DNA of 64,000 bases from Alphaproteobacteria bacterium. GTDB lineage: Bacteria; Pseudomonadota; Alphaproteobacteria; Micropepsales; Micropepsaceae. Position 1 is the first letter of the stretch; every line of letters begins with the position of its first letter. Positions 1 to 64,000 of this stretch are shown here, piece after piece. The position numbers and the translations under genes were made by a program. The DNA lies in NCBI GenBank assembly GCA_016124635.1, contig WGNJ01000017.1, positions 1-64,000 on the forward strand. The letters are read 5' to 3'. A model generated the notes under the pieces. That model saw only the letters and a program-made list of their open reading frames with translations. It did not search any database and was not told where the DNA came from.

Positions 1-127
1 CAGGATCGCCGAGCACTTCGCCTATTCCAAGAAGCGCAAGCGCTCCAGCCTCGATCATCAATGGGGTAATTTCGGGTTCAACCTCGCCAAGGTTCGCGTT
101 TGTACCCGCTGGTTTTTCGTCAGTCAA
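1..127 (-). CDS. Partial small hypothetical protein, 5' end only
   Basis: This is the first part of a minus-strand gene that runs off the left edge of the window. From a TTG start the frame stays open for 42 codons, beginning MTDEKPAGTNANLGEVEPEI and continuing with an acidic region and an amphipathic stretch around MIEAGALALLG. The start was chosen because a GGGGGGAG Shine-Dalgarno-like block lies 8 nt upstream. The composition resembles a short conserved soluble protein, but I do not recognise the family and assign no function. The opposite strand is also open here but gives a much less protein-like sequence. Confidence 0.45.
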   Translation of the reverse strand, partial: MTDEKPAGTNANLGEVEPEITPLMIEAGALALLGIGEVLGDP

Positions 128-135
128 GTATATAA

Positions 136-154
136 CTCCCCCCACAAGGGGGAG
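136..154. repeat. Small GC-rich hairpin between two minus-strand genes
   Basis: A perfect 7-bp inverted repeat (ctccccc / gggggag) with a 5-nt loop. On the minus strand its 3' arm is also the Shine-Dalgarno block of the partial gene at 1-127. It belongs to the same general class of small C/G-block palindromes seen at 3769-3830 and 39664-39801, so it may be a decayed repeat copy. Confidence 0.5.
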
Positions 155-170
155 GGAAACGCCGTGTGCA

Positions 171-1754
171 TCAGTCGGCGGTGAGCATCATTTCTAAAGT
201 CTCAATCGTGTCGGCTTCGCCTGGCGGTTTGTCCCAGCGCAGGCGATTGATGCGCGGGAAGCGCATGGCGACGCCGGATTTGTGGCGCGTCGACCGCGCG
301 AGGCCTTCGAAGGCGACCTCGAAGACGAGGCCAGTCTTTTGGTCATGCACGACTTCGCGCACCGGGCCGAACTTGTTCGTCGTGTGGGCGCGGACGAAGC
401 GGTCGATTTTCACGAGCTCCTCGTCGGTGAAGCCGAAATAGGCTTTGCCGACCGGCACGAGCTCGTCGTTCTTCCAGACACCGAAGGTGTAATCCGAATA
501 GTAAGACGAGCGCTTGCCGTGGCCGCGTTGCGCATACATCAGCACTGCGTCGACGAGATGCGGATCGCGCTTCCATTTCCACCATTCGCCTTTGACGCGG
601 CCAGGAAGATAGGGGCTCACTTTGCGCTTGAGCATGACGCCTTCGACCGCGGGCGAGGGCGGACTGGCGCGATGTGCGCGCAGCTCATCCCACGTTGCGA
701 ACGGTACCAAGGGGGAGAGGTCCAGCTGCTGGGACTTGCGCTCGGCGATGAATTTTTCGAGGCGAGCGCGACGCTCGACGAAAGCACACCCGCGCAGATC
801 CTCGCCGTCGAGCATCAACAGATCGTAGGCGCGGATACCGGCTGGGAATTCCTGCAACATCTTGGCGTTGACGGCTTTGCGATTGAGGCGTTGCTGCAGT
901 TCGTTGAAGCTCGCGGCTTCGCCTTTGCGGATTACCAGGAGCTCGCCGTCGATGACGACGTTTGGGGGGAGCGCGTCAAGAACATCAGGGAACGACCCGC
1001 CGATATCCTCGCCAGTGCGCGAGTAGAGACGGTCCACGTTGCCCTCGCTCACCGCTTGGACGCGGATGCCGTCCCACTTCCATTCGGCAATGAAGTCCGA
1101 TGGGTCGAGGCCTGGCCAATCTTCCTCTTCGATGGCGTGCGCGAGCATCACCGGACGGAAGACGGCGTGCGCTTTGGCGCTCGGTTTTTCGGCCGTGCCG
1201 TCGAGCCAGGCGAAGAGATCGAGATAGGGCGGAGAGAGGGCGGGCCAAAGCTCTTCGATCTCGTTGGGATCGACGCTCTTGATGCCCGCGACCGCCGTCT
1301 TCGCGAGGCGCGCGGAAACGCCGACCCTGAGGCCGCCGGTGATCAGCTTGATGAGCGCGAGCCGGCCGTCGGCATCGAGCGCGTCGAGCCACTTCTCAAG
1401 GCAGCGCGGCAATTCGGCTTTGCCGAGTGTCGCCAAGCGTTCGACGATCTCGCCGAGGCCCGGCGAGACGTTGGCGCCGTGCTTCTTGGGCCAGATCAAC
1501 GCCACGGTCTCGGCGAGGTCGCCGACGTAGTCGTAAGAGAGGTCGAAGAGAACGGGATCGATGCGCGCATCGACAAGGCCTCTGATCAACGCGGGCTTGG
1601 CGTGGGTGAATTTCAAGCCGCCGGCGATCGCGGCCAGTGCGTAGCCGCGATCGGGATCTGGGACGGAACGAAAGTAATCGGTCAGCAAGCGCAGCTTACC
1701 GTTGCGCTGCGGCTGGAAGGCGAGGGCGGCGAGAAGCTCGGCGAAGCGGTTCAC
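171..1754 (-). CDS. ATP-dependent DNA ligase (ligase-associated DNA-damage-response type)
   Basis: A 527-residue ATP-dependent DNA ligase that seals nicks through a lysyl-AMP intermediate. Residues about 1-200 form the N-terminal DNA-binding domain. The adenylation motif KWDG lies at residues 226-229 with K226 as the expected nucleophile. An OB-fold domain follows (motifs near KGEWWKWKRDP). A GTG start is chosen because it overlaps the exonuclease stop by 4 nt (GTGA), and the longer upstream frame is only a shadow of the exonuclease. No Ku or LigD polymerase/nuclease domain is present, so this is not the NHEJ ligase. It matches the bacterial ligase that travels with an MBL exonuclease, an Lhr-type helicase and PdeM, all of which are present here. 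A role in repair of damage such as crosslinks is inferred from that family. Confidence 0.94.
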   Translation of the reverse strand: MNRFAELLAALAFQPQRNGKLRLLTDYFRSVPDPDRGYALAAIAGGLKFTHAKPALIRGLVDARIDPVLFDLSYDYVGDLAETVALIWPKKHGANVSPGLGEIVERLATLGKAELPRCLEKWLDALDADGRLALIKLITGGLRVGVSARLAKTAVAGIKSVDPNEIEELWPALSPPYLDLFAWLDGTAEKPSAKAHAVFRPVMLAHAIEEEDWPGLDPSDFIAEWKWDGIRVQAVSEGNVDRLYSRTGEDIGGSFPDVLDALPPNVVIDGELLVIRKGEAASFNELQQRLNRKAVNAKMLQEFPAGIRAYDLLMLDGEDLRGCAFVERRARLEKFIAERKSQQLDLSPLVPFATWDELRAHRASPPSPAVEGVMLKRKVSPYLPGRVKGEWWKWKRDPHLVDAVLMYAQRGHGKRSSYYSDYTFGVWKNDELVPVGKAYFGFTDEELVKIDRFVRAHTTNKFGPVREVVHDQKTGLVFEVAFEGLARSTRHKSGVAMRFPRINRLRWDKPPGEADTIETLEMMLTAD

Positions 1755-2827
1755 AGTCCGCTGTCTTTGCCGTTCCCGCCGTTGGCGTTCAAGGGAAATA
1801 GCGTCGCTTGTGTGCCCGTTTCGGGCTCGCCCTCGCCGGTTTCGTCGTAGCCTTTGAGCGACAGGGGACGCGCGGGAACGCCGATCGAGCGCGAATAATG
1901 CACGAGGGCGTCTTCCTGGCCGTGGGTGACCCAAAGCTCGCGCGGGCGCAGCTCTTCGACCGTCGCGGTCAGTTCTTCCCAATCGGCGTGATCGGAGACG
2001 ATAAGCGGAAGCTCGATCCCTTGCTGGCGTGCGCGGGCGCGGATGCGCATCCATCCGCTGGCGAAGGAATTGACGTGATCGCCGAGACGGCGCGTCCAGC
2101 GTTCGCCGAAGACCGACGGCGGCGCGATGACGACGCTGCCGGAGAAGATCTTGTTCTTTGCTTCCGTCAGCGGGATGAGGAGGCCGAGCCTCACGCCGAA
2201 GCGCTCGTAGAGCTTGCAAAGCTCGACCATGGCGCCGTGCAGAAAGATCGGAGCGTCGTAGCCGGCTTCGCGCAAGAGCGCGATGATGCGCTGCGCTTTG
2301 CCCAGCGAATATGCGCCGACAAGGTGCGCGCGCTCCGGGAAGACGGCGATCGAGTGCAGAAGCTTTGCGATCTCCTGCGTGTCGGGTGGATGGGTGAAGA
2401 CCGGAAGGCCGAAGGTTGCTTCCGAGATGAACACGTCGCACTCGACGGGCTCGAACCTGGCGCAGGTCGGGTCGCGGCGACGCTTGTAATCGCCGGAGAC
2501 GACGATGCGCTCGGCTCCGCGCTCGACCACCGCCTGCGCCGAGCCGAGGATGTGGCCCGCCGGCTTCAACGTCACCTTGACGTTGCCAATCGTCGTCGTC
2601 TGGCCGTAGCGCGCCGCCTGCTTGATCCCGGCGCAGTCGTCACCGCAGCGCACCTCCATGATGGCGATGGTTTCGGCGGTGGCGAGAACCTGCTCATGGC
2701 CGGCGCGCGCGTGATCGGAGTGGCCGTGCGTGATGACGGCGCGCTTCACCGCCCGGACCGGGTCGACGAAGAAATCGCCCTCGGCGCAGTAAAGACCGCC
2801 GGGTTTGGGCTCTAGAAGCGGCGTCAT
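1751..2827 (-). CDS. Ligase-associated MBL-fold DNA exonuclease
   Basis: A metallo-beta-lactamase / beta-CASP type nuclease of about 358 residues. The HxHxDH metal site (HGHSDH) sits near residues 34-39 counted from the ATG used here, and further conserved positions include the SGDYK block and a C-terminal SDHADWEEL block. The protein is the usual upstream partner of the ATP-dependent ligase and is translationally coupled to it by a 4-nt overlap. Processing of DNA ends before ligation is inferred from family and context. An in-frame GTG three codons earlier (2836) is an alternative start, and neither start has a strong ribosome-binding site. Confidence 0.93.
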   Translation of the reverse strand: MTPLLEPKPGGLYCAEGDFFVDPVRAVKRAVITHGHSDHARAGHEQVLATAETIAIMEVRCGDDCAGIKQAARYGQTTTIGNVKVTLKPAGHILGSAQAVVERGAERIVVSGDYKRRRDPTCARFEPVECDVFISEATFGLPVFTHPPDTQEIAKLLHSIAVFPERAHLVGAYSLGKAQRIIALLREAGYDAPIFLHGAMVELCKLYERFGVRLGLLIPLTEAKNKIFSGSVVIAPPSVFGERWTRRLGDHVNSFASGWMRIRARARQQGIELPLIVSDHADWEELTATVEELRPRELWVTHGQEDALVHYSRSIGVPARPLSLKGYDETGEGEPETGTQATLFPLNANGGNGKDSGL

Positions 2828-2872
2828 GGGTGCCACTATATAGGGGCGCCCACAAGGACGTGGCAGCTGTCG

Positions 2873-3373
2873 TCAGAAGGATTTCAAAGCATAGTCCGCG
2901 GCTTCTTTGGCGGCGCGGCTGATCGCTTCATCGAAATCGCCGCCAAAGAAGCCCATGCTCAGCTCGCCGCCCACCTGAATCTTGGCGAGCTCTTTTTGCT
3001 GCTTGTCGAGGAAAACCACTTCCACGGTCATCGTGCCTTTGCCGGCGCCGAATCCGACGACGTAACGTAGGGCCCGACTGCCCTCGTCAAACTGAATGAA
3101 GCGGTAGCGGACGGTGAGGTCGTCGCCCTGTTTGAAGTGGCTGCCTTGCGCGAAAAGATATTCGTTGAGGCGCTTCTCAAAGTGCGCCCGAGCTTCGGTG
3201 GGTACAGTGACGGTGTCGCTATCGGATTGGATCTGGGCGGTCGAGAACGCCTGAGCTTGTCCTGTTGAGGCTGGCGCCAAGACGGTCGTCGTGGCGGTGG
3301 CGCACGCGGAGAGCGCCATTCCGACGGCGCAGACGAAAATGATTCTTGCTACATTTCGACGGTGCTTCAACAT
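2873..3373 (-). CDS. DUF4410-like lipoprotein
   Basis: A 166-residue protein beginning MLKHRR, with a lipoprotein signal ending in a lipobox (LSAC) near residue 24 and a mature beta-rich domain containing the FGAGKGTMTVEV block characteristic of DUF4410-type proteins. The start is chosen by the signal peptide and a GAAGG element about 10 nt upstream; the frame extends 50 codons further without protein-like features. It would be anchored in the envelope, function unknown. It lies between the minus-strand exonuclease and the plus-strand helicase of the DNA-repair module, with nothing in its sequence linking it to DNA metabolism, so it is probably a passenger. Confidence 0.75.
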   Translation of the reverse strand: MLKHRRNVARIIFVCAVGMALSACATATTTVLAPASTGQAQAFSTAQIQSDSDTVTVPTEARAHFEKRLNEYLFAQGSHFKQGDDLTVRYRFIQFDEGSRALRYVVGFGAGKGTMTVEVVFLDKQQKELAKIQVGGELSMGFFGGDFDEAISRAAKEAADYALKSF

Positions 3374-3534
3374 GACTTGGCCTTCATTTCCGACGATGGT
3401 TCGGTTCTTGTAGTGGCTTTGGCTTTCACCCGCCAAGAGCGAAAACCCGCCGTTCCTCGATTGCAGCCGCTTTTTCGGAAGTGTTGCGCTTGAGGCTCTA
3501 GCTATAGTGCCAGCCATAGTCATGGGACGCGATC

Positions 3535-6147
3535 ATGACCTCTGACATGGTAAGCCTGGCCACTATCGATGAGCCGACCAATGCGGCACTACCGCCGCTG
3601 TTTGCGGCGTGGTTTGCGTCGCGTGGATGGAGCCCGCGGCCGTTTCAGTTGGCGCTCGTCGAGGCTGGCGCAAAGGGGCAGTCGGTGCTGCTCACCGCGC
3701 CGACCGGGGGCGGCAAAACACTTGCTGGGTTCTTGCCGTCGTTGATCGAGTTGTCGGGGGCTGAGGCGGCCCCCTCCACCGCTTCGCGGTCCCCCTCCCC
3801 CGCTAAAGCGGTGGAGGAAAAAGAGGGTGGATACGTCAATCCGGTGATCGCGCGGCTCAAGGCGAAGGCGGCGGCGCGGCCGCGCGGCGTGCACACGCTC
3901 TATCTCTCGCCCTTGAAGGCGCTGGCCGTCGATATCGCGCGCAATCTCGATGCGCCGGCGCGCGAGATGCAGCTGCCGGTGAAGATCGAGACGCGGACCG
4001 GCGATACCTCGGTGCATCGGCGCCAAAGGCAACGGCACTCGCCGCCCGATCTTCTTTTGACGACGCCGGAGCAATTGGCGTTGTTGCTCGCGACCGGCGA
4101 CGCGCAACGCATGTTCGGCAATCTGCGTTGCGTGATCCTCGACGAACTGCACGCGCTCGCGCCGTCAAAACGCGGTGACCTGTTGTCGCTCGATTTGGCG
4201 CGGCTTTCGGTGATCGCGCCTGGTCATCGACGGGTCGGCCTATCGGCGACGGTCGACGATCCCGATCCGTTGCGGCGATTTCTGGTTCCGCAAGCGCGCG
4301 GCGAAAATCGGATGGCGCTTCATATCCGAGGCGCGCCTGGTGCGACGCCGAACGTCTCGGTGCTGGCGAGCGACGAAGACGTGCCGTGGGCCGGGCATAT
4401 GGCGCGGCACGCTCTGATCGATATCTTGCAGCAGATCAAATCGGCGAAGACGGCGCTCGTGTTCGTCAACACGCGGATGCAGGCCGAGTTCATCTTTCAG
4501 CAGCTATGGTCGATCAACGACGAGAACCTGCCGATCGCGCTACACCACGGCTCGCTGTCGCCCGAGCAGCGGCGCAAAGTCGAGGCCGCGATGGCGACGG
4601 GCACGCTGCGCGCGGTCGTGTGCACCTCGACGCTCGATCTCGGGATCGACTGGGGCGCGGTCGATCTCGTGATCAATGTCGGCGCGCCGAAGGGCGCGAG
4701 CCGCATCGCGCAACGCATCGGCCGCTCGAACCACCGTATGAACGAGCCGTCGCGTGCGCTTCTCGTGCCCGCCAATCGATTCGAAGTGCTCGAGTGCGAG
4801 GCGGCGCGCGACGCCTTGATGCACGGCGAGCTCGACGGCGAGAAACCGCGGCACGGTGCGCTCGACGTGTTGGCGCAGCACGTGCTCGGCATGGCGGTCT
4901 CGTCGCCGTTCGATGCGGACGCGCTCTATGGCGAGGTGATCTCAGCGTCACCGTACCGCAATCTGCCGCGCGCGGATTTCGACAAGGTTTTGGACTACGT
5001 CGCTACCGGCGGTTACGCGCTGCGGGCCTACGAGCGGTATGCCAAGCTGAAGCAAACGCCGGAGGGACTTTGGCGCATTGCCAACCCGCGCATCGCGCAG
5101 CGCTATCGGCTGAATGCCGGAACGATCGTCGAAGTGCCGATGCTGAAGGTGCGTGTTGTGCGGAACTATCGCGGGCCACGCGCCACATATACGGGGCGCG
5201 TCTTGGGCCAAGTCGAGGAGTGGTTCCTGCAACAGCTGACGCAGGGCGATACGTTCTTGTTTGCAGGCCAGATTCTTCGTTTCGAAGGCATCGTCGAGAC
5301 CGATGCGATCGTCACGCCGGGCCCACCAGGCAATCCGAAGATTCCATCCTTCGAAGGCGGCAAGTTTCCGCTGTCGACATTCCTGGCGCGCCGTGTGCGG
5401 GAAATGATCGCAGATTCGAAGCGCTGGCAGTTCTTGCCGGAGCAGGTGAAAGAGTGGCTCGCCATACAGCGCTTACGCTCGCTGTTGCCGCGTGCCGATC
5501 AGATGTTGGTCGAAACGTTTCCGCGCGGCTCGCGGCACTATCTCGTCTGTTACCCATTCGATGGGCGTCTTTGCCACCAATCGCTCGGCATGCTGCTGAC
5601 GCGGCGGCTCGAGCGTATCGGCGCCAAGCCGCTCGGTTTCGTCGCGAGCGAATATTCGCTGGCGCTGTGGGCGCTCAGGCCGATGTACCACCTCGACATG
5701 AACAAGCTGTTCGACGAGGACATGCTTGGCGACGATCTCGACGCGTGGCTCGCCGAATCCGCATTGCTCAAGCGCAGTTTTCGTCAGTGCGCCGTCATCG
5801 CCGGTTTGATCGAGAAGCGGCATCCGGCGGAGGAGAAATCCGGGCGGCAGGTGACGTTCTCATCGGACCTGATCTACGACGTGCTGCGCAGTCATCAACC
5901 TGATCACATTTTGCTACAGGCGGCCTATGAAGACGCGGCTGCGTTCGCGCTCGACATCAACCGGCTCGGCGATCTGCTCCGCCGGATCAAGGGCAACATC
6001 GTGCTGAAGCGGCTCGATCGCGTGTCGCCGCTCGCGGTTCCTGCGCTTCTTGACATCGGAAAAGTGCCAGTGGGCATGGAAGCGAACGAGTATTTGCTTG
6101 CCGAAGCGTCGGAAGATTTGATCGCGGAAGCGATGAAGGTCGACTAG
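3535..6147 (+). CDS. Ligase-associated DEXH-box helicase, Lhr family
   Basis: A superfamily-2 helicase of 870 residues. Walker A (APTGGGKT) is at residues 55-62, the DEXH box is DELH at 203-206, and the SAT motif follows (LSATVDD). The second RecA domain carries the QRIGRSNHR motif VI, and a long C-terminal Lhr-type region follows. It is about the usual length for the ligase-associated helicase and pairs with the downstream PdeM gene. Unwinding of nucleic acid during damage repair is inferred from the family. Residues about 79-99 are an Ala/Ser/Pro/Lys-rich insert between motif I and the next conserved block (LYLSPLKALA). This insert is encoded by a palindromic repeat copy described separately. 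The reading frame is intact through it. Confidence 0.95.
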   Translation: MTSDMVSLATIDEPTNAALPPLFAAWFASRGWSPRPFQLALVEAGAKGQSVLLTAPTGGGKTLAGFLPSLIELSGAEAAPSTASRSPSPAKAVEEKEGGYVNPVIARLKAKAAARPRGVHTLYLSPLKALAVDIARNLDAPAREMQLPVKIETRTGDTSVHRRQRQRHSPPDLLLTTPEQLALLLATGDAQRMFGNLRCVILDELHALAPSKRGDLLSLDLARLSVIAPGHRRVGLSATVDDPDPLRRFLVPQARGENRMALHIRGAPGATPNVSVLASDEDVPWAGHMARHALIDILQQIKSAKTALVFVNTRMQAEFIFQQLWSINDENLPIALHHGSLSPEQRRKVEAAMATGTLRAVVCTSTLDLGIDWGAVDLVINVGAPKGASRIAQRIGRSNHRMNEPSRALLVPANRFEVLECEAARDALMHGELDGEKPRHGALDVLAQHVLGMAVSSPFDADALYGEVISASPYRNLPRADFDKVLDYVATGGYALRAYERYAKLKQTPEGLWRIANPRIAQRYRLNAGTIVEVPMLKVRVVRNYRGPRATYTGRVLGQVEEWFLQQLTQGDTFLFAGQILRFEGIVETDAIVTPGPPGNPKIPSFEGGKFPLSTFLARRVREMIADSKRWQFLPEQVKEWLAIQRLRSLLPRADQMLVETFPRGSRHYLVCYPFDGRLCHQSLGMLLTRRLERIGAKPLGFVASEYSLALWALRPMYHLDMNKLFDEDMLGDDLDAWLAESALLKRSFRQCAVIAGLIEKRHPAEEKSGRQVTFSSDLIYDVLRSHQPDHILLQAAYEDAAAFALDINRLGDLLRRIKGNIVLKRLDRVSPLAVPALLDIGKVPVGMEANEYLLAEASEDLIAEAMKVD
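3769..3830. repeat. Palindromic repeat element inserted in frame within the helicase gene
   Basis: A C/G-block repeat carrying two internal inverted repeats (ccaccgcttcgcgg... and ccgctaaagcgg). Its reverse complement matches the intergenic copy starting at 39664, with about five differences and one 1-nt gap over roughly 48 nt by eye. It contributes about 20 codons to the helicase with no frameshift or stop. The encoded stretch (Ala, Ser, Pro, Lys, Glu) looks like a flexible loop. Confidence 0.7.
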
Positions 6148-6215
6148 AAGATCATCGCCATTGACGGGTGCGGCCCATGTCTCGATCATCGCGAATCGCG
6201 GGAGCGGGGCGGCGC

Positions 6216-6896
6216 ATGTCGGAAACGAAGTTTGCAGTGAACGGCGCAACGCTTGTTGCCGACCGTTCGGGAGCTTTGTGGTGGCCGGACGAGCGCGTGC
6301 TCGTTGTGGCCGACTTGCACCTCGAAAAAGGCTCCTCGTTTGCGCGCACCGGGCAGCTGCTACCGCCTTATGACAGCCGCGCGACGCTCAGCCGCTTGAA
6401 CTTGGCGGTCACACGCTTTGAGCCGAAGACGATCATCTGCCTCGGCGATAATTTCCATGATCGCGAGGGACCGGATCGGCTCGACGCCGAATCCAAGGGC
6501 ATGATCGCGCTGCTTCAGCGCAAGCGGCGGCTGGTGTGGATCGAAGGCAATCATGACGCGGCCGCGGCCGTCGTGCTTGGTGGCGAGTCGGCGCCGGAGA
6601 TCGAAGTCGGGCCGCTGGTGTTCCGCCACGAACCGCATCAGGGCCGCGCCAAAGGCGAGCTTGCAGGGCATTTGCATCCCGTCGCAATCGCGGTGACGCG
6701 CGCTCGGCATCTGCGGCGGCGCTGCTTCGTCAGCGACGGCGAACGCTGCGTGCTGCCGGCGTTCGGCGCTTATACGGGCGGGCTCGACGTGTTCGATCCT
6801 GCGTTCGCGCCGCTCTTTCCTGAAAGTTTTCAGGCGTTCCTAATCGGCCGCGACCGCGTCTATCCGTTCGCGCATTCGAGCTTGGCCGCAGAGTGA
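6216..6896 (+). CDS. pdeM: Ligase-associated metallophosphoesterase PdeM
   Basis: A 226-residue calcineurin-like phosphoesterase. The metal-binding motifs are in the canonical order: DLHLEKG (D-x-H) near residue 31, GDNFHD, GNHD and a final GHLHP. It follows the Lhr helicase on the same strand, the usual arrangement of the four-gene module in alphaproteobacteria, and probably provides DNA 3'-end or strand processing (inferred from the family name and context). The start at MSETKF is chosen on homology-like spacing to the first motif and a GGAG element about 10 nt upstream; an upstream in-frame ATG at 6168 would add 16 unlikely residues. Confidence 0.92.
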   Translation: MSETKFAVNGATLVADRSGALWWPDERVLVVADLHLEKGSSFARTGQLLPPYDSRATLSRLNLAVTRFEPKTIICLGDNFHDREGPDRLDAESKGMIALLQRKRRLVWIEGNHDAAAAVVLGGESAPEIEVGPLVFRHEPHQGRAKGELAGHLHPVAIAVTRARHLRRRCFVSDGERCVLPAFGAYTGGLDVFDPAFAPLFPESFQAFLIGRDRVYPFAHSSLAAE

Positions 6897-6898
6897 AA

Positions 6899-6922
6899 AC
6901 GGGCGGCACGAAGGCCGCCCGT
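6899..6922 (-). terminator. Rho-independent terminator of the GST gene
   Basis: A 9-bp perfect stem (acgggcggc / gccgcccgt) with a 6-nt loop. On the minus strand it is followed by TTTTC, so it fits termination of the GST gene. It sits just past the pdeM stop and could slow transcription from that side too, but lacks a T-run on the plus strand. Confidence 0.75.
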
Positions 6923-6946
6923 CCAAACGCAGATCTGCGACGTGTT

Positions 6947-7558
6947 CTACTTCACCAGGCCCTCAGCCTTCAGAGCTTGAAGCACCTTCGGACGCGAGTT
7001 GACGCGATCGGAGAAGGCGCGAACTTCGCGGTACTCCGAAAGGTCCAGCTTCAGGAAGTTCGCCCAGTTGGTGACGGTGAAGAGATAGCCGTCGGCGACG
7101 GTGAAGTTGTTGCCGACTAGGAACTCTCTGCCCTTTAGCTGGTCGTTCACATAAGCGTAGCGTTTGAACAGCTTGTCCTTCGTCATCGCCTTGTAGGCGT
7201 CGGGGACGTCGGCGCTGAAGAGCGGCGAGTAGCTTTTGTGAATCTCTGTCGATATGAAATTCAGCCACTGCTGCAGCTGTGTGCGCTCCCACGTTCCGTT
7301 CGGAGGCGCGAGATGCGTTTGCGGCGCCTGATCGGCGATCCATTGAACGATCGCGGGACCCTCTGTGATCACCTTGCCGTCGGCGATCTGCAACGCAGGG
7401 ACATAGCCGTTCGGATTGATCGCGAGGTAATCGCCGCCCGAGGCCGTTTTCTTTGCCTTCGTGTCGACCTTTTCGATTTCGAATTGAAGGCCGGATTCGC
7501 AGAGTGCGATGTGCGGCGACAGCGAGCAAGCGCCCGGCGAGTAGTAGAGCTTGATCAT
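6947..7558 (-). CDS. Glutathione S-transferase, beta class-like
   Basis: A 203-residue cytosolic GST. The N-terminal thioredoxin-fold domain begins MIKLYYSPGACSLSPH, with Tyr6, Cys11 and Ser12 in the positions used by bacterial beta-class enzymes to bind or activate glutathione. The cis-Pro segment (GYVPAL) and the EGPAIVQW glutathione-contact block follow. The all-alpha C-terminal domain includes the FTVADGYLF motif. The length is normal. A GAGGAGC ribosome-binding site precedes the ATG. It is a single gene with its own terminator. The substrate is unknown; detoxification of electrophiles is the family role. Confidence 0.93.
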   Translation of the reverse strand: MIKLYYSPGACSLSPHIALCESGLQFEIEKVDTKAKKTASGGDYLAINPNGYVPALQIADGKVITEGPAIVQWIADQAPQTHLAPPNGTWERTQLQQWLNFISTEIHKSYSPLFSADVPDAYKAMTKDKLFKRYAYVNDQLKGREFLVGNNFTVADGYLFTVTNWANFLKLDLSEYREVRAFSDRVNSRPKVLQALKAEGLVK

Positions 7559-7736
7559 TTGCGATGCTCCTCAAATTGGTTCGATTTTCGAGGGAATATT
7601 GGGGGAGGAGATGTAAGCGCTTCTTCGGCCTGCATATCAACGGCCTAAACTCCACGGCGCGTTGTGTGCAATCGCGCAGTTTCGTCCGCGTACTTGCCAC
7701 TACACGCGCTGGAGTTTCTGTGTCTTCAGGCTCTGG

Positions 7737-8276
7737 CTAGTTGGCCGCGTGTCGCGTCGGCGCGCCGTCGACAAAATTGGGCTGCCACGGTCCTTGAACC
7801 GTTAGAAGCATGGTGCTCTCGCCGGCCGCTGTGGACGAGAATTTTTGGATCATACGAGCGGGGACACTCACGGTGGTTCCTGGCCCTTGCATGAGGTGCT
7901 GGGGGCGACCGTCGCGATCCATCGTCTCTGCCACAAAGGTGCCCGACAGGACCGTGTACGACCCCGGCGCATCCTGCCAGAAGGCCGGTACGGCCTCGCC
8001 CGCCGGCACTTTCAGAACGACACGGCTTGCTGTGGTGCTGGGTTGATCCGCATCGACCAACGCAAATTGTGTGGGCGATGTTGCATTTAGATTTTTCCAG
8101 TTCAGCGACTTCATATCGATCGGCGGCGGTGGCGCTTCCGCCGGATCCGATGTGAAAATACGAGACGCTCCGTTCTCGGTCGAGACGATGGCATGATCCA
8201 CTGCCGAACAGGCGGTGATCGAGAGGCTTGCCGACAGTGCGGCGAGCAAGCGAAGCAAATTCGGTCGGAGCGCCAT
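7737..8276 (-). CDS. DUF4437-like cupin lipoprotein
   Basis: A 179-residue protein starting MALRPNLLR with a lipoprotein signal (lipobox ITAC, Cys near residue 23). The mature part contains a cupin-like pattern (SGTFVAET, GPGTTVSVPA, QGPW) that resembles DUF4437 proteins. ATG is preferred over an upstream TTG because the signal peptide fits directly. It would be tethered to the envelope, and no enzymatic role can be read from the sequence. It is transcribed away from the PodJ-like gene. The 178-bp stretch between it and the GST start shows no gene. Confidence 0.72.
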   Translation of the reverse strand: MALRPNLLRLLAALSASLSITACSAVDHAIVSTENGASRIFTSDPAEAPPPPIDMKSLNWKNLNATSPTQFALVDADQPSTTASRVVLKVPAGEAVPAFWQDAPGSYTVLSGTFVAETMDRDGRPQHLMQGPGTTVSVPARMIQKFSSTAAGESTMLLTVQGPWQPNFVDGAPTRHAAN

Positions 8277-8462
8277 GAGACACCAGTGCAAGCGGGGCAG
8301 ACTCTCAGGTCGCCGCGATTGCTAGTGCGATTCGGCGCAGTCGGACAAGCGTCCGACGGTCGTGGCGGAGCGAGAGATGCACGCATTCGATTTCGGGGCG
8401 ATGCGTCCGCAAACTGAGTCCAGCACGCAACACTCGGAATTATTGAGCGGCGAGTCCAAGCG

Positions 8463-8501
8463 TTAACTTTGTCTTAAGACACTCTCGTTAACCCTCGTTA
8501 A
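8463..8501 (+). promoter_or_regulatory. CtrA-type sites upstream of the PodJ-like gene
   Basis: The 324-bp gap 8277-8600 between the divergent genes holds no gene. It contains TTAA-N7-TTAA (8463-8477), the CtrA consensus, followed by TTAA-N6-TTAA (8488-8501), a near-consensus half-site pair. GANTC sites occur at 8300, 8329, 8416, 8452, 8509 and 8603, several times more than expected by chance in 300 bp, which suggests CcrM/GcrA input. The cluster lies about 100-140 bp upstream of the 8601 start. Binding is inferred from the motifs only. Confidence 0.6.
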
Positions 8502-8600
8502 CTAGAGGGATTCTGTGTGTCTCTGGTCCACATGTTGGGTTCGCGCGTGTTCTTTACTCCACATATGCGGCGCACCTAACCTGCATGGAAAGCGGGGGAA

Positions 8601-11600
8601 ATGATTCGTATGCGGCCCGGTGTACCGTGGAACGTGAAAGGCATTGAGGCAGATGCGCGCGAGGCTGCCCAGGTGGCGGCGCGGCGTGCAGGCGTCAGTC
8701 TCGGCGAGTACCTTACCCAGCTCATTATGAGCGAAGGGCGCGTCATTCCCTTGCCGCAGCAGGGGCTGGCGCAGCCACAGGGCTACACACAGACGTATCA
8801 GCAGAACTCGGGAGTAGCGGCCGACGGTACCTGGGGGCCGACGACCCAGTATCCGCCTGCGTCCCAGCCGACAGCTTTTCGACAACCCACAGCTTTCCAG
8901 CAGCCTCAGCCACAAGTTTATCCCCAAGCGGTGCCGCAGCCTCAACTGCAGGGCCAGCAGCAATCGCGCGATCCGCTTTCGAATGCGGCGCAGATTTTGG
9001 ACTCGCAGATCCGCGGCAGCGAATTCACGGTCGTGGCGCACGGCCTGCGTGAATTGGCGGATCGGTTGGAGAGTTCCGAACGCCGCGCACAGCAGGCGAT
9101 TTCAACGATCAATCAGTCGGTAACTCAACTCGGCGACCGCATCGACGCGGCCGAGCGCGTGAAGCAACTCGCCGATGTCGCGTTCACAAGCGCGGCCGAT
9201 GCGTTGGCACAGGCTGCGCGCGATCAAGCGGGCGCTTTCGACTCCCTCGAGGCGACGGTCCGCAATCTGTCGAACCGCATCGGCGAGATCGAGCGCGGTG
9301 CGCAAGGATTGGCCGGGGCGGGCAAGGAAACCTATCAGCGTCTCGAGCAAAGCTTCGAGCAGCTGAAGACTCAATTCCGCGATGCCGAGCACAAATCGGG
9401 CGACGCAATGGCGGCGTTCGATCAATGGCAACGCCAGCTCAGCCAGCGCATAGACGCGACCGAGCATGCCGTGACGCGAATGGTGACGCCGGATTCCGTG
9501 GCGCGGCTCGAAAATGTCATCACCACGCTGAAGGCCGATTTCATCGAGAGCCATGGCCGGGCGCGGGAAGAATTCGGCTCGCTGACGAATTTCTTGCGGG
9601 AAGTCGGCACGCGCCTCGAAAAGGCCGAGAAGGTCATCGCGAGCAATACGTTCGGTCCGCGCATCGATGCACTCGATGCCCGCCACAACGCGCTGATCGA
9701 AGAAACGCGTCAAGCGTTGGCGACGGTCGACACGCGTATCGCGCAAGCGACCGCGAACGGCGTGCAGACGCAAGAGATGAAAGCGCTGCAATCGTCCGTG
9801 GACGAGCTGTCGCAAACAGTCACGGCACTGTCGGCGCGCGTCGACGCGTTCAGCGATCCCAAGCGCGGGCCCATCTCGGATACGATCGGCGCCGTTCAGT
9901 CCACGCTCGAGGCGATAACGGCGAAGATCGAGGACGGCGAGCGTCGGCAGGCCGAGTCTGTGCAGACAGTTTCGTCGGCGCTCAAGAGCATCACCAATCG
10001 TCTTGAAGAGGCCGACAAGCGACAGGCTCAGACGTCGCAGACCGTCAACCGGCGCCTCGACGAGTCCGATCGCCGGTTTGCGGAAGCGGACAGGCGCGCC
10101 GCCGACTCTGCAGGCGCGATCGAAGATGCGCTGAAGGCGTTGACCCAGCGCGTCGAGACGTCGGATCGCAAGCACAAAGAAGCTATTGCGAGCTTGCGTT
10201 TGACGGTGGACGGATTGGTCGCAAAGGCCGCCGCTGACGCATTACCGTCGCATTCGGCGTTCGCGCAGGCGACTATCGCCTCGGCGCCGCTGTCGAACGC
10301 GCCGCCTTTCAGCTCAACAATCCAGGCGGAACCAATCGCGGCGGCACCGCCGCCGTCCTTCGACGTGCCGCCGCCATCGAGCGTTGCACCGCCGCCGATG
10401 TCGAACGAAGCTGCTCCACCTCCGTTCGAAGCGCCCCCGCCGCCGGCACCTACGACGATCGACGAAGGAATGACGGTTTCGGCGCTGCAGACGATTCTTT
10501 CCGGCACCCTTTCCTCGAACACCGACGCGCCACCGTCATTCGAGCAATTCGAGCCGGAGAAATTCGCGGACGAGTTGCCACCGCACGACTCGGTTCCGGA
10601 GGCGCAAGACGAGGCACCGCCAAAGAAAGAAGATTTTCTGTCGCAAGCTCGCCGCGCAGCGCAAGCCGCGGCGCAAGCCGAAGCCGAGCGCGGGGCGAAA
10701 GGAAAGCGGCCGGCGTTTTCAACTTCGACCGGCGAGCGGCTGGCAATCACGAAGCTCAATGTCGGGCGCCTCTTGATTATCAGCCTCGCGGCGATCGCCC
10801 TTGTCGGCGGCATCTTGGCGTTGGTGATGACCTTTCCGAGCGGCTCCGGCGACGAGCCGAACCGGCCGGCGCCGGGGGCGAGTATCGGCGAGATGCTCAA
10901 TGGCTCCGGACCGTCGGACGCGTCCGAACAGCAACCGCCCGAGTCCGGGGCGACGTCCTCGCAAGACAGCGCTGCGAGCGCGCCCGCTCCGGCCACCGAG
11001 TTCACCTCGGGTACGTCCGCATTGCCCGGAGCGCCGGCCGATCCCAGCAGCGTCGTTGCCGGCGGCGATCCGGCTGCGCAGATGGCGTCCCTCGAGGCCG
11101 CAGCGAATGGCGGCGATGCGAAGGCGCAGTTCGTGTTGGCGCTGCGTTATGCCGAAGGCCGCGGCGTCGACAAGGACGTGGGTAAGGCGGCGGCTCTCGT
11201 GACGCAATCCGCCAACTCGGGTCTCGTCGTTGCGCAGTACCGACTGGGCGCACTCTATGAGCGCGGCATCGGTGTGACGAAGAACTTGGCGGAAGCGAAG
11301 AATTGGTATGAGCGCGCGGCGCTGGGCGGCAATCGCAAGGCGATGCACAATCTGGCCGTCCTTTATGCCGACGGCACCGGGATCGGGCAGAACTATGTCG
11401 AGGCCGCGAAGTGGTTCAGGCAGGGCGCCGAGCACGGGGTTACGGACTCGCAGTACAATCTCGCGGTGCTCTACGAGCGGGGCATGGGTCTCGACAAGAA
11501 TCCGACCGAAGCCGCCAAGTGGTTCGCGATCGCGGCCGGACAGGGAGATACCGACGCGGCAGCAAAGCTCGAGCAGCTGAAAAAGACGATGAATCCGGTC

Positions 11601-11690
11601 GAGCTCGGCAACGCACTGGACGGCGCCAAGGCGTTCCAGGCGAAGCCGGTTGACCCAGTGGCCAATGACGTCCCGGCGTTCCCGGGCTGA
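8601..11690 (+). CDS. PodJ-like polar localisation protein with Sel1 repeats
   Basis: A 1029-residue protein with the layout of alphaproteobacterial PodJ. The N-terminal motif (WNVKGIEADAREAAQVAARR then SLGEYL) is typical of this group. A Gln/Pro-rich segment spans about residues 50-130, a long coiled coil about 150-540, and a Pro/Ala-rich linker about 550-690. One transmembrane helix follows at about 724-747, then a periplasmic tail with four Sel1-type repeats at about 827-995. By family it would be an inner-membrane scaffold marking a cell pole. It has a GGGGGAA ribosome-binding site. CtrA-type and GANTC sites upstream fit cell-cycle control. Annotation as a generic SEL1-repeat protein is possible; no typical peptidoglycan-binding domain is seen at the C-terminus. 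Confidence 0.8.
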   Translation: MIRMRPGVPWNVKGIEADAREAAQVAARRAGVSLGEYLTQLIMSEGRVIPLPQQGLAQPQGYTQTYQQNSGVAADGTWGPTTQYPPASQPTAFRQPTAFQQPQPQVYPQAVPQPQLQGQQQSRDPLSNAAQILDSQIRGSEFTVVAHGLRELADRLESSERRAQQAISTINQSVTQLGDRIDAAERVKQLADVAFTSAADALAQAARDQAGAFDSLEATVRNLSNRIGEIERGAQGLAGAGKETYQRLEQSFEQLKTQFRDAEHKSGDAMAAFDQWQRQLSQRIDATEHAVTRMVTPDSVARLENVITTLKADFIESHGRAREEFGSLTNFLREVGTRLEKAEKVIASNTFGPRIDALDARHNALIEETRQALATVDTRIAQATANGVQTQEMKALQSSVDELSQTVTALSARVDAFSDPKRGPISDTIGAVQSTLEAITAKIEDGERRQAESVQTVSSALKSITNRLEEADKRQAQTSQTVNRRLDESDRRFAEADRRAADSAGAIEDALKALTQRVETSDRKHKEAIASLRLTVDGLVAKAAADALPSHSAFAQATIASAPLSNAPPFSSTIQAEPIAAAPPPSFDVPPPSSVAPPPMSNEAAPPPFEAPPPPAPTTIDEGMTVSALQTILSGTLSSNTDAPPSFEQFEPEKFADELPPHDSVPEAQDEAPPKKEDFLSQARRAAQAAAQAEAERGAKGKRPAFSTSTGERLAITKLNVGRLLIISLAAIALVGGILALVMTFPSGSGDEPNRPAPGASIGEMLNGSGPSDASEQQPPESGATSSQDSAASAPAPATEFTSGTSALPGAPADPSSVVAGGDPAAQMASLEAAANGGDAKAQFVLALRYAEGRGVDKDVGKAAALVTQSANSGLVVAQYRLGALYERGIGVTKNLAEAKNWYERAALGGNRKAMHNLAVLYADGTGIGQNYVEAAKWFRQGAEHGVTDSQYNLAVLYERGMGLDKNPTEAAKWFAIAAGQGDTDAAAKLEQLKKTMNPVELGNALDGAKAFQAKPVDPVANDVPAFPG

Positions 11691-11765
11691 ATTGGGCAGC
11701 TCCATCGCGACGAATTCGCTTGTCCCGCGGACGGCCGGTGTCGAGAGCGTAAATCTTCCTCCTGG

Positions 11766-11778
11766 GTGACAACGTCAC
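11766..11778. promoter_or_regulatory. 13-bp palindrome upstream of the TauE/SafE permease
   Basis: GTGAC-AAC-GTCAC, an inverted repeat with perfect 5-bp arms, about 100 bp upstream of the permease start. It could be an operator. No regulator is adjacent, so this is tentative. Confidence 0.3.
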
Positions 11779-11792
11779 GTAGCCATGGCGCG

Positions 11793-11815
11793 TAACCGAG
11801 TGTAAGGCTCGGTTA
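11793..11815 (+). terminator. Hairpin downstream of the PodJ-like gene
   Basis: An 8-bp perfect stem (taaccgag / ctcggtta) with a 7-nt loop and no T-run. It lies between the PodJ-like gene and the permease and may act as a weak terminator or as an mRNA 5' structure of the permease transcript. Confidence 0.35.
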
Positions 11816-11879
11816 TGGCATGCTGTCAGTGCGTCCGGCGCATGCTTTCAACGCTCCCTTTGGCAGTTCTTGCGGCCCC

Positions 11880-12803
11880 ATGGAGATCTATCTCCCCATT
11901 GCCGAAATGCCGGTGAACATTTTGTTCATGATCGGGCTCGGTGCGGCCGTGGGGTTTTTGTCGGGCATGTTCGGCGTTGGGGGCGGGTTCATCCTGACGC
12001 CGTTTCTGATGTTCTTGGGCATTCCGCCGCCGGTCGCGGTGGCGACGCAATCGACCCAGGTCGTGGCGTCCTCGGTGTCCGGCGCGCTGACGCATCTGCG
12101 CAACGGCACCGTCGATTTCAAGATGGGCGGCATCCTGCTCATCGGCGGCTTTTGCGGTTCGATCGCCGGCATTGCGCTGTTCAACGCGCTCAAAGCCGCC
12201 GGCCAAATCGATCTGTTCATCGCGCTGTCCTACGTCATCTTCCTGGGATCGATCGGCGGGCTGATGTTCTGGGAGAGCTTGGGGGCCTTGCGGCACGGCG
12301 AGTCTAAGGTCGGCGCCTCAAACCGCGGACCGGGGGCTCACACGTGGATCCACTTCCTTCCGCTCAAGATGCGGTTTCATCGCTCGAAGCTCTATATCAG
12401 CGTCATTCCGCCCATCGTGCTCGGGTTCTTGATCGGCCTGTTGTCGGTCGTCATGGGTGTCGGCGGCGGCTTCATTTCGGTGCCGGCGATGATCTACCTG
12501 CTGCGCATGCCGACCTCCGTCGTCGTCGGTACGTCGCTGTTTCAAATCACCTTTATCGCCGCGTTTACGACGATGCTGCATGCGGTGACGAACCATACGG
12601 TCGATGCCGTGCTTGCGATCCTGCTGATCTTCGGCGGCGTCATCGGCGTTCAGTTCGGCGTCCGCTTCGGCGCCCGCTTGCGCAGCGAGGTGCTGCGCTT
12701 GGCGCTCGCCGGTCTCGTCTTGTTCATTTGTGCACGCCTTGGCGTCGATCTGATCCTGCCGCCATCCGATCCCTTCTCCGTCGTGTCGGAGACGGCGGAA
12801 TGA
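11880..12803 (+). CDS. TauE/SafE (TSUP) family sulfite/organosulfonate-type permease
   Basis: A 307-residue inner-membrane protein with about eight hydrophobic segments. It carries the paired family motif GMFGVGGGF near residue 30 and its internal repeat GVGGGFISVP in the second half, which reflects the duplicated TSUP fold. Members move sulfite, sulfoacetate, taurine-derived or other small anions; the substrate is not identifiable here. The start MEIYLPIAEMP is chosen because the first membrane helix follows directly; an upstream ATG at 11820 would add 20 poorly conserved residues. The stop overlaps the start of the next gene (ATGA), so the two are coupled. Confidence 0.88.
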   Translation: MEIYLPIAEMPVNILFMIGLGAAVGFLSGMFGVGGGFILTPFLMFLGIPPPVAVATQSTQVVASSVSGALTHLRNGTVDFKMGGILLIGGFCGSIAGIALFNALKAAGQIDLFIALSYVIFLGSIGGLMFWESLGALRHGESKVGASNRGPGAHTWIHFLPLKMRFHRSKLYISVIPPIVLGFLIGLLSVVMGVGGGFISVPAMIYLLRMPTSVVVGTSLFQITFIAAFTTMLHAVTNHTVDAVLAILLIFGGVIGVQFGVRFGARLRSEVLRLALAGLVLFICARLGVDLILPPSDPFSVVSETAE

Positions 12804-13558
12804 GGATCGGCGCGCTGCTCTTGCTCATTCTGATGTCGGCGTCATCGGCGCGGGCGGAGGAGCTGGCAGCCGGCCTTTCCCGAGACGATATCAAAATCAG
12901 CTCCAGCTTCACTGGCACCGATCTCGTGCTCTTCGGCGCGATCGAGTCGGAGGGTGCAGCGATCGGCACCGTGGCGGATCGCGACGTCGTCGTCGTCGTC
13001 CGGGGGCCTAACGCGCCCGTGACCGTGCGGCGCAAGGAGCGTTTGGGTCCGATCTGGATCAATCGCGATCAACGCCAATTCGTGGGCGTTCCCAGTTTCT
13101 ATTTCGTCGCTTCAACGAAGCCGCTCCAAGATATCGGCGATCGGGCGACGCTCGACCGCTACCATCTCGGCCTTGCTCATCTCGACTTCAACCCGCCGCC
13201 CGGGACGGTGATGCCGCCGGCGGATTATCGCGCGGCGATACTGCGCCAAAAGGCGCGCGGCGAGCTCTATAGCGAGCAACCCAACGGCGTGCAGTTCATC
13301 TCCGGATCGCTGTTTCGCACGACGATCGCGTTGCCCTCGAACTTGCCGAGCGGAACCTACGACGTGAACGTCTACTTGTTTCGCAAGCGCGAGATCGTGA
13401 CGGCGTTTTCGACGCCGCTAAGAATCGGGAAGACGGGTGTCGAGCGCTGGCTTTTCAAATTTGCAGCGGACGAGCCTTGGATCTACGGGTTGCTGGCAGT
13501 GATGCTCGCAGGGCTCGCCGGCTGGATTTCCTCTCTCATCTTCCGTCAGCGACAGTAA
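12800..13558 (+). CDS. TIGR02186-family exported membrane protein
   Basis: A 252-residue protein with an N-terminal signal peptide (MRIGALLLLILMSASSARA), a beta-rich periplasmic domain and one C-terminal transmembrane helix (about residues 225-247) followed by a short basic tail. It overlaps the TSUP permease by 4 nt. This pairing (TSUP permease then TIGR02186 protein) is a known conserved alphaproteobacterial arrangement, so it is probably an accessory or periplasmic partner of the permease. The function has not been assigned. The frame extends far upstream, but that part is antiparallel to nothing and overlaps the permease, so the ATG at the overlap is used. Confidence 0.82.
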   Translation: MRIGALLLLILMSASSARAEELAAGLSRDDIKISSSFTGTDLVLFGAIESEGAAIGTVADRDVVVVVRGPNAPVTVRRKERLGPIWINRDQRQFVGVPSFYFVASTKPLQDIGDRATLDRYHLGLAHLDFNPPPGTVMPPADYRAAILRQKARGELYSEQPNGVQFISGSLFRTTIALPSNLPSGTYDVNVYLFRKREIVTAFSTPLRIGKTGVERWLFKFAADEPWIYGLLAVMLAGLAGWISSLIFRQRQ

Positions 13559-13633
13559 GCCTCTTGAAGCCGTACCGCGCGGATCGGCATAAGATCGGCC
13601 CAAAGCTCGCTCGTTTTCCAGGATTTGAGATAG

Positions 13634-14137
13634 ATGCGCGTACTGATGATCTTGTGCTTGGCGGCCGTACTTTCCGCGTGCTCGTCGACGATGGACGAGG
13701 ATTTGGTCCTCTCCGACGTGCCGACGCCGAAGGTCGAAGAGCCAAAGCCAGACATGTCGCGGCCCGACGGGGTGCTGGTGTCGCTCTATACGTCGTACTT
13801 CACTGTGCTCAACAACGGCGGCGCGGCGCAGCCAGGCAATTACGTCGACAAATATTTTACGCCGGACCTCGCGGCGAAATATGCGGCGGCGTCGGGTAAG
13901 CCGAACAGTCCAATTACGTTCGACATCTTCATCAACGCCCGCGAACACCACGACCTGACGCTGGGCGAAATCAAGCGGACGCTGGAGAACGCCGATCACG
14001 CGATCTACGACGTGCACTTCACGAACGACGATGAGGAGCAAAAGGTTCGCATCGGCATGATCCACGTGGGCGGCACCTGGCAGATCACCGACATCGACTA
14101 CGGACAGGGCGTCTCGCTCGCTGGTTTGCTGAAATAA
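13634..14137 (+). CDS. Hypothetical lipoprotein
   Basis: A 167-residue protein with a short lipoprotein signal (MRVLMILCLAAVLSAC, lipobox LSAC, Cys16). The mature domain includes a segment around VSLYTSYFTVLNNG and ends with HVGGTWQITDIDY, a pattern reminiscent of DUF3828-like secreted domains where a small alpha/beta unit ends in a W-x-I-x-D-I strand. The family assignment is weak. It is a single gene followed by a hairpin with five Ts. It is probably an envelope protein of unknown role. Confidence 0.72.
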   Translation: MRVLMILCLAAVLSACSSTMDEDLVLSDVPTPKVEEPKPDMSRPDGVLVSLYTSYFTVLNNGGAAQPGNYVDKYFTPDLAAKYAAASGKPNSPITFDIFINAREHHDLTLGEIKRTLENADHAIYDVHFTNDDEEQKVRIGMIHVGGTWQITDIDYGQGVSLAGLLK

Positions 14138-14156
14138 CAGCTAGCCTGCTCAGGAG

Positions 14157-14179
14157 AGGGGCGGGAAACAGCCCTTTTT
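14157..14179 (+). terminator. Rho-independent terminator of the lipoprotein gene
   Basis: A 6-bp stem (aggggc / gccctt-type pairing with one G-U), an 8-nt loop, then TTTTT. It lies 20 bp past the lipoprotein stop and just before the MerR operator region. Confidence 0.6.
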
Positions 14180-14186
14180 GATGCAG

Positions 14187-14202
14187 TTGACGTTTACGTC
14201 AA
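14187..14202. promoter_or_regulatory. LiuR-like MerR operator
   Basis: TTGACGT-TT-ACGTCAA, an inverted repeat with perfect 7-bp arms, 61 bp upstream of the MerR gene start. It closely resembles the operator reported for LiuR, the MerR-family repressor of branched-chain amino-acid and fatty-acid degradation in proteobacteria (TTTACGT-NN-ACGTAAA type). It probably lies in the promoter of the whole 14264-21807 operon and mediates autoregulation. Confidence 0.65.
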
Positions 14203-14263
14203 CGTCATCTAGGTTCACCGCAGGATCACGCGGTAACCCCCGCACGCCTGAACGGGTGATGCC

Positions 14264-14710
14264 ATGCGCACCTTTTCGATCAGCGAGTTGGCCGAAGAGT
14301 TCGGCATAACAGCGCGCACCATTCGATTCTACGAAGCCGAAGAGCTGATTGCGCCACAGCGGCGCGGACAGACACGCATCTACTCGCCACGCGATAGAGC
14401 GCGATTGATCCTCATCCTGCGCGGCAAGCGCGTCGGCTTCTCGCTCGCCGAGATCAAAGAGATGCTCGATCTCTACGATATGGAAGGCGGGCGGGCCGTG
14501 CAGCTGGCGCATGCGCTCAAGAAGTTCGATGAGCGCATCAATTCGTTGGAACAGCAGCGCGCGGACATCGAACACTCTCTCACGGAACTGCGCGAGGCGC
14601 GCGCCAAGATGGAGATCTTGCTCGGCGGGCTGAGCGAGGACACATCTACGGGCGTCGAGGCGCGCCCGCGTCTCGTCGGCTATGGTCTGACCCCCGACCA
14701 CCGCGACTAA
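14264..14710 (+). CDS. MerR-family regulator, LiuR-like
   Basis: A 148-residue MerR-type regulator. The winged-helix domain occupies residues 1-70 with the family motif [14 protein letters not shown], followed by a dimerising coiled coil (about 75-125) and a short C-terminal tail with no cysteines suggestive of metal sensing. Lack of metal ligands, the LiuR-like palindrome upstream and the acyl-CoA dehydrogenase 16 bp downstream all point to control of acyl-CoA catabolism. The effector is probably an acyl-CoA or related metabolite (inference). Confidence 0.87.
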
Positions 14711-14726
14711 ACAAAGGCAGCTCCCG

Positions 14727-16523
14727 ATGCCCAGCTACAAAGCCCCGTTGCGCGACATGCGTTTTGTGCTGAACGAGGTCTTGGACATTCAGCGCTATTC
14801 GAATTTGCCTGGCTTCTCGGACGCATCGCCCGATGTTGTGGATGCGATTCTCGAAGAAGGCGCGAAGCTTTCTGAGAAGGTGCTGCAGCCTCTGAACGCC
14901 GTCGGCGACCATGAAGGGTGTAAGCGCAACCAAGACGGCTCGGTGACGACACCGAAGGGATTCAAAGAGGCCTACGCGCAGTTCGCCGACGGCGGTTGGG
15001 TCGGGCTGACGTCGGTGACCGAATTCGGCGGGCAAGGGTTGCCGGCGGTCGTCGGTCTCGCTTTCAACGAAATGGTGTCGGCGGCGAACATGGCGTTCGC
15101 GATGTATCCGGGGCTGACGCACGGTGCCTACTCGGCTCTGCTGGTGCACGGAAGCGAGGAGCAGAAGAAGACTTATCTACCGCATCTCGTGTCCGGCAAA
15201 TGGACCGGCACGATGAATCTCACCGAACCGCAATGCGGCACCGATCTCGGGCTGATGCGCACGAAGGCCGAGCCGCAGGCCGACGGTTCATACAAGATCA
15301 CGGGATCGAAGATATTCATCTCGTCGGGCGAACACGATCTCGCGGAGAACATCATTCACCTGGTGCTCGCAAAAATCCCGGGTGGGCCCGAAGGCATCAA
15401 AGGCGTTTCACTGTTCGTGGTGCCGAAGTTCTTTGTCAACAAGGACGGCTCGCTCGGTAAGCGCAACGCGGTGATGTGCGGCTCCATCGAAGAGAAGATG
15501 GGGATCCACGGCAATTCGACGTGCGTGCTCAACTACGACGGCGCGACCGGCTGGCTGATCGGCGAAGCGCACAAGGGCATGCGCGCCATGTTCACGATGA
15601 TGAACGAGGCGCGGCTCGGCGTCGGCATGCAGGGCTTTTCGCAATCGGAAGTGAGCTATCAGAACGCGGCGCAGTACGCGAAGGACCGCCTACAGGGACG
15701 CTCGCTGACCGGACCGAAGGCGAAAGACAAGCCTGCCGATCCGATCATCGTGCATCCCGACATCCGCCGCGTGCTGATGAGTCAGAAATCGTTCAACGAG
15801 GGCGCGCGGGCGTTTCTCTATTGGATCGCGCTCCACGGCGACTTGGCGCACAAGTCGCCCGATGAGAATGTGCGCGAGCACGGCGAGGACTATATGGGCC
15901 TCTTCACGCCGGTGCTGAAGGGCTATCTCACCGACTTGGGCTTCGCGAATTGTGTGAACGCGCAGCAAGTGCTGGGCGGACATGGCTATATCCGCGAGTG
16001 GGGCATGGAGCAGTTCGTGCGCGATGCGCGTATTGCGATGATCTACGAAGGCGCAAATGGTATTCAAGCGCTTGACCTTGTGGGCCGGAAGCTCGCTGCC
16101 CACGGCGGGCGCGCCGTGTTCGCCTTCTTCAAGGAAGTTGACGAGTTCGCGGCGCAGAACAGCGGCAACGCGGAGGCCAAGCGTTATATCGACGCGGCCG
16201 TTTCCGCGCGCAAACAACTCGAAGAGGCGACCACTTGGCTGATGAACAACGGCTTGTCGAATCCTGACAATGCCGGCGCGGCATCGACCGATTACCTTCA
16301 CCTCTTCGGTCTGACTGCGATCGCCTATATGTGGGCGCGCATGGCGGTCGTGGCGAATGCCAAGCTCAAGAACGGCGCCAACGGCGACGCCGAGTTCTAC
16401 AAGAACAAGTTGGCGACGGGGCGCTATTACGTCGAGCGCGTGTTGCCGGAAGCGGGCGCGCATCTGGCGCGTCTCAAGACCGGCGCCGAATCCGTAATGG
16501 CGCTCAACGCGGAGGCTTTCTGA
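14727..16523 (+). CDS. Acyl-CoA dehydrogenase, long C-terminal-extension type (DmdC/FadE-like)
   Basis: A 598-residue flavoprotein, longer than the common 380-residue enzymes because it carries the C-terminal extension of the DmdC-like group. It begins [20 protein letters not shown], the characteristic start of that group. The FAD/substrate motif [13 protein letters not shown] is near residue 156, and [12 protein letters not shown] near residue 440 contains the expected catalytic glutamate. It oxidises an acyl-CoA to the enoyl-CoA. DmdC itself acts on methylmercaptopropionyl-CoA, but the fatty-acid operon context makes a medium- or long-chain acyl-CoA more likely. Its TGA overlaps the next ATG. 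Confidence 0.9.
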
Positions 16524-17680
16524 TGTCGGTGCTGGAAGTCGAAAAGCCGTCGTACATGACTGAAGATCTGCAGATCTTCGAAGGCGAAGCGCGCAAGTTC
16601 ATGGAGCGCGAGTGCGTTCCGCATGTCGACAACTGGATCAAGCAGCATCGTGTCGATCGCGAGGTTTGGAACAAAGCCGGCCGCGCGGGGCTGTTGTGCG
16701 CTTCGACGCCCGAGGAGTTCGGCGGACCGGGCGGCACTTTCGCGCACGAGGCCGTGCTGATCGATCTGCTCGGCAAGACCGGGGCCGACGGCTGGGGCAT
16801 CGTCCTGCACAACGCGATCGTGGCGCCGTACATCCAGCACTACGGCTCGGACGAGCAGAGGAAGAAGTGGCTGCCGAAGCTTGCATCGGGTGAGTTGGTC
16901 GCGGCGATCGCGATGACGGAACCGGGAACGGGTTCCGACCTGCAAGCGGTAAAAACGACCGCGAAACGCGACGGCAATCACTACCGTATCAACGGTTCGA
17001 AGACGTTCATCACCAACGGTGGCACCGCGAACTTCATTGTCGTCGTGACCAAAACCGATCCGACCAAGGGCTCGAAGGGCATTTCGCTCGTCTGCGTCGA
17101 AACGGACGAAGTCGAAGGCTTCCGCCGTGGCCGGGTTCTTGAGAAGATCGGGCAGAAAGCGAACGACACGGCCGAGCTATTTTTCGACGACGTGCGCGTA
17201 CCGACGTCGAACCTGATCGGCATGGACGAGGGCATGGGCTTCGTGCAGCTCATGCAGCAGCTGCCGCAGGAGCGGCTGATTATCGCGTTGCAGGCGATGG
17301 CGGTGATCGAGCGGGCGCTCGAAGTGACGATTACCTATGTCAAAGAGCGCAAGGCGTTCGGAAAGCCGATCCTCGATTTCCAGAACACGCAGTTCAAACT
17401 CGCTGAGTGCAAGACTGAGGCGACGGTCGCGAAGGTGTTTTGCAATCACTGCACAGAGCTGCATCTGGAGAAGAAGTTGACGCCTTACATGGCGTCGATG
17501 GCGAAGCTGTGGCTCACCGATCTGCAGTGCAAGATCGTCGATGAATGCCTGCAGCTGCACGGCGGCTACGGCTATATGAACGAGTATCCGATCGCGCGCA
17601 TGTATGCAGACAGCCGCGTGCAGAAGATCTACGGCGGCACGAACGAGATCATGAAACTTCTGATCGCGAGGAGCTTGTAG
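16523..17680 (+). CDS. Acyl-CoA dehydrogenase
   Basis: A 385-residue acyl-CoA dehydrogenase of standard length. Motifs: MTEPGTGSDLQAVK (substrate/FAD side), RKAFGKPILDFQ, LHGGYGYMNEYP and the C-terminal IYGGTNEIMK, where ACADs of this group bind FAD and hold the active site. It oxidises acyl-CoA with transfer of electrons to ETF. TGATG overlap with the preceding dehydrogenase indicates coupled translation. It is different enough from the first dehydrogenase that the pair probably covers different chain lengths or branching. Confidence 0.93.
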   Translation: MSVLEVEKPSYMTEDLQIFEGEARKFMERECVPHVDNWIKQHRVDREVWNKAGRAGLLCASTPEEFGGPGGTFAHEAVLIDLLGKTGADGWGIVLHNAIVAPYIQHYGSDEQRKKWLPKLASGELVAAIAMTEPGTGSDLQAVKTTAKRDGNHYRINGSKTFITNGGTANFIVVVTKTDPTKGSKGISLVCVETDEVEGFRRGRVLEKIGQKANDTAELFFDDVRVPTSNLIGMDEGMGFVQLMQQLPQERLIIALQAMAVIERALEVTITYVKERKAFGKPILDFQNTQFKLAECKTEATVAKVFCNHCTELHLEKKLTPYMASMAKLWLTDLQCKIVDECLQLHGGYGYMNEYPIARMYADSRVQKIYGGTNEIMKLLIARSL

Positions 17681-17682
17681 CC

Positions 17683-18306
17683 GTGTACGCGCCTAAGCAA
17701 TTCGCTCTCGATGACTTGGCCGCGCAACACGCGGTGATCGAGGCTTGCGACTTCGGGATCGCCGTGTCGAACGGTGAGGGCGGATTGTTCGCGACGCATA
17801 TTCCCATGCTGCTGGTTCCCGAGGAGGGAATCTGCGGAACGCTCTACGGGCACATGGCGAGGGCAAATCCGCACCCGAAACTGTTTGACGGTTCCGAGGT
17901 GCTGGTGATTTTCAACGGTCCGCACGGCTACGTGTCGCCGACCTGGTATTCCGACCGGACAATGAACGTGCCGACATGGAATTACGTGGCGGTGCATGCC
18001 TATGGCGTGCCGGAGACTTTGCCGGTCGACGGTGCCGGGAAGGTCTTGGAAAAGATCACGCGGAAATATGAAGCGAGCCGGCCGAACGGCTGGTCGATGA
18101 ACGAGCTCAAGGAAAATCTGCGCGAGATGCTGCCGCAGCAAGTCGTTGCATTCCGGCTGCCGATCGCGCGGATCGAGGGCAAGGCGAAGCTCAGTCAGAA
18201 CAAGCCCCGGAGTGAGCGTGAGCGCGTCATCGAAGAGTTGAGGGCTGCCGGCGAGACCAAGCTCGCCCGGCGCATGGAAGACGAGTTGGTGAAGGAATTG
18301 AACTGA
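17683..18306 (+). CDS. PaiB-like FMN-binding protein
   Basis: A 207-residue protein of the PaiB family (FMN-binding split-barrel fold) starting [13 protein letters not shown]. Conserved blocks: [31 protein letters not shown] and the C-terminal [20 protein letters not shown]. The GTG start lies 2 nt after the dehydrogenase stop. PaiB in Bacillus was described as a negative regulator of sporulation and protease genes, while most bacterial homologues are predicted flavoproteins of unknown reaction. Its position between acyl-CoA dehydrogenases and a thiolase suggests a redox or regulatory part in acyl-CoA degradation, which is inference. Confidence 0.87.
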
Positions 18307-18329
18307 ACATCGGTAAATGGAGGAAAGGC

Positions 18330-19535
18330 ATGACTGACTGTTTTGTCTACGACACCGTGCGCACGCCGCGCGGCAAGGGTCGTAAGGATGGCGCGCTGCA
18401 CGAAGTGACGGCGCTCGAGCTTGCGACACAGGTGCTGAAGAACATTCGTGATCGCAACAACCTGGATACCTCGAAGGTCGACGACGTCGTCTTCGGCTGC
18501 GTCGACCCCGTCGGCGAACAAGGGTCCGACATTGCGCGCATTGCGGTTCTAAACGCCGACTACGCAGAGAGCGTTGCCGGTGTTCAAATAAACCGCTTCT
18601 GCGCCTCGGGTCTCGAGGCTTGCAACATGGCGGCCGGCCAGGTGATGGCGGGACAATCGGATCTGACGATCGGCGGCGGCGTCGAGTCGATGAGCCGCGT
18701 CGGCATGGGCGCCTCGGGCGGCGCCTGGGCGACGGATCCGGCGATTGCGATCAAGAGTTATTTCTCACCGCAAGGGATCGGCGCGGATCTGATCGCGACG
18801 CTCGATGGTTTCAGCCGCGACGACGTCGATGCTTATTCGGTCGAAAGCCAAAAGCGCGCGGCAAACGCGTGGAAGAACGGCTACTTCAAGAAGTCCGTGA
18901 CGCCGGTTAAGGACATCAACGGCCTGACGATCCTGGACCGCGACGAGCACATGCGTCCGGAAACAACGATGCAGTCGCTGGCGTCGCTGCAGCCCGCGTT
19001 CGCCGCGCCTGGCGAGTTTGCTTTCGACGCGGTGGCGCAGCAGCGCTATCCGGAGGTCGAGCAGCTGAACCACGTGCACCACGCCGGCAACTCGTCCGGC
19101 ATCGTGGACGGCGCGGCCGCCGTGCTTCTCGGCACGAAGGAGGCGGGTAAGGCCGCCGGCTTGAAGCCGCGTGCGCGTATCCGTGCGTTCGCTTCGGTCG
19201 GCTCGGAGCCTTCGATCATGCTGACGGGCCCCGCCATTGTGACCGAGAAAGTGCTGAAGCGTGCCGGGATGAAGACGACCGACATCGACCTTTACGAGCT
19301 CAATGAGGCGTTCGCGTCGGTCGTTCTGCGCTTCATGAAGGTGCTGGACATCCCGCACGACAAAGTCAACGTGAACGGCGGTGCGATTGCGATGGGCCAT
19401 CCCCTCGGTGCGACCGGTGCGATGATCCTGGGCACGGTGCTCGACGAACTCGAGCGGCGCAATCTCAGCACCGCGCTGATTACCTTGTGCGTCGGAGCGG
19501 GCATGGGCACCGCGACGATCATCGAGCGCGTCTAA
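18330..19535 (+). CDS. Acetyl-CoA C-acyltransferase (thiolase)
   Basis: A 401-residue thiolase. The nucleophilic cysteine is in [12 protein letters not shown] near residue 91, the catalytic His in [15 protein letters not shown], and the second cysteine in [10 protein letters not shown] near the C-terminus. It performs thiolytic cleavage of 3-ketoacyl-CoA, the last step of beta-oxidation, and feeds on the product of the FadJ protein encoded next. A strong GGAGGAAAGG ribosome-binding site precedes the ATG. It fits the fadA/fadI role. Confidence 0.93.
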
Positions 19536-19536
19536 T

Positions 19537-19578
19537 CCCTCATCCGGCCTACGGCCACCTTCTCCCAGAGGGAGAAGG
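19537..19578. repeat. Small palindromic repeat between thiolase and fadJ genes
   Basis: The sequence begins ccctcatccggcctacggcc and ends with a perfect 9-bp hairpin (ccttctccc-aga-gggagaagg, 19558-19578). This ctcatccgg...ccttctccc pattern is a dispersed intergenic repeat known from many alphaproteobacterial genomes. The 3' arm ends 9 nt before the fadJ ATG, so the repeat itself supplies the GGGAGAAGG Shine-Dalgarno sequence. Confidence 0.75.
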
Positions 19579-19587
19579 GCAATAGGA

Positions 19588-21807
19588 ATGAAGAACATGG
19601 AACTCAAGACCTTCAAGTGGAACCAGGACGCGGACGGCATCGTCACGCTGACGTGGGACGATCCGGATCGCACAATGAACGTCCTGTCGTCGGGCGCGAT
19701 GAAAGACATTGCGGCGGCAATCGAGAAGATCGCCGGCGATGCCTCGATCAAGGGCGCGATCATCACATCGGGCAAGGCCAACGGCTTTTGCGCGGGTGCG
19801 GCGCTCGACGAGATGGAAGGCAATGCCGGTGGCACCGGCGCTGCCAAGAGCGAGGAGGATCGCATCCGCGATCGCTTCAACGGTGTCATGCAGTTCAACC
19901 TGCTGCTCCGCAAGCTCGAAACTTGCGGCAAGCCGATCGTCGCTGCGATCAATGGCTTGGCGCTCGGCGGCGGTCTCGAGGTGACGCTCGCCTGCCACTA
20001 TCGCGTCGTTGCAGACAACCCGAAGATCCAGCTTGGCCTTCCTGAGTCGAGAGTGGGCTTGCTGCCGGGCGGCGGCGGCACGCAGCGTCTGCCGCGCCTG
20101 ATCGGCGCGGCGGGCGCCTTGCCGCTGATCATGCAGGGGGGCTCGCTCGATCCGCAAAAGGCGGCGACGCAAAAGGTCGTGCACAAAGTCGTGCCCGCCG
20201 ATCAGCTGATCGCCGAGGCGAAGCGCTGGATCAAGGAGACGCCGGACCCAGTGCAGCCCTGGGACAAGAAGGGCTTTGTCGTGCCGGGCGGGCTGCCGAA
20301 CGACAAGGGTACGTCGACGGTCTTCACGATGGGAAACGCGCTCTATCGCAAGACGACCTACAACAATTACCCGGCGCAGCGGTACATCCTCTCGTGCGTT
20401 TATGAAGGCTTGAGCGTTCCGATCGACGCGGGTCTCAGGATCGAAGCGCGCTACTTCACCAAGCTGCTGGGCGATCCAGCGTCGCGCAACATGATCCGGT
20501 CCCTGTTCTTGTCTATGCAGGATCTGGGCAAGGGCGCGCGGCGTCCGGCGGGCGTGCCGGCGATGCAGGTCAAGAAGCTCGGCATCTTGGGCGCCGGCAT
20601 GATGGGCGCCGGCATCGCCTATGTTTCCGCGCAGGCGGGGATGCAGGTGGTGCTGCTCGATCGGACGGCCGAAGATGCTGAGAAGGGAAAGGCCTATTCG
20701 GCGAAACTGATCGACGGGCAGATCGCAAAGGGCCGCGCGACCGAGCAGAAGAAGCAGAAGGTGTTGTCGGCGATCAAGACGACGGCCGACTATGCCGATC
20801 TCAAAGGCTGCGACCTCATCATCGAAGCGGTATTTGAAAATCGCGAGGTGAAGGCCGACGTCACGAAAAAGGCCGAGGCGCAAATCGACGCCAAGAGCGT
20901 GTTCGGTTCGAACACCTCGACGCTGCCGATCACGGGTCTCGCCGAAGCGAGCGTCCGCCCGGACAACTTCATCGGCATCCACTTCTTCTCGCCGGTCGAC
21001 AAGATGCAACTTGTCGAAATCATCATGGGCAAGAAGACGGGCGACTACGCGCTCGCCATGGCGATCGATTACGTCAAGCAGATCAAGAAGACGCCGATCG
21101 TCGTCAACGACAGCCGTGGCTTCTACACGTCGCGCTGCTTCGGTACGTATGTCGGCGAGGGTCAAGAGATGCTCGGCGAAGGCATTGCGCCGGCGATCAT
21201 CGACAATGTCGGCCGCATGACCGGTATGCCGCGTGGTCCGCTGGAACTTGCCGACGACGTGGCGCTCGATCTTGCTTACAAAGTGCGCGAGCAGACGAAG
21301 AAGGACCTTGGCGACAAGTACGAGGCGGGCGCCGCCGACAAGCTGATCGAGACCATGGTCGCGAAGCTCGGCCGCTATGGTCGCAAGAACGGCAAGGGCT
21401 TCTACGACTACCCGACCGGCGGCGGAAAGAAGCGCTTGTGGCCGGGACTCAAGGACATCGTCAAATACACGGTGACGTCGACCACGCCCGAGTATGTCGA
21501 TGAACTGAAGAAGCGCTTCCTTTATCGCCAAGCGATCGAGGCCGCGCGCTGCTTCGAGGAGAAGGTCGTCACCGACCCGCGCGAGGCGGATGTCGGGGCG
21601 ATTCTCGGCTGGGGCTTCGCGCCCTATACCGGCGGGCCGCTCTCGATCATCGACTCCGTCGGCACCAAAACGTTCGTCGAGGAGTGCGATCGGCTGGCGC
21701 AGAAATATGGCAAGCGATTCCTGCCGGGCCGTCTGCTGCGCGACATGGCGGAGAAGGGCGAAACCTTCTACGGCCGCTTCAAGCCGGAGTCGAAGAAGGC
21801 GGCGTGA
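19588..21807 (+). CDS. fadJ: Fatty-acid oxidation multifunctional protein: enoyl-CoA hydratase / 3-hydroxyacyl-CoA dehydrogenase
   Basis: A 739-residue bifunctional enzyme. Residues about 1-300 form a crotonase domain with GGGLEVTLA and GLPESRVGLLPGGGG, which hold the catalytic glutamate and the oxyanion hole. Residues about 325-515 form the NAD-binding domain (LGILGAGMMGAGIAYV, IGIHFFSPVDKM). The C-terminal 3HCDH domains follow. It hydrates enoyl-CoA and oxidises the resulting L-3-hydroxyacyl-CoA, supplying the thiolase encoded upstream. The start at 19588 uses the ribosome-binding site provided by the palindromic repeat; an ATG three codons later is an alternative. It is the last gene of the operon, followed by a strong terminator. 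Confidence 0.94.
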   Translation: MKNMELKTFKWNQDADGIVTLTWDDPDRTMNVLSSGAMKDIAAAIEKIAGDASIKGAIITSGKANGFCAGAALDEMEGNAGGTGAAKSEEDRIRDRFNGVMQFNLLLRKLETCGKPIVAAINGLALGGGLEVTLACHYRVVADNPKIQLGLPESRVGLLPGGGGTQRLPRLIGAAGALPLIMQGGSLDPQKAATQKVVHKVVPADQLIAEAKRWIKETPDPVQPWDKKGFVVPGGLPNDKGTSTVFTMGNALYRKTTYNNYPAQRYILSCVYEGLSVPIDAGLRIEARYFTKLLGDPASRNMIRSLFLSMQDLGKGARRPAGVPAMQVKKLGILGAGMMGAGIAYVSAQAGMQVVLLDRTAEDAEKGKAYSAKLIDGQIAKGRATEQKKQKVLSAIKTTADYADLKGCDLIIEAVFENREVKADVTKKAEAQIDAKSVFGSNTSTLPITGLAEASVRPDNFIGIHFFSPVDKMQLVEIIMGKKTGDYALAMAIDYVKQIKKTPIVVNDSRGFYTSRCFGTYVGEGQEMLGEGIAPAIIDNVGRMTGMPRGPLELADDVALDLAYKVREQTKKDLGDKYEAGAADKLIETMVAKLGRYGRKNGKGFYDYPTGGGKKRLWPGLKDIVKYTVTSTTPEYVDELKKRFLYRQAIEAARCFEEKVVTDPREADVGAILGWGFAPYTGGPLSIIDSVGTKTFVEECDRLAQKYGKRFLPGRLLRDMAEKGETFYGRFKPESKKAA

Positions 21808-21830
21808 TCACGCCGACACGAAACGTTTGG

Positions 21831-21862
21831 AAAGGGGCCGAGGCGTCGGCCCCTTTTGTTTT
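21831..21862 (+). terminator. Strong Rho-independent terminator of the beta-oxidation operon
   Basis: An 11-bp stem (aaaggggccga / tcggccccttt) with a GGCG tetraloop, followed by TGTTTTG. It lies 23 bp after the fadJ stop. Confidence 0.88.
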
Positions 21863-21951
21863 GCCGCTTGACTGCCCGTGCCGACGGCGTCATAAGCCGC
21901 GCCCCCAATTTTACGAGGGGTTAGAAAGTTGAGCAGTGTATGCGTAGCGAT

Positions 21952-22713
21952 ATGGCGAAAGTCATCGTCGAGCGCCCAAGAGCAGGGAATGGATGGTCGC
22001 GCAAAGGGAGAAATTTGCGCGATGACGCTCTCGATTTGTCCGAAGCCGGCCTGAAGGCGCATTGCAAGCGCCGGCGGTCGAAGTATCTCAACGAGAATCT
22101 CGCGCCCTTGCGGCGCTATCTCGAGCGCCAAGTCGGCCGTCCGTGGGACGATGTCTGGTCGGAGATCTGCGAGAATCTGAAACCGTCCAGCACGGTGCAG
22201 CAGCATGTGCGCGACCACATTCCCGATTTTGTTGCGATCAAGACCGCCCTTCGGGACGGCGAGGTGTGGGTGCACGATCGCTGGGGCTGGTGCGTGCGGT
22301 TGAGCGATGCTCGCGCGAAGCTCTATGTCGATCCGCAAACGGGAATCCTTTGCCGGAACGAACACTGGCGTTCGTGGGCGCTAAGGCGCAAAGCGCAACG
22401 CGAAGCCCGTGAAAAAGAACGCACGGGGCACCTGCGGATCGTTTCGCCGTCCAAGCAATTTCACCTGTTCGACGGGGATTGGTGGGAAGTAACCGTTGAG
22501 CCGATCCGACCGGTCAGCACGCGGTGGAAGACGAACGATGCCAAATTCGGTGGGGTTTTGATCGTCGACCGACAGGTTGATGTGGTGCGGCAGTCTCGCT
22601 TCGGGGCGCAGCTACCGACGGACCTATACGGGCGTGATGGACTGTGCGCGGTCGCAAAGCGGCAGCTCTCGAAGCGAGAGATGCGCGCTCTTGGGCTGCC
22701 ACGACCGCATTGA
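21952..22713 (+). CDS. Conserved hypothetical protein (MAKVIVERPR family)
   Basis: A 253-residue soluble basic protein. The N-terminus MAKVIVERPR, the block LNENLAPLRRYLERQVGRPW and the segment STVQQHVRDHIPDFV recall a widespread uncharacterised family found in distant phyla. No catalytic motif, signal peptide or membrane segment is visible. The ATG at MAKVIVERPR is preferred over one four codons earlier because homologues I recall begin there. It is a single gene isolated by the fadJ terminator upstream and a 163-bp gap downstream. It could be horizontally spread. No function is claimed. Confidence 0.75.
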   Translation: MAKVIVERPRAGNGWSRKGRNLRDDALDLSEAGLKAHCKRRRSKYLNENLAPLRRYLERQVGRPWDDVWSEICENLKPSSTVQQHVRDHIPDFVAIKTALRDGEVWVHDRWGWCVRLSDARAKLYVDPQTGILCRNEHWRSWALRRKAQREAREKERTGHLRIVSPSKQFHLFDGDWWEVTVEPIRPVSTRWKTNDAKFGGVLIVDRQVDVVRQSRFGAQLPTDLYGRDGLCAVAKRQLSKREMRALGLPRPH

Positions 22714-22876
22714 TGTGGCGCCGCCGAAATGGCGTTTGGCGGCCCGTGTCCCGCGCGATCGGCAAATGTGACACCCGGACGGTGCCAATTCCCCACACAG
22801 GCGTGTCGACGGCCCCTTTTCTGATGCCGGCTTTTCGTGTTTTCTCCGGCCTACAACAACGGGGTATGAAAACGCC

Positions 22877-23500
22877 ATGCGCGCACTTCTCCTTGCATTG
22901 AGTTTTGTCGTCGCGGCGACGGCGCCGTCTTGGGCGGCGGGCGATCGCAAAATCGAAGACTTCTTCGGCCGTTATCTCGGCCAGGGCACCGTCCTGAGGG
23001 TTGATCCCGGCGCGCCGCTTCATGAGCCGACGCAAAAGCGTATGAGTGAGGTGATTATCGGCCCGGCGCGCGGCGAGCGCGGCGGCTTCCTGATTACGTG
23101 GTCAACCTTGCGCGCCAAATCTCACGGCGCGCCCGGTGCCACCGAAGCCAACGTCAAGACCTATCATCAGACCTTTCACGTGACCCAGGAATCCAACGTG
23201 TTCCACGACGTGACATCCGGCGACCCGTTGAAGGGGCAGCCGACATCGTGGGCGCGCATCGACGGCAATACGCTGTCGATCTTCCAGGTCCAGATGGACC
23301 CCGACGGCGGGTACTTTCTCACGCAATACGACCGTACGTTGACGCCGAAGGGCATGAATGTGCGCTTCACCCGCATCGAAAACAGTAAAGTCGTGCGTCA
23401 GGCTGACCTCAGGCTCCTCAGAGGCGAGATGCCGATGCGCGAGGGTGAGGATAAGGGTCGCGGCAAAGACTGGGGTAGAGAGCGCGGTAGGGACCATTAA
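22877..23500 (+). CDS. Secreted protein of unknown function, paralogue A
   Basis: A 207-residue protein with a Sec signal peptide (cleavage after PSWAA, about residue 21). The mature domain begins DRKIEDFFGRYLGQG, then has SEVIIGP, a W-S-T strand, PTSWARIDGNTLSI and YDRTLTPKGMNVRFTRI. A charged tail rich in Glu/Arg/Lys/Gly closes it. The same blocks occur in the same order in the protein at 23612-24133, so the two genes are tandem paralogues. The strand-rich pattern suggests a small beta-barrel or lipocalin-like fold (inference). I do not recognise a named family. Confidence 0.75.
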   Translation: MRALLLALSFVVAATAPSWAAGDRKIEDFFGRYLGQGTVLRVDPGAPLHEPTQKRMSEVIIGPARGERGGFLITWSTLRAKSHGAPGATEANVKTYHQTFHVTQESNVFHDVTSGDPLKGQPTSWARIDGNTLSIFQVQMDPDGGYFLTQYDRTLTPKGMNVRFTRIENSKVVRQADLRLLRGEMPMREGEDKGRGKDWGRERGRDH

Positions 23501-23508
23501 CCTTGTCA

Positions 23509-23560
23509 CCGGTTGCGGGTGGCTCGCCCCCATGTTTGGATGGGGCGAGCCTGGAACCGG
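23509..23560 (+). terminator. Long hairpin between the paralogous secreted-protein genes
   Basis: A perfect 10-bp stem (ggctcgcccc 23521-23530 / ggggcgagcc 23542-23551), flanked by an outer 6-bp pair (ccggtt 23509-23514 / aaccgg 23555-23560). There is no T-run. It could attenuate transcription or stabilise the upstream mRNA. Confidence 0.5.
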
Positions 23561-23611
23561 CCTTGTTGGGGCTCTGAATAAGAAACCTCGCTCGGGGGAG
23601 GAATTCAATCC

Positions 23612-24133
23612 ATGCGCATTGCAATGCTGCTGGCGCTTGTCGCGCTGAGCCTGTCGTCGACTGCCCAGGCGGCCGACCGGAAGATCGACGATTTCTTTGG
23701 ACGTTGGCTCGGCACGGGGGAGGCGACGCAGGGATCGGCGAAGACCCAGAGCCGCGACTCCGAGGTGATCATCGAACGCGCGGCGGACGGCTTCAAGATC
23801 TCCTGGACGACGATGTCGTCGGATGTGACCGCGCCGACCAGATCGAAGGTCAAGACAGCCCTCCTCACGTTCAAACCCGGCGGCAAGCCCGGTTATTTCG
23901 TCGATGTGAAAGCGGGCAATCCGCTCGACGGGAAAAAGTCGACCTGGGCGCGTGTTGCAGGCGATACGCTGTCGATCAATCAGCTGGTGGTTGGCGATGA
24001 CGGGCAATGGGACGTGTCGGTCTATGACCGCACGCTCAAAGACCAAAATTCGATGGAGCTCGCGTTCACGCGCATAACGAACGGCAAGATTGCGCGGCAG
24101 GCCTCGCTCAAGATGACGCGGGCCAAGGACTAG
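23612..24133 (+). CDS. Secreted protein of unknown function, paralogue B
   Basis: A 173-residue protein with a Sec signal peptide (cleavage after AQAA, about residue 20) and a mature part that aligns with the protein at 22877-23500: DRKIDDFFGRWLGTG, SEVIIER, the ISWTT strand, KSTWARVAGDTLSINQ, VYDRTLKD and LAFTRITNGKIARQASL. It lacks the charged C-terminal tail of paralogue A and a central loop is shorter. GGGGGAGG precedes the ATG. Duplication followed by divergence is the simplest reading. Location is probably periplasmic. Confidence 0.76.
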   Translation: MRIAMLLALVALSLSSTAQAADRKIDDFFGRWLGTGEATQGSAKTQSRDSEVIIERAADGFKISWTTMSSDVTAPTRSKVKTALLTFKPGGKPGYFVDVKAGNPLDGKKSTWARVAGDTLSINQLVVGDDGQWDVSVYDRTLKDQNSMELAFTRITNGKIARQASLKMTRAKD

Positions 24134-24299
24134 GCCCACTCGAACATCGTTCAAATTTTTCACGCGCGATCAGCTCGAGTCGGGTTGGTCGCGCGATGCG
24201 TTTTGACGCCGACGGCGTGTATTTCTTTTCGCTGCTCGCGCTCGATTTTCCACAACTCGTGCGATCCTAGTGGTGATTCGGGAGGGGCAGTAGGCGTTC

Positions 24300-25223
24300 A
24301 TGTCGAGCGCAGCCGAAACCGTGCCGATTGTGCATGGTCCGCAACGCCGTTCGATGCAGATGTGGGACGGCGACGTTTCCTATCTGTCGTGGGAGGGGGC
24401 GTCGCCGAAGGTACCTGCGCTGCACTTTGCCCATGCGATGGGCTTCAACGCCCTTACCTATCGATCGTTGCTTTCACAGTTGGGGCCAGCGTTCCGCACC
24501 TACGCAAGCGATCTGCGCGGGCACGGGCTGACAACGCTTGCGGCCAATCCGAAGGGGATGGCGAGCTGGCTCATCTACCGCGACGATATCCTGCGCTGGA
24601 ACGAAGGGCTCGACGGGCGTCCGAAGCTGCTCGTCGGTCATTCGCTTGGCGCGACGGCTAGCCTAATGGCGGCGATCGCCAAGCCGCGCCTGGTATCGGG
24701 GCTAGTGCTGGCGGAGCCGGTGATCATGCCGGCATCGTATCTGCGATGGCTCGGGGTGATGCGTTGGCTCGGCGTCATCGACGAGGTTTTCCCACGCGTC
24801 GCAAGGGCGCAACGGCGCCGCTCGATCTGGCCGAGCCGCCAAGAGATGTTCGAGGCCTATCGAGGACGTGGCGCGTTTGCGTCCTGGCCGGCGCAAGTCG
24901 TGCGCGACTACATCGATGGGGGGACGGTCGACTTCCTGGACGGGCGGCAAGTGCGGTTGGCCTGTACGCCGGGTTGGGAGGCCGCCAACTACCGTGCCGG
25001 CGCGCCAAATCTTTGGAAGCAGATCGGCGAGCTGCGCTGCCCGGTGACGTTGATCGTCGGCTCCAAGCGAACGACGTGCCCTGACCACGTGATCGAGATG
25101 CTCGAGTTCGCGCGGCCGGGTTTGCGCGTCGTGCGCGTGCCCGAGGCGAGCCATTTTCTGCCGATGGAGTACCCGGAGATTGTGCTCGCCGAAATCCGGG
25201 CGATGGCTGCGTCACACACCTAA
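24300..25223 (+). CDS. Alpha/beta hydrolase
   Basis: A 307-residue alpha/beta-fold hydrolase. The oxyanion segment is HAMGFNALTY, the nucleophile elbow GHSLGA is near residue 117, and the terminal catalytic His lies in PEASHFLPMEYPE near residue 285. GGGAGGGGCAG upstream supports the ATG. The substrate is unknown; it could be an esterase or a thioesterase-like enzyme given the neighbouring acyl-CoA genes. The last 12 bases overlap the 3' end of the convergent thioesterase gene. Confidence 0.86.
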   Translation: MSSAAETVPIVHGPQRRSMQMWDGDVSYLSWEGASPKVPALHFAHAMGFNALTYRSLLSQLGPAFRTYASDLRGHGLTTLAANPKGMASWLIYRDDILRWNEGLDGRPKLLVGHSLGATASLMAAIAKPRLVSGLVLAEPVIMPASYLRWLGVMRWLGVIDEVFPRVARAQRRRSIWPSRQEMFEAYRGRGAFASWPAQVVRDYIDGGTVDFLDGRQVRLACTPGWEAANYRAGAPNLWKQIGELRCPVTLIVGSKRTTCPDHVIEMLEFARPGLRVVRVPEASHFLPMEYPEIVLAEIRAMAASHT

Positions 25224-26132
25224 ATCCGGAATGATCAGCCCTTCGAGCATCTTGCGCATGTCGGGCGGGATCTCGATGGCTTTGCGCGTCGCGAGGTCCA
25301 TGGCGACCGCGACAGCTTCGGCGGTCGCGAAACAATCGCCGCTCTCCGCATCGAAGAGCCAGTGCACCCAGATGTAAGTCTTCTGGCCGACGGACCGGAG
25401 GCCACTCTTCAAGACCAAGACGTCGCCTTCGCGCGCCGGATCGCGATAGATAAATCGATACTCGAGCGCGGCGCCACCGGTCGTACTTTTCGAGCGATCT
25501 TCGTTGCGCATCTGAGCAAGCAAGTTTGGGATCGCGTCGGAGACCCTGCCCATGTAGTGGCGCGCGGTCATGAAGCCACCGCGATCGCAAAACTCCGGCA
25601 GCACGGCGCCGCGATAGGTCGTGATCATGCCCATGCGCTCGGCGTCTTCGAGATGCGGCGCCGGATGGCGAGGCGGCGTCAGCTGCAGGCCGCGCGGCTC
25701 ACCATGTTTCGGCAGGTCGATCGAATAGGGCGCGATTTTTGCGAGCGCCGAGGTTGGCAACGGCAGACCGCCGCGCGTTTGGTGATCGCTCCATTCGGCG
25801 CGCGTGTAGAACGTGGCGCTGACCTCGTCGGGAATGACTGTGCGGAGTTCTTCGTAGAACTCGAGGCCCTCGGTCATGGCGCGAAGCACGCCGCCTCTAA
25901 CGAGGAAAGGCGCGCCTGGACGTAGCTCGCGCAAGAAACGGATGTGATGCTCGCGAGCGACGAGGACGGTGCCGTACTCGCGCTGAACGTGATGACCCAA
26001 GCCCAGCGCCGTGGCGAGCGCCGCCATGCCCTCTTCGGCCTTGGCCACATAGAACTGAACGTTCATGTGGCCCATTTGGTCACATTCCCAGGTCTGCACG
26101 CTTGAGCGTGCGACTTCAATCATCTCCCCCAT
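25212..26132 (-). CDS. Double-hotdog acyl-CoA thioesterase family protein
   Basis: A 306-residue protein containing two hotdog domains. The first begins TWECDQMGHMNVQFYVAKAEE, with the D-x-x-G-H-M-N active-site pattern of 4HBT thioesterases. The second includes FCDRGGFMTARHYMGRVSDA and LEYRFIYRDPAREGD. Hydrolysis of an acyl-CoA is expected. It is the last gene of the operon TetR - CoA-transferase - thiolase - thioesterase (18 bp from the thiolase stop). GGAG lies 5 nt upstream of the ATG. The 3' end overlaps the convergent hydrolase by 12 nt. Confidence 0.84.
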   Translation of the reverse strand: MGEMIEVARSSVQTWECDQMGHMNVQFYVAKAEEGMAALATALGLGHHVQREYGTVLVAREHHIRFLRELRPGAPFLVRGGVLRAMTEGLEFYEELRTVIPDEVSATFYTRAEWSDHQTRGGLPLPTSALAKIAPYSIDLPKHGEPRGLQLTPPRHPAPHLEDAERMGMITTYRGAVLPEFCDRGGFMTARHYMGRVSDAIPNLLAQMRNEDRSKSTTGGAALEYRFIYRDPAREGDVLVLKSGLRSVGQKTYIWVHWLFDAESGDCFATAEAVAVAMDLATRKAIEIPPDMRKMLEGLIIPDLGV

Positions 26133-26150
26133 TTGGACTCCGGCTGATGG

Positions 26151-27350
26151 CTATTGCGGTGAATGGAAAAGCGCTGCGATACCTTGGCCGCCGCCGACGC
26201 ACATTGTCTCGAGGCCGAGCTTCGCTTTGCGGCGCTGCATCTCATGCAAGAGCGTGGTCAGAATACGCACGCCGGTCGCGCCGATCGGATGGCCGAGCGA
26301 AATGCCCGAGCCGTTGACATTGAGCTTTTCGCGCTCGTCCCAGCCCCAACCTTTCAGCACGCCGAGGACTTGGGCGGCGAAGGCTTCGTTGAGCTCGACG
26401 AGGTCGACGTCCTTCCAGTTCGTCTTGGTGCGCGCGAAAAGCTTAGCGACGGCGGGTACGGGGCCGAGGCCCATCGTCGCCGGATGACAACCGGCAGCGG
26501 CCCAACCGGCAAGCACGCCCATCGGCTTCAAGTTGAGCGATGCGAGTTTGTCTTCGGCGACGATGACACAAGCCGCTGCGGCGTCGTTCTGCTGGCTCGA
26601 ATTGCCGGCGGTGACGATGCCGCCTTTCATGATCGGCTTTAGGCTCCCAAGGCTTTCGGCCGTCGTGCCCGGGCGCACGCCTTCATCCTTGGCGACAAGT
26701 AGCGCTTCGCCTTTTCTCTGCGGCACTGCGACGGGCACAATCTCGTCGGCGAAGACGCCGGTCGATTGCGCGAGCGCCGCGCGCCGGTGGCTTTCGGCGG
26801 CGAAAGCGTCAGAGTCGGTGCGCGAGATCTGGCACTCCTTCGCGACGTTCTCCGCCGTTTCGATCATGCCGGAGATGACGCCGAAACGTTCGACGGGTTG
26901 TGAGCGTTCACGGCCGCGCTCGAGACGATCGTAGAGCTGCACGTTGCCGGCTCTCGCGCCCGAGCGCATCGCCGTCGTGTAGTACTCGATATTGCTCATG
27001 CTCTCGACGCCGCCGGCGATGACGACATCGGCGGCGCCGGTCTCGACCATCATCGCGGCGGTGACGATCGCTTGCAGGCCGCCGCCGCAGCGGCGATCGA
27101 CCTGTGCGCCCGGCACTTCGATCGGCAGGTCGGCGGCGAGTGCCGCCCAGCGGCCGATGCAGGGGGCTTCGCTGTTGGCGTAGCTCTGGGCGAAGACGAC
27201 GTCTTCGATGCGGGCGGGATCGATGCCGCTGCGCTTCACTGTCTCGCGAACGACGTGCGCCGCAAGCTGTTCGCCCGGCACGTCTTTCAACGCGCCCAAA
27301 TATTTTCCGACCGGCGTGCGCACCGGGGCCACGATGGCTGCTCGACGCAT
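26151..27350 (-). CDS. Acetyl-CoA C-acyltransferase (thiolase)
   Basis: A 399-residue thiolase. The nucleophilic Cys is in VDRRCGGGLQAIV near residue 88, the His in GSGISLGHPIGATG and the second Cys in ETMCVGGGQG. It is a paralogue of the thiolase at 18330 but clearly divergent, and sits in a different operon with a CoA-transferase, so it probably serves a different acyl-CoA. Its start overlaps the CoA-transferase stop (TGATG). Degradative cleavage of a 3-ketoacyl-CoA is the likely direction. Confidence 0.92.
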   Translation of the reverse strand: MRRAAIVAPVRTPVGKYLGALKDVPGEQLAAHVVRETVKRSGIDPARIEDVVFAQSYANSEAPCIGRWAALAADLPIEVPGAQVDRRCGGGLQAIVTAAMMVETGAADVVIAGGVESMSNIEYYTTAMRSGARAGNVQLYDRLERGRERSQPVERFGVISGMIETAENVAKECQISRTDSDAFAAESHRRAALAQSTGVFADEIVPVAVPQRKGEALLVAKDEGVRPGTTAESLGSLKPIMKGGIVTAGNSSQQNDAAAACVIVAEDKLASLNLKPMGVLAGWAAAGCHPATMGLGPVPAVAKLFARTKTNWKDVDLVELNEAFAAQVLGVLKGWGWDEREKLNVNGSGISLGHPIGATGVRILTTLLHEMQRRKAKLGLETMCVGGGQGIAALFHSPQ

Positions 27351-28477
27351 CAGACGATTCCCTTCTCTTTCAATTCCGCGATACGCGACGCGGCGATGCC
27401 CCAGTCACGCAGCGCGCTTTCGTTGTGCGCTCCGATTGCCGGCGGCGGACCTTGCACGGCACCGGGCGTCTTGTCGAAACGCGGCGCTGGGGCAGGCTGG
27501 ATGACACCTTCGATTTCGACGAATGCGTCACGCTCCTTGTTGTGAGGATAGGACGGCACTTCGTCGATTTCGAGCACCGGCGCAAAGCAGACGTCGGTGC
27601 CTTCCATGATCGCGCACCACTCAGCGCGTGTCTTGGTCGCGATGGTGCGCGCGACCTTCTCTTTCAGCTCAGGCCAGCGGGCGCGGTCCATTTGCGCGTC
27701 GAACGCCGGATCGGTGAGGCCCGCCTTTTCGCGCAGCAATTTGTAAAATTGCGGTTCGATCGAGCCGAGGGCGATCCATTCGCCGTCGGCACATTTGTAG
27801 GTGTCGTAGAATGGCGCGCCGCCGTCGATGCGGTTGTCGGCGCGGCGCTTCGACTGAACGCCTTCCGCGCGGAAGCCGTAGAAATAAGACATCAGCGACG
27901 CGGCGCCATCGACCATGGCGGCGTCGACGACTTGGCCCTCGCCGGTCGCGCGTGCATGCATCACGGCGGCGAGGAGCCCTACGATCAGATAAAGCGAACC
28001 GCCGCCGAAATCGCCGACGAGATTGAGCGGCGGTATCGGCTTCTCGCGGGTTCCGATGGCGTGCAACGCGCCGGTGATGGCGATGTAGTTGATGTCGTGG
28101 CCCGCGGCTTGCGCGAGCGGACCGGTCTGACCCCATCCGGTCATGCGGCCGTAGACGAGCTTCGGATTGCGCTTCAGGGCGACGTCGGGGCCGAGGCCCA
28201 AACGCTCCATGACGCCGGGGCGAAAGCCCTCAAAGACGATCTCAGCGCGTTCAAAGAGCTCGAGGCAGAGCGCGATGGCGTTCTTGTTCTTGAGATCGAG
28301 CGCGATCGAGCGGCGGCCGCGTTGGGTCACCATATGCGAGGCCGAGGGCCGGGCGTCCTTGCGGTCGATGCGAACGACGTCGGCGCCGAGGTCCGACAAG
28401 AGCATGCCGGCGAAGGGCCCAGGGCCGATGCCGGCAAACTCAACGACGCGCAAGCCTTTCAGCGGACCTTGGGCCAC
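27350..28477 (-). CDS. CaiB/BaiF CoA-transferase family (alpha-methylacyl-CoA racemase-like)
   Basis: A 375-residue family III CoA-transferase-fold protein beginning VAQGPLKGLRVVEFAGIGPG. The conserved LLSDLGADVVRIDR block is near residue 35; GHDINYIAITGAL near residue 125 and GDFGGGS near residue 152 supply the His and Asp used by alpha-methylacyl-CoA racemase. Racemisation of 2-methyl-branched acyl-CoA is the best guess, CoA transfer the alternative. The GTG start is chosen because GGAGAGG lies 6 nt upstream; an ATG ten codons earlier has no such site. It is followed by the thiolase with a 1-nt overlap. Confidence 0.87.
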   Translation of the reverse strand: MAQGPLKGLRVVEFAGIGPGPFAGMLLSDLGADVVRIDRKDARPSASHMVTQRGRRSIALDLKNKNAIALCLELFERAEIVFEGFRPGVMERLGLGPDVALKRNPKLVYGRMTGWGQTGPLAQAAGHDINYIAITGALHAIGTREKPIPPLNLVGDFGGGSLYLIVGLLAAVMHARATGEGQVVDAAMVDGAASLMSYFYGFRAEGVQSKRRADNRIDGGAPFYDTYKCADGEWIALGSIEPQFYKLLREKAGLTDPAFDAQMDRARWPELKEKVARTIATKTRAEWCAIMEGTDVCFAPVLEIDEVPSYPHNKERDAFVEIEGVIQPAPAPRFDKTPGAVQGPPPAIGAHNESALRDWGIAASRIAELKEKGIV

Positions 28478-28540
28478 CCTGCCTCTCCAATGCTCTTGGC
28501 CACCCATCAGTGGCCGAAAGCGCGTCGGAAGTGCAAGGCG

Positions 28541-29131
28541 TCAGTGCGCCTTGAGGCAGCGGGCCAATTCTTTGAGGGCATCAGCAGCGGTGACGCCGAG
28601 CTTGTCCAGGCGGCCCGAGCGGGCGAGCGTCGCGAGGCCGATGGCCGCCGCCGAAAAACCCAGGGCACGGGCATGGGCCTGCTTCGGCGGCAAATCCGAT
28701 AGTTCCAGCGGTTCGCTCAGCGTCTGAAAGAGGCCGATGAGGCGGCCCGTGAGCGCGCGGTCGTTGCCCGGCTCGATCTCATCTTCGCTGTCGAGCTCGA
28801 AAAGCGTGTGAGCGGCAGCAAAGGCCGACGCGGCGGCGGCAGCGCGTTCGGCCGCATCTTTTGAAGGCTCTGTCTTGATCTGCTTGGTGAGCGAGGAGAG
28901 TTCCTGGATCGCGAGCTCGCTCATGATCGCGGCTTTGGAGTCGAAATAGAAATAGACCGCCCCGGCAACGTAGCCGGCCTCGGCAGCCACGGCGCGGATT
29001 GTCAGACCCTTCACGCCCTCGCGTGCCAATACCTTGCGCGCTGCACTGAGTATTTCGTTGCGCTTGTGAGCATGAGCGGCTTCGCGTCGCGCTTCCTTGC
29101 GCGCGTCGTTCGTCAGTTCGGCATGCGACAT
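28541..29131 (-). CDS. TetR-family regulator
   Basis: A 196-residue TetR-type regulator. The N-terminal helix-turn-helix (about residues 25-70) contains ILSAARKVLAREG, TIRAVAAEAGYVAGAVYFYF and the FDSKAAI signature. The C-terminal ligand domain is divergent. The ATG at MSHAEL is preceded by GGAGG at 6 nt. It is first in the operon with CoA-transferase, thiolase and thioesterase genes. Two 17-bp palindromes at 29179-29221 in its promoter suggest autoregulation, probably lifted by an acyl-CoA. Confidence 0.88.
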   Translation of the reverse strand: MSHAELTNDARKEARREAAHAHKRNEILSAARKVLAREGVKGLTIRAVAAEAGYVAGAVYFYFDSKAAIMSELAIQELSSLTKQIKTEPSKDAAERAAAAASAFAAAHTLFELDSEDEIEPGNDRALTGRLIGLFQTLSEPLELSDLPPKQAHARALGFSAAAIGLATLARSGRLDKLGVTAADALKELARCLKAH

Positions 29132-29178
29132 TGATGGCCTCCAGCGCACGAATCACTGGAGCAACAGCGTGCATATCG

Positions 29179-29221
29179 GTTGAACGGCGTTCAACGATTG
29201 CGTCTCAAGCGAATCGCTTGA
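29179..29221. promoter_or_regulatory. Pair of 17-bp palindromes, candidate TetR operators
   Basis: GTTGAAC-GGC-GTTCAAC (29179-29195) and TCAAGCG-AAT-CGCTTGA (29205-29221), each with perfect 7-bp arms around a 3-nt centre, 9 nt apart and 48-90 bp upstream of the TetR start. The size and placement are typical for a TetR operator pair. Confidence 0.6.
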
Positions 29222-29287
29222 ACCCACAATTCGGTTGCGAAGCGTGACTCGAAAGACTCACTTCGCCGGTCGGGGTATCGGCGGTTG

Positions 29288-30313
29288 CTAGAGACCGGCT
29301 CGCTGCATCAACGGTTGAAGCGTCACGTCGATCGACGGAGACTCTTTCTTCAAGAACGCGAGCAGTGCGCGTTCGTTCTCGTCGATTGAGCCGTCACGCA
29401 TGATGCGCTCGGCAAGCCAGCGCGCCTCGTCGGCATCCACGGCTTCGCGTGCCGCGGCGGCCTTTGCAGCGGCAGCAATGGCGTCGGCTTCCTTGCGGAA
29501 GTGCTTCGACCAGGTCGGATCGAACTCATCCATAACTTGACGTGACGGGATGTCGCCGCGGGCGAGGGCGCTGGCGACGCCCGAAAGCAGCGCGCCCATG
29601 GAACCGCGCTCGTCGAGCCAGTGCTCGCGATGTGCGGCTTCTTCGCGCGTGGGTGCGGGCCGCAGTTCGAGCGGATTGGTCAGGTGATTGGCGATGGCGT
29701 GGACGAAGAACTCCCGCCATGCCGGATCATTGCCAGCCGTGCTGGCGGCATCGTTGATGTCAAACAGCAATTCGGCTTCGCGGCGCGTCACCAGGAGGCT
29801 GCCGTCGCCCGCCGGGGCATAGAGCGCCTTGGTCAAGATTGCGACGTCGCCCTCGCCGATCGCAATGCACGGGCGGTTGGCGCCGAACGGCGTGTCGCCG
29901 GTGCGCATCACGCTTTGGCGGACGGCATCGAGCACCAGCGTCGTCAGATCGTCGGGAACCTGGCGAGCCCAATGCACGACGTTCAACACCAGTTCGAGCT
30001 CGGTCTCGCCGTCGATGTGGCCGTCGGCCGTGACCTGATCGACCAGATAGCGGCTCAACTCCGGCGTGACGTAGCCGCGCGGCTCAGTCTGCCAGACGAA
30101 ATAATCGGTCAGAGCTTCGACATAGAGTGCGACGAATGCCGGATCCTTCGTCTTGCAAGCGTCATTGAGCGAAAAGAGAAGGTCGGCGTCCTCGCGCGAG
30201 ACGACATTGTCGCCGTAGATGAATTGGCGCAGCTGGAGCGCATGCTGAGCTTCAATGCGGCCAAGAGCTTTCAGATTGTCGTCGAGCTGTTCAACTTGCA
30301 GCGGCAGCGCCAT
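29288..30313 (-). CDS. Hypothetical protein with internal repeats
   Basis: A 341-residue acidic, all-alpha protein without signal peptide or membrane helix. A pattern recurs: REDADLLFSLNDA near residue 41 followed by VALYVEALTDYFV, then RREAELLFDINDA near residue 177 followed by REFFVHAIANHLT, and DEARWLAERIMRDGSID near residue 296. Acidic loops such as DGHIDGETE and DGSIDENE recur. This resembles TerB/EF-hand-like repeat architecture, but no family is recognised. GAGGGGAAA precedes the ATG. It lies 129 bp downstream of the acyl-CoA dehydrogenase on the same strand. Function unknown. Confidence 0.76.
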   Translation of the reverse strand: MALPLQVEQLDDNLKALGRIEAQHALQLRQFIYGDNVVSREDADLLFSLNDACKTKDPAFVALYVEALTDYFVWQTEPRGYVTPELSRYLVDQVTADGHIDGETELELVLNVVHWARQVPDDLTTLVLDAVRQSVMRTGDTPFGANRPCIAIGEGDVAILTKALYAPAGDGSLLVTRREAELLFDINDAASTAGNDPAWREFFVHAIANHLTNPLELRPAPTREEAAHREHWLDERGSMGALLSGVASALARGDIPSRQVMDEFDPTWSKHFRKEADAIAAAAKAAAAREAVDADEARWLAERIMRDGSIDENERALLAFLKKESPSIDVTLQPLMQRAGL

Positions 30314-30442
30314 GTCAGATTTCCCCTCGCATAGGCTTCGGCTCGCGGAAGTCTGACGGGCAAGCGTTAAGAAGGCCGAAAGGAATTCTTACGAATGGGT
30401 TTATGGGCTTGTTGCGTTGCCTGCCCATTGTGAGCAAGCAAA

Positions 30443-31624
30443 CTAAAGGCCCATCTGCCTCGCGGCGAGGTCGCGCATGATCTCCTCCGAACCACCGCCA
30501 ATGGCATTGACACGCACCTCCCTGTAGATGCGCTCGACCTTGTTGCCGCGCATATAGCTGGCGCCGCCCATGATCTGCATCGCTTCGCGCGCACAGAATT
30601 CCATCGTCTGGGTCGCTTGCACTTTGAGCAGCGCGAGGTCGGCCGCCGGCGTTTCGCCGTTCTGGACGCGCCACGTGCAGATTTCGAGATAGGCCTGCGT
30701 CGCGTTCACGTGGCGGACCATCTCGGCAATCTTGTGACGAATGACTTGGTGATCGGCGAGGCGCTTGCCGAAGGTCTGGCGCTGTTGCGCCCACTTCACG
30801 GCTTCTTCGATGCAAACCCGCGCGGCCGCGTTGGCGCTCGCAGCCATGCCCAAGCGCTCTCCGTTGAAGTTGAGCATGATGCCAATGAAGCCTTGGTTCT
30901 CGCCACCGATCAGATTTTCCTTCGGCACGCGCACGTCGTCGAAATAGAGCGCAGCGGTATCCGAGGCCCACCAACCTTGCTTCTTGAGATTGGTGCGGGC
31001 GACGCCCTTGCGATCCGCTTCGATCAACATCAGTGAAATGCCGCCCATCCCGGGTCCGCCGGTCCGCACGGCTGTCGTGAAATAGTCGGCGCGCATGCCG
31101 CCGGTGATGAACATCTTCGAACCGTTGATGACGTAATCGTCGCCATCGCGCCGCGCACGGGTCAAAAGCTGGGCGACGTCCGAGCCGCCCGACGGCTCGG
31201 TAATGGCGAGCGAGATGTGCTTGTCGCCCGCGAGCACGGGCGGCGCGATGCGCTGCTTCATCTCATCGGTGCCGATGGCGATGATCGGCGGCAGGCCGAT
31301 ACCATGGACCATGAGCGAGGCGAAGACGCCGCCGGCGCCGATGCGGCCAGTTTCCTCCGACGTGACGACGGAGTGGAATTTGTCGAGGCCCTCTCTGATG
31401 CCGCCGTATTCTTCAGGATAGCCCATGCGCAAGAGACCGAAGTCGGAGGCCTTCTTGTATAGCTCGAGCGGGATCTCACCCTTTTCGTCCCATTCGTCGA
31501 CGTAGGGCGCGATCTCCTTCTCAAGCCAGCGGCGCAGGTTGCGGCGCCATTCATGATGGCTTTCATTGAGAAAGGGCGAGGTTGGGTGTGTGGTGTCGAA
31601 ATCGATGGTGCCGCCTTTGGGCAT
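30443..31624 (-). CDS. Acyl-CoA dehydrogenase
   Basis: A 393-residue acyl-CoA dehydrogenase beginning MPKGGTIDFDTTHPTS. Conserved blocks: ITEPSGGSDVAQLLTRA, QTFGKRLADHQ, MGGASYMRGNKVERIYREVR and the C-terminal GGGSEEIMRD. The start is chosen because the family-like sequence begins there; the 47 upstream codons are Arg-rich and unlike the family. It is divergent from the P450 gene with 188 bp between, so the two may be co-regulated. The substrate is unknown. Confidence 0.91.
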   Translation of the reverse strand: MPKGGTIDFDTTHPTSPFLNESHHEWRRNLRRWLEKEIAPYVDEWDEKGEIPLELYKKASDFGLLRMGYPEEYGGIREGLDKFHSVVTSEETGRIGAGGVFASLMVHGIGLPPIIAIGTDEMKQRIAPPVLAGDKHISLAITEPSGGSDVAQLLTRARRDGDDYVINGSKMFITGGMRADYFTTAVRTGGPGMGGISLMLIEADRKGVARTNLKKQGWWASDTAALYFDDVRVPKENLIGGENQGFIGIMLNFNGERLGMAASANAAARVCIEEAVKWAQQRQTFGKRLADHQVIRHKIAEMVRHVNATQAYLEICTWRVQNGETPAADLALLKVQATQTMEFCAREAMQIMGGASYMRGNKVERIYREVRVNAIGGGSEEIMRDLAARQMGL

Positions 31625-31812
31625 GGAGGTTTCCCTGTCGGTTTCGGCGAATAGTGACGCTTCGCGGCGCGCACGGCAATCGGCCCTGCCTGACGTTACG
31701 ACTTGCAAAGCAGCGAGGCGTCGGAACTGAGCGAAGCCGTTGCCTTCGCCGCGCGACCGCAGCAATGTAGGCGCAACAAGCCATTCGAAAAAACGAAATT
31801 GGGAGATTTGCC

Positions 31813-33132
31813 ATGAGTGGAGCTGCCGCGGTCGCCAACCCGTTTCCAGGATACTCGTTAGGAACGATCGACGATCAGATCGTCAACCCCGAGCTCTATC
31901 AAAGCGAGAAGATCCACGACGTCTACGCGACGCTCAGGCGCGAAGACCCGGTGCATTGGACGGCGCCGATCGGCTTTCGGCCGTTCTGGTCGATCACCAA
32001 GCACGCCGACATCATGGAGGTCGAGAAGAACCACCCGATCTTCGTGAATCGTTTGCGCACCTATCTGTCGCCGATCCAGGGCGAGGAGTGGGTGAAGTCG
32101 ATGACCGGCGACACGCACCTCTTTCGGACGCTGGTCGATCTCGACGACCCCATTCACATGAAGTTGCGCGGGCTGACGCAAAGCTGGTTCATGCCGCCCA
32201 ACCTCAAGAAACTCGAAGCCCGCATCGCGCAGATCGCGAAAGACCACGTCGATCGCATGCAGGCGTTGGGCGATCACTGTGATTTTGTCAAGGAGGTGGC
32301 GCTTTGGTATCCCTTGCGCGTGATCATGATGATCCTCGGCGTGCCACCCGAGGACGAGCCTTTCATGCTCAAGATGACGCAAGAAATTTTCGGGCCCGGC
32401 GACCCAGACGTGGCCGCTCAGACGGCGCACAAGGCGGACACCGCGGCGTTTGGCGCGTCAGGCGAGCAAACCGTCGACTTGATGCAAACGGCGATGAAGC
32501 TCTTCGAATATTTCGGCGCGATCACGGCCGACCGGCGCAAGCATCCGAAGGACGACGTCGCCAGCGTCATCGCCAACGGTATGATCGACGGACAGCCGAT
32601 CGGCGACCGCGAGGCGATGAGCTACTACATCATCGTGGCGACGGCCGGCCACGATACGACAAGCTCGACGGCTGCCGGAGGGCTGTTGCAGTTGCTCAAG
32701 AGTCCGGAGCAGCTGGCGAAGCTCAAAGGCGACATGAGCCTGGTACCGAACTTCGTCGAGGAATCGATCCGCTGGGTGACACCGGTGAAGCACTTCATGC
32801 GCACGGCGATGCAGGACTACACACTCAACGGCAAGAAGATCAAAGAGGGCGACGGCCTCTGCATGTTCTATTGGTCGGGCAATCGCGACGAAGAGGTGTT
32901 CGAAGAGCCGTTCAAATTTAAAGTCGACCGCAACGTCTCAAAGCACGTCGCGTTCGGCTACGGCGTGCATGTGTGCCTCGGCATGCACCTCGCGCGCATG
33001 GAGATCAGGGCGCTCTACAACGAGCTGTTGCCGCGACTGAAGTCGATCGAGCTCGCTGGTGAGCCGAAGAACACGCTGGCGAACTTCGTGAGCGGGCTGA
33101 AGACGCTGCCGGTACGGTACAAGTTTGCCTAA
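31813..33132 (+). CDS. Cytochrome P450
   Basis: A 439-residue soluble bacterial class I P450. The I-helix oxygen-activation motif AGHDTTS is near residue 278, the K-helix ExxR is in EESIRW near residue 317, and the heme-ligand motif FGYGVHVCLG places the thiolate at Cys388. GGGAG lies just upstream of the ATG. No ferredoxin or reductase gene is adjacent. The surrounding acyl-CoA genes suggest hydroxylation of an aliphatic, terpenoid or steroid side chain before CoA activation, but the sequence alone does not identify the substrate. The 3' end overlaps the carboxylase gene by 4 nt (convergent). Confidence 0.95.
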   Translation: MSGAAAVANPFPGYSLGTIDDQIVNPELYQSEKIHDVYATLRREDPVHWTAPIGFRPFWSITKHADIMEVEKNHPIFVNRLRTYLSPIQGEEWVKSMTGDTHLFRTLVDLDDPIHMKLRGLTQSWFMPPNLKKLEARIAQIAKDHVDRMQALGDHCDFVKEVALWYPLRVIMMILGVPPEDEPFMLKMTQEIFGPGDPDVAAQTAHKADTAAFGASGEQTVDLMQTAMKLFEYFGAITADRRKHPKDDVASVIANGMIDGQPIGDREAMSYYIIVATAGHDTTSSTAAGGLLQLLKSPEQLAKLKGDMSLVPNFVEESIRWVTPVKHFMRTAMQDYTLNGKKIKEGDGLCMFYWSGNRDEEVFEEPFKFKVDRNVSKHVAFGYGVHVCLGMHLARMEIRALYNELLPRLKSIELAGEPKNTLANFVSGLKTLPVRYKFA

Positions 33133-35138
33133 GAGGCCGCGATTGTCGCCAGTATTTGGCGGTTGGTCGCTTGGTCGCCTGGTTTGACCGCGACTGATGC
33201 GACGGTGCCAGAAATACGGGCGGTGATCTCGTGCTCCATCTTCATCGCTTCGAGGATGACGAGCACTTTGCCCTTCTTGACCTTTGCGCCGGGCTCGATG
33301 TTGACGCGTACGATCTTGCCGGCCATCGGTGCTCGCACCGCTCCGTCGCCGGCCGAGTCTTTCGGTTCGGCAGGGGCGTAGGTGATGTCTTCGAACAGCG
33401 CGTCCCGACCGCGGAAGTGCACGTGGATTCGATTGACGCTGCAATTGACCCAAGCATCGTCGGCGATCCCGTCAGATTCGATACGCAGTCGGCCTGCGTT
33501 GTTCGATTCGGAGGCTGCAATTTGCAAGCCATCGAGCTTGCCGTTTTCGACGACGAGCGTGCGCGTCTTTGTTCTCTCCCGCAGAATCACGATGGCGCGG
33601 CTTGTACCTGTCGATCGCCAGCCGTTTGTACTATCGGCACGGGCAAGCCTTAAACCGGCGATAGCGGCGAGGGGGGTCGAAAGATTGTCATCGGTGTAGC
33701 CCGGTTCGCGTTCGACCCAGCGAATGTCGACCGCACCCTTCAGCACGGCCTCGCGCTTCAAGACATCGATCAGAAAGTTTCGATTTGTTCGAATGCCGAC
33801 GACCTGCGCTTTCTCGAGTCCGGAGATGAGTTTGAGCCGTGCTTCGTCGCGCGTTTCCCCACGAGCAATCATTTTCACGAGGAGCGAATCGTAATGGCCC
33901 GACGCGGGATTGCCGTCAGCCTCGACTCCGTCCGCACGCACGTCGCCGCCCCAATAGATTTCTTCAATTGGTCCGACCTGTGGCGCGAAGTTGTCGGCTG
34001 GATCCTCGGCACATAAGCGCGCTTCGATTGCGTGACCGCTCCATGTGACCTGGTCCTGAGGGCCGCTGATTTTCGTGTTAGGCGGCAACGCCGCGCCTTC
34101 CTTAAGTGTCCCGTATACCACCGCTTTCTCGAACCGAAACCCCGAACCCCTCAGTACGACCGGCATGCCCATCGCGACGTCGAATTGCATCTGAATCAGG
34201 TTTGCGTGCACGACCTCTTCGGTGACGGGGTGTTCGACCTGGATGCGGGTGTTCATTTCCAGGAAGTAGAACTTACCGTCGCGGTCGAGGAGGAACTCGA
34301 CCGTGCCGGCGTTGGTGTAGTTTACCGCGCGGGCTAAGCGAACGGCGGCGTCGCCCATGCGGGCGCGGAGTTCTTCGCCTACGCCCGGCGCCGGTGCTTC
34401 CTCGATGAGCTTTTGGTTACGGCGCTGAACCGAGCAGTCGCGCTCGCCCAAGTGAATGATGTTGCCGTGCACGTCGCCGAAGACTTGCACTTCGACGTGG
34501 CGCACATGATCGAGCGCCCGCTCGAGGATCACCTTGTCGGAGGCAAAGGCCGAGAGCGACTCGCGGCGCGCCGAGGCAAGGGCATCGGCGAAGTGGCCTT
34601 CGCTGGTAACGCGGCGCTGGCCGCGGCCGCCGCCGCCGTTCGCCGCTTTGATCAAGACCGGCCAACCGATCTTCTTGGCTTCGGCAAGGAGGCGTTCGTC
34701 GGATTGATCGTCGCCGTCGTAGCCCGGGATGACAGGAACGTCGGCCTTGCGTGCGATCTGCTTGGCAGCGCCTTTGTCGCCCATGGCGCGGATCGCATCG
34801 GGCGACGGACCGATCCAGACCAGGCCCGCGTCGATCACGGTTTGCGCGAAGTCGGCGTTTTCGGAGAGGAAGCCGTAGCCGGGATGAATGGCCTCGGCGT
34901 TGGTTTGCTTTGCCGCCGCGATGATCTTCTCGCCGTTCAAATAGGATTCGCGTGCCGGCGACGCGCCGATGTGGACGGCCGCGTCGGCGTCTTGCACATG
35001 AAGGGCGTTCTTGTCGGCGTCGGAATAGACGGCGATGGACCGCAGACACGCGGCCTTTGCCTCGCGCACAATACGCACAGCGATCTCGCCGCGGTTGGCG
35101 ACGAGAACGGATTTGAACGGGCGAGCGAGCGGTGTCAC
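33129..35138 (-). CDS. Acyl-CoA carboxylase alpha subunit (biotin carboxylase plus BCCP)
   Basis: A 669-residue biotin-dependent carboxylase subunit. Biotin carboxylase occupies about residues 1-450 (VANRGEIAVRI, HPGYGFLSENADFA, the Gly-rich ATP loop NGGGGRGQR, EMNTRIQVEHPVTE). A linker domain and a C-terminal biotinyl domain with EAMKMEHE near residue 632 follow. It carboxylates biotin with ATP and bicarbonate. The length matches methylcrotonyl-, geranyl- or propionyl-type carboxylases rather than acetyl-CoA carboxylase AccC. The GTG start overlaps the preceding stop by 4 nt. The beta subunit is the first gene of the same operon, at 38002. Confidence 0.94.
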   Translation of the reverse strand: MTPLARPFKSVLVANRGEIAVRIVREAKAACLRSIAVYSDADKNALHVQDADAAVHIGASPARESYLNGEKIIAAAKQTNAEAIHPGYGFLSENADFAQTVIDAGLVWIGPSPDAIRAMGDKGAAKQIARKADVPVIPGYDGDDQSDERLLAEAKKIGWPVLIKAANGGGGRGQRRVTSEGHFADALASARRESLSAFASDKVILERALDHVRHVEVQVFGDVHGNIIHLGERDCSVQRRNQKLIEEAPAPGVGEELRARMGDAAVRLARAVNYTNAGTVEFLLDRDGKFYFLEMNTRIQVEHPVTEEVVHANLIQMQFDVAMGMPVVLRGSGFRFEKAVVYGTLKEGAALPPNTKISGPQDQVTWSGHAIEARLCAEDPADNFAPQVGPIEEIYWGGDVRADGVEADGNPASGHYDSLLVKMIARGETRDEARLKLISGLEKAQVVGIRTNRNFLIDVLKREAVLKGAVDIRWVEREPGYTDDNLSTPLAAIAGLRLARADSTNGWRSTGTSRAIVILRERTKTRTLVVENGKLDGLQIAASESNNAGRLRIESDGIADDAWVNCSVNRIHVHFRGRDALFEDITYAPAEPKDSAGDGAVRAPMAGKIVRVNIEPGAKVKKGKVLVILEAMKMEHEITARISGTVASVAVKPGDQATNRQILATIAAS

Positions 35139-36163
35139 CAACGTTGGCGGGCCTCCTCAGCGAAGCCTTGGAGGTCATTGAAGCTCAGCTCGAGACCGTC
35201 GTCGGTGCGCAATCGGCCCGACCACGTGCCGAAGACCTGGTGGGTTTCGCTTCCGAACTTTCCGGCGTCGGCATGGCTGTGCTTGTCGAAGCGCGGCGTG
35301 AGCGTCACGTCGAGTTGGCCGCCAGGATCGACGATGCGCCACGGTCGCATCGGATTGTTCCAATCGTAGTCCCAGCGCAGCTCGCGTCCGATCTTCGAGA
35401 GGCGTCCGTCGACGATCAGTCCGTTCTCGGTGAAGCCGGACCCTTCAGTCCATTTTGCACCGAACTGCAGGCCGACGATGTGATCGCCGACGCGGCCGGC
35501 GCCCCCGCCCCAATTCCATCTGATCTCCGACGGCCAACGTCCGCGGCCCACATCGAGTACACCCCACGCGTCGGACGTGCCTTCGGCGCCAACGGACCAG
35601 CGGCGATTGCCGACGACGAGTTCGCCGACCGCTCTCCGAGCTTGGTGTTTGGATGTGAAGTTGAAGCGGTGCTCATCCCAAGGGATGACCACGTTGAGCG
35701 ACTCGTAACCCGCCGGCAGCTCGACCACGACATCGAGACGACCGGGTCGCCCATCCGCCTCAGTCCACGCCGCGCGCAGCGTCGTGCCGCGATCATCGTC
35801 GGTGATCGACAGATCGAGGCCGTCACGGTTGACGAGCAGCGGCGCGGTGCCTGGCCGCTCGGGCAGCGCAGTCGCTTCGGCCGGCACCAGGATCGCCTTG
35901 CCGCCTTTTTCGCCGGAGACAAGATCGGCCCAATAGACATCGGCCAAGCCGAAGTGATCGATGTTGGAATACACCGACGATATGACGAGGTCGCCGGCAA
36001 GGATGGCCCAGTAGTCCCAACGCTTGTTCCTGCCAAAGCATCCTTCCAGATTTGCCCGGTGCAAGGGATGGCGCGACCAGCCCCGCGCGGCAGGGTTGAG
36101 GCGGGTCCCATCTGGGACGCAGAGATCGACAGGTCGAGTGAGCTCGATCTCGTGCGTCGTCAT
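35135..36163 (-). CDS. DUF2804 domain-containing protein
   Basis: A 342-residue protein of the DUF2804 type: RNKRWDYWAILAGDLVIS, FGLADVYWADL, IPWDEHRFNFTSKH, and a C-terminal WSGRLRTDDG block. The strand-rich pattern suggests a two-domain calycin-like fold. No catalytic residues are known. The ATG at MTTHEIELTRP is used; upstream codons are a shadow of the dehydrogenase gene. It is tightly packed between an acyl-CoA dehydrogenase (10 bp) and the carboxylase alpha gene (4-nt overlap), so it may bind a hydrophobic metabolite of the same pathway (inference). Confidence 0.86.
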   Translation of the reverse strand: MTTHEIELTRPVDLCVPDGTRLNPAARGWSRHPLHRANLEGCFGRNKRWDYWAILAGDLVISSVYSNIDHFGLADVYWADLVSGEKGGKAILVPAEATALPERPGTAPLLVNRDGLDLSITDDDRGTTLRAAWTEADGRPGRLDVVVELPAGYESLNVVIPWDEHRFNFTSKHQARRAVGELVVGNRRWSVGAEGTSDAWGVLDVGRGRWPSEIRWNWGGGAGRVGDHIVGLQFGAKWTEGSGFTENGLIVDGRLSKIGRELRWDYDWNNPMRPWRIVDPGGQLDVTLTPRFDKHSHADAGKFGSETHQVFGTWSGRLRTDDGLELSFNDLQGFAEEARQRW

Positions 36164-36173
36164 GGCTGCGCCC

Positions 36174-37334
36174 TCATCCGACGCCGCGGCCGGGCATGGT
36201 GCCCATGTGCTTCGAGATGATCTGCAGCATGATTTCGTCGGCGCCGCCGCCGATGGAGCCGAGGCGGCCGTCGCGATAGCGGCGCGACACCGGTGTTTCG
36301 TCCATGAAACCCATGCCACCCCAATATTGCAGGCACGAGTCGTTGACCTCGCGCTGCAGGCGCGCGGCTTTGAGCTTGGCCATCGAGGCTAGGAGCGTCA
36401 TGTCCTCGCCGGCGACGTAGCGCTCGACGGCGTTCCAGGTCAGCGCCCGCAAGGCTTCGAGCTCGGTCTGCAGCTCGGCCATGCGGAAGTGAACGTATTG
36501 GTTGTCGAGGATCGATTTGCCGAAGGCCTTGCGCTCGCGCGTGTAGGCGATGGTCTCGTCGATGGTCTTTTGCATTGAGGTGAGACCGCCGAGCGCGGCG
36601 TAAAGGCGCTCTTCCTGGAACTGGACCATTTGATAGGTGAAGCCCATGCCCTCTTCGCCTATGCGGAAGCGCTGCGGCACGCGCACGTCGTCGAAGTGAA
36701 TCTGCGCCGTGTCGGAGGAGTGCATGCCCATCTTCTTGAGCGTGCGCGCGACCGTGACGCCCTTCGTCTTCATCGGTACGCAGATCAGCGTCTTGTTCTT
36801 GTGCACGGGCCCGTCGCCCGTATTGGCGAGGAGACAGATCCAATCGGCCTGCGCCCCGGAGGTCGTCCACATCTTGCCGCCGTTGATGACGTAGTCGCCG
36901 CCGACGGCACGTGCAATGGTTTTGATGGAGGCGACGTCGGAGCCCGCGCCGACTTCGGAGACGCCCAAGCAAGCGACGAAGTCGCCCGCGATCGACGGTC
37001 GCAAGAACTCTTCGCGGACCTCGTCCGAGCCGAATCTTGCGAGGGCGGGTGTTGCCATCTCAGTCTGCACGGCGATCGCCATCGGCACGCCGCCGCAATT
37101 GATGTGGCCGAGTGCCTCACAATAAACGGCGGCGTAGGAGTAATCGAGGCCGAGGCCGCCGAACTTCTCGGGCTTGTTGATGCCGAGGAAGCCCAAGCGC
37201 CCCATCTTCTTGAACACATCGTGCGCGGGAAAAATGCCCTTTGCTTCCCACTCGTCGACGTAAGGGTTCACCTCCGTATCGAAGAAGCGGATCAGTGAGC
37301 GCTTGAGCTCGTGATGTTGTTCGGTGAGCTTCAT
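36174..37334 (-). CDS. Acyl-CoA dehydrogenase
   Basis: A 386-residue acyl-CoA dehydrogenase beginning MKLTEQHHELKRSL. Motifs: VSEVGAGSDVASIK, RKAFGKSILDNQ, QYWGGMGFMDETPVSRRYRD and GGGADEIMLQ. In this operon the order oxidation then carboxylation is that of leucine/isovalerate or citronellate-type degradation, where an acyl-CoA dehydrogenase makes the substrate of the carboxylase. It is 1 nt from the stop of the DUF6460 gene. Upstream in-frame codons are an Arg/Cys-rich non-coding extension. Confidence 0.92.
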   Translation of the reverse strand: MKLTEQHHELKRSLIRFFDTEVNPYVDEWEAKGIFPAHDVFKKMGRLGFLGINKPEKFGGLGLDYSYAAVYCEALGHINCGGVPMAIAVQTEMATPALARFGSDEVREEFLRPSIAGDFVACLGVSEVGAGSDVASIKTIARAVGGDYVINGGKMWTTSGAQADWICLLANTGDGPVHKNKTLICVPMKTKGVTVARTLKKMGMHSSDTAQIHFDDVRVPQRFRIGEEGMGFTYQMVQFQEERLYAALGGLTSMQKTIDETIAYTRERKAFGKSILDNQYVHFRMAELQTELEALRALTWNAVERYVAGEDMTLLASMAKLKAARLQREVNDSCLQYWGGMGFMDETPVSRRYRDGRLGSIGGGADEIMLQIISKHMGTMPGRGVG

Positions 37335-37335
37335 C

Positions 37336-37605
37336 TCAGCTCTTCTTCGGCGACGAGATCGCGCGTAGCAGCCGGTAGATGATCCAGAGCGGCAGCACGA
37401 CAATCGCGCCGAGCACGGCGTACTTGAAGCCCCAGTTGATGAAGTCGCCGGCGTAGCGCCAAGCGTCTTGGAAGGTCTGCCAGAAGTCGCTCCACAGATC
37501 CAACGGATCGATGCCGAACGCGGCGAACGCGAGTCCGACGAAGAACGACAAGATCAAAAGCCTGAGCAATGTCGGAACGATAGGGCCGCCAAAGATCTTG
37601 TCCAT
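37336..37605 (-). CDS. DUF6460 small membrane protein
   Basis: An 89-residue protein with two transmembrane helices (about residues 12-32 and 60-80) separated by an amphipathic acidic/aromatic loop (DPLDLWSDFWQTFQDAW), ending in a basic tail. It matches the pattern of DUF6460 proteins common in alphaproteobacteria. Function unknown. It is within the carboxylase operon, 13 bp after the preceding membrane-protein gene. Confidence 0.8.
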   Translation of the reverse strand: MDKIFGGPIVPTLLRLLILSFFVGLAFAAFGIDPLDLWSDFWQTFQDAWRYAGDFINWGFKYAVLGAIVVLPLWIIYRLLRAISSPKKS

Positions 37606-37618
37606 CGTTACTCTCCCA

Positions 37619-38002
37619 TCAACTCGTTGTGGTTGCCCAAAACCAAATCTGGAATATCAGGACCCAGATGGGCATTTTGATCAACTCGAATGTGGCGACA
37701 GCCGGTAGCGCAAGGTTTAGAGCGGCGAGCGGCTGCGCCCTGCGGCCCGTCCAGATGTCCAACAAGCCGGCTAGCAGCATGAAGCCGACGGCATACGAGA
37801 TAATCGACAAGAACGTGGTGCCCGCCACCATCAATTGGTAGGACTGTGTACGGCGAGTGCCGTCAGCGTCATTCAAGAGAAACATTATTGATCGGCTCTC
37901 GAAGAAGCTGACTGCCGCGGTGTAAGCGACCATGGCAATCAGCATTCGCCATCGATTGCCTTGTGCGACGGTATCGGGCGCAGAGTCGTCGATGTTGGTC
38001 AT
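37619..38002 (-). CDS. Hypothetical four-helix inner-membrane protein
   Basis: A 127-residue protein beginning MTNIDDSAPDTVAQG with about four hydrophobic helices (AMVAYTAAVSFF, the segment around AGTTFLSIISYAVGFMLLAG, LAALNLALPAVATF, IWVLIFQIWFW). I do not recognise a family. The ATG overlaps the carboxylase beta stop by 1 nt (TGATG on the minus strand), so it is co-translated with the operon. It may be a passenger or a membrane partner. Confidence 0.72.
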   Translation of the reverse strand: MTNIDDSAPDTVAQGNRWRMLIAMVAYTAAVSFFESRSIMFLLNDADGTRRTQSYQLMVAGTTFLSIISYAVGFMLLAGLLDIWTGRRAQPLAALNLALPAVATFELIKMPIWVLIFQIWFWATTTS

Positions 38003-39621
38003 CACATCCTCGCCACGCCGAATGAATTCGGCCGCAACTGCCGCGCCGCCGCCTTGCGGCAAACGGCGAGGCACAGCGCCAGCACGCGGCGCGTGTCGCG
38101 CGGGTCGATCAAGCCATCATCCCACAAACGGGCGGTCGCGTAGAAGGCCGTCGATTCAGCATCATAGGTCGAGATGATTTGCTGAGCGATCTTGTCGAGA
38201 CCGGCGCGATCGGGTTCGCGGCCGGCGCGCCTGGCGCCCTCTTCGGCGATGATGGTCATCACCTTGGCGGCTTGTTCGCCGCCCATGACCGAGATCTTGT
38301 TGTTGGGCCACGCGAAGATGAAACGCGGGTCGAAGGCGCGGCCGCACATTCCGTAGTTGCCGGCACCGAAGGATGCCCCGATGTGAAGCGTCAGCTTCGG
38401 TACGGCGGCGTTGGTTACCGCCTGGATCATCTTCGAGCCGTGCTTGACGATGCCGCCGCGCTCGGCCTCGGTGCCGACAATGTAGCCGGTGGTGTTCTGC
38501 AGGAAGATGATCGGCGTGCCGGATTGATCGCAAAGCTGGATGAACTGCGCGGCCTTGACCGAGCCTGCGGTATCGATCGGGCCGTTATTGCCAATGATGC
38601 CGACGGCGTGGCCTTCGATCTCAGCGTTGCCGCAGATGGTGTGCGGTCCGTAGTCGGGCTTGAAGTCGAGCCAGTCGGAGCCGTCGACGAAACGGGCGAT
38701 GACTTCACGCACGTCATATGGCTTGCGGTAGTCGAGCGGCACGATCGAAAGCAGCTCTTCGGCAGGGTAGGCCGGTTCTTCGAACGCGCGCGTCGGCTGC
38801 GGAGGCAAGCTCGCGGCCCAACCGATCTTCGCCATCACCTCGCGGGCGAGGCGGATGCCGTCGCGATCGTCCTCGGCCATATATTCGGCAAGGCCGGAGA
38901 TGTTGTAGTGCAACTCGGCGCCGCCGAGTTCCTCATCGGTCGCAATTTCGCCGGTCGCGGCTTTGAGCAGCGGCGGGCCCGCCAGAAAGATCTTGGTGCG
39001 GCCGCGGACGACGATGACGTAATCCGAGAGGCCCGGCTGATAGGCGCCGCCCGCAGTCGATGAGCCGTGCACGACGGCGATCACCGGAACGCCTGCCTTC
39101 GAGAGGCGCGCGAGATTGGCGAACGTTCGGCCGCCACGCACGAACATCTCGGCCTGGCGCAGCAGGTTGGCGCCGGCGCTTTCGACGAGTTGAATCAACG
39201 GCAGCTTGTTCTCGTACGCGATCGCTTGCGCGCGCAGGCTTTTGTCGACACCCATGGGCGTCGCGGCGCCGCCTTTGATGCCGGAGTCGCTGCAGGTGAT
39301 GACCACGTGCGCGCCAGCGACCACGCCTATGCCCGCGATGACGCCGCCGCCGCTCGCGTTTTCCGCACCGTCGTCGTCGTGCATCTTGTAGCCGGCGAGG
39401 GTCGATATCTCGAGGAACGGGGTGCCGCGATCGAGGAGCAAGTCGACGCGGTCGCGCGGCAGGATCTGGCCGCGGTCGGCGAATTTCTTCGCCGACTTGG
39501 CCGAGTTCGCACGCACGCGCGCTTCGACGGCGCGCAGATCCTCGATGAGCTTCAAATGGCCCTCGCGATTGGCGCGCGCGGCCGGCGAATTCAGATCGAT
39601 TTGGCTTTGGATGACAGGCAT
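38002..39621 (-). CDS. Acyl-CoA carboxylase beta subunit (carboxyltransferase)
   Basis: A 539-residue carboxyltransferase beta subunit. The N-terminal half carries RDRVDLLLDRGTPFLE, VITCSDSGIKGGAATP and SAGANLLRQAE; the AGGAYQPGLSDYV block and FLAGPPLLKAATGEI form the acyl-CoA site; the C-terminal half contains IIFLQNTTGYIVG and GAGNYGMCGRAFDPRF. The AGPPLLKAATGEIATDEELGG version is closer to geranyl- or broad acyl-CoA carboxylases than to propionyl-CoA carboxylase (impression only). It is first in the operon that ends with the biotin-carrying alpha subunit. No enoyl-CoA hydratase or HMG-CoA lyase is adjacent, so leucine degradation is not established. Confidence 0.92.
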   Translation of the reverse strand: MPVIQSQIDLNSPAARANREGHLKLIEDLRAVEARVRANSAKSAKKFADRGQILPRDRVDLLLDRGTPFLEISTLAGYKMHDDDGAENASGGGVIAGIGVVAGAHVVITCSDSGIKGGAATPMGVDKSLRAQAIAYENKLPLIQLVESAGANLLRQAEMFVRGGRTFANLARLSKAGVPVIAVVHGSSTAGGAYQPGLSDYVIVVRGRTKIFLAGPPLLKAATGEIATDEELGGAELHYNISGLAEYMAEDDRDGIRLAREVMAKIGWAASLPPQPTRAFEEPAYPAEELLSIVPLDYRKPYDVREVIARFVDGSDWLDFKPDYGPHTICGNAEIEGHAVGIIGNNGPIDTAGSVKAAQFIQLCDQSGTPIIFLQNTTGYIVGTEAERGGIVKHGSKMIQAVTNAAVPKLTLHIGASFGAGNYGMCGRAFDPRFIFAWPNNKISVMGGEQAAKVMTIIAEEGARRAGREPDRAGLDKIAQQIISTYDAESTAFYATARLWDDGLIDPRDTRRVLALCLAVCRKAAARQLRPNSFGVARM

Positions 39622-39663
39622 CGGTCAAGACTCTGCACTGTGGACCTGTGCGCTGCAATCCGC

Positions 39664-39801
39664 ATCCTCCGCCGCTTTGGCCGGGGAGGGGACCGCGAAG
39701 CGGTAGAGGGGGACATCGTGGAGCGATCTACCAGAGTTACTTGCCCCCTCCGTCACACGCCTTCGGCGCGTGCCACCTCCCCCGCTAAAGCGGTGGAGGA
39801 T
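39664..39801. repeat. Composite palindromic element with inverted ends
   Basis: The 26-nt ends (39664-39689 and 39776-39801) are inverted copies of each other with four differences by eye. The left part continues as a copy of the repeat found inside the helicase gene (3769-3830). The middle (39745-39775) carries another C/G-block palindrome (acgccttcggcgcgt). This fills most of the 201-bp gap between the carboxylase and DUF885 genes, resembling a REP/BIME-type unit. Confidence 0.7.
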
Positions 39802-39822
39802 GAATGACGTGTCTGCGGGCCG

Positions 39823-41610
39823 CTATTGGATCGGTTCGTTGAGGTAGAGGGCGCGGGCGTAGCGCATCGGCGGCGAGCCGAACGCCAGGATGCCGTCATG
39901 ATACTTCTTCAAGTTGAACTTGGCGCCGTCACGTTGCATTGCGGCTTCGCGGGTCTCCATGTGCTCAGAGTAGCCGACAAAGTAGGTCGATAGCTGCGTA
40001 ACGGACAGTTGTGCGCGGCGCCATTTGCCTGCGGCTTCGCGTTCTTCTTGGAAGGCCGTTTCGGTCAGGAGCTTCATCATCTGCTCCTGCGTCATGCCGT
40101 CGACATGGATCGCCTGATCGATAATCGCGTTGCAGATAGCGCGCAGCTGAATCTTCAGCTGGGTGAGCTTGTAGAGCGGGTCGTCGCCCTTGAAGCCTTG
40201 ATCGACCATGAACTGCTCGGCGTAGACGGCCCAACCTTCGATGAACGAGCCCGAGCCCAAAATCGCGCGCAGGACGCTCGGGTAGGAATTCGAGTGGAAG
40301 AGTTGCACATAGTGGCCGGGCATCGCCTCGTGCACGCCGATGTCGGTAATGCCGCGCGTGTTGTATTCGCGCAGGAATGAGGTCGTTTGCTCATCCGTCC
40401 AATCGTCGGGGATGGGCGAGACTGCGTAGAAGGTCGCTAGATTCTTGTCGAGGGGACCCGGTGAATCGCAATACGCCACCGCGAAGCCGCGCTGGAACTC
40501 GGGCATCAAGATCACGCGGACGGGGCCCGCGGGCAGTGTGATCAGATCGTGCTTGATCACGAACTGGCGCGCACTCTCGACCGCGTCCGTTGCGACTTGC
40601 ACCAACTTATCCCGCGCTGGGCGATCGGCCGCGGCGAGATCGAGCGCTGCTTTGATCGCGGCCTGTTCTTGATCCGGGGTGGGCGCGTCTGGTGTTGGCG
40701 GCGCGCCCGCCTTTCCCGTCAGCGCCTTTCGGGCGACGTCGTACATTTCCTTACGGCAGTCGACGACGGCCTTCTCTGCGCGGCGGCGGATTTCCGCACG
40801 ATCGAGATTTGAAACCAGCGTGAATTGCAACTGTTTGTCGAAGCGCTCGGCACCGGCACGGAAATCCGCTTTTGCGGCGGGCACGAGCGTCTTGTCGATC
40901 CATTCCTGATGCTCGTCGACGGCCGCGTTGTAAGCGGCGACGGCCGCGTCGAGGCGCTTGCGAGGTTCCGGCGAGAGCTTGTCCTTGTGAGGATCGATCA
41001 TCTCGCCAACGATGCTCTTCAAACCTTTGTTCTGTTTCGAATAGGTGTCTGCGTGCGGGGCAGGCACGCGTGAGGGCACAAGTTCGCTTCGCGCTTGCTT
41101 CAGTAGCGTTGGCATCAGCTCCATGCGGCGGGTCGCCGATTCGAGGCGCTTGTTCAGCGGTGCGAATTCGCGTGCCATGACGCCATAGACCGCGCCGCCC
41201 GCAACCTGCTGATAGTTGAGCGGATTCCACGCCCAGTCTTGGACCGACTCGGTTTGCCAAATCCCCGCATGCAAAGCATTCGACAGAAGCGCCGCGTCGA
41301 CTTGGTTGGCGCGCGACAGTTTTGTCTTGTCGATGGCGTCGAGGCTCGCGAGCGTCTCTTTGGCGAAGGCGAGCCCCGCATTGCGGCCGGCGGCGCTCAT
41401 GTCGTCGAGCTCCGCGTCGAAGCGATGGTCGCCGATCTGCGTGGCCGAGACCGGTGAAAGCTTCATAGCGCCGTCCAGCCACTTCTTGGCAAGAGCGGCG
41501 AATAGTTTGTCGGCGCCGGATTGAGTGGCGCCAAGCGCCTGGCCGGCGACGATCGGTATGAGCATGGTTGAACCCAAGGCGGCGACGACCGCGCGACGCG
41601 ACATGTGCAT
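39823..41610 (-). CDS. DUF885 family exported protein
   Basis: A 595-residue DUF885 protein. The N-terminus carries a twin-arginine-like signal (MSRRAVVAAL) followed by a hydrophobic core, so export by Tat is likely. The conserved HEAMPGHYVQLFHS block near residue 430 is the metal-ligand-like H-E-x-x-P-G-H pattern of the family and suggests a zinc-peptidase-related hydrolase. AGGGGAA lies 6-7 nt upstream of the ATG. Single gene. Substrate and reaction unknown. Confidence 0.85.
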   Translation of the reverse strand: MHMSRRAVVAALGSTMLIPIVAGQALGATQSGADKLFAALAKKWLDGAMKLSPVSATQIGDHRFDAELDDMSAAGRNAGLAFAKETLASLDAIDKTKLSRANQVDAALLSNALHAGIWQTESVQDWAWNPLNYQQVAGGAVYGVMAREFAPLNKRLESATRRMELMPTLLKQARSELVPSRVPAPHADTYSKQNKGLKSIVGEMIDPHKDKLSPEPRKRLDAAVAAYNAAVDEHQEWIDKTLVPAAKADFRAGAERFDKQLQFTLVSNLDRAEIRRRAEKAVVDCRKEMYDVARKALTGKAGAPPTPDAPTPDQEQAAIKAALDLAAADRPARDKLVQVATDAVESARQFVIKHDLITLPAGPVRVILMPEFQRGFAVAYCDSPGPLDKNLATFYAVSPIPDDWTDEQTTSFLREYNTRGITDIGVHEAMPGHYVQLFHSNSYPSVLRAILGSGSFIEGWAVYAEQFMVDQGFKGDDPLYKLTQLKIQLRAICNAIIDQAIHVDGMTQEQMMKLLTETAFQEEREAAGKWRRAQLSVTQLSTYFVGYSEHMETREAAMQRDGAKFNLKKYHDGILAFGSPPMRYARALYLNEPIQ

Positions 41611-41731
41611 GGCTGATTCCCCTGAGCGGCCGCGTGGTCTCGCGGCTTGTTTGATTGGCTTCAGGGAGTATGCGCGGTGCCGATTTGGCCCGTCAAATCG
41701 GTCACAAGTAACATCGGGGTGAACCAGTAAA

Positions 41732-41763
41732 AAGGGCGGCTCGCCTTGCCGGCGGCCGCCCTT
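41732..41763 (-). terminator. Rho-independent terminator of the OmpW gene
   Basis: A 9-bp stem (aagggcggc / gccgccctt) with a 14-nt loop that itself can pair in part. On the minus strand it is followed by a T-run (TTTTT across the stem end). It lies 22 bp after the OmpW stop. Confidence 0.8.
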
Positions 41764-41785
41764 GGAGACGCTTGTGCGGGGTTCG

Positions 41786-42409
41786 TTACCAGCGGTAACC
41801 GACGCCGAGGCCCACGATCCATGGATCGATGTCGACGTCCGCGTGGACGCCGAGCGGCGCGATGCTCACGTCGGTGTTGAGCCAGATCTTCTTGACGTCG
41901 ACGTTGATCGCCCAACCGTCGCCGATCGGAAAATCGGCCCCGGCCTGTAAAGCGAAGCCGAAGGAATTGTCGTAGTTGAGGTGAAGGCCCGCCGGATTGT
42001 CGACGTTGTAGAAGATCGTGTAGTTCACGCCGGCGCCGACGTAGGGTCGAAACGTGTCGCTGTCGGGTGAGAAGTGGTACTGCGCGGTCAATGTGGGCGG
42101 CAGAAGCCACACGGATCCCAGATTGAGGCCCGTCGGCGTATGCGAAACGTCGTGAGGCGTCGTCGCCAAGATGAGCTCGACGGCCCAATTCTTGTCGAAG
42201 AAATAGCTGATATCGACCTCCGGCACGATGGTGTCGTCGATCTTCACGTTCCCACCGATCGGGGTGACGGTTGCGTCCTCGTCGGGAAGAACGCCGATCG
42301 CGCGACCCCGAACCATCCACGGTCCGTCGTGATCGGCGAAGGCAAAGGGTGCGGTCGCGGTGGCGGCGGTGAGAACCAGCAGCGAGGCGGTCAGGCGGCG
42401 AAGGCGCAT
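41786..42409 (-). CDS. OmpW family outer-membrane protein
   Basis: A 207-residue 8-stranded beta-barrel of the OmpW/AlkL type. A signal peptide (cleavage after AFA, about residue 25) is followed by GPWMVRGRAIGVLP, DISYFFDKNWAVELI, YVGAGVNYTIFY and the C-terminal DPWIVGLGVGYRW ending in an aromatic residue, as expected for BAM recognition. The family is linked with uptake of small hydrophobic molecules. Single gene with a strong terminator. A near-match to a CtrA site (TTAA-N7-TTAC at 42467-42481) lies about 60 bp upstream. Confidence 0.93.
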   Translation of the reverse strand: MRLRRLTASLLVLTAATATAPFAFADHDGPWMVRGRAIGVLPDEDATVTPIGGNVKIDDTIVPEVDISYFFDKNWAVELILATTPHDVSHTPTGLNLGSVWLLPPTLTAQYHFSPDSDTFRPYVGAGVNYTIFYNVDNPAGLHLNYDNSFGFALQAGADFPIGDGWAINVDVKKIWLNTDVSIAPLGVHADVDIDPWIVGLGVGYRW

Positions 42410-42501
42410 TGGGATCGTAGCTCCGGCAAACAGTTGAAACGTGGCCGGTATTCCGCATTCCCGTAGTTAATTTGCGGTTACTTCGCTGTAAGGCGAAGGC
42501 G

Positions 42502-42527
42502 GCGGTGTGATTGGCGAATCACACCGC
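42502..42527 (-). terminator. Perfect hairpin downstream of the VWA gene
   Basis: An 11-bp perfect stem (gcggtgtgatt / aatcacaccgc) with a 4-nt loop, followed on the minus strand by a second 6-bp hairpin (cttcgc / gcgaag, 42481-42498). There is no T-run, so it may be a Rho-dependent end or an mRNA stabiliser. Confidence 0.55.
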
Positions 42528-42576
42528 AGGATCGCCAATCGTTCTTTCGGCGGCCGTCACCGCTTATCGCATCGAC

Positions 42577-44352
42577 TCACGGTGGGCCGCCTTGGCCGGC
42601 TTGCTCGAGCGCGGGTAGAGCCGGAAGGGACTCGGCGGCCCGAACGAGTTGAACAAACTCCGTGCGATAGCCGAATGGATCCTCGCCCCGCGCGCCGTTG
42701 GCGAGTTCGATGACGTCCTTAAAGCCGAAATCCTTGAGGTACGGGTCGCCGCGCAGCAACTGGCTGAAGCCGGCGACGGCAGCGGCGAAGCGAATGTCGG
42801 CGGGCGCACGGGCGATGTCTTCAAGCTTGTCCTGATCGGTGATTGGCCGCTCGATCAATCGACTCGTGTCTTCCTTCGGGAGTTTGTAGCGCATGCGCAG
42901 GAAGGCGATTTCGCCTGCGTTCGAGCCGGCCGTGTTCGCTTGAGGCTTTGAACCTTGGCCGTAGCGAAGCGGATCGATCAGATGAGCGTTGGAACCGGCA
43001 GGCACGATCTCATAAAGCGCGGTGACCGTGTGGCCTGAGCCGATATCGCCGGCGTCGACTTTGTCGTTGTTGAAGTCTTCGCGGTTCAAGAGGCGTGTTT
43101 CGTAGCCGATCAGGCGGTACTCGCTGACGCGCATTGGGTTGAATTCGATCTGAAACTTGACGTCCTTGGCGATCATGAACAGCGTGCCGCCGATCTCGTC
43201 GACGAGGACCTTGCGCGCTTCGTTGAGCGTGTCGATGTAGGCGGCGTTGCCGTTGCCCTTTTGCGCCAGCTTTTGCATCAGCGCGTCGTTGTAGTTGCCC
43301 ATGCCGAAGCCGAGGCAGGTGAGCGTGACGCCGCTCTCGCGTTCATGCGCAACGAAGTCTTCGAGCTGGTTTGAGTCAGTAATGCCGACGTTGAAGTCGC
43401 CGTCGGTCGCCAAAATCACTCTGTTGACACCGTCTTTCACGAAGCTGGACTTCGCAAGCTGATAGGCTTGACGGATACCTTCGGCGCCGGCGGTCGATCC
43501 GCCGGGGGTCAGATCGTCGATGGCGGCATTGATCTTGCCCTTTTGCGAACCGGACGTCGGCTCGAGCACAGTACCCGCGGCACCGGCATAGACGACGATC
43601 GAGACACGGTCGTTCGGCCCCATCTCGTTGACGAGCATATGCATGGCCTTCTTTACCAACGGCAGCTTGTTCGGCTCGTCCATCGAGCCCGAGACGTCGA
43701 GCAAGAAGACGAGATTGGCGGCGGGACGTTGCTCATGGGGGATGTCGAAGCCCTTGATCCCGATGTGAACGATCTCAGTGCCCGGATTCCACGGCGTGGG
43801 ATAGACTTCCACCGTCGGTCGAAACGGCTGTGCGCGATCCTTGGGCAACGCATAGTGGTAGTCGAAATAGTTGACCATCTCTTCGATACGCACTGCGTCG
43901 TGCGGCGGCAGCGTGCCGTCGGTCAGGTACTTGCGCACGACGGCATAGGATGCCGTATCGACGTCGGCCGAGAACGTCGATACCGGCTCGTCTTGCACCA
44001 GCTTCACAGGATTGGGCTTGGTGTGCTCGTATTGATCACGCACTTCGGGCTGCGGCATCGGAACGGGAGGCGGCATAGGTGCGTATGCAGAACCAGCCAG
44101 ACTGTCGAAGTCGCCACGGGCGACGGCTGGTTTGCTTGCCTCTGCTGGTTCCTCTTCGGTCGCCGGAGTGGTCCTGTTCGTCACAACCGCAGTGTCTGTC
44201 GAGGTGGGCTTATCGTCCTTTTGTTGCGCCTGTTGCGACGTCCGATCGCAGCCGGCGAGCACCAAGGCGCCGATAAGCAAGGCCGCAATTGCGGCACTCG
44301 CGGTCAGGCGTTGACGAAATGCGGCATGCGAGTGCTCAAACGCGGGACTCAT
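42577..44352 (-). CDS. VWA-domain lipoprotein, YfbK-like
   Basis: A 591-residue lipoprotein. The signal ends in the lipobox LAGC (Cys35). A Gln/Thr/Glu/Pro-rich linker follows. The N-terminal extension typical of YfbK-like proteins (FSADVDTASYAVVRKYL, about residue 130) precedes the VWA domain, whose MIDAS motif DVSGSMDE lies near residue 220. A C-terminal DUF3520-type domain follows (GYETRLLNREDF, RMRYKLP). It presumably binds a protein partner at the envelope in a metal-dependent way. No AAA ATPase or other VWA partner gene is adjacent. The next gene upstream on the same strand, at 44440, is a small secreted protein. Confidence 0.88.
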   Translation of the reverse strand: MSPAFEHSHAAFRQRLTASAAIAALLIGALVLAGCDRTSQQAQQKDDKPTSTDTAVVTNRTTPATEEEPAEASKPAVARGDFDSLAGSAYAPMPPPVPMPQPEVRDQYEHTKPNPVKLVQDEPVSTFSADVDTASYAVVRKYLTDGTLPPHDAVRIEEMVNYFDYHYALPKDRAQPFRPTVEVYPTPWNPGTEIVHIGIKGFDIPHEQRPAANLVFLLDVSGSMDEPNKLPLVKKAMHMLVNEMGPNDRVSIVVYAGAAGTVLEPTSGSQKGKINAAIDDLTPGGSTAGAEGIRQAYQLAKSSFVKDGVNRVILATDGDFNVGITDSNQLEDFVAHERESGVTLTCLGFGMGNYNDALMQKLAQKGNGNAAYIDTLNEARKVLVDEIGGTLFMIAKDVKFQIEFNPMRVSEYRLIGYETRLLNREDFNNDKVDAGDIGSGHTVTALYEIVPAGSNAHLIDPLRYGQGSKPQANTAGSNAGEIAFLRMRYKLPKEDTSRLIERPITDQDKLEDIARAPADIRFAAAVAGFSQLLRGDPYLKDFGFKDVIELANGARGEDPFGYRTEFVQLVRAAESLPALPALEQAGQGGPP

Positions 44353-44439
44353 GGGCGGGGTCTCCCTGACGAGGAGACCTCACAATCGTGAGCAAATGCG
44401 CCCGGCGCTTGGCTTGTTCGTGGCGAATTTCAGGCGGGG

Positions 44440-44904
44440 CTACGGAGTCTTCGGGGCAGGCGCCGGCGTTGACGATGTTCCCACAGGCTTTCCTTCCCGG
44501 GCGAACCGATCGATACAAATCTGGTCGAATTCGACGCCAGGCAGCTTGTGCTTCTTATTGTAGATGTCGAGTTCCCGTTGGAAGCCGCAGCCGACTTCCT
44601 CCTTTTCGTCGGCGACGCGCGCTAGAATCTGAACGATCTTTTGCTTGTCCGAAGCGGACAACGTCTTCGACTGAGCATTGGCATACAGGCTAACGCACGA
44701 GATGTAGTCCTGGGCGACATCGACGAAGGCCTGCACCTCGTCACGGACCGCCTTCATCTGAGCCTCAGATGCCTTGGAGCCGTCGACCATCAAGGTCCCC
44801 ATCGGCTGCGCGGAGCAACTCTCCTTGAGATCGGCCATACCTGCGGCGTGCGCGGGGGCAACCAACGCCACGATGAATGCCAAACTTGAAATGAGACGCA
44901 GCAT
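44440..44904 (-). CDS. Small secreted hypothetical protein
   Basis: A 154-residue protein with a Sec signal (MLRLISSLAFIVALVAPAHA) and a mostly helical mature domain with five cysteines (KESCSAQP, ISCVSLY, GCGFQREL, QICIDRF regions), so disulfides are likely. A Thr/Pro/Ala-rich tail ends it. Family not recognised. It is 87 bp upstream of the VWA lipoprotein gene on the same strand and could be co-transcribed. Confidence 0.74.
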   Translation of the reverse strand: MLRLISSLAFIVALVAPAHAAGMADLKESCSAQPMGTLMVDGSKASEAQMKAVRDEVQAFVDVAQDYISCVSLYANAQSKTLSASDKQKIVQILARVADEKEEVGCGFQRELDIYNKKHKLPGVEFDQICIDRFAREGKPVGTSSTPAPAPKTP

Positions 44905-45013
44905 CGTCGATCACTCCGGAACATTGGGGCTTCTTTGGCGAAGCTTATAACCGAGGGCGGGGCCGGTCTGCCAGCGGTCCGATCTGGCAGGCGTTGCTGG
45001 TCTGCATCAACCT

Positions 45014-46147
45014 TTACGCAAGACGCAGAACGGCGGCCAGACTGGGCACGGCCATTCCCGCGTCATAGCGGGTCACGCATTCGACCAGGCTTGCAACCTC
45101 GAATCCGTAGGACTGCGCGAGGCTGCGGACGTAGGCTTCGCTGTGGCGATAGCGGCGCTTCGGGCCGAGCTCGAAGTCACCGGTGCCCATACGTTCCGAT
45201 GTGAAAGCCCAAAGTCCTTGTGGTTTGAGCGCATTGCGCACTTGGGCGAAAACCTTTGAAAGGTCGCCGACGTATACGAGGACGTCGGCGGCGACGACAA
45301 GGTCAAAACCTGTCAGGTCCGCCGGGAGATCTTCAATGTCGGCGACCAAAAGCTTTTCGTAGAGCGAGAGGGTTGCCGCCTTCGTGAGCATCCCCGAAGA
45401 CAGGTCGACACCGACCAATCGCCTTGAAATCCCGGCGAACGCAACGCCGCTCAAACCGGTGCCGCAACCAAGGTCGAGAACGTCGAGAGTCTTCTCGGCC
45501 GGGCCGAGAAGAAGCGAGCAGAGGTCTCGGAGAGTTTCCGGCGCGCTATAGCCGAGGCGCGATCGCATGCGATCGTCATAGTCGGCAGCGAATTGATCGA
45601 ACAGATTGCGGATGTACCCGATCGACGATCGCTTCAAGGATCGATGTTCGGCGACGGCTGCGCGCCTTGCCGCAATCGACGCAGGGTCGGCGCCGTTAGC
45701 CTCCGCGCTGGCGAGCTCAGACTCGGCCCGGTCGGGTTCGCCGGCCTCTAGCCACAGTGCTACCAGTTGCAGATGAGCTTGCGATGCCGAGGGATCGAGA
45801 TCTAGAGCGCGCCGATATTCGGCGATGGCGGTCGGCAATGCGCCTTTGGCGGCGAGTGCGTCACCCATGGCGACTGCAATGTCAGCCGAACTGGGTGCGA
45901 GCGACGCGGCTTTGCGCAATGCCGCAAGTGCCTCATCAACACGTCCAAGTGCCAGCAGGCCGCGTCCGAGCGCGAGCCGCGTCAGCGCGCCTCCGCGGCC
46001 CGTATTGACCAACGCCTCCGCTCGCGCCACCAACTCGGCGGCGCGGTTCGCGGCTATCAATTCTGCGCTTTCAACGACGGGATCGAACAGGGGCACGAGC
46101 TGATCATGATTTGAGGGTGCATTTTCCGTTGTTGAGGACAACGACAT
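45014..46147 (-). CDS. TPR-containing SAM-dependent methyltransferase
   Basis: A 377-residue protein. Residues about 30-160 contain three TPR units (LGRGLLALGRVDEALAALRK, GDALAAKGALPTAIAEYRRA, LVALWLEAGEPDRAE). Residues about 180-377 form a class I methyltransferase with the SAM motif DLGCGTGLSG and acidic motif VGVDLSSGML. It resembles COG4976-type methyltransferases. The ATG is used because AAGGAACGCG lies upstream, which creates a 44-nt overlap with the 3' end of the MaoC gene; a GTG at 46096 would avoid the overlap but has no ribosome-binding site. The methylated substrate is unknown. Confidence 0.85.
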   Translation of the reverse strand: MSLSSTTENAPSNHDQLVPLFDPVVESAELIAANRAAELVARAEALVNTGRGGALTRLALGRGLLALGRVDEALAALRKAASLAPSSADIAVAMGDALAAKGALPTAIAEYRRALDLDPSASQAHLQLVALWLEAGEPDRAESELASAEANGADPASIAARRAAVAEHRSLKRSSIGYIRNLFDQFAADYDDRMRSRLGYSAPETLRDLCSLLLGPAEKTLDVLDLGCGTGLSGVAFAGISRRLVGVDLSSGMLTKAATLSLYEKLLVADIEDLPADLTGFDLVVAADVLVYVGDLSKVFAQVRNALKPQGLWAFTSERMGTGDFELGPKRRYRHSEAYVRSLAQSYGFEVASLVECVTRYDAGMAVPSLAAVLRLA

Positions 46148-46958
46148 CGCGTTCCTTCACCTTTGAGCGGAAGGAGACAACATTTCCATCCTTCCACATT
46201 TCGGTGACGATCGTCTCACCGGGGAAAACGGGCGCCGAGAAGCGAACGTCGAAGCCGGTGATCATGGTGTGGTCGTAGTTGCAGATCGTCTTCAAAACTG
46301 CGCGGCATGCCGTGCCGTATGAACACAGGCCATGCAAGATCGGCCGCGGGAAGCCCGCGAGTTTCGCGATCTTCGGATCGGAGTGCAGGGGATTGCGGTC
46401 TCCGGATAGGCGATAGATGAGCGCCTGATCAGGCCGCGTATCGGTCTCGCAGACCGCGTCAAACTTGCGCTCTGGAATCCGATGCGGCTCGGGGGCACCG
46501 GTGTTCGGGCCGCCAAAGCCGCCGTCGCCGCGCGCGAAGATGGTGCCGCCCAGCGTGCAGAGCTTTTCGCCCGTATTCTTCAGCTTGATCACCTTCTCTG
46601 TGAAGATAAGCGCGCCCTTGCCGGCGCCCTTATCGACCGCACCGACGACGCGCTCGTCCGCGACGATGGTCGCCGATGCAGGAAGCGGCTTATGAACGGT
46701 CAGTCGCTGCTCGCCGTGAACGACCATGAGGTAGTTGATTCCCGACTGACCAAGGGTGCGCTGACCCCACGCGATGACTGTTGCGAGCGTCGGCACCGTC
46801 TTCAGATCGTTTTCGTAGGTGAAGCGAAGCTCGTCTTCGTTCATAGGGTCTCGGCTCATGCCGATGCCCAAGGCGTAAAGCATCGTTTCGCGGTCGCCGT
46901 AAGTGAACTCGTCGCCCATCGATTTCAGCGCCATCAGGCTTTCATAGGTGACCGGCAT
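46104..46958 (-). CDS. MaoC-family enoyl-CoA hydratase 2 (double hotdog)
   Basis: A 284-residue protein with an N-terminal degenerate hotdog and a C-terminal MaoC domain. The active-site block YRLSGDRNPLHSDPKIAKLAGFPRPILHGL carries the D-x-x-x-x-H pair and the glycine typical of hydratase 2. It hydrates trans-2-enoyl-CoA to the R-3-hydroxyacyl-CoA; homologues act on very-long-chain, branched or bile-acid-type enoyl-CoAs. The methyltransferase gene overlaps its 3' end by 44 nt. A divergent TetR gene begins about 110 bp away. Confidence 0.9.
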   Translation of the reverse strand: MPVTYESLMALKSMGDEFTYGDRETMLYALGIGMSRDPMNEDELRFTYENDLKTVPTLATVIAWGQRTLGQSGINYLMVVHGEQRLTVHKPLPASATIVADERVVGAVDKGAGKGALIFTEKVIKLKNTGEKLCTLGGTIFARGDGGFGGPNTGAPEPHRIPERKFDAVCETDTRPDQALIYRLSGDRNPLHSDPKIAKLAGFPRPILHGLCSYGTACRAVLKTICNYDHTMITGFDVRFSAPVFPGETIVTEMWKDGNVVSFRSKVKERDVVVLNNGKCTLKS

Positions 46959-47071
46959 GGGCGTGCTCCCTTGAAGTTTTCAGTAGTGGCGTGTCCTCAA
47001 TGAAGCCCAAAGGCGAGGATTGCCGCAAGAGAGATCGCGCGTCCGGCGGGGGCCGTGCTATCAATTCGCAC

Positions 47072-47761
47072 ATGGCCAGTCTCGAAGTGCCGCTGCACGA
47101 GCAGCAAAGCCAAACGGCAACGCGGGCGCGTATCCTCGACGTTGCGGAGCAGCTCTTCGCCGAGCACGGTGTGGCCGAGACGACCATCCGAATGATCACC
47201 GACGCGGCGCACGTAAACGTGGCGGCGGTCAACTATCACTTCGGCGGCAAAGACAAGCTCGTGCGTGCAGTGATCGAACGCCGGATGTCCAGCCTCGAGG
47301 AAGCGCGCGGCGCGCGACTGGATGCGGTTGAGGCTGTGGCCGAAAGCGAGGGGCGGGCGCCGACAGTCGCCGAGCTCGTGGAAGCGTTGGTGGCGCCATT
47401 GTTCGAGCAAGCGCTCGACGGCGATGCCGGCTGGCGGCACTTCATACGCTTGGTCTCCCGTTTGCCGTGGGAGCCGGGGATCGAGGAATTTGCGCCGCCG
47501 CCTGAGGCGCTGAAAGTCTTCGCCCGTTTCGATGAAGGATTGCGGCGCGCCGCACCGCATTTGGCGGGCGACGACGCGGCACGATTGTGGCGGCTCGGAT
47601 TCATGCGCGGCGCGACGCAGCATACGCTCTTGATGCTGACCGCGCTCAAGATGGGGCGGATTCCCAAAGAAGCGCCGTTCGCGGAGGCGATGGCGACCGA
47701 CGTCGACACCATCCAGCGTCAACTTGTGACGTTCATATCTGCCGGCTTGAGCGCGCGCTGA
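47072..47761 (+). CDS. TetR-family regulator
   Basis: A 229-residue TetR regulator. Helix-turn-helix about residues 18-65 (ILDVAEQLFAEHG, TTIRMITDAAHVNVAAVNYHFGGK). The C-terminal domain resembles the CecR/DUF1956-type ligand domain (WRHFIRLVSRLPWEPG, RLWRLGFMRGATQHTLLML). The start MASLEVPLHE is preferred for homology-like spacing, but the ribosome-binding site is weak and ATG 47000 is possible. It is divergent from the MaoC hydratase gene, which may be its target. It abuts the convergent DsbA-like gene. Confidence 0.86.
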   Translation: MASLEVPLHEQQSQTATRARILDVAEQLFAEHGVAETTIRMITDAAHVNVAAVNYHFGGKDKLVRAVIERRMSSLEEARGARLDAVEAVAESEGRAPTVAELVEALVAPLFEQALDGDAGWRHFIRLVSRLPWEPGIEEFAPPPEALKVFARFDEGLRRAAPHLAGDDAARLWRLGFMRGATQHTLLMLTALKMGRIPKEAPFAEAMATDVDTIQRQLVTFISAGLSAR

Positions 47762-48430
47762 CTAGTGCGGCGTGGACGAAGGTGCCGGCGCTTTCTTGAG
47801 CGCGTCTTCGATCGACTTCTGCAGCTGATCCCACGGGATGAAGCCCGAGGCCTGCACCTTGCCGTCGATGATGACCGTCGGTGTCGCACTGATTTGAAAC
47901 TGCGCGGCGCCGGCAGCTGCGATCTCATTGATGCGCTTCTGCTTGTCTTTGTCCTGGATGCATTGATCGGCCTTCTCAGAGGAGATGCCGGCGACATGTG
48001 CAATTTGCAGCAAGCCTGCGTGCGCATCCTGAACGCCGAACTCCGGGTCCCAGTCAGCTTGCCGGCGGAACAGGAGCTGAATGAAGTCCATGTAAGAGTC
48101 TTTCGGCAGGCAGCGGGCGATCGCTTCAGCCGCGCCGTCCGCCGGGCGCAAGGGAAAAACGCGGAAGACGTAGTGGACCTTGCCGGTGTCGATGTAGGTG
48201 GATTTGAGCTGCGGAAATACCTGCTCGTCGAAAGCTGCGCATACGGGACAGCTCGGCGCCGCGTATTCGATCAACGTCACGGGGGCGGTTGGGGACCCTA
48301 GCGTGTGGTCGTCCGGTGCGATCTTGAGCGCCTCTTCGCCGCCTTGGGTGCTCGACGGGCCACATGCCGTCAACACGGCTGTTGCGAGCACGGTCGCGAG
48401 CACGACAATCAACGATTTTTGATGCAGCAT
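47762..48430 (-). CDS. DsbA/DsbG-like thiol-disulfide lipoprotein
   Basis: A 222-residue thioredoxin-fold protein with a lipoprotein signal (lipobox LTAC, Cys23) and the redox motif CPVC at residues 61-64. The cis-Pro loop is in SATPTVIIDG. Three further cysteines include IARCLPK and DQCIQDK. Being a lipoprotein, it would act anchored to the membrane, facing the periplasm. The downstream divergent dsbB gene supplies the obvious reoxidation partner. Oxidation of exported proteins is the likely role, isomerase activity the alternative. Confidence 0.9.
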   Translation of the reverse strand: MLHQKSLIVVLATVLATAVLTACGPSSTQGGEEALKIAPDDHTLGSPTAPVTLIEYAAPSCPVCAAFDEQVFPQLKSTYIDTGKVHYVFRVFPLRPADGAAEAIARCLPKDSYMDFIQLLFRRQADWDPEFGVQDAHAGLLQIAHVAGISSEKADQCIQDKDKQKRINEIAAAGAAQFQISATPTVIIDGKVQASGFIPWDQLQKSIEDALKKAPAPSSTPH

Positions 48431-48559
48431 TTGGTACCTTCAGCATGGGCTCTTTGTAAGGCAGGGTGTCGAGTACAATGGCGTGCTTCGGGATGCAATG
48501 TCTGCCCTCATTGGCCGGCCGGGCGTTTCGTCACGATCGTTAGTTCGAGAGAGCATTCA

Positions 48560-49042
48560 ATGACGTTGTCCCGACTCACACTCCTCCTTGGGGCCTTTTC
48601 GACGTTGCTCATCCTCGGCGCCTTGGCGTTCGAATATTTCGGCGGTCTCGCGCCGTGCGAAATGTGCATGTGGCAGCGCTGGCCGCATATTGCTGCGGCT
48701 GTTGTCGGAATAGGGGGCGGCGCGTTGCTTTTGGGCGATAGGATAGATGCGCGTTATGCGCGAGCCATCTTGATTCTCGTTATCATCGCAATTGCCGTTT
48801 CCGGCTTGATCGGGATCTACCACGCGGGCGTCGAGTGGAAGTGGTGGGCCGGTCCGTCGGCGTGCACCGGTGAGCGCGTCGAGTTCACAGGGCTTGAGGG
48901 CATCAACGACAAGGGGAACGTGCGCTGCGATATCGTGCAGTGGCGGCTCGCTGGGATTTCGCTTGCCGGATACAACGCGATACTTTCTGCGGCTGCAGCG
49001 ACCCTTGGCGTGTACGTGCTGTGGAAGCGGCGCGCCGCTTAG
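48560..49042 (+). CDS. dsbB: Disulfide bond formation protein DsbB
   Basis: A 160-residue inner-membrane protein with four transmembrane helices. The first redox pair is C33-x-x-C36 (APCEMCMWQRWP) and the second is C102 and C123 in the periplasmic loop, the standard DsbB layout. It passes electrons from DsbA to quinone. Divergent from the DsbA-like lipoprotein gene with 129 bp between, which may be a shared promoter region. The 3' end overlaps the convergent hydrolase gene by 4 nt. Confidence 0.92.
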   Translation: MTLSRLTLLLGAFSTLLILGALAFEYFGGLAPCEMCMWQRWPHIAAAVVGIGGGALLLGDRIDARYARAILILVIIAIAVSGLIGIYHAGVEWKWWAGPSACTGERVEFTGLEGINDKGNVRCDIVQWRLAGISLAGYNAILSAAAATLGVYVLWKRRAA

Positions 49043-49938
49043 CGCAGGATTTCGCCTTCGATCGGTACCGCCTGATCCTTGAGCCATGCCTCTATCATCG
49101 CGTTCACCTTCTCCGGCGCTTCCTGCTGCACCCAGTGCGAAACACCCGGCAGATAACGCATCGTCAGGTTCTTCACGTACTTGTCGGTGCCGATGGTGGT
49201 CGCCTTATCTAGGGCGACATCTTCTTCGCCCCAAATCATCAACGTCGGCGTGTCGACCGTTCCGGGCTGCGGGTTCATCGCAGCTTCGCCCGCCCGCATC
49301 GCGGCGCGGTAGTAGTTGATCATCGCCGTCATCGCGCCGGGCTCCAGGGCCGTGCGGCGATATTCGTCGGTCACAGCTACGGGAAAGCGGCTTTTGTCGA
49401 TCGCCATGTCGTAGAACGCGCGATGGATCGCTTCAGCGCCTTTGGTGGTCGTTACGCGCTCCGGCAGCCACGGCAGCTGGAAGAAGAAGACGTACCAGGA
49501 TTTGCGCAATTGGCGCCATGTACGCAGTTCCCGCATCATACAAGCGGGGTGGGGGACATTCATGATGATGAGGCGCGAGAGCGGGCGCGTCTTGCGGATC
49601 GCCATCTGCCAAGCGACGATGGCCCCCCAATCGTGTGCAATCAGGAGTGTTTCCTTGGCACCGGCGGCATCGATCAACGCAGCCGCATCGGCGACAAGAT
49701 TGTCGATGTGGTACGCCGCGATGCCCTTCGGGCGTGTAGTCTTGCCGTAACCGCGCATGTTCGGCGCCCATGCTCTGTAGCCGAGCGAGGCGAGCAGGGG
49801 CAGCTGATAGCGCCAGGAGAACTTCGACTCCGGAAAACCGTGAAGCAGTAGCGCGAACTTGTCGCCGTCGCCGCACTGATCAACTTCGAATGTCAGACCG
49901 TTGGCGGCGACCATGGCTGTATTGATCGGTGCGGTCAT
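49039..49938 (-). CDS. Alpha/beta hydrolase, epoxide hydrolase-like
   Basis: A 299-residue alpha/beta hydrolase. HGFPESKFSWRYQLP is the HGxP oxyanion motif, the nucleophile is Asp in HDWGAIVAWQ near residue 103, as in epoxide hydrolases and haloalkane dehalogenases, and the terminal His lies in PGVSHWVQQEAPEKV. GAGGAGG precedes the ATG. It is second in a two-gene operon with the phosphatase gene (10 bp). The reaction is hydrolysis of an epoxide or halide; the substrate is unknown. Confidence 0.88.
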   Translation of the reverse strand: MTAPINTAMVAANGLTFEVDQCGDGDKFALLLHGFPESKFSWRYQLPLLASLGYRAWAPNMRGYGKTTRPKGIAAYHIDNLVADAAALIDAAGAKETLLIAHDWGAIVAWQMAIRKTRPLSRLIIMNVPHPACMMRELRTWRQLRKSWYVFFFQLPWLPERVTTTKGAEAIHRAFYDMAIDKSRFPVAVTDEYRRTALEPGAMTAMINYYRAAMRAGEAAMNPQPGTVDTPTLMIWGEEDVALDKATTIGTDKYVKNLTMRYLPGVSHWVQQEAPEKVNAMIEAWLKDQAVPIEGEILR

Positions 49939-49948
49939 GTCGGCCTCC

Positions 49949-50611
49949 TCATTCGCGGCGAAGTACGCTGTCTACGAGCACGTTCGCCCACCACTGTGAG
50001 TGGAATTCCTGGCGTAGCGCTTTGGGATCGTAATCTTGGTCGACCCATTCAAGCAGGCTTTTGGCGTTCGAAGCGCCGTCACGGAGATAGCGCTCGAAGA
50101 AGTAGTCGAGGATACCGGTCTTGCCTTGGCGGATGTGACCATAACGCCAGCTCAGCATGCGCGCAGCCTTGTCGATCGGCTCGCCCTTGCGGAAGTGAAG
50201 ATAGAGAACGCCCATCAAGCCGGCGCGATCGGCGCCCGATTTGCAGTGCATGAGCGCGGGATAGGCGATGCGTTCGAATAGTGCCTTAGCGCCGTGAATT
50301 TGATCCTTGGTGGGCGCGCCGCGCGAGGTAACGGTGAAATTGACGAGAGTAATACCCGCCTCCTCGCAAGCCTGCTTCTCGAGCTGATGGAAGCTGGTAT
50401 CGAAGCCGCCTCGAAGATTGACGATCGTGCGGATGCCGCGCTTGCCCCAGCGACGGATCTGGAACGGCCAGGGCTGATTGGTGCGCACCATCTCGTTCGA
50501 GATCCAATGGGCATTCTGCCACCATACGCGGAGGAACGAATGGTCCCGCCACATGGCGTCGAAAGAGGCGGCGGCGCGGCCGGAACTGGTGGTGAGATCG
50601 AACTCGGGCAT
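49949..50611 (-). CDS. Dual-specificity / tyrosine phosphatase family protein
   Basis: A 220-residue protein with the cysteine phosphatase P-loop HCKSGADRAG (C-x5-R) near residue 125 and an upstream TIVNLRGGFD block typical of bacterial dual-specificity-like phosphatases. A dephosphorylation role on protein, lipid or nucleotide is possible. The ATG at MPEFDL with GAGGCG upstream is preferred over a start 13 codons earlier. First gene of a two-gene operon with the epoxide-hydrolase-like gene. Confidence 0.83.
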   Translation of the reverse strand: MPEFDLTTSSGRAAASFDAMWRDHSFLRVWWQNAHWISNEMVRTNQPWPFQIRRWGKRGIRTIVNLRGGFDTSFHQLEKQACEEAGITLVNFTVTSRGAPTKDQIHGAKALFERIAYPALMHCKSGADRAGLMGVLYLHFRKGEPIDKAARMLSWRYGHIRQGKTGILDYFFERYLRDGASNAKSLLEWVDQDYDPKALRQEFHSQWWANVLVDSVLRRE

Positions 50612-50646
50612 CGGGCGCGCCTCAATAGCGGCCTGACGCGCAAAAC

Positions 50647-50679
50647 GCAAAAGCCACCGGGGGTGCCGGCGGCCTTTGA
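50647..50679 (-). terminator. Terminator of the beta-barrel protein gene
   Basis: An imperfect stem of about 11 bp (aaagccaccgg against ccggcggccttt, one bulge and one G-U), followed on the minus strand by TTTTG. It lies 26 bp after the stop of the 50705 gene. Confidence 0.65.
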
Positions 50680-50704
50680 TTAACGCTTCGCCTTTCGGAC
50701 GACC

Positions 50705-51367
50705 CTAGAAGTGGAGTTGCAGCCCGAGGTCGATGCTCTGCTGTGTCAGGTCGGTCTTGAAGACCAGGCCGTATTGATCGGCGTATTTGAAATCCCGGGT
50801 CTGAAACCAGCGATAGCCGACCGAGCCCGACAAGTGATCCGCAAGCGGCACAGTGATCCCGGCCATGAGCTGATACGCGAAGACCCAGGCCTCGTCCTGC
50901 GCGAAGGTGGTGGGCTGATTGGCGGAATACCGGATGTAGGCGCCGCCGACGCCTGCACCAACCCACGGCAGGAAGCCCAGGTCACCGAACGCGTGAATGT
51001 CGTAGAAGAAGTTGCCCATGAGGGCCACGGCCTCTGCCTGGCCGTCGACTCTATAGGTGTTGCCTTCGGTCGAATTGTCGAAGTCGTTGCGAATGATATG
51101 GATGGAGTCTAGGTCGTTGTTGCGATAGTCGACGGCCGCTTCGAAGCGAAAGTCCTCGTCGAGAACCCAGCCTAGATAGATGCCGGTTGCAAAGCCGACA
51201 TCGTCGTATTTCTGAGTGTAGTCGATCGACACGGACGTGCTGTTGTCGTCGTCGGTTTCAACCAGCGAGCCGCGCAGCCCAAGATAGGCGGCGTTCGCCG
51301 GTAGGGTGCCGATCGTCAATGCCGAAGCGGCGATGACGGCGGCGGTCGCCGCTGAAACAAAGCGCAT
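50705..51367 (-). CDS. Outer-membrane beta-barrel protein
   Basis: A 220-residue protein with a Sec signal peptide (cleavage after ANA, about residue 27) and a mature barrel of about eight strands ending in QSIDLGLQLHF, an aromatic C-terminus suited to BAM. The block GFLPWVGAGVGGAYIRYS is typical of OmpA-like/OmpW-like porin_8 barrels. The ATG at MRFVSAAT is used because the signal starts there. Single gene. A CtrA consensus site lies about 90 bp upstream. Confidence 0.85.
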   Translation of the reverse strand: MRFVSAATAAVIAASALTIGTLPANAAYLGLRGSLVETDDDNSTSVSIDYTQKYDDVGFATGIYLGWVLDEDFRFEAAVDYRNNDLDSIHIIRNDFDNSTEGNTYRVDGQAEAVALMGNFFYDIHAFGDLGFLPWVGAGVGGAYIRYSANQPTTFAQDEAWVFAYQLMAGITVPLADHLSGSVGYRWFQTRDFKYADQYGLVFKTDLTQQSIDLGLQLHF

Positions 51368-51451
51368 CTTCGAATTCCTTCGCGTTGCCGGGGCAGCGTC
51401 ACGTCGGGGCGCTGCTATCGTTAACAATGCGCAAAGAATGCAAAGACGTGC

Positions 51452-51466
51452 TTAAGGTGGGGTTAA
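51452..51466. promoter_or_regulatory. CtrA-type site upstream of the beta-barrel gene
   Basis: TTAA-GGTGGGG-TTAA, a full TTAA-N7-TTAA match, 85-99 bp upstream of the ATG at 51367. Binding is inferred from the motif only. Confidence 0.5.
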
Positions 51467-51562
51467 TGCCGATCGTCTGTGTACGGTGGAACTTAACAAA
51501 CACTAACAAGATATGAACGCAGCAACGCCCTCATTCGAAGGCACCGGCGCATTGGTGCGACG

Positions 51563-52807
51563 TCAAAAGTACTGGCGCAGCTGCACATACGCGATGGCGG
51601 GCTGCTCAAAGTCGGGAGGCGTGATGCCGGCGAGCGGTATGCCGCCGAACTCCGTGCGTGCCGGCCCAATGGGAAGCTGGGCGCCAACCACCAAATTCAG
51701 ATTCTCTCGCAACGAATACGTCGCCTGCACGATACCGTAGGCGCTGGCATCGTTCAGGTTGACGATCAATGTCGGGCTAATCTGAAAGAGCGGCGTCCAT
51801 TGAACCGTCGCGCCGGCGGCCACGTAGTCGCGACCGGTATTGTAGACCTGCCCACGCAACAGGCGATCGATCAGCGGAGCCGACAAGTCCGCCAGAGCGT
51901 AGTGCTTGGCCGAGAGGCCAAATCCATTGCGGTAGTATTCCGCGAACAGTGTGACATCGCGATCGAAAACCTTCGTCGCATCCGAGATATTGGCGATCGC
52001 AGATGTTCTCGTAGCCTCGTTGTTCACAAATGTGGGCAACACTTCGACGTTCCAACTCGCGCCCCCGAGCGACCCGCCAACTCCGACGCCTGCAACCCAG
52101 TCGCTGTGATCCCGCGCGACAAGCCACGTGGTGTGCAAATCGCCAATGGCGGTTTGAAAGTGCAGGGCGAACGAGCTGGCATTCGACGTCGGTTCGCCGC
52201 CCTCTCTCTTCGGCCTTGGCGCGGCGACGAATTGTAGGTCGGAACCATCGTCGAACAGCCACTGCGCATAGACCACGTCCGTGCCTGGCTTGTACTCGGT
52301 GTCGATGGCTGTCGGCGCGAATGGATCGAACAAGTCCATCGGGCGGAATACGAGGCCGCTTCCCCATGTCAGCGCCTGACGCCCGACGCGTACCACAAGA
52401 TTTGCGCCAGTGTATCCGATCCAAAGGCGATCGATGCGCTGTGTTGCGACGACGTTCTGATCGTCGACGAAGGTATCTGTGAGGTCCCACCAAGTGGCGG
52501 GCGGTGGCATGGGGAAGATAGCGAGCGCGTTGCGCTTGGCGATGAGGTCTGGCGTGTCGCCCACGTCAGCCGTGACTTGGTAATGCACGGCGAAACTCCA
52601 CTCGTCCCACCGCGGTTCCCAGGTCAGGCGCACATCGCCGAGCACGTCGTTGCGGTTCTGCTCGCCCAGCGCTGCCGAGAGGCTCGCCGAGCCTTCGGAA
52701 GCAATCTGATCGGCCAATTCGATGCGTCCGTGAACGTCTTCCGCTCGCGCCGGCAATGCCTGCAGCGCGGCAAGCGATGCGACGACGATGGCGACATTCG
52801 GTTTCAC
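51563..52807 (-). CDS. Outer-membrane beta-barrel protein of the Lol-like operon
   Basis: A 414-residue protein with a Sec signal peptide (cleavage after ARA, about residue 22) and many alternating-hydrophobicity strands ending in YVQLRQYF, a BAM-type C-terminus. The block RVGRQALTWGSGLVF recalls large porins of the DUF1302 kind. The GTG start overlaps the ATPase stop by 4 nt. As the last gene of the operon it probably forms the outer-membrane end of the transport path, or an assembly site for the cargo. A family name cannot be given with confidence. Confidence 0.82.
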   Translation of the reverse strand: MKPNVAIVVASLAALQALPARAEDVHGRIELADQIASEGSASLSAALGEQNRNDVLGDVRLTWEPRWDEWSFAVHYQVTADVGDTPDLIAKRNALAIFPMPPPATWWDLTDTFVDDQNVVATQRIDRLWIGYTGANLVVRVGRQALTWGSGLVFRPMDLFDPFAPTAIDTEYKPGTDVVYAQWLFDDGSDLQFVAAPRPKREGGEPTSNASSFALHFQTAIGDLHTTWLVARDHSDWVAGVGVGGSLGGASWNVEVLPTFVNNEATRTSAIANISDATKVFDRDVTLFAEYYRNGFGLSAKHYALADLSAPLIDRLLRGQVYNTGRDYVAAGATVQWTPLFQISPTLIVNLNDASAYGIVQATYSLRENLNLVVGAQLPIGPARTEFGGIPLAGITPPDFEQPAIAYVQLRQYF

Positions 52808-53514
52808 GCCGGTTCGGCCTCTGCCAACTTTCTTCGCTCGTCCGATGTAATCCCGCCGTCGCTGATTACGATGTGACGGCGGGTGCGGCTTATTACGCGC
52901 GCGTCGTGCGTCGCCATCAAAAACGTGGTTCCGAGTCGGTCGTTCAATCCCGACATCAAAGCGATCAAGTCCTCGGCCGTTTTGGTGTCGAGATTGGCCG
53001 TCGGTTCGTCGGCGAGCACGATCGCCGGCTTGCTTGCGAGCGCACGCGCGACCGCGACGCGTTGTTGCTGTCCACCCGAAAGGCGGGCTGGTCGCCGATT
53101 CTCGAGGCCCTCCAGGCCAACATCTCGAAGCACCTCTTTAGCGCGGGCTCGGCGAGCGGCGGCTTCGACACCCATGAGTTGCAGGATGAACTCCACGTTT
53201 TCAACGGCGGAAAGGACCGGGATCAGGTTGTAGGCCTGAAATACGAATCCAATCTTACGGAGCCTCAGATCTGCCAGTGCGTTTGCGTTCAACGCAGTGA
53301 TCTCGTGGCCTTCGATCTTGATGCTGCCCTTCGTCGGGCGATCGAGACCGCCGATGGCATTCAGCAGCGTCGTCTTGCCGGAGCCGGAAGGCCCGGCGAG
53401 CGAGGCGAAGTCGCCTTTGTCAATCGTGAGATCGACGCCGCGCAGGGCGGCGACATCGATCGTGCCAAGACGATAGTGCTTCGTCACGCCACGGCATTCG
53501 ACGATTGCGGTCAT
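52804..53514 (-). CDS. ABC transporter ATP-binding protein, LolD/MacB type
   Basis: A 236-residue ATPase. Walker A is GPSGSGKTT near residue 40, the signature LSGGQQQR near residue 143 and Walker B AIVLADEPT directly after. The sequence is of the LolD/FtsE/MacB class that pairs with FtsX-type permeases. The start MTAIVECRG is chosen for the usual N-terminus of this class. It would power the two permeases encoded immediately upstream and is coupled to the beta-barrel gene by a GTGA overlap. Confidence 0.94.
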   Translation of the reverse strand: MTAIVECRGVTKHYRLGTIDVAALRGVDLTIDKGDFASLAGPSGSGKTTLLNAIGGLDRPTKGSIKIEGHEITALNANALADLRLRKIGFVFQAYNLIPVLSAVENVEFILQLMGVEAAARRARAKEVLRDVGLEGLENRRPARLSGGQQQRVAVARALASKPAIVLADEPTANLDTKTAEDLIALMSGLNDRLGTTFLMATHDARVISRTRRHIVISDGGITSDERRKLAEAEPA

Positions 53515-53525
53515 CTTCTCCCCCC

Positions 53526-54758
53526 TCAGATTGCCGCTCTGGCCATCGCTTCGACTGGGCTGACTTTCGACGCCCGCCGGGCCGGCCAAAGGGTTGCAAG
53601 CACGCTCATCACCCACACCAAGAGGCTGTACAGCGCAAAGTCGGCCGGATTGACGTGCAAGTAGAGAATGTGGCCAGCGCCGACCATTTCAGCGCCGCGG
53701 CCCAGGAATCCCAGATCGAGGCCGTTCGGGAACGCCTGTACGCTGAGCAGTGCGAGCACAACGCCGAGGGCGACGCCAACGCCGATCAGCAATGTCGATT
53801 CCAGAGCGACCTCGAAGAGCACGAGACGCGGGCGCATGCCGAGCGCCTGCAGTAGGCCGAACTCGCGCGTGCGTTCGAACACGGCCATCAATTGGGTGTT
53901 GACGATGCCGATCGCCATCAGGGCGAACATCGTCCAGAGCCACATCAAGATGAACTGATTGAAGAGCGTGCTGACGGCGTATTCGAGCGGTGCGATCGTA
54001 GCCCAGCTTTGGATGTCGAGGCCGGGTGCCGCCTTGCGCAAGCGCGCCACGAGCTCGGGCAGCGCGTCGTCGCTTCCGGAATAGGCCACAACTTCCGAGA
54101 TGCCGTCCGCGATGCCGGTCAGCGTTTGAACGGTCTTGATCCCTGCGAAGGCGAACTCATTTTCGGTTTGCTCCGGTGCGGCGAAGACGCCGACAACCTC
54201 AAATGCGCGTTCGGCCAAGTGGCCGTCCGCGGCTTGAACCATCAAAACGACGCGTTTGCCGACACGAGTCTTCAGGCGCCGTACAAGATTTCGTCCGAGA
54301 ACGATGCCGGTGTCGTCGGCCCCGGATAGATATCGGCCGTCCCGTACTTGTGATGGAATTACCGAGACTTTGCGCTCTGCGTCCGGTGACGCCCCGATGA
54401 GCGTGACCGGAAGGGTTTTGTATTCGCTTTGGACGATGGCGCCGACGCGGACACGTGATGCGAACGTTTGGAACTCCGATGATTTCAGCAATTGTTCAAG
54501 ATCGCCGGAGGGCGGCGCCATGCGATGGGCGACCGTCGGATCGTCCAGATAGCCTTGTGCATGGATCTCGATTTGGCCAGTCGTCAGTTTCAATGTCGTA
54601 TCGCGGCTGCTTCTTGACCAAGCTTCCAGGAGCACCGCGAAGGATAGGATAGACCAGAGACCCACGCCGACCACGAGTATCGTGATGACCGTGCGTCGAG
54701 GATTGCGCCACAGGTTGCGCCAAGCGAGCGGTAAGAGCAGCCGGAGACGACTCATCAT
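53526..54758 (-). CDS. FtsX/LolC-type ABC permease, second of two
   Basis: A 410-residue permease with the MacB/LolC topology: an N-terminal helix (after RLLLPLAWRNLWRNPRRT), a large periplasmic domain of about 200 residues, then three C-terminal helices. The block ERTREFGLLQALGMRP is the coupling segment of the FtsX family. The ATG overlaps the stop of the first permease by 4 nt; a second ATG directly after it is an alternative. It is a paralogue of the gene at 54755, so the transporter is probably a heterodimer like LolC/LolE. Confidence 0.93.
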   Translation of the reverse strand: MMSRLRLLLPLAWRNLWRNPRRTVITILVVGVGLWSILSFAVLLEAWSRSSRDTTLKLTTGQIEIHAQGYLDDPTVAHRMAPPSGDLEQLLKSSEFQTFASRVRVGAIVQSEYKTLPVTLIGASPDAERKVSVIPSQVRDGRYLSGADDTGIVLGRNLVRRLKTRVGKRVVLMVQAADGHLAERAFEVVGVFAAPEQTENEFAFAGIKTVQTLTGIADGISEVVAYSGSDDALPELVARLRKAAPGLDIQSWATIAPLEYAVSTLFNQFILMWLWTMFALMAIGIVNTQLMAVFERTREFGLLQALGMRPRLVLFEVALESTLLIGVGVALGVVLALLSVQAFPNGLDLGFLGRGAEMVGAGHILYLHVNPADFALYSLLVWVMSVLATLWPARRASKVSPVEAMARAAI

Positions 54759-55975
54759 GACGCCCTCATTGCCGAAACGGGGCATAAGCTGCGCACGCGC
54801 AAGTAAGGAACAATCCCCGCCACGATGATTGCCGTTCCGATGGCCAAAGGTCCGGCGAGCGCGCTCACGGCGTCAAGCTGCGGATAGATTGTCGCCGGCA
54901 TATGCCAGCGAGAAAACAAAGCCTCCGCGCTGGGAAATGAGATTCCATCGCGAGCAACCCAGGCGGTGATCGCGCTTCCGAGCGCGATGCCGAGAGCAAC
55001 ACCGATGCACGCAAGGAGCAGCAGTTCGATCCAGATCATGCGACCGATCTGTGCGGGGCGCATGCCGATCGCCATCAGCATGCCGAACTCACGCGTGCGC
55101 TCGAGCACCGACATTAGCAACGTGTTCAAGATGATGAACACGACGATGACGACGAGGCTCACATACATGAGAAGAGAAAAGCTGGCGTCGAGAAGGATGA
55201 CGTCGTTCAGAGCAGGCTCCAATTGCGCCCAGTTGCGAACGACGAGCCCTTTCTCGTGCGCAGCCGCCCGAAGCTCGGGCAAAGCGGATTGGATGTCACT
55301 CAGATGGCGGCCAGCAATGGCGATGACATTGGCGCGCTTGCCGATGGCGAAATCCGTCTGGAAGCGTGTGAGCGGAATCTCGACCACTTGACGGTCCGCT
55401 TCCGGCGCGCCGGTCGCGAATAGACCGACGACAGTCAGCGCGTCTGCCGCAACCGATCCATCTTCGGCCGCCCCCAACATGATCAACTTGTCGCCGAGCG
55501 ACAATTTGAGATTGCGTGCGAGCGCCGCTCCCAAAATTGCGGCGTCCGTGTCGCCTTCCCGCAAATATCGGCCTTCGACGATCGTCTTGTGGAGCGTCGA
55601 AACCTCGGCCTCCTTCGACGGATCGACGCCAAAGACCGCGGCACCGTAGCTGCGCGGTCCGTTCGACAAGACGACGTAGGTGGTCGCTCGTGGAGCGGTC
55701 GCGGTGACGGCCGGCATGCCCTCCAGACGCGTCATCAATGCTTGCGGGTCGCTGATGGCCTTCCGGATATCGGGATCGTCGCTGTAGCCCTTAGGTTGAG
55801 CTTGCGCGAAGCCATCCATCAACTTGAGCACGCTTTCTTTCATCGTGCCGTAGGTGCCCAGCTGCAACGAGAGCACGAACACGGTGATGGCTGACGCCAA
55901 CACGATCGAGGTGAGACTGAGCGCCGTGCGGTGCGGCTGACGCCAGATGTTCCGCCAGGCTAAGTCAAACAGCAC
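54755..55975 (-). CDS. FtsX/LolC-type ABC permease, first of two
   Basis: A 406-residue permease with the same layout as its neighbour: DLAWRNIWRQPHRTALSL before the first helix, a large periplasmic domain, three C-terminal helices, and the block ERTREFGMLMAIGMRP. The GTG start is 3 bp after the LolA-like gene's stop. Similar but non-identical permeases point to an asymmetric LolCE-like complex that extracts cargo from the inner membrane. Confidence 0.93.
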   Translation of the reverse strand: MLFDLAWRNIWRQPHRTALSLTSIVLASAITVFVLSLQLGTYGTMKESVLKLMDGFAQAQPKGYSDDPDIRKAISDPQALMTRLEGMPAVTATAPRATTYVVLSNGPRSYGAAVFGVDPSKEAEVSTLHKTIVEGRYLREGDTDAAILGAALARNLKLSLGDKLIMLGAAEDGSVAADALTVVGLFATGAPEADRQVVEIPLTRFQTDFAIGKRANVIAIAGRHLSDIQSALPELRAAAHEKGLVVRNWAQLEPALNDVILLDASFSLLMYVSLVVIVVFIILNTLLMSVLERTREFGMLMAIGMRPAQIGRMIWIELLLLACIGVALGIALGSAITAWVARDGISFPSAEALFSRWHMPATIYPQLDAVSALAGPLAIGTAIIVAGIVPYLRVRSLCPVSAMRAS

Positions 55976-55978
55976 GAC

Positions 55979-56737
55979 TCAATTCCTCGGATTTTGAAGA
56001 TTCGACAGGGTGAAGAGATAGGCCGGCTCGGATTTGTCGAACTCGCCGGACAGCGTCTCGATGCGCGTCCATTTTCCCGGCTCGTCGGAGGGCCGCATGG
56101 TCATCACCTTTGGATAGGCGCGACCGCCGACCGGACCGACTTGCTCCGTCGTCATCTCGCGCACCGGCTTCATATCCTGGTCGAAGTACGTTTCGGCCAA
56201 CAGCACGCCGTCGTCGCGCACTTTGACGACTTGTTTGCCCCATACGACCGGCGCTCCTGGTTTCGGGATCGCCTCGATCGTGTAGATCGTATGCCCATTG
56301 TCCGTTTTCGTATCGATTAGGCGATGCGTGTATTTGGTCAAAAGATCGTTCGCCTTTGACAGGTCGTTGTAGGAGAAGTCCGAGCCCATCCACGACTGCT
56401 CCATCATGCTGGCCGGGAGCTTGATCACCTGATTCAGTTTGGGGTTGAACACCCAGGTGTCGTCGCCGAGCTTGAGCGTCGCGTTACCGGCGTCTTGGGC
56501 CGGTGCTACGAAGCGGACGAGCGCATCGTCGTCGCCGCGCGTCCAAGCCTTCATCCGAAGCGAGCGCTGCCAATCTGGGCGATGGACGGTCATCGCGACC
56601 TCCGTCGTCGAGCTGTTCGCCCGCCAATTGTCGTAGGCTGCTCTGAGAAGTGCTTCGGCGTCCGGCGGCGCTGCCGATGCGATGGAGGCGGAACACCAAA
56701 TCAGCGAGATCGCCATCAACCAATGTGCTGTTTTCAT
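55979..56737 (-). CDS. LolA-like periplasmic lipoprotein-sorting protein
   Basis: A 252-residue protein with a Sec signal peptide (MKTAHWLMAISLIWCSASIA, cleavage after ASA) and a mature domain of the large outer-membrane lipoprotein-sorting (LolA-like) type. The block DDTWVFNPKLNQVIKLP followed by MGSDFSYNDL is typical of the group that accompanies LolCDE-like or RND exporters rather than canonical LolA. It would shuttle a hydrophobic or lipidated cargo across the periplasm. The start overlaps the TetR stop by 4 nt. Confidence 0.9.
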   Translation of the reverse strand: MKTAHWLMAISLIWCSASIASAAPPDAEALLRAAYDNWRANSSTTEVAMTVHRPDWQRSLRMKAWTRGDDDALVRFVAPAQDAGNATLKLGDDTWVFNPKLNQVIKLPASMMEQSWMGSDFSYNDLSKANDLLTKYTHRLIDTKTDNGHTIYTIEAIPKPGAPVVWGKQVVKVRDDGVLLAETYFDQDMKPVREMTTEQVGPVGGRAYPKVMTMRPSDEPGKWTRIETLSGEFDKSEPAYLFTLSNLQNPRN

Positions 56738-57360
56738 TGTTCCGATTTCCCTGGTTTTTTCGCGCCTACTCCATCGAACATGTTCGAGAGAAACGTGCGC
56801 ACCCATGCTTTGGCGTCGAAGGACGGATCGAGCCAGTACTGCAACATCAATCCGTCCACCGCACCGATCAGCATGGACGCTAGAACGTCCGGATCGACGG
56901 TCGGGTCGATCTCACCGCTCGTCTGACCCGTGCGAATGAGTGCGGAAACTTCATGGCGATAGTTCGCGTAAAGCATACGCATCGCCTTTGCGAACCGCTT
57001 TCGCGTTCCACTCTTGGCGGACGCTGCCCAGACCTCGAGGGTGACCGGGTACAAATTGACGCGGTCGACCAGTGCGCCAACGGTTGCCTCGGCGAAGGCG
57101 GCGAGTTGCTCGCGAACGCCGACCGCACCTTGGATATCCGCAACGCTCGCCTGCAGAAGCTGAGCTTGGAACCACTCGAAAACCGCGTAGAAGAGGTCTT
57201 CCTTGTTCTTGAAATAGTCGTAGAGGGAGCCCTTGCTGACGCCTGCAGCTTCGGCGACGTCGTCCATGACGGTCGCTTCGTATCCCGTGCGGGCGAACTG
57301 ATGGGCCGCCGCCTCCAAGATCTGAAGGCGCTTGGCCTTGGGGTCTGCTGCGCGCGCCAT
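56734..57360 (-). CDS. TetR-family regulator of the Lol-like operon
   Basis: A 208-residue TetR regulator beginning MARAADPKAKRLQILEA. The helix-turn-helix is at about residues 12-55 (FARTGYEATVMDDVAEAAGV, GSLYDYFKNKEDL). It is first in the operon and overlaps the LolA-like gene by 4 nt. The palindrome at 57374-57385 in its promoter fits autoregulation. The frame extends upstream, but that part is Pro/Ser-rich and lacks a ribosome-binding site, so the ATG at MARAAD is used. The inducer is probably a hydrophobic compound handled by the system (inference). Confidence 0.9.
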   Translation of the reverse strand: MARAADPKAKRLQILEAAAHQFARTGYEATVMDDVAEAAGVSKGSLYDYFKNKEDLFYAVFEWFQAQLLQASVADIQGAVGVREQLAAFAEATVGALVDRVNLYPVTLEVWAASAKSGTRKRFAKAMRMLYANYRHEVSALIRTGQTSGEIDPTVDPDVLASMLIGAVDGLMLQYWLDPSFDAKAWVRTFLSNMFDGVGAKKPGKSEQ

Positions 57361-57373
57361 TATCGTTCCGACC

Positions 57374-57385
57374 GACTGGTCAGTC
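57374..57385. promoter_or_regulatory. Candidate operator of the TetR gene
   Basis: GACTG-GT-CAGTC, perfect 5-bp arms, inside the longer GACCGACTGGTCAGTC. It lies 14 bp upstream of the TetR ATG. Confidence 0.5.
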
Positions 57386-57698
57386 ACACTAGACCGGGCG
57401 GCCATCTTTGGCAAGGAAAATCTGGTGATCTTGAAGAAGGTGTCGCTCGGTTTTGGCCAAGGCGATGTGAAGAAATGCCGGCTCGTTCCTTTTGGCAGGA
57501 AATCGTCCGTGTACGGTGTAATTGGCGGGGACCCTATGTCGGGCGCAAGTGACTTTGCTCGCGACGGTCGGTCGTTTTGCAAGCAAGTCGACGGTTGCGT
57601 AGGCCCCAGTCCCTGTCCACGGGTTCACGAGCGTCAGCATTCTTGCAATGCCGGGGCTCGCCGACTAGTTTCCGCCCCCTGCCAAGCGGCCCACACAT
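57386..57698. other. Intergenic stretch, no gene seen
   Basis: The 338 bp between the TetR start and the tRNA contain, apart from the operator, no coding sequence I can support on either strand. The open frames here lack ribosome-binding sites and protein-like composition. The tRNA promoter must lie in the right part, but no clear -35/-10 pair was identified. Confidence 0.6.
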
Positions 57699-57775
57699 GC
57701 AGCTGTAGCTCAGTTGGTTAGAGCGCCGGATTGTGGATCCGGAGGTCGGTGGTTCGAGCCCACCCAGCTGTACCA
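57699..57775 (+). tRNA. tRNA-His (anticodon GTG)
   Basis: A complete 77-nt cloverleaf with encoded CCA. The acceptor stem pairs gcagctg with cagctgt (the first pair is G1-U72), the D arm is gctcagttggttagagc, the anticodon stem ccgga/tccgg holds the loop TTGTGGA (anticodon GTG), and the T arm is ggtggttcgagcccacc. Position 73 is A and the base before position 1 is T, so the extra 5' G (G-1) and C73 found in most bacterial tRNA-His are absent. This matches the known alphaproteobacterial change of histidine identity. Confidence 0.96.
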
Positions 57776-57830
57776 TTCGTGTCACGCACCGCCGCGATGC
57801 CGCACGTTGGGCAAGTCAACGATCTCGCGA

Positions 57831-57847
57831 AGCCTGCGCGCAGGTTT
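57831..57847 (+). terminator. Weak hairpin after tRNA-His
   Basis: AGCCTG-CGCG-CAGGTT followed by T, G, T. A 6-bp stem with one G-U pair and a poor T-run, about 55 bp past the tRNA. It may end the tRNA transcript or belong to the convergent response-regulator transcript. Confidence 0.3.
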
Positions 57848-57859
57848 GTCTGAATACAA

Positions 57860-58288
57860 TTAAGCCGGCAAGCGGCTCACGGCGCCCCAAAACCTAACGA
57901 CCTGCTTGAGGCGAGAAGAGAACTCCGCGACGTCGAAAGGTTTCACGACATAACCGCTTGCGTGCCGCCAATAGCAATCGTTCACGTCCGAAGGAGATTC
58001 CGAACTCGTCAACATCACGACCGGCGTCAATCTCAACTCAGCATCCGATTTGACGCTTTCCAAGAATTTCTTGCCGTCCATCCGTGGCATGTTCAGATCC
58101 AGAAGGATGAGCTGAGGTGTCTTCGCGTCGCCAAAGCGTCCCTGCTTCCGGAGGAATTCAAGGCCCTCAACGCCATCATTCGCAACAGAAAGCGCGCAGG
58201 TGGGTTGACTGTCTCGCAGCGCGCGCTGCGTCATCTCGACATCCCCCTCGTTGTCCTCGATCAGCAGGACCTGCATCACGTTAGTCAT
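57860..58288 (-). CDS. CheY-like response regulator, Rcp1 type
   Basis: A 142-residue single receiver domain. The acidic pocket is EDNEGD near residue 12, the phospho-acceptor Asp is in LILLDLNMP near residue 64, the switch Thr/Ser in MLTSSESP and the conserved Lys in YVVKPF near residue 118. The EDNEGD and LDLNMP version is typical of Rcp1-type regulators that pair with phytochrome-like kinases. There is no output domain. It is 3 bp after the stop of the receiver-kinase gene and last in the signalling operon. Confidence 0.92.
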   Translation of the reverse strand: MTNVMQVLLIEDNEGDVEMTQRALRDSQPTCALSVANDGVEGLEFLRKQGRFGDAKTPQLILLDLNMPRMDGKKFLESVKSDAELRLTPVVMLTSSESPSDVNDCYWRHASGYVVKPFDVAEFSSRLKQVVRFWGAVSRLPA

Positions 58289-58291
58289 GGC

Positions 58292-59455
58292 TCACCTCTT
58301 AGACTCGGGCAGCGTAAAGAAGAACTCGCTGCCGTTTCCTGGCGACGACTCGAAGCCGATCTCCCCGCCGCATAGACGAATGAACTTGCGGCAGGTCGAG
58401 AGGCCGATACCGGTGCCTGGAAAGTTCTCCTTCCGATGCAGACGCTGGAAGATCGTGAATATCCGGTCGTGAAACTTCTCGTCGATTCCGATGCCGTTAT
58501 CGCGAACCGAAAAACGCCATCCGGCTTCCTCGCGTTCGGCGCTGACCGTAACTTCCGGTACCTTGTCGCCACCGTGGAATTTCAGGGCATTACCAATCAA
58601 ATTCTGAAACAGGACTCGCATCAGCGTGGGACTCGTCTGCAGCGTCGGTAGAACCCCGCATGTCACGACGGCCTTCTTCTCAGCGACAACGCCATCGAAC
58701 TCCGCAAGCACCTCGCGGGCGATCTCGTTGCAATCGACCTGCTCTATCTGCACTTCCTGACGCCCGACGCGTGAAAAGTTCAGGATATCCTGAATCATCT
58801 TTTGCATGCGCCGCGCGTTGCTCAGGATGAAATTGATGTAGCGCCCACCTTTTTCGTCCATCGCATCGACGCAGTGCTCCTGCAGCAGGCTCGCATAGCT
58901 GTTCATCATCCGAACGGGCTCCTGCATGTCGTGCGAGCAGATGTAGGCGAACCGCTCGAGCTCTTCGTTCGACTGCTGAAGCACGGCGTTGAGTTCCAGG
59001 ATGTGCTGCCTTTGAACGTATAGGTCCAAATAAACTTTGACTTTGCTCTTCAAGATGTCCGAATTGATCGGCTTGAAAATGTAGTCGACCGCACCGATGT
59101 CGGCGGCACGGCTCGCGTACTGTTCTTCCTTGCTGATCGCAGTCACGAAGATGATCGGCACACCCTTCATCGAATCGTGCTCTTGCATGAGCATGGCCGT
59201 CTCAAACCCGTCCATCTCCGGCATCTGCACGTCCAATAGAACCAGCGCAAATTGGTGACGCAGCAGCAACGATAATGCCTCGTTGCCCGATGTTGCCTTA
59301 AAGATGTTGGCATACAACGGTCGCAGAACCTTCTCGGTGGCAAGCAGATTTTCTTTGCGATCGTCGACGATCAGAATATTGGGTCGCACCTCTGGCGCTC
59401 CCACGGGCTTGGATAAGATCGCGTCGCGCGTTTCAGATCGAAGGGCGTTGATCAT
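58292..59455 (-). CDS. Receiver-histidine kinase (REC-HisKA-HATPase)
   Basis: A 387-residue soluble protein. The N-terminal receiver (about residues 20-140) has VDDRKENL and LLDVQMPEMDG with the acceptor Asp near residue 75. A short helix leads to HisKA with the H-box ICSHDMQEPVRM near residue 172, similar to Cph1-type kinases, then a HATPase domain (NLIGNALKF, VRDNGIGID, GTGIGLSTC). It has no transmembrane helix, so its input is probably phosphorylation of its own receiver. The ATG overlaps the CheB stop by 4 nt; upstream codons are a shadow of cheB. Confidence 0.92.
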   Translation of the reverse strand: MINALRSETRDAILSKPVGAPEVRPNILIVDDRKENLLATEKVLRPLYANIFKATSGNEALSLLLRHQFALVLLDVQMPEMDGFETAMLMQEHDSMKGVPIIFVTAISKEEQYASRAADIGAVDYIFKPINSDILKSKVKVYLDLYVQRQHILELNAVLQQSNEELERFAYICSHDMQEPVRMMNSYASLLQEHCVDAMDEKGGRYINFILSNARRMQKMIQDILNFSRVGRQEVQIEQVDCNEIAREVLAEFDGVVAEKKAVVTCGVLPTLQTSPTLMRVLFQNLIGNALKFHGGDKVPEVTVSAEREEAGWRFSVRDNGIGIDEKFHDRIFTIFQRLHRKENFPGTGIGLSTCRKFIRLCGGEIGFESSPGNGSEFFFTLPESKR

Positions 59456-60024
59456 TGTCGGGTCACCTGCGCCAATTGGACGAGCAGCTTCGGGATTTCT
59501 TCCAGCGGAACGATTCTGTCCGCCGCCACGCCAGCTGCCGCGGTTCGCGGCATGTAGGGCGCTTCGGCGGTCGCGGGATCCTGCACAATCGCGTAACCGC
59601 CACGGCCCTTGATGTGCCTTAACCCTTTGGAGCCATCCCCATTGGCGCCGGTCAGCACGATTCCAACCAGAGTAGCTCCGAACGCGTCGGCGGCACTCTC
59701 GAACAGGAGGTCGATCGATGGCCGGCAATAGTTGACCTTGTCGTCGACCGACAGGCTGAAGGTTCGATCAGGCTCGACAAGCAGGTGGTAGCCGGCAGGC
59801 GCTAGATACGCGGTTCCGCCTTCCATCGCCTCCTTGTCCTCGGCCTCCTTGACACGAATAGAACTCAGGGATCCGAGATATTCCGCCAAGTAGTCGTCGG
59901 AGTTGGCTTCGATATGCTGCACGATCGCGATTGGCAGCCGAAACGACTCCGGGAGCGGGCCGAGTACGCTCCTGAGTGCTCGCAAACCGCCGGCAGAAAC
60001 GCCGATTGCCACAGCTTCAAACAT
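59452..60024 (-). CDS. cheB: CheB-type methylesterase domain protein
   Basis: A 190-residue stand-alone CheB catalytic domain without the usual receiver. The nucleophile is Ser in IGVSAGG near residue 10, the His is in IVQHIEAN near residue 37, and the Asp is in LTGANGDGS near residue 130. The family removes methyl esters or amidates glutamines on chemoreceptors. No chemoreceptor gene is in the window, so the substrate may be the hybrid kinase or another partner. It overlaps cheR by 8 nt. Confidence 0.9.
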   Translation of the reverse strand: MFEAVAIGVSAGGLRALRSVLGPLPESFRLPIAIVQHIEANSDDYLAEYLGSLSSIRVKEAEDKEAMEGGTAYLAPAGYHLLVEPDRTFSLSVDDKVNYCRPSIDLLFESAADAFGATLVGIVLTGANGDGSKGLRHIKGRGGYAIVQDPATAEAPYMPRTAAAGVAADRIVPLEEIPKLLVQLAQVTRQ

Positions 60025-60916
60025 CGCCCGTCCCGCATTTCTTGAATATCTTGCAGCGGCCTTCGATTTGTTCGTAGTGCCGCTTCACAGAGGAAAAGTT
60101 GAGCGTTTCCTTCGTGCCGAGGCACAGGAATCCTCCGTGACGCAAACTGTTCGTGAACAGTTCGAAAGCTCGATTCTGCAGCGTCTTGTCGAAATAGATG
60201 AGGACGTTGCGGCAAAAGATGACATTCATCTCGCCGAACACGCCGTCCGTCACAAGGTTATGGTATGAGAATGTCACACGTTCCTTTAGGACGTTTTTGA
60301 TCTTCGCCAAGCCGTAGGCGGAGCTGAAATAGTCTGAAAACGGGCGTGTACCGCCGCTCGAGCGATAGTTGGCCGCATGCTGATCGAGATGAGCGACCGG
60401 ATACACACCTCTCTGCGCCACGTCGAGCGACTGCTTGTTGAAGTCCGTCGCATAAATGGTCGCGCGATCGAGAAAGCCCTCCTCATGCAAAATAATCGCG
60501 AGCGAATACACTTCCTCGCCGGTTGCGCAGCCCGCATGCCAAATTTTGACGAAAGGAAAAGTCTTGAGTATCGGCACGACGCGCTCGCGCACTACCCTGT
60601 AGAACGCCGGGTCGCGGAACATTTCCGTGACCGTAATCGACATGTATTTCAGAAAGTGATCGAAAAATGCGTCGTCATGAAGTAGCCGATCGAGCAGCTC
60701 GGTATACCGTTCATATCCAGCGTCTCTCCGCGCCTGATCGAGACGCCGCTTCAGCGAAGCGCGTGAATAGTGCGTAAAGTCGTAGCCCCATCGACGCTTG
60801 ATGCCTTCAAGCAACAGCTCGAAGCTCACGGCCTCAGGGTCGTTCTGTTGCGACAGCGCGACACCGCTGACGTCGGCCTCGGCTCCGACTTCGATGTCGC
60901 GTGACATCAGGCTCAT
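60017..60916 (-). CDS. cheR: CheR-type protein-glutamate methyltransferase
   Basis: A 299-residue SAM-dependent methyltransferase. The N-terminal helical domain occupies about residues 20-95 (RRWGYDFTHYSRASLKRRLD). The catalytic domain has the SAM motif HAGCATGEEVYSLA near residue 125, ATDFNKQSLDVAQRG, and the NVIFCRNVLIYFD block near residue 230. It matches CheR in length. The ATG overlaps the kinase stop by 4 nt. With CheB it forms a methylation pair, probably acting on a signalling partner of the hybrid kinase. Confidence 0.92.
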   Translation of the reverse strand: MSLMSRDIEVGAEADVSGVALSQQNDPEAVSFELLLEGIKRRWGYDFTHYSRASLKRRLDQARRDAGYERYTELLDRLLHDDAFFDHFLKYMSITVTEMFRDPAFYRVVRERVVPILKTFPFVKIWHAGCATGEEVYSLAIILHEEGFLDRATIYATDFNKQSLDVAQRGVYPVAHLDQHAANYRSSGGTRPFSDYFSSAYGLAKIKNVLKERVTFSYHNLVTDGVFGEMNVIFCRNVLIYFDKTLQNRAFELFTNSLRHGGFLCLGTKETLNFSSVKRHYEQIEGRCKIFKKCGTGDV

Positions 60917-63894
60917 GCGGCCTTTTCCTGCTTGAAGAGCCACACCCGAAGCAATGTCAGCAATCGCTCGATGTCCACCGGCTTGACCAAGTAATCATTG
61001 GCGCCGGCTTCCATGCAACGCTCTTGCTCTTCAGGCATCGCCCGTGCGGTGAGCGCGATGATCGGCAACTTCTGCCACGCCTTGCGGGCGCGTATCTCGC
61101 GCATGGCTTGGTAGCCGTCCATTACCGGCATCATGATGTCCATGATGACGAGTTCGATCCCCCTCTCCGCGGCGAGTTTCTCCAACGCCATCTGGCCGTT
61201 GTCAGCGATCACCACGTTTACGCCGTGTCTCTTCAGCAGCTTCGACAGCGCGAAAGTGTTGCGCATATCGTCGTCCACGAGCAGCACGGTCCGATTCTGC
61301 AGGGCGTGATCGGGATTGTGCTGCATGCGAATGATGTCCCGCTGATCCGTCGTCAGTGCGGACTCAATGCTGTGCAGGAACAAAGTCACTTCGTCGAGCA
61401 AGCGTTCGGACGAACTCGCGCCTTTGATGACGATGCTGCCGGTGTGTTTCGAAAGCTGCCTATTCTCTTCTTGTGTCAGCTCTTTAGCGGTATAGATCAC
61501 GATCGGCGGCGAGGCGTCGGTCCCGCGCTCCTTCTCAACAGCTTCGAGCCATTCGAAGCCGGTCATATCCGGAAGCTTGAGGTCCAGGATCACACAATCG
61601 AACGAATGCTCGCGCAGCTCGCTGAGCGCCGACGCTCCGGTGCTGGTTTGCGTGATCTCGATATTTTTTTGCCGCAGAAGATTGCGAACCGCCGTTTGGG
61701 TATTCTTGTCGTCCTCGATCAAAAGAACATGCTTCACTTTCGAACGAAGCATGCCTTCGATGCGTGAGAAGGCACGATCGATATCTCCTATTTCGACGGG
61801 CTTCGTAAGGTAGCCAACTGCGCCCTTCTTGAGCGGTGTTGCGGCATCGGTGTCGGCTGCACCGGTGATGATGTGCACCGGAATATGTCGCGTCTTGAGA
61901 TTGTGCTTAAGTTGATCGAGAACCGAAATCCCGTCGATGTCCGGCAGACGCAGGTCCAATATGATCGCCGTGACAGGCTGCTCTGCGGCAAGCAACAACC
62001 CGCTCTTGCCGTCGCCGGCCGCCAAACACTTGTAACCTCGCTTGCGAGAAATCTTCATCAGCGTGGTTGCGAAGTCACGATCATCCTCGATGATCAGCAA
62101 GACCTTATCGTCAGTGCCGATGGCCTTTCGATCGTCGGCGATGAAGACCTTGATGGGCGCGGCTGCAGGTGCTTTGGCGCCGTCAGCAATGTCGGCTGCC
62201 CTATCGGATTTATTGTTTTCTTGTTCCGTCGCGCCGGCGAGCGGCAAGTAAAGAGTGAAGGTGCTTCCAACGCCCTTCTTGCTGACGACATGGATTTCGC
62301 CGCCCAGAAGATGGGCAAACTTGCGAGCGATCGTCAGCCCGAGCCCAGTCCCGCCGTAGTGCCGATCGATTGAGCCGTCCTCTTGCTGGAACGCCTCGAA
62401 AATATCTTTCAGTTTGGACTCGCTGATGCCTATTCCGGTGTCGGTGACGGAGAATGCGATGGCCGGTCCCGCCGTAAGGGATGCGCGTTGCAACGATACG
62501 CTTTCGCTTGCAGACTCAATGTCCAACGACACCGAGCCGTTTTCCGTGAACTTGAAGGCGTTGGAAAGCAAATTCTTCAAGATTTGTTCGAGACGCTGAA
62601 CGTCCGTGTGGAAGGCAGCCGGCAGATTCACATCGGTGCGTAGATTGAACGCGACGCCTCTTTCTTTCGCAACCGGATTGAACTGCTCGCTCATCCGTTT
62701 GACGACGCCGGAAATATGAACGTCTTCGGAATTGATATTGATCTTTCCTGCTTCGACCTTCGATAGGTCCAAGATGTCATTGATCAGGCCAAGCAACTCG
62801 AGGCCGCCGTTGTAGATGACACGGGCTTCCTCGATCTGTTCCTGTGTCAGGTTGCCTTCGGAGTTGGCCGCGAGGCCGCGAGCGAGAATGAGGAGCGAAT
62901 TGAGCGGCGTGCGCAGTTCGTGCGACATATTCGCGAGGAATTCGGACTTGTACTTGCTCGCCCGCTCGAGTTCGTCGGCCTTCTCCTCGATAAGTCTCTT
63001 CGTCTCCTCAAGCTCTTTCGATTGTTGCTTGATCCGGAGATTCTGCTCCTCGAGGGCTTGGGTCTTCTCCTCAAGCTCCTCGTTGGACGCCTCGATTTCT
63101 TCGTTGGAAGCCTTCAACTCCTCCTGTTGGACCTTGAGTTCTTCCTCCCTCCGTTCAAGTTCGCGGGTATAGACCAGCGCTGCTTGCTTCGCCCGCGCCT
63201 GATTGCGCTGATAAAGGAGAATGCTGACGAACAGCGCGATGTAGAAGAAAGCCGAGCCGAAGAGAGCCAGCATCCCATTCCAATTGGCTGCGCTATCCTC
63301 TAGCTCCGTGCGCAGCTTCAGAAGGTGCGCCTCCTCCTGCAGCATAAGTCTGCCGACGTTGCGCAGTTCGTCCATCAGTTCCTTGCCGTGACGCATGTCT
63401 AGGCCGGCGGCGTCAGCGTCAGTCGCGCTCCCTTTGCGCTGTTTGATGGTTGCTCCCCAAAAGTCCAAAAGTTTGGCGACATCTTGCTCAGCTTCGTCGA
63501 GATTCGCCTGTTGTGTCGGATTATCGGCGGTCAGCGTGCGCAGAATTGCAATTTCTTGACGCAGCGATCGTCTGCCCTCCAGGGTTGGGTCGCTCGAGAT
63601 CGTGCCTTTGGCATCGCGCAACGCGCGCTCATATGGCTCGAGGTATTCCGTGTCGCCCGTCAAAAGATATCCGCGCTGGCCGGTTTCGGCGTCTTTGGCC
63701 GTGCTGAGCAACAAGTTGATGTGACGGCGAACCTCGTAAGTATGGTCAACCCATATTCTGGCTTCGCCCGCTGATTTCGCCTGCTCCCATAGCAAAAAAC
63801 CCCCGCCGAACATGAGCAGCGTCAGCGCGCACAGCGCGATCGCCGTTGCTTGCCGCGCAATGAAATTTTCGTTGGATTTATTCTCCGACTCCAT
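60913..63894 (-). CDS. CHASE3 hybrid sensor histidine kinase with three receivers
   Basis: A 993-residue membrane kinase. The first transmembrane helix is at about residues 17-37. A periplasmic CHASE3 domain of about 150 residues (AETGQRGYLLTGDTEYLEPY) follows. The second helix is at about 205-225, then a long Glu-rich coiled coil to about 310. HisKA with the H-box NMSHELRTP is near residue 323 and HATPase follows (NLLSNAFKF, VTDTGIGIS, GTGLGLTIA). Three receivers lie at about 596-715, 720-835 and 868-990, each with the phosphorylatable Asp. The ATG at MESENK with AGGGG upstream is used. It is first in the operon. A 13-bp palindrome (TGATC-GCA-GATCA, 63960-63972) lies 66 bp upstream. Confidence 0.93.
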   Translation of the reverse strand: MESENKSNENFIARQATAIALCALTLLMFGGGFLLWEQAKSAGEARIWVDHTYEVRRHINLLLSTAKDAETGQRGYLLTGDTEYLEPYERALRDAKGTISSDPTLEGRRSLRQEIAILRTLTADNPTQQANLDEAEQDVAKLLDFWGATIKQRKGSATDADAAGLDMRHGKELMDELRNVGRLMLQEEAHLLKLRTELEDSAANWNGMLALFGSAFFYIALFVSILLYQRNQARAKQAALVYTRELERREEELKVQQEELKASNEEIEASNEELEEKTQALEEQNLRIKQQSKELEETKRLIEEKADELERASKYKSEFLANMSHELRTPLNSLLILARGLAANSEGNLTQEQIEEARVIYNGGLELLGLINDILDLSKVEAGKININSEDVHISGVVKRMSEQFNPVAKERGVAFNLRTDVNLPAAFHTDVQRLEQILKNLLSNAFKFTENGSVSLDIESASESVSLQRASLTAGPAIAFSVTDTGIGISESKLKDIFEAFQQEDGSIDRHYGGTGLGLTIARKFAHLLGGEIHVVSKKGVGSTFTLYLPLAGATEQENNKSDRAADIADGAKAPAAAPIKVFIADDRKAIGTDDKVLLIIEDDRDFATTLMKISRKRGYKCLAAGDGKSGLLLAAEQPVTAIILDLRLPDIDGISVLDQLKHNLKTRHIPVHIITGAADTDAATPLKKGAVGYLTKPVEIGDIDRAFSRIEGMLRSKVKHVLLIEDDKNTQTAVRNLLRQKNIEITQTSTGASALSELREHSFDCVILDLKLPDMTGFEWLEAVEKERGTDASPPIVIYTAKELTQEENRQLSKHTGSIVIKGASSSERLLDEVTLFLHSIESALTTDQRDIIRMQHNPDHALQNRTVLLVDDDMRNTFALSKLLKRHGVNVVIADNGQMALEKLAAERGIELVIMDIMMPVMDGYQAMREIRARKAWQKLPIIALTARAMPEEQERCMEAGANDYLVKPVDIERLLTLLRVWLFKQEKAA

Positions 63895-64000
63895 CGATGC
63901 CCCTGATCCTCGCTCTAGGATCGTCGAGAACGACAACGAGCGATGTTTCTAATTTCTATTGATCGCAGATCACTCTACGGGCGCCTGGTTAAACTCAATT

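Follow-up and report, generated by a model that had tools for sequence, protein, structure and literature searches.

A widespread cassette of LolA-like carrier, permease pair, ATPase and outer-membrane barrel: a probable TetR-controlled exporter of a hydrophobic compound

Results

The window analysed here is a 64,000-nucleotide stretch of DNA from an alphaproteobacterium of the Micropepsaceae. Its minus strand carries six genes between positions 51563 and 57360, which encode, in operon order, a TetR-family regulator, a PF17131-type carrier, two permeases (PM1 and PM2), an ABC ATPase and an outer-membrane barrel. As proposed in an initial annotation, these genes form a tight operon: tetR and the carrier gene overlap by 4 bp, and the subsequent spacings are +3 (carrier/PM1), -4 (PM1/PM2), +11 (PM2/ATPase) and -4 bp (ATPase/barrel). 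The family assignments made at that stage (TetR, LolA-like, two FtsX/LolC-like permeases and a LolD-type ATPase) are in agreement with the profile matches given below. No HlyD/MacA-type adaptor family was found by Pfam among the six operon genes, and scans for promoters and terminators gave a signal no higher than in shuffled sequences.

The regulator gene (56734..57360, start codon ATG at 57360) encodes 208 amino acids with a TetR_N domain (6.7e-19). Collinear orthologues are found in many relatives, amounting to only part of those that have the cassette. Comparison of related loci predicted a TetR operator at 57370..57385, the imperfect palindrome GACTGACCAGTCGGTC (consensus GACYGACYRGTCRGTC). 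The exact operator core occurred 11 times in 1.07 Mb of related loci, each time just upstream of a collinear tetR, and in the 4.5 Mb genome the site upstream of tetR was the only one with zero or one mismatch. This confinement of the core sites provides comparative support for the operon having an operator of its own, as had been suggested. A wider regulon was not apparent in the six genomes searched, since none contained an exact second site and one-mismatch sites were no commoner than in the reversed control.

The second gene (55979..56737) encodes a periplasmic LolA-like carrier of 252 amino acids with a signal peptide. Residues 68-248 matched PF17131 (LolA_like) over model positions 1-183 of 184, with 158 bits (2.3e-46) against a curated cut-off of 30 bits. 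PF17131 alone was matched at E<=1, so that canonical LolA (PF03548) gave no match, and a profile of the carrier showed no significant similarity to the genome's own LolA. The carrier is thus of the non-canonical type that had been anticipated. Similar solved structures are 9tp6, 4z48, 3bk5 and 3buu, and a remote profile similarity to DUF1329 was detected (80% probability over 117 columns). The matches to solved structures included Porphyromonas gingivalis LolA3, a PF17131 protein in which the Arg of LolA and the Leu of LolB are both missing and which binds LolB only very weakly (PMC13103446).

PM1 (54755..55975, 406 aa) and PM2 (53526..54758, 410 aa) have the type VII FtsX/MacB fold, as each scored over both Pfam cut-offs, for the MacB_PCD periplasmic domain (6.6e-14 and 1.2e-10, respectively) and for the FtsX C-terminal domain (3.8e-17 and 3.7e-16). 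The best NCBIfam model for both permeases was lolCE (TIGR02212), at 95 and 101 bits, which is below the equivalog cut-off of 362, and the solved structures nearest to PM1 are LolF, LolE and LolC. In a phylogenetic tree PM1 and PM2 occupied two separate clades (support 98/98 for PM1 and 86/84 for PM2), and in one lineage (loci L154/L165) they are fused. Judging by these sequences, the PM1/PM2 split predates the divergence of the phyla carrying the cassette, and the two proteins work as a heterodimeric pair. The permeases are therefore distinct, as the initial annotation had stated, but this does not set the cassette apart from Lol, since Lol of E. coli also has two permeases, LolC and LolE. For the ATPase gene (52804..53514) the most probable start codon is the ATG at 53514, giving 236 amino acids, rather than an upstream GTG. 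Its product matched ABC_tran (3.5e-35) and, among all NCBIfam models, scored best with LolD (TIGR02211), at 223 bits against an equivalog cut-off of 308.

The last gene (51563..52807) was identified as encoding an outer-membrane beta-barrel on the basis of an AlphaFold2 model, Foldseek and conservation. An earlier model from only 7 sequences was weak (pLDDT 71) and was superseded by one from a 76-sequence alignment, which gave a confident barrel (pLDDT 94.9, pTM 0.89) of about 18 strands by our own count from its strand list. Foldseek matched this model to MOMP/AlgE/porin-type barrels. The model, a helical N-terminus of signal-peptide type and the C-terminal Phe together bear out the earlier description of a signal-peptide barrel ending in Phe. 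Between strands 5 and 6 lies the highly conserved GRQALTWGSG..FRPMDLF.PFAP. The sequence had no match in Pfam at E<=1 or in NCBIfam, gave only a chance hit against the PDB and returned nothing from plasmid records; a lipobox pattern was found in 7 of 76 barrels and is not a family feature. An Omp85-family barrel was ruled out on the lack of a Pfam match and on the fold, which is nearest to the porin/AlgE type. Membership of DUF1302 (PF06980) was likewise rejected, as the curated cut-off was not reached: three of seven members scored at E<=10 (best member 0.0072), and the profile-profile alignment (25% probability) covered 18 columns, a length that does not support full-length homology. The likeness is at the motif level only, with the short RxGxQxxxWG being common to both.

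Of 80 related loci, 66 extended far enough on either side to be assessed, and 62 of these had the order carrier-PM1-PM2-ATPase-barrel. The same cassette is also present in Vibrio campbellii, in Persicobacter (Bacteroidota) and in a further Pseudomonadota family, and the five-gene set in its fixed order occurs in at least four bacterial phyla. The initial annotation would have been contradicted by a barrel gene that is not kept next to the transporter in relatives. Both barrel-anchored and carrier-anchored searches found the two side by side, and in 96 genomes of the window's own family strong carriers occurred only where the barrel was also present. Most genomes of this family lack the cassette. 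Pairwise distances of the five cassette proteins correlated at 0.85-0.94 (54 cassettes). In the flanks no substrate gene, biosynthetic cluster, resistance gene or catabolic gene recurred; the recurring families were TetR (12/98) and AMP-binding enzymes (4/98). The largest flank cluster (22 loci) was discarded because its members resembled reading frames antisense to the cassette genes.

A separate Lol set, on which the earlier reading also depended, was found in the same genome. Elsewhere it contains a canonical lolA (5.6e-27) and a canonical lolCE that scored 486 bits, over the equivalog cut-off, with an adjoining LolD-like ABC ATPase.

Discussion

We consider it probable that the cassette is a self-contained, TetR-controlled and ATP-driven trans-envelope export path for a hydrophobic compound, such as a lipid or apolar metabolite. 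In the proposed mechanism, a PM1-PM2 heterodimer would form a physical complex with two ATPase copies and, as the fold suggests, work by type VII mechanotransmission. This complex would take one substrate out of the inner membrane, on its periplasmic side, and place it in the hydrophobic groove of the carrier. The PF17131 carrier would then cross the periplasm and hand the substrate to the cognate barrel. As putative acceptor in place of LolB, the barrel would allow the substrate to enter or traverse the outer membrane. Bound to the palindrome at the head of the operon, TetR would keep the genes repressed until a ligand releases it; this ligand is probably the substrate itself or one of its precursors.

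Because the flanks contain no recurrent substrate gene or biosynthetic cluster, the substrate class is proposed by analogy. On the best reading, the cassette may be an ABC-driven equivalent of the MMPL/LolA-like/barrel systems, which have been linked to alkanes, monoterpenes and Tween 20. An MMPL-type pump for monoterpenes works with DUF1302/DUF1329 proteins (PMC6394551), and growth on Tween 20 requires such proteins (PMC10866462), while an MMPL-LolA fusion is up 42-fold on n-C28 alkane, where alone the adjoining porin is expressed (PMC6304351). YbbAP provides evidence that a type VII ABC transporter is able to extract non-lipoprotein hydrophobic molecules (PMC12646458). Against the proposed substrate class, the range of type VII transporters extends to lipoproteins (LolCDE), heme (HrtAB) and signalling.

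The probable role of the cassette is to export an oily molecule, not to sort ordinary lipoproteins. A second, dedicated lipoprotein pathway, in which one or a few special lipoproteins are extracted and placed by the barrel at or on the cell surface, is unlikely but is the strongest alternative: the solved structures nearest to PM1 and the family nearest to the ATPase are those of Lol components, and Borrelia BBJ23-29 was proposed to transport lipoproteins or another non-polar ligand (PMC13078400). However, the scores are far under the LolCDE equivalog cut-offs, canonical Lol coexists, no candidate lipoprotein gene recurs beside the cassette and PF17131 proteins are found paired with MMPL pumps as well (PMC10470040, PMC6304351).

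Somewhat less likely still is efflux of a toxic hydrophobe (e.g. heme/porphyrin, a hydrocarbon or a membrane-active antibiotic) instead of delivery of an endogenous lipid. The TetR with its own predicted operator would fit such a role, and heme is handled by HrtAB. In P. gingivalis, an MMPL/LolA-like/TetR operon responds strongly to iron and hemin (PMC10470040, PMC10434189), and AmeABCD confers monoterpene tolerance (PMC6394551). Resistance or catabolic genes do not recur nearby, however, and efflux shares its mechanism with the preferred export of a hydrophobic compound, making it a variant and not a different machine. It is improbable that the cassette serves uptake or retrograde transport, moving a lipid or hydrocarbon from the outer to the inner membrane, because in type VII transporters with LolA-type carriers extraction proceeds out of the inner membrane, towards the periplasm (LolCDE, YbbAP; PMC12646458, PMC5985334), even though the barrel fold is porin-like and some hosts belong to groups generally known to degrade hydrocarbons or lipids. 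Lastly, although all four transport parts are of the same fold classes, the notion that the cassette is the organism's ordinary essential Lol pathway is refuted by the canonical lolA and lolCE elsewhere and is also at odds with the absence of the cassette from most genomes of the family.

How lipids apart from LPS and lipoproteins arrive at the outer membrane and the cell surface has long been debated. More tentatively, the cassette could represent an ancient, hitherto undescribed class of trans-envelope lipid exporters. In these, an ABC engine whose two permeases form an obligate heterodimer would work with a soluble LolA-fold shuttle and a dedicated 18-strand barrel that inserts or secretes a specific lipid, giving lipids another outward route in addition to Lpt-type bridges and RND/MMPL systems. 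With the cassette, the type VII ABC family would gain a carrier-plus-barrel branch. The cassette also cautions that the annotation 'outer membrane lipoprotein-sorting protein' may have been given to genes whose products do not sort lipoproteins. Since the cassette is compact and self-contained, is present in several phyla, has cultured hosts such as Parvibaculum indicum DSM 25305 and Marinicaulis flavus, and comes with its own regulator and operator, its substrate, direction and mechanism are directly testable.

The cassette seems never to have been studied before: in line with the initial annotation, we found no published example of the exact gene set. The nearest, Borrelia BBJ23-29 (PMC13078400), clusters a MacB-like ABC transporter, a LolA-like carrier and an outer-membrane barrel, but this computational proposal has an Omp85-family barrel, one homodimeric permease, two TPR proteins and no TetR. 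LolCDE-LolA(-LolB) likewise joins a type VII ABC transporter (a LolD-like ATPase with two FtsX/MacB-type permeases) to a LolA-fold periplasmic carrier. Compared with it, the cassette scores far lower on the equivalog models, has a PF17131 instead of a PF03548 carrier, a dedicated barrel instead of LolB and TetR control, and is accessory and patchy, lying beside canonical copies. The MMPL/RND systems, i.e. AmeABCD (PMC6394551), Pseudomonas putida PP_0765/0766/2018/2019 (PMC10866462), T. oleivorans TOL_3187/3188 (PMC6304351) and P. gingivalis PG1178-1181 (PMC10434189), similarly combine a hydrophobe pump, a LolA-fold periplasmic protein and an outer-membrane barrel, sometimes with a TetR, and their known inducers or substrates are mostly apolar; PG1178-1181 has a hypothetical protein in the place of the barrel. 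These systems differ in having an RND engine rather than a two-permease ABC transporter, and the likeness of the cassette barrel to DUF1302 is confined to the motif. YbbAP-TesA (PMC12646458) has a single 10-helix permease and a hydrolase partner, with neither carrier nor barrel. Finally, MacAB-TolC shares the MacB-type permease fold and periplasmic mechanics, whereas the cassette has separate permeases and ATPase and, in place of a MacA-type adaptor and TolC, a soluble carrier rather than a sealed conduit.

The operon and its outer-membrane protein

On the minus strand of the window, at 51563-57360, a TetR regulator gene is followed by genes for a 252-aa carrier with a signal peptide (Pfam PF17131 LolA_like, 2.3e-46), two paralogous FtsX/MacB-type permeases (PM1 and PM2), a LolD-like ATPase and, last, a 414-aa protein. 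With spacings of -4, +3, -4, +11 and -4 bp, this is the tight six-gene operon of the initial annotation. The last protein matched no family; its annotation as an outer-membrane barrel is supported by an AlphaFold2 model based on a 76-sequence alignment (mean pLDDT 94.9, pTM 0.89, about 18 strands). The nearest solved folds are the MOMP, AlgE, OmpM, chitoporin and Occ barrels (TM about 0.5, about 10% identity). The most conserved stretch of the barrel, GRQALTWGSGLVFRPMDLFDPFAP, lies mostly within a long non-strand segment (145-175, between strands 5 and 6), which is plausibly an inward-folded loop.

Conservation of the five-gene set

The five genes from carrier to barrel (the cassette) are a conserved unit. 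A barrel-anchored scan covering 84,980 species genomes yielded 80 loci from Pseudomonadota, Thermodesulfobacteriota, Acidobacteriota and Myxococcota, and from Denitrovibrio and Aminicenantes records, and their gene content was read by profile searches in every frame. The same-strand order carrier-PM-PM-ATPase-barrel was found in 59 of them and, with one frame split, in three more (L082, L090 and L097); 14 were truncated at contig ends, the visible part being consistent with this order, and four held incomplete cassettes (L064, L073, L085 and L101). For the three most distant loci (L112-L114), the PM1 profile was the best match for both permeases. Since this first scan was anchored on the barrel, a carrier-anchored search was added, and it agreed with the 59 + 3 ordered loci that the barrel is kept beside the transporter in relatives. 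The best two carrier matches in plasmid records (Vibrio campbellii and Persicobacter, Bacteroidota) both belong to complete sets in the same order. The V. campbellii cassette (L116:7887-13131) lies on a 2-Mb replicon, a plasmid according to its record and probably a second chromosome.

In 96 genomes of the window's order, strong carriers lay about 3.9 kb off a barrel, or their contig ended too soon to tell. One locus (L166, G024:C118:14000-27000) has a weaker carrier, its frame seemingly shortened, with two permeases and an ATPase; no barrel was detectable in this cassette, which is seemingly degraded or barrel-less. Barrel matches occurred in 56 of 398 sampled Pseudomonadota genomes, mostly from one family whose inspected loci carry the cassette. 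This family (f47) has small genomes (about 1.2-3.1 Mb); elsewhere the distribution is patchy. Pairwise distances of the five proteins correlate at 0.85-0.94 (54 cassettes), which fits joint inheritance, as expected, with shared ancestry alone also contributing.

Distinction from the canonical Lol pathway

That the cassette is the housekeeping LolCDE-LolA pathway is ruled out by canonical lolA and lolCE genes elsewhere, sub-cut-off scores and an accessory distribution. The initial annotation had proposed looking for a separate canonical set, and both LolA (contig C29, PF03548, 5.6e-27) and a lolCE permease adjoined by an ABC ATPase (contig C6, 486 bits; cut-off 362) were found outside the cassette in the window's genome. 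The cassette permeases reach 95 and 101 bits against the same 362, and the ATPase 223 against 308. Within the window's order the cassette is accessory: the barrel is present in 8 of 96 sampled genomes, all in one family, and in 0 of 10 other genomes of the window's genus.

The TetR regulator and its operator

A palindrome at 57370-57385, GACTGACCAGTCGGTC, about ten bases ahead of the tetR start, is a putative TetR operator. Across 1.07 Mb of related loci, its 14-bp core, ACYGACYRGTCRGT, is matched exactly at 11 sites, and each of them directly precedes a collinear cassette tetR, from Alphaproteobacteria to Thermodesulfobacteriota; with one mismatch, the core occurs near the same place in three further loci (L035, L065 and L089). 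The palindrome is the sole site at 0-1 mismatch in the window's genome. Exact matches in the other genomes checked all lie at the cassette, and extra one-mismatch sites there were no commoner than for a reversed control. The recurring core and this uniqueness uphold the proposal of an own TetR and operator, and because exact operator sites are confined to the cassette, TetR is predicted to be a local, dedicated regulator. In the remaining cassettes, tetR is divergent and poorly related, or none was detected by profile search of the loci.

The permease pair

In a 52-row tree, one branch parts PM1 and PM2 into two sides (support 98/98 and 86/84) that cover Alpha-, Gamma- and Delta-type proteobacteria, Acidobacteriota, Vibrio and Bacteroidota members; the window genome's own lolCE falls outside both, the outgroup branches being long. 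By this tree, PM1 and PM2 are an old pair. In two loci (L154 and L165) they form a single fused protein of 834 aa, and the gene order is carrier-ATPase-PM1/PM2-barrel, with the ATPase shifted to the carrier's side; this fusion argues for an obligate heterodimer.

Candidate substrates

No neighbour genes recurred among flanking proteins beyond TetR (12/98) and AMP-binding acyl-CoA synthetase-type enzymes (4/98), so the substrate class rests on analogy. One such AMP-binding gene directly follows the barrel (L035:9313-11070). PF17131 and DUF1329 are remote relatives (80% profile probability), and PF17131 also matches the window genome's DUF1329 protein, just under cut-off. In several systems linked with apolar compounds, carriers of both families act together with barrels and MMPL/RND pumps: AmeABCD is linked to monoterpenes (PMC6394551), PP_0765/0766/2018/2019 to Tween 20 (PMC10866462) and TOL_3187/3188 to n-C28 alkane (PMC6304351). 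Another such system is a TetR-MMPL-LolA operon of P. gingivalis, which responds to iron and hemin (PMC10470040, PMC10434189). The window carrier matches 9tp6, the PF17131-related LolA3 of P. gingivalis, which lacks the signature residues of LolA and LolB and shows only a very weak interaction with LolB (PMC13103446), but LolA3 may not be that operon's LolA. YbbAP provides evidence for lipid handling by type VII ABC transporters (PMC12646458). By these analogies, the substrate is probably a lipid or a small hydrophobic molecule rather than a lipoprotein.

The window's genome encodes further PF17131 carriers. A second, divergent one (L030:5296-10622, G000:C10:14000-32000) precedes a 413-aa barrel-like protein ending RYF; divergently oriented to this pair are two FtsX permeases and an ABC ATPase that carries a YHS domain at its C-terminus. 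The locus may encode a sister system for a different substrate, perhaps a metal-linked one. A third (L029, G000:C6:144000-160000) neighbours an MMPL pump, a phosphopantetheinyl transferase-like protein and a 1681-aa reducing PKS/NRPS that includes a condensation domain; the ensemble resembles a cluster for making and exporting a polyketide or lipopeptide lipid. A classical DUF1302-DUF1329 pair is also present (L115, G000:C8:8377-11019), so both barrel/carrier types coexist there.

Proposed mechanism and comparison with known systems

At the level of sequence and model, the parts, their order and pairing, the barrel, the operator and the independence from canonical Lol are established. From the families involved, ATP-driven mechanotransmission would extract a substrate and hand it to the carrier, which would deliver it to the barrel, transport being outward. 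In agreement with the initial annotation, the open-access literature searched contained no description of this particular ABC-carrier-barrel set. The closest published likeness is the Borrelia system (PMC13078400), itself a computational proposal. We file the cassette within the known type VII ABC, Lol-like systems, as a variant of them.
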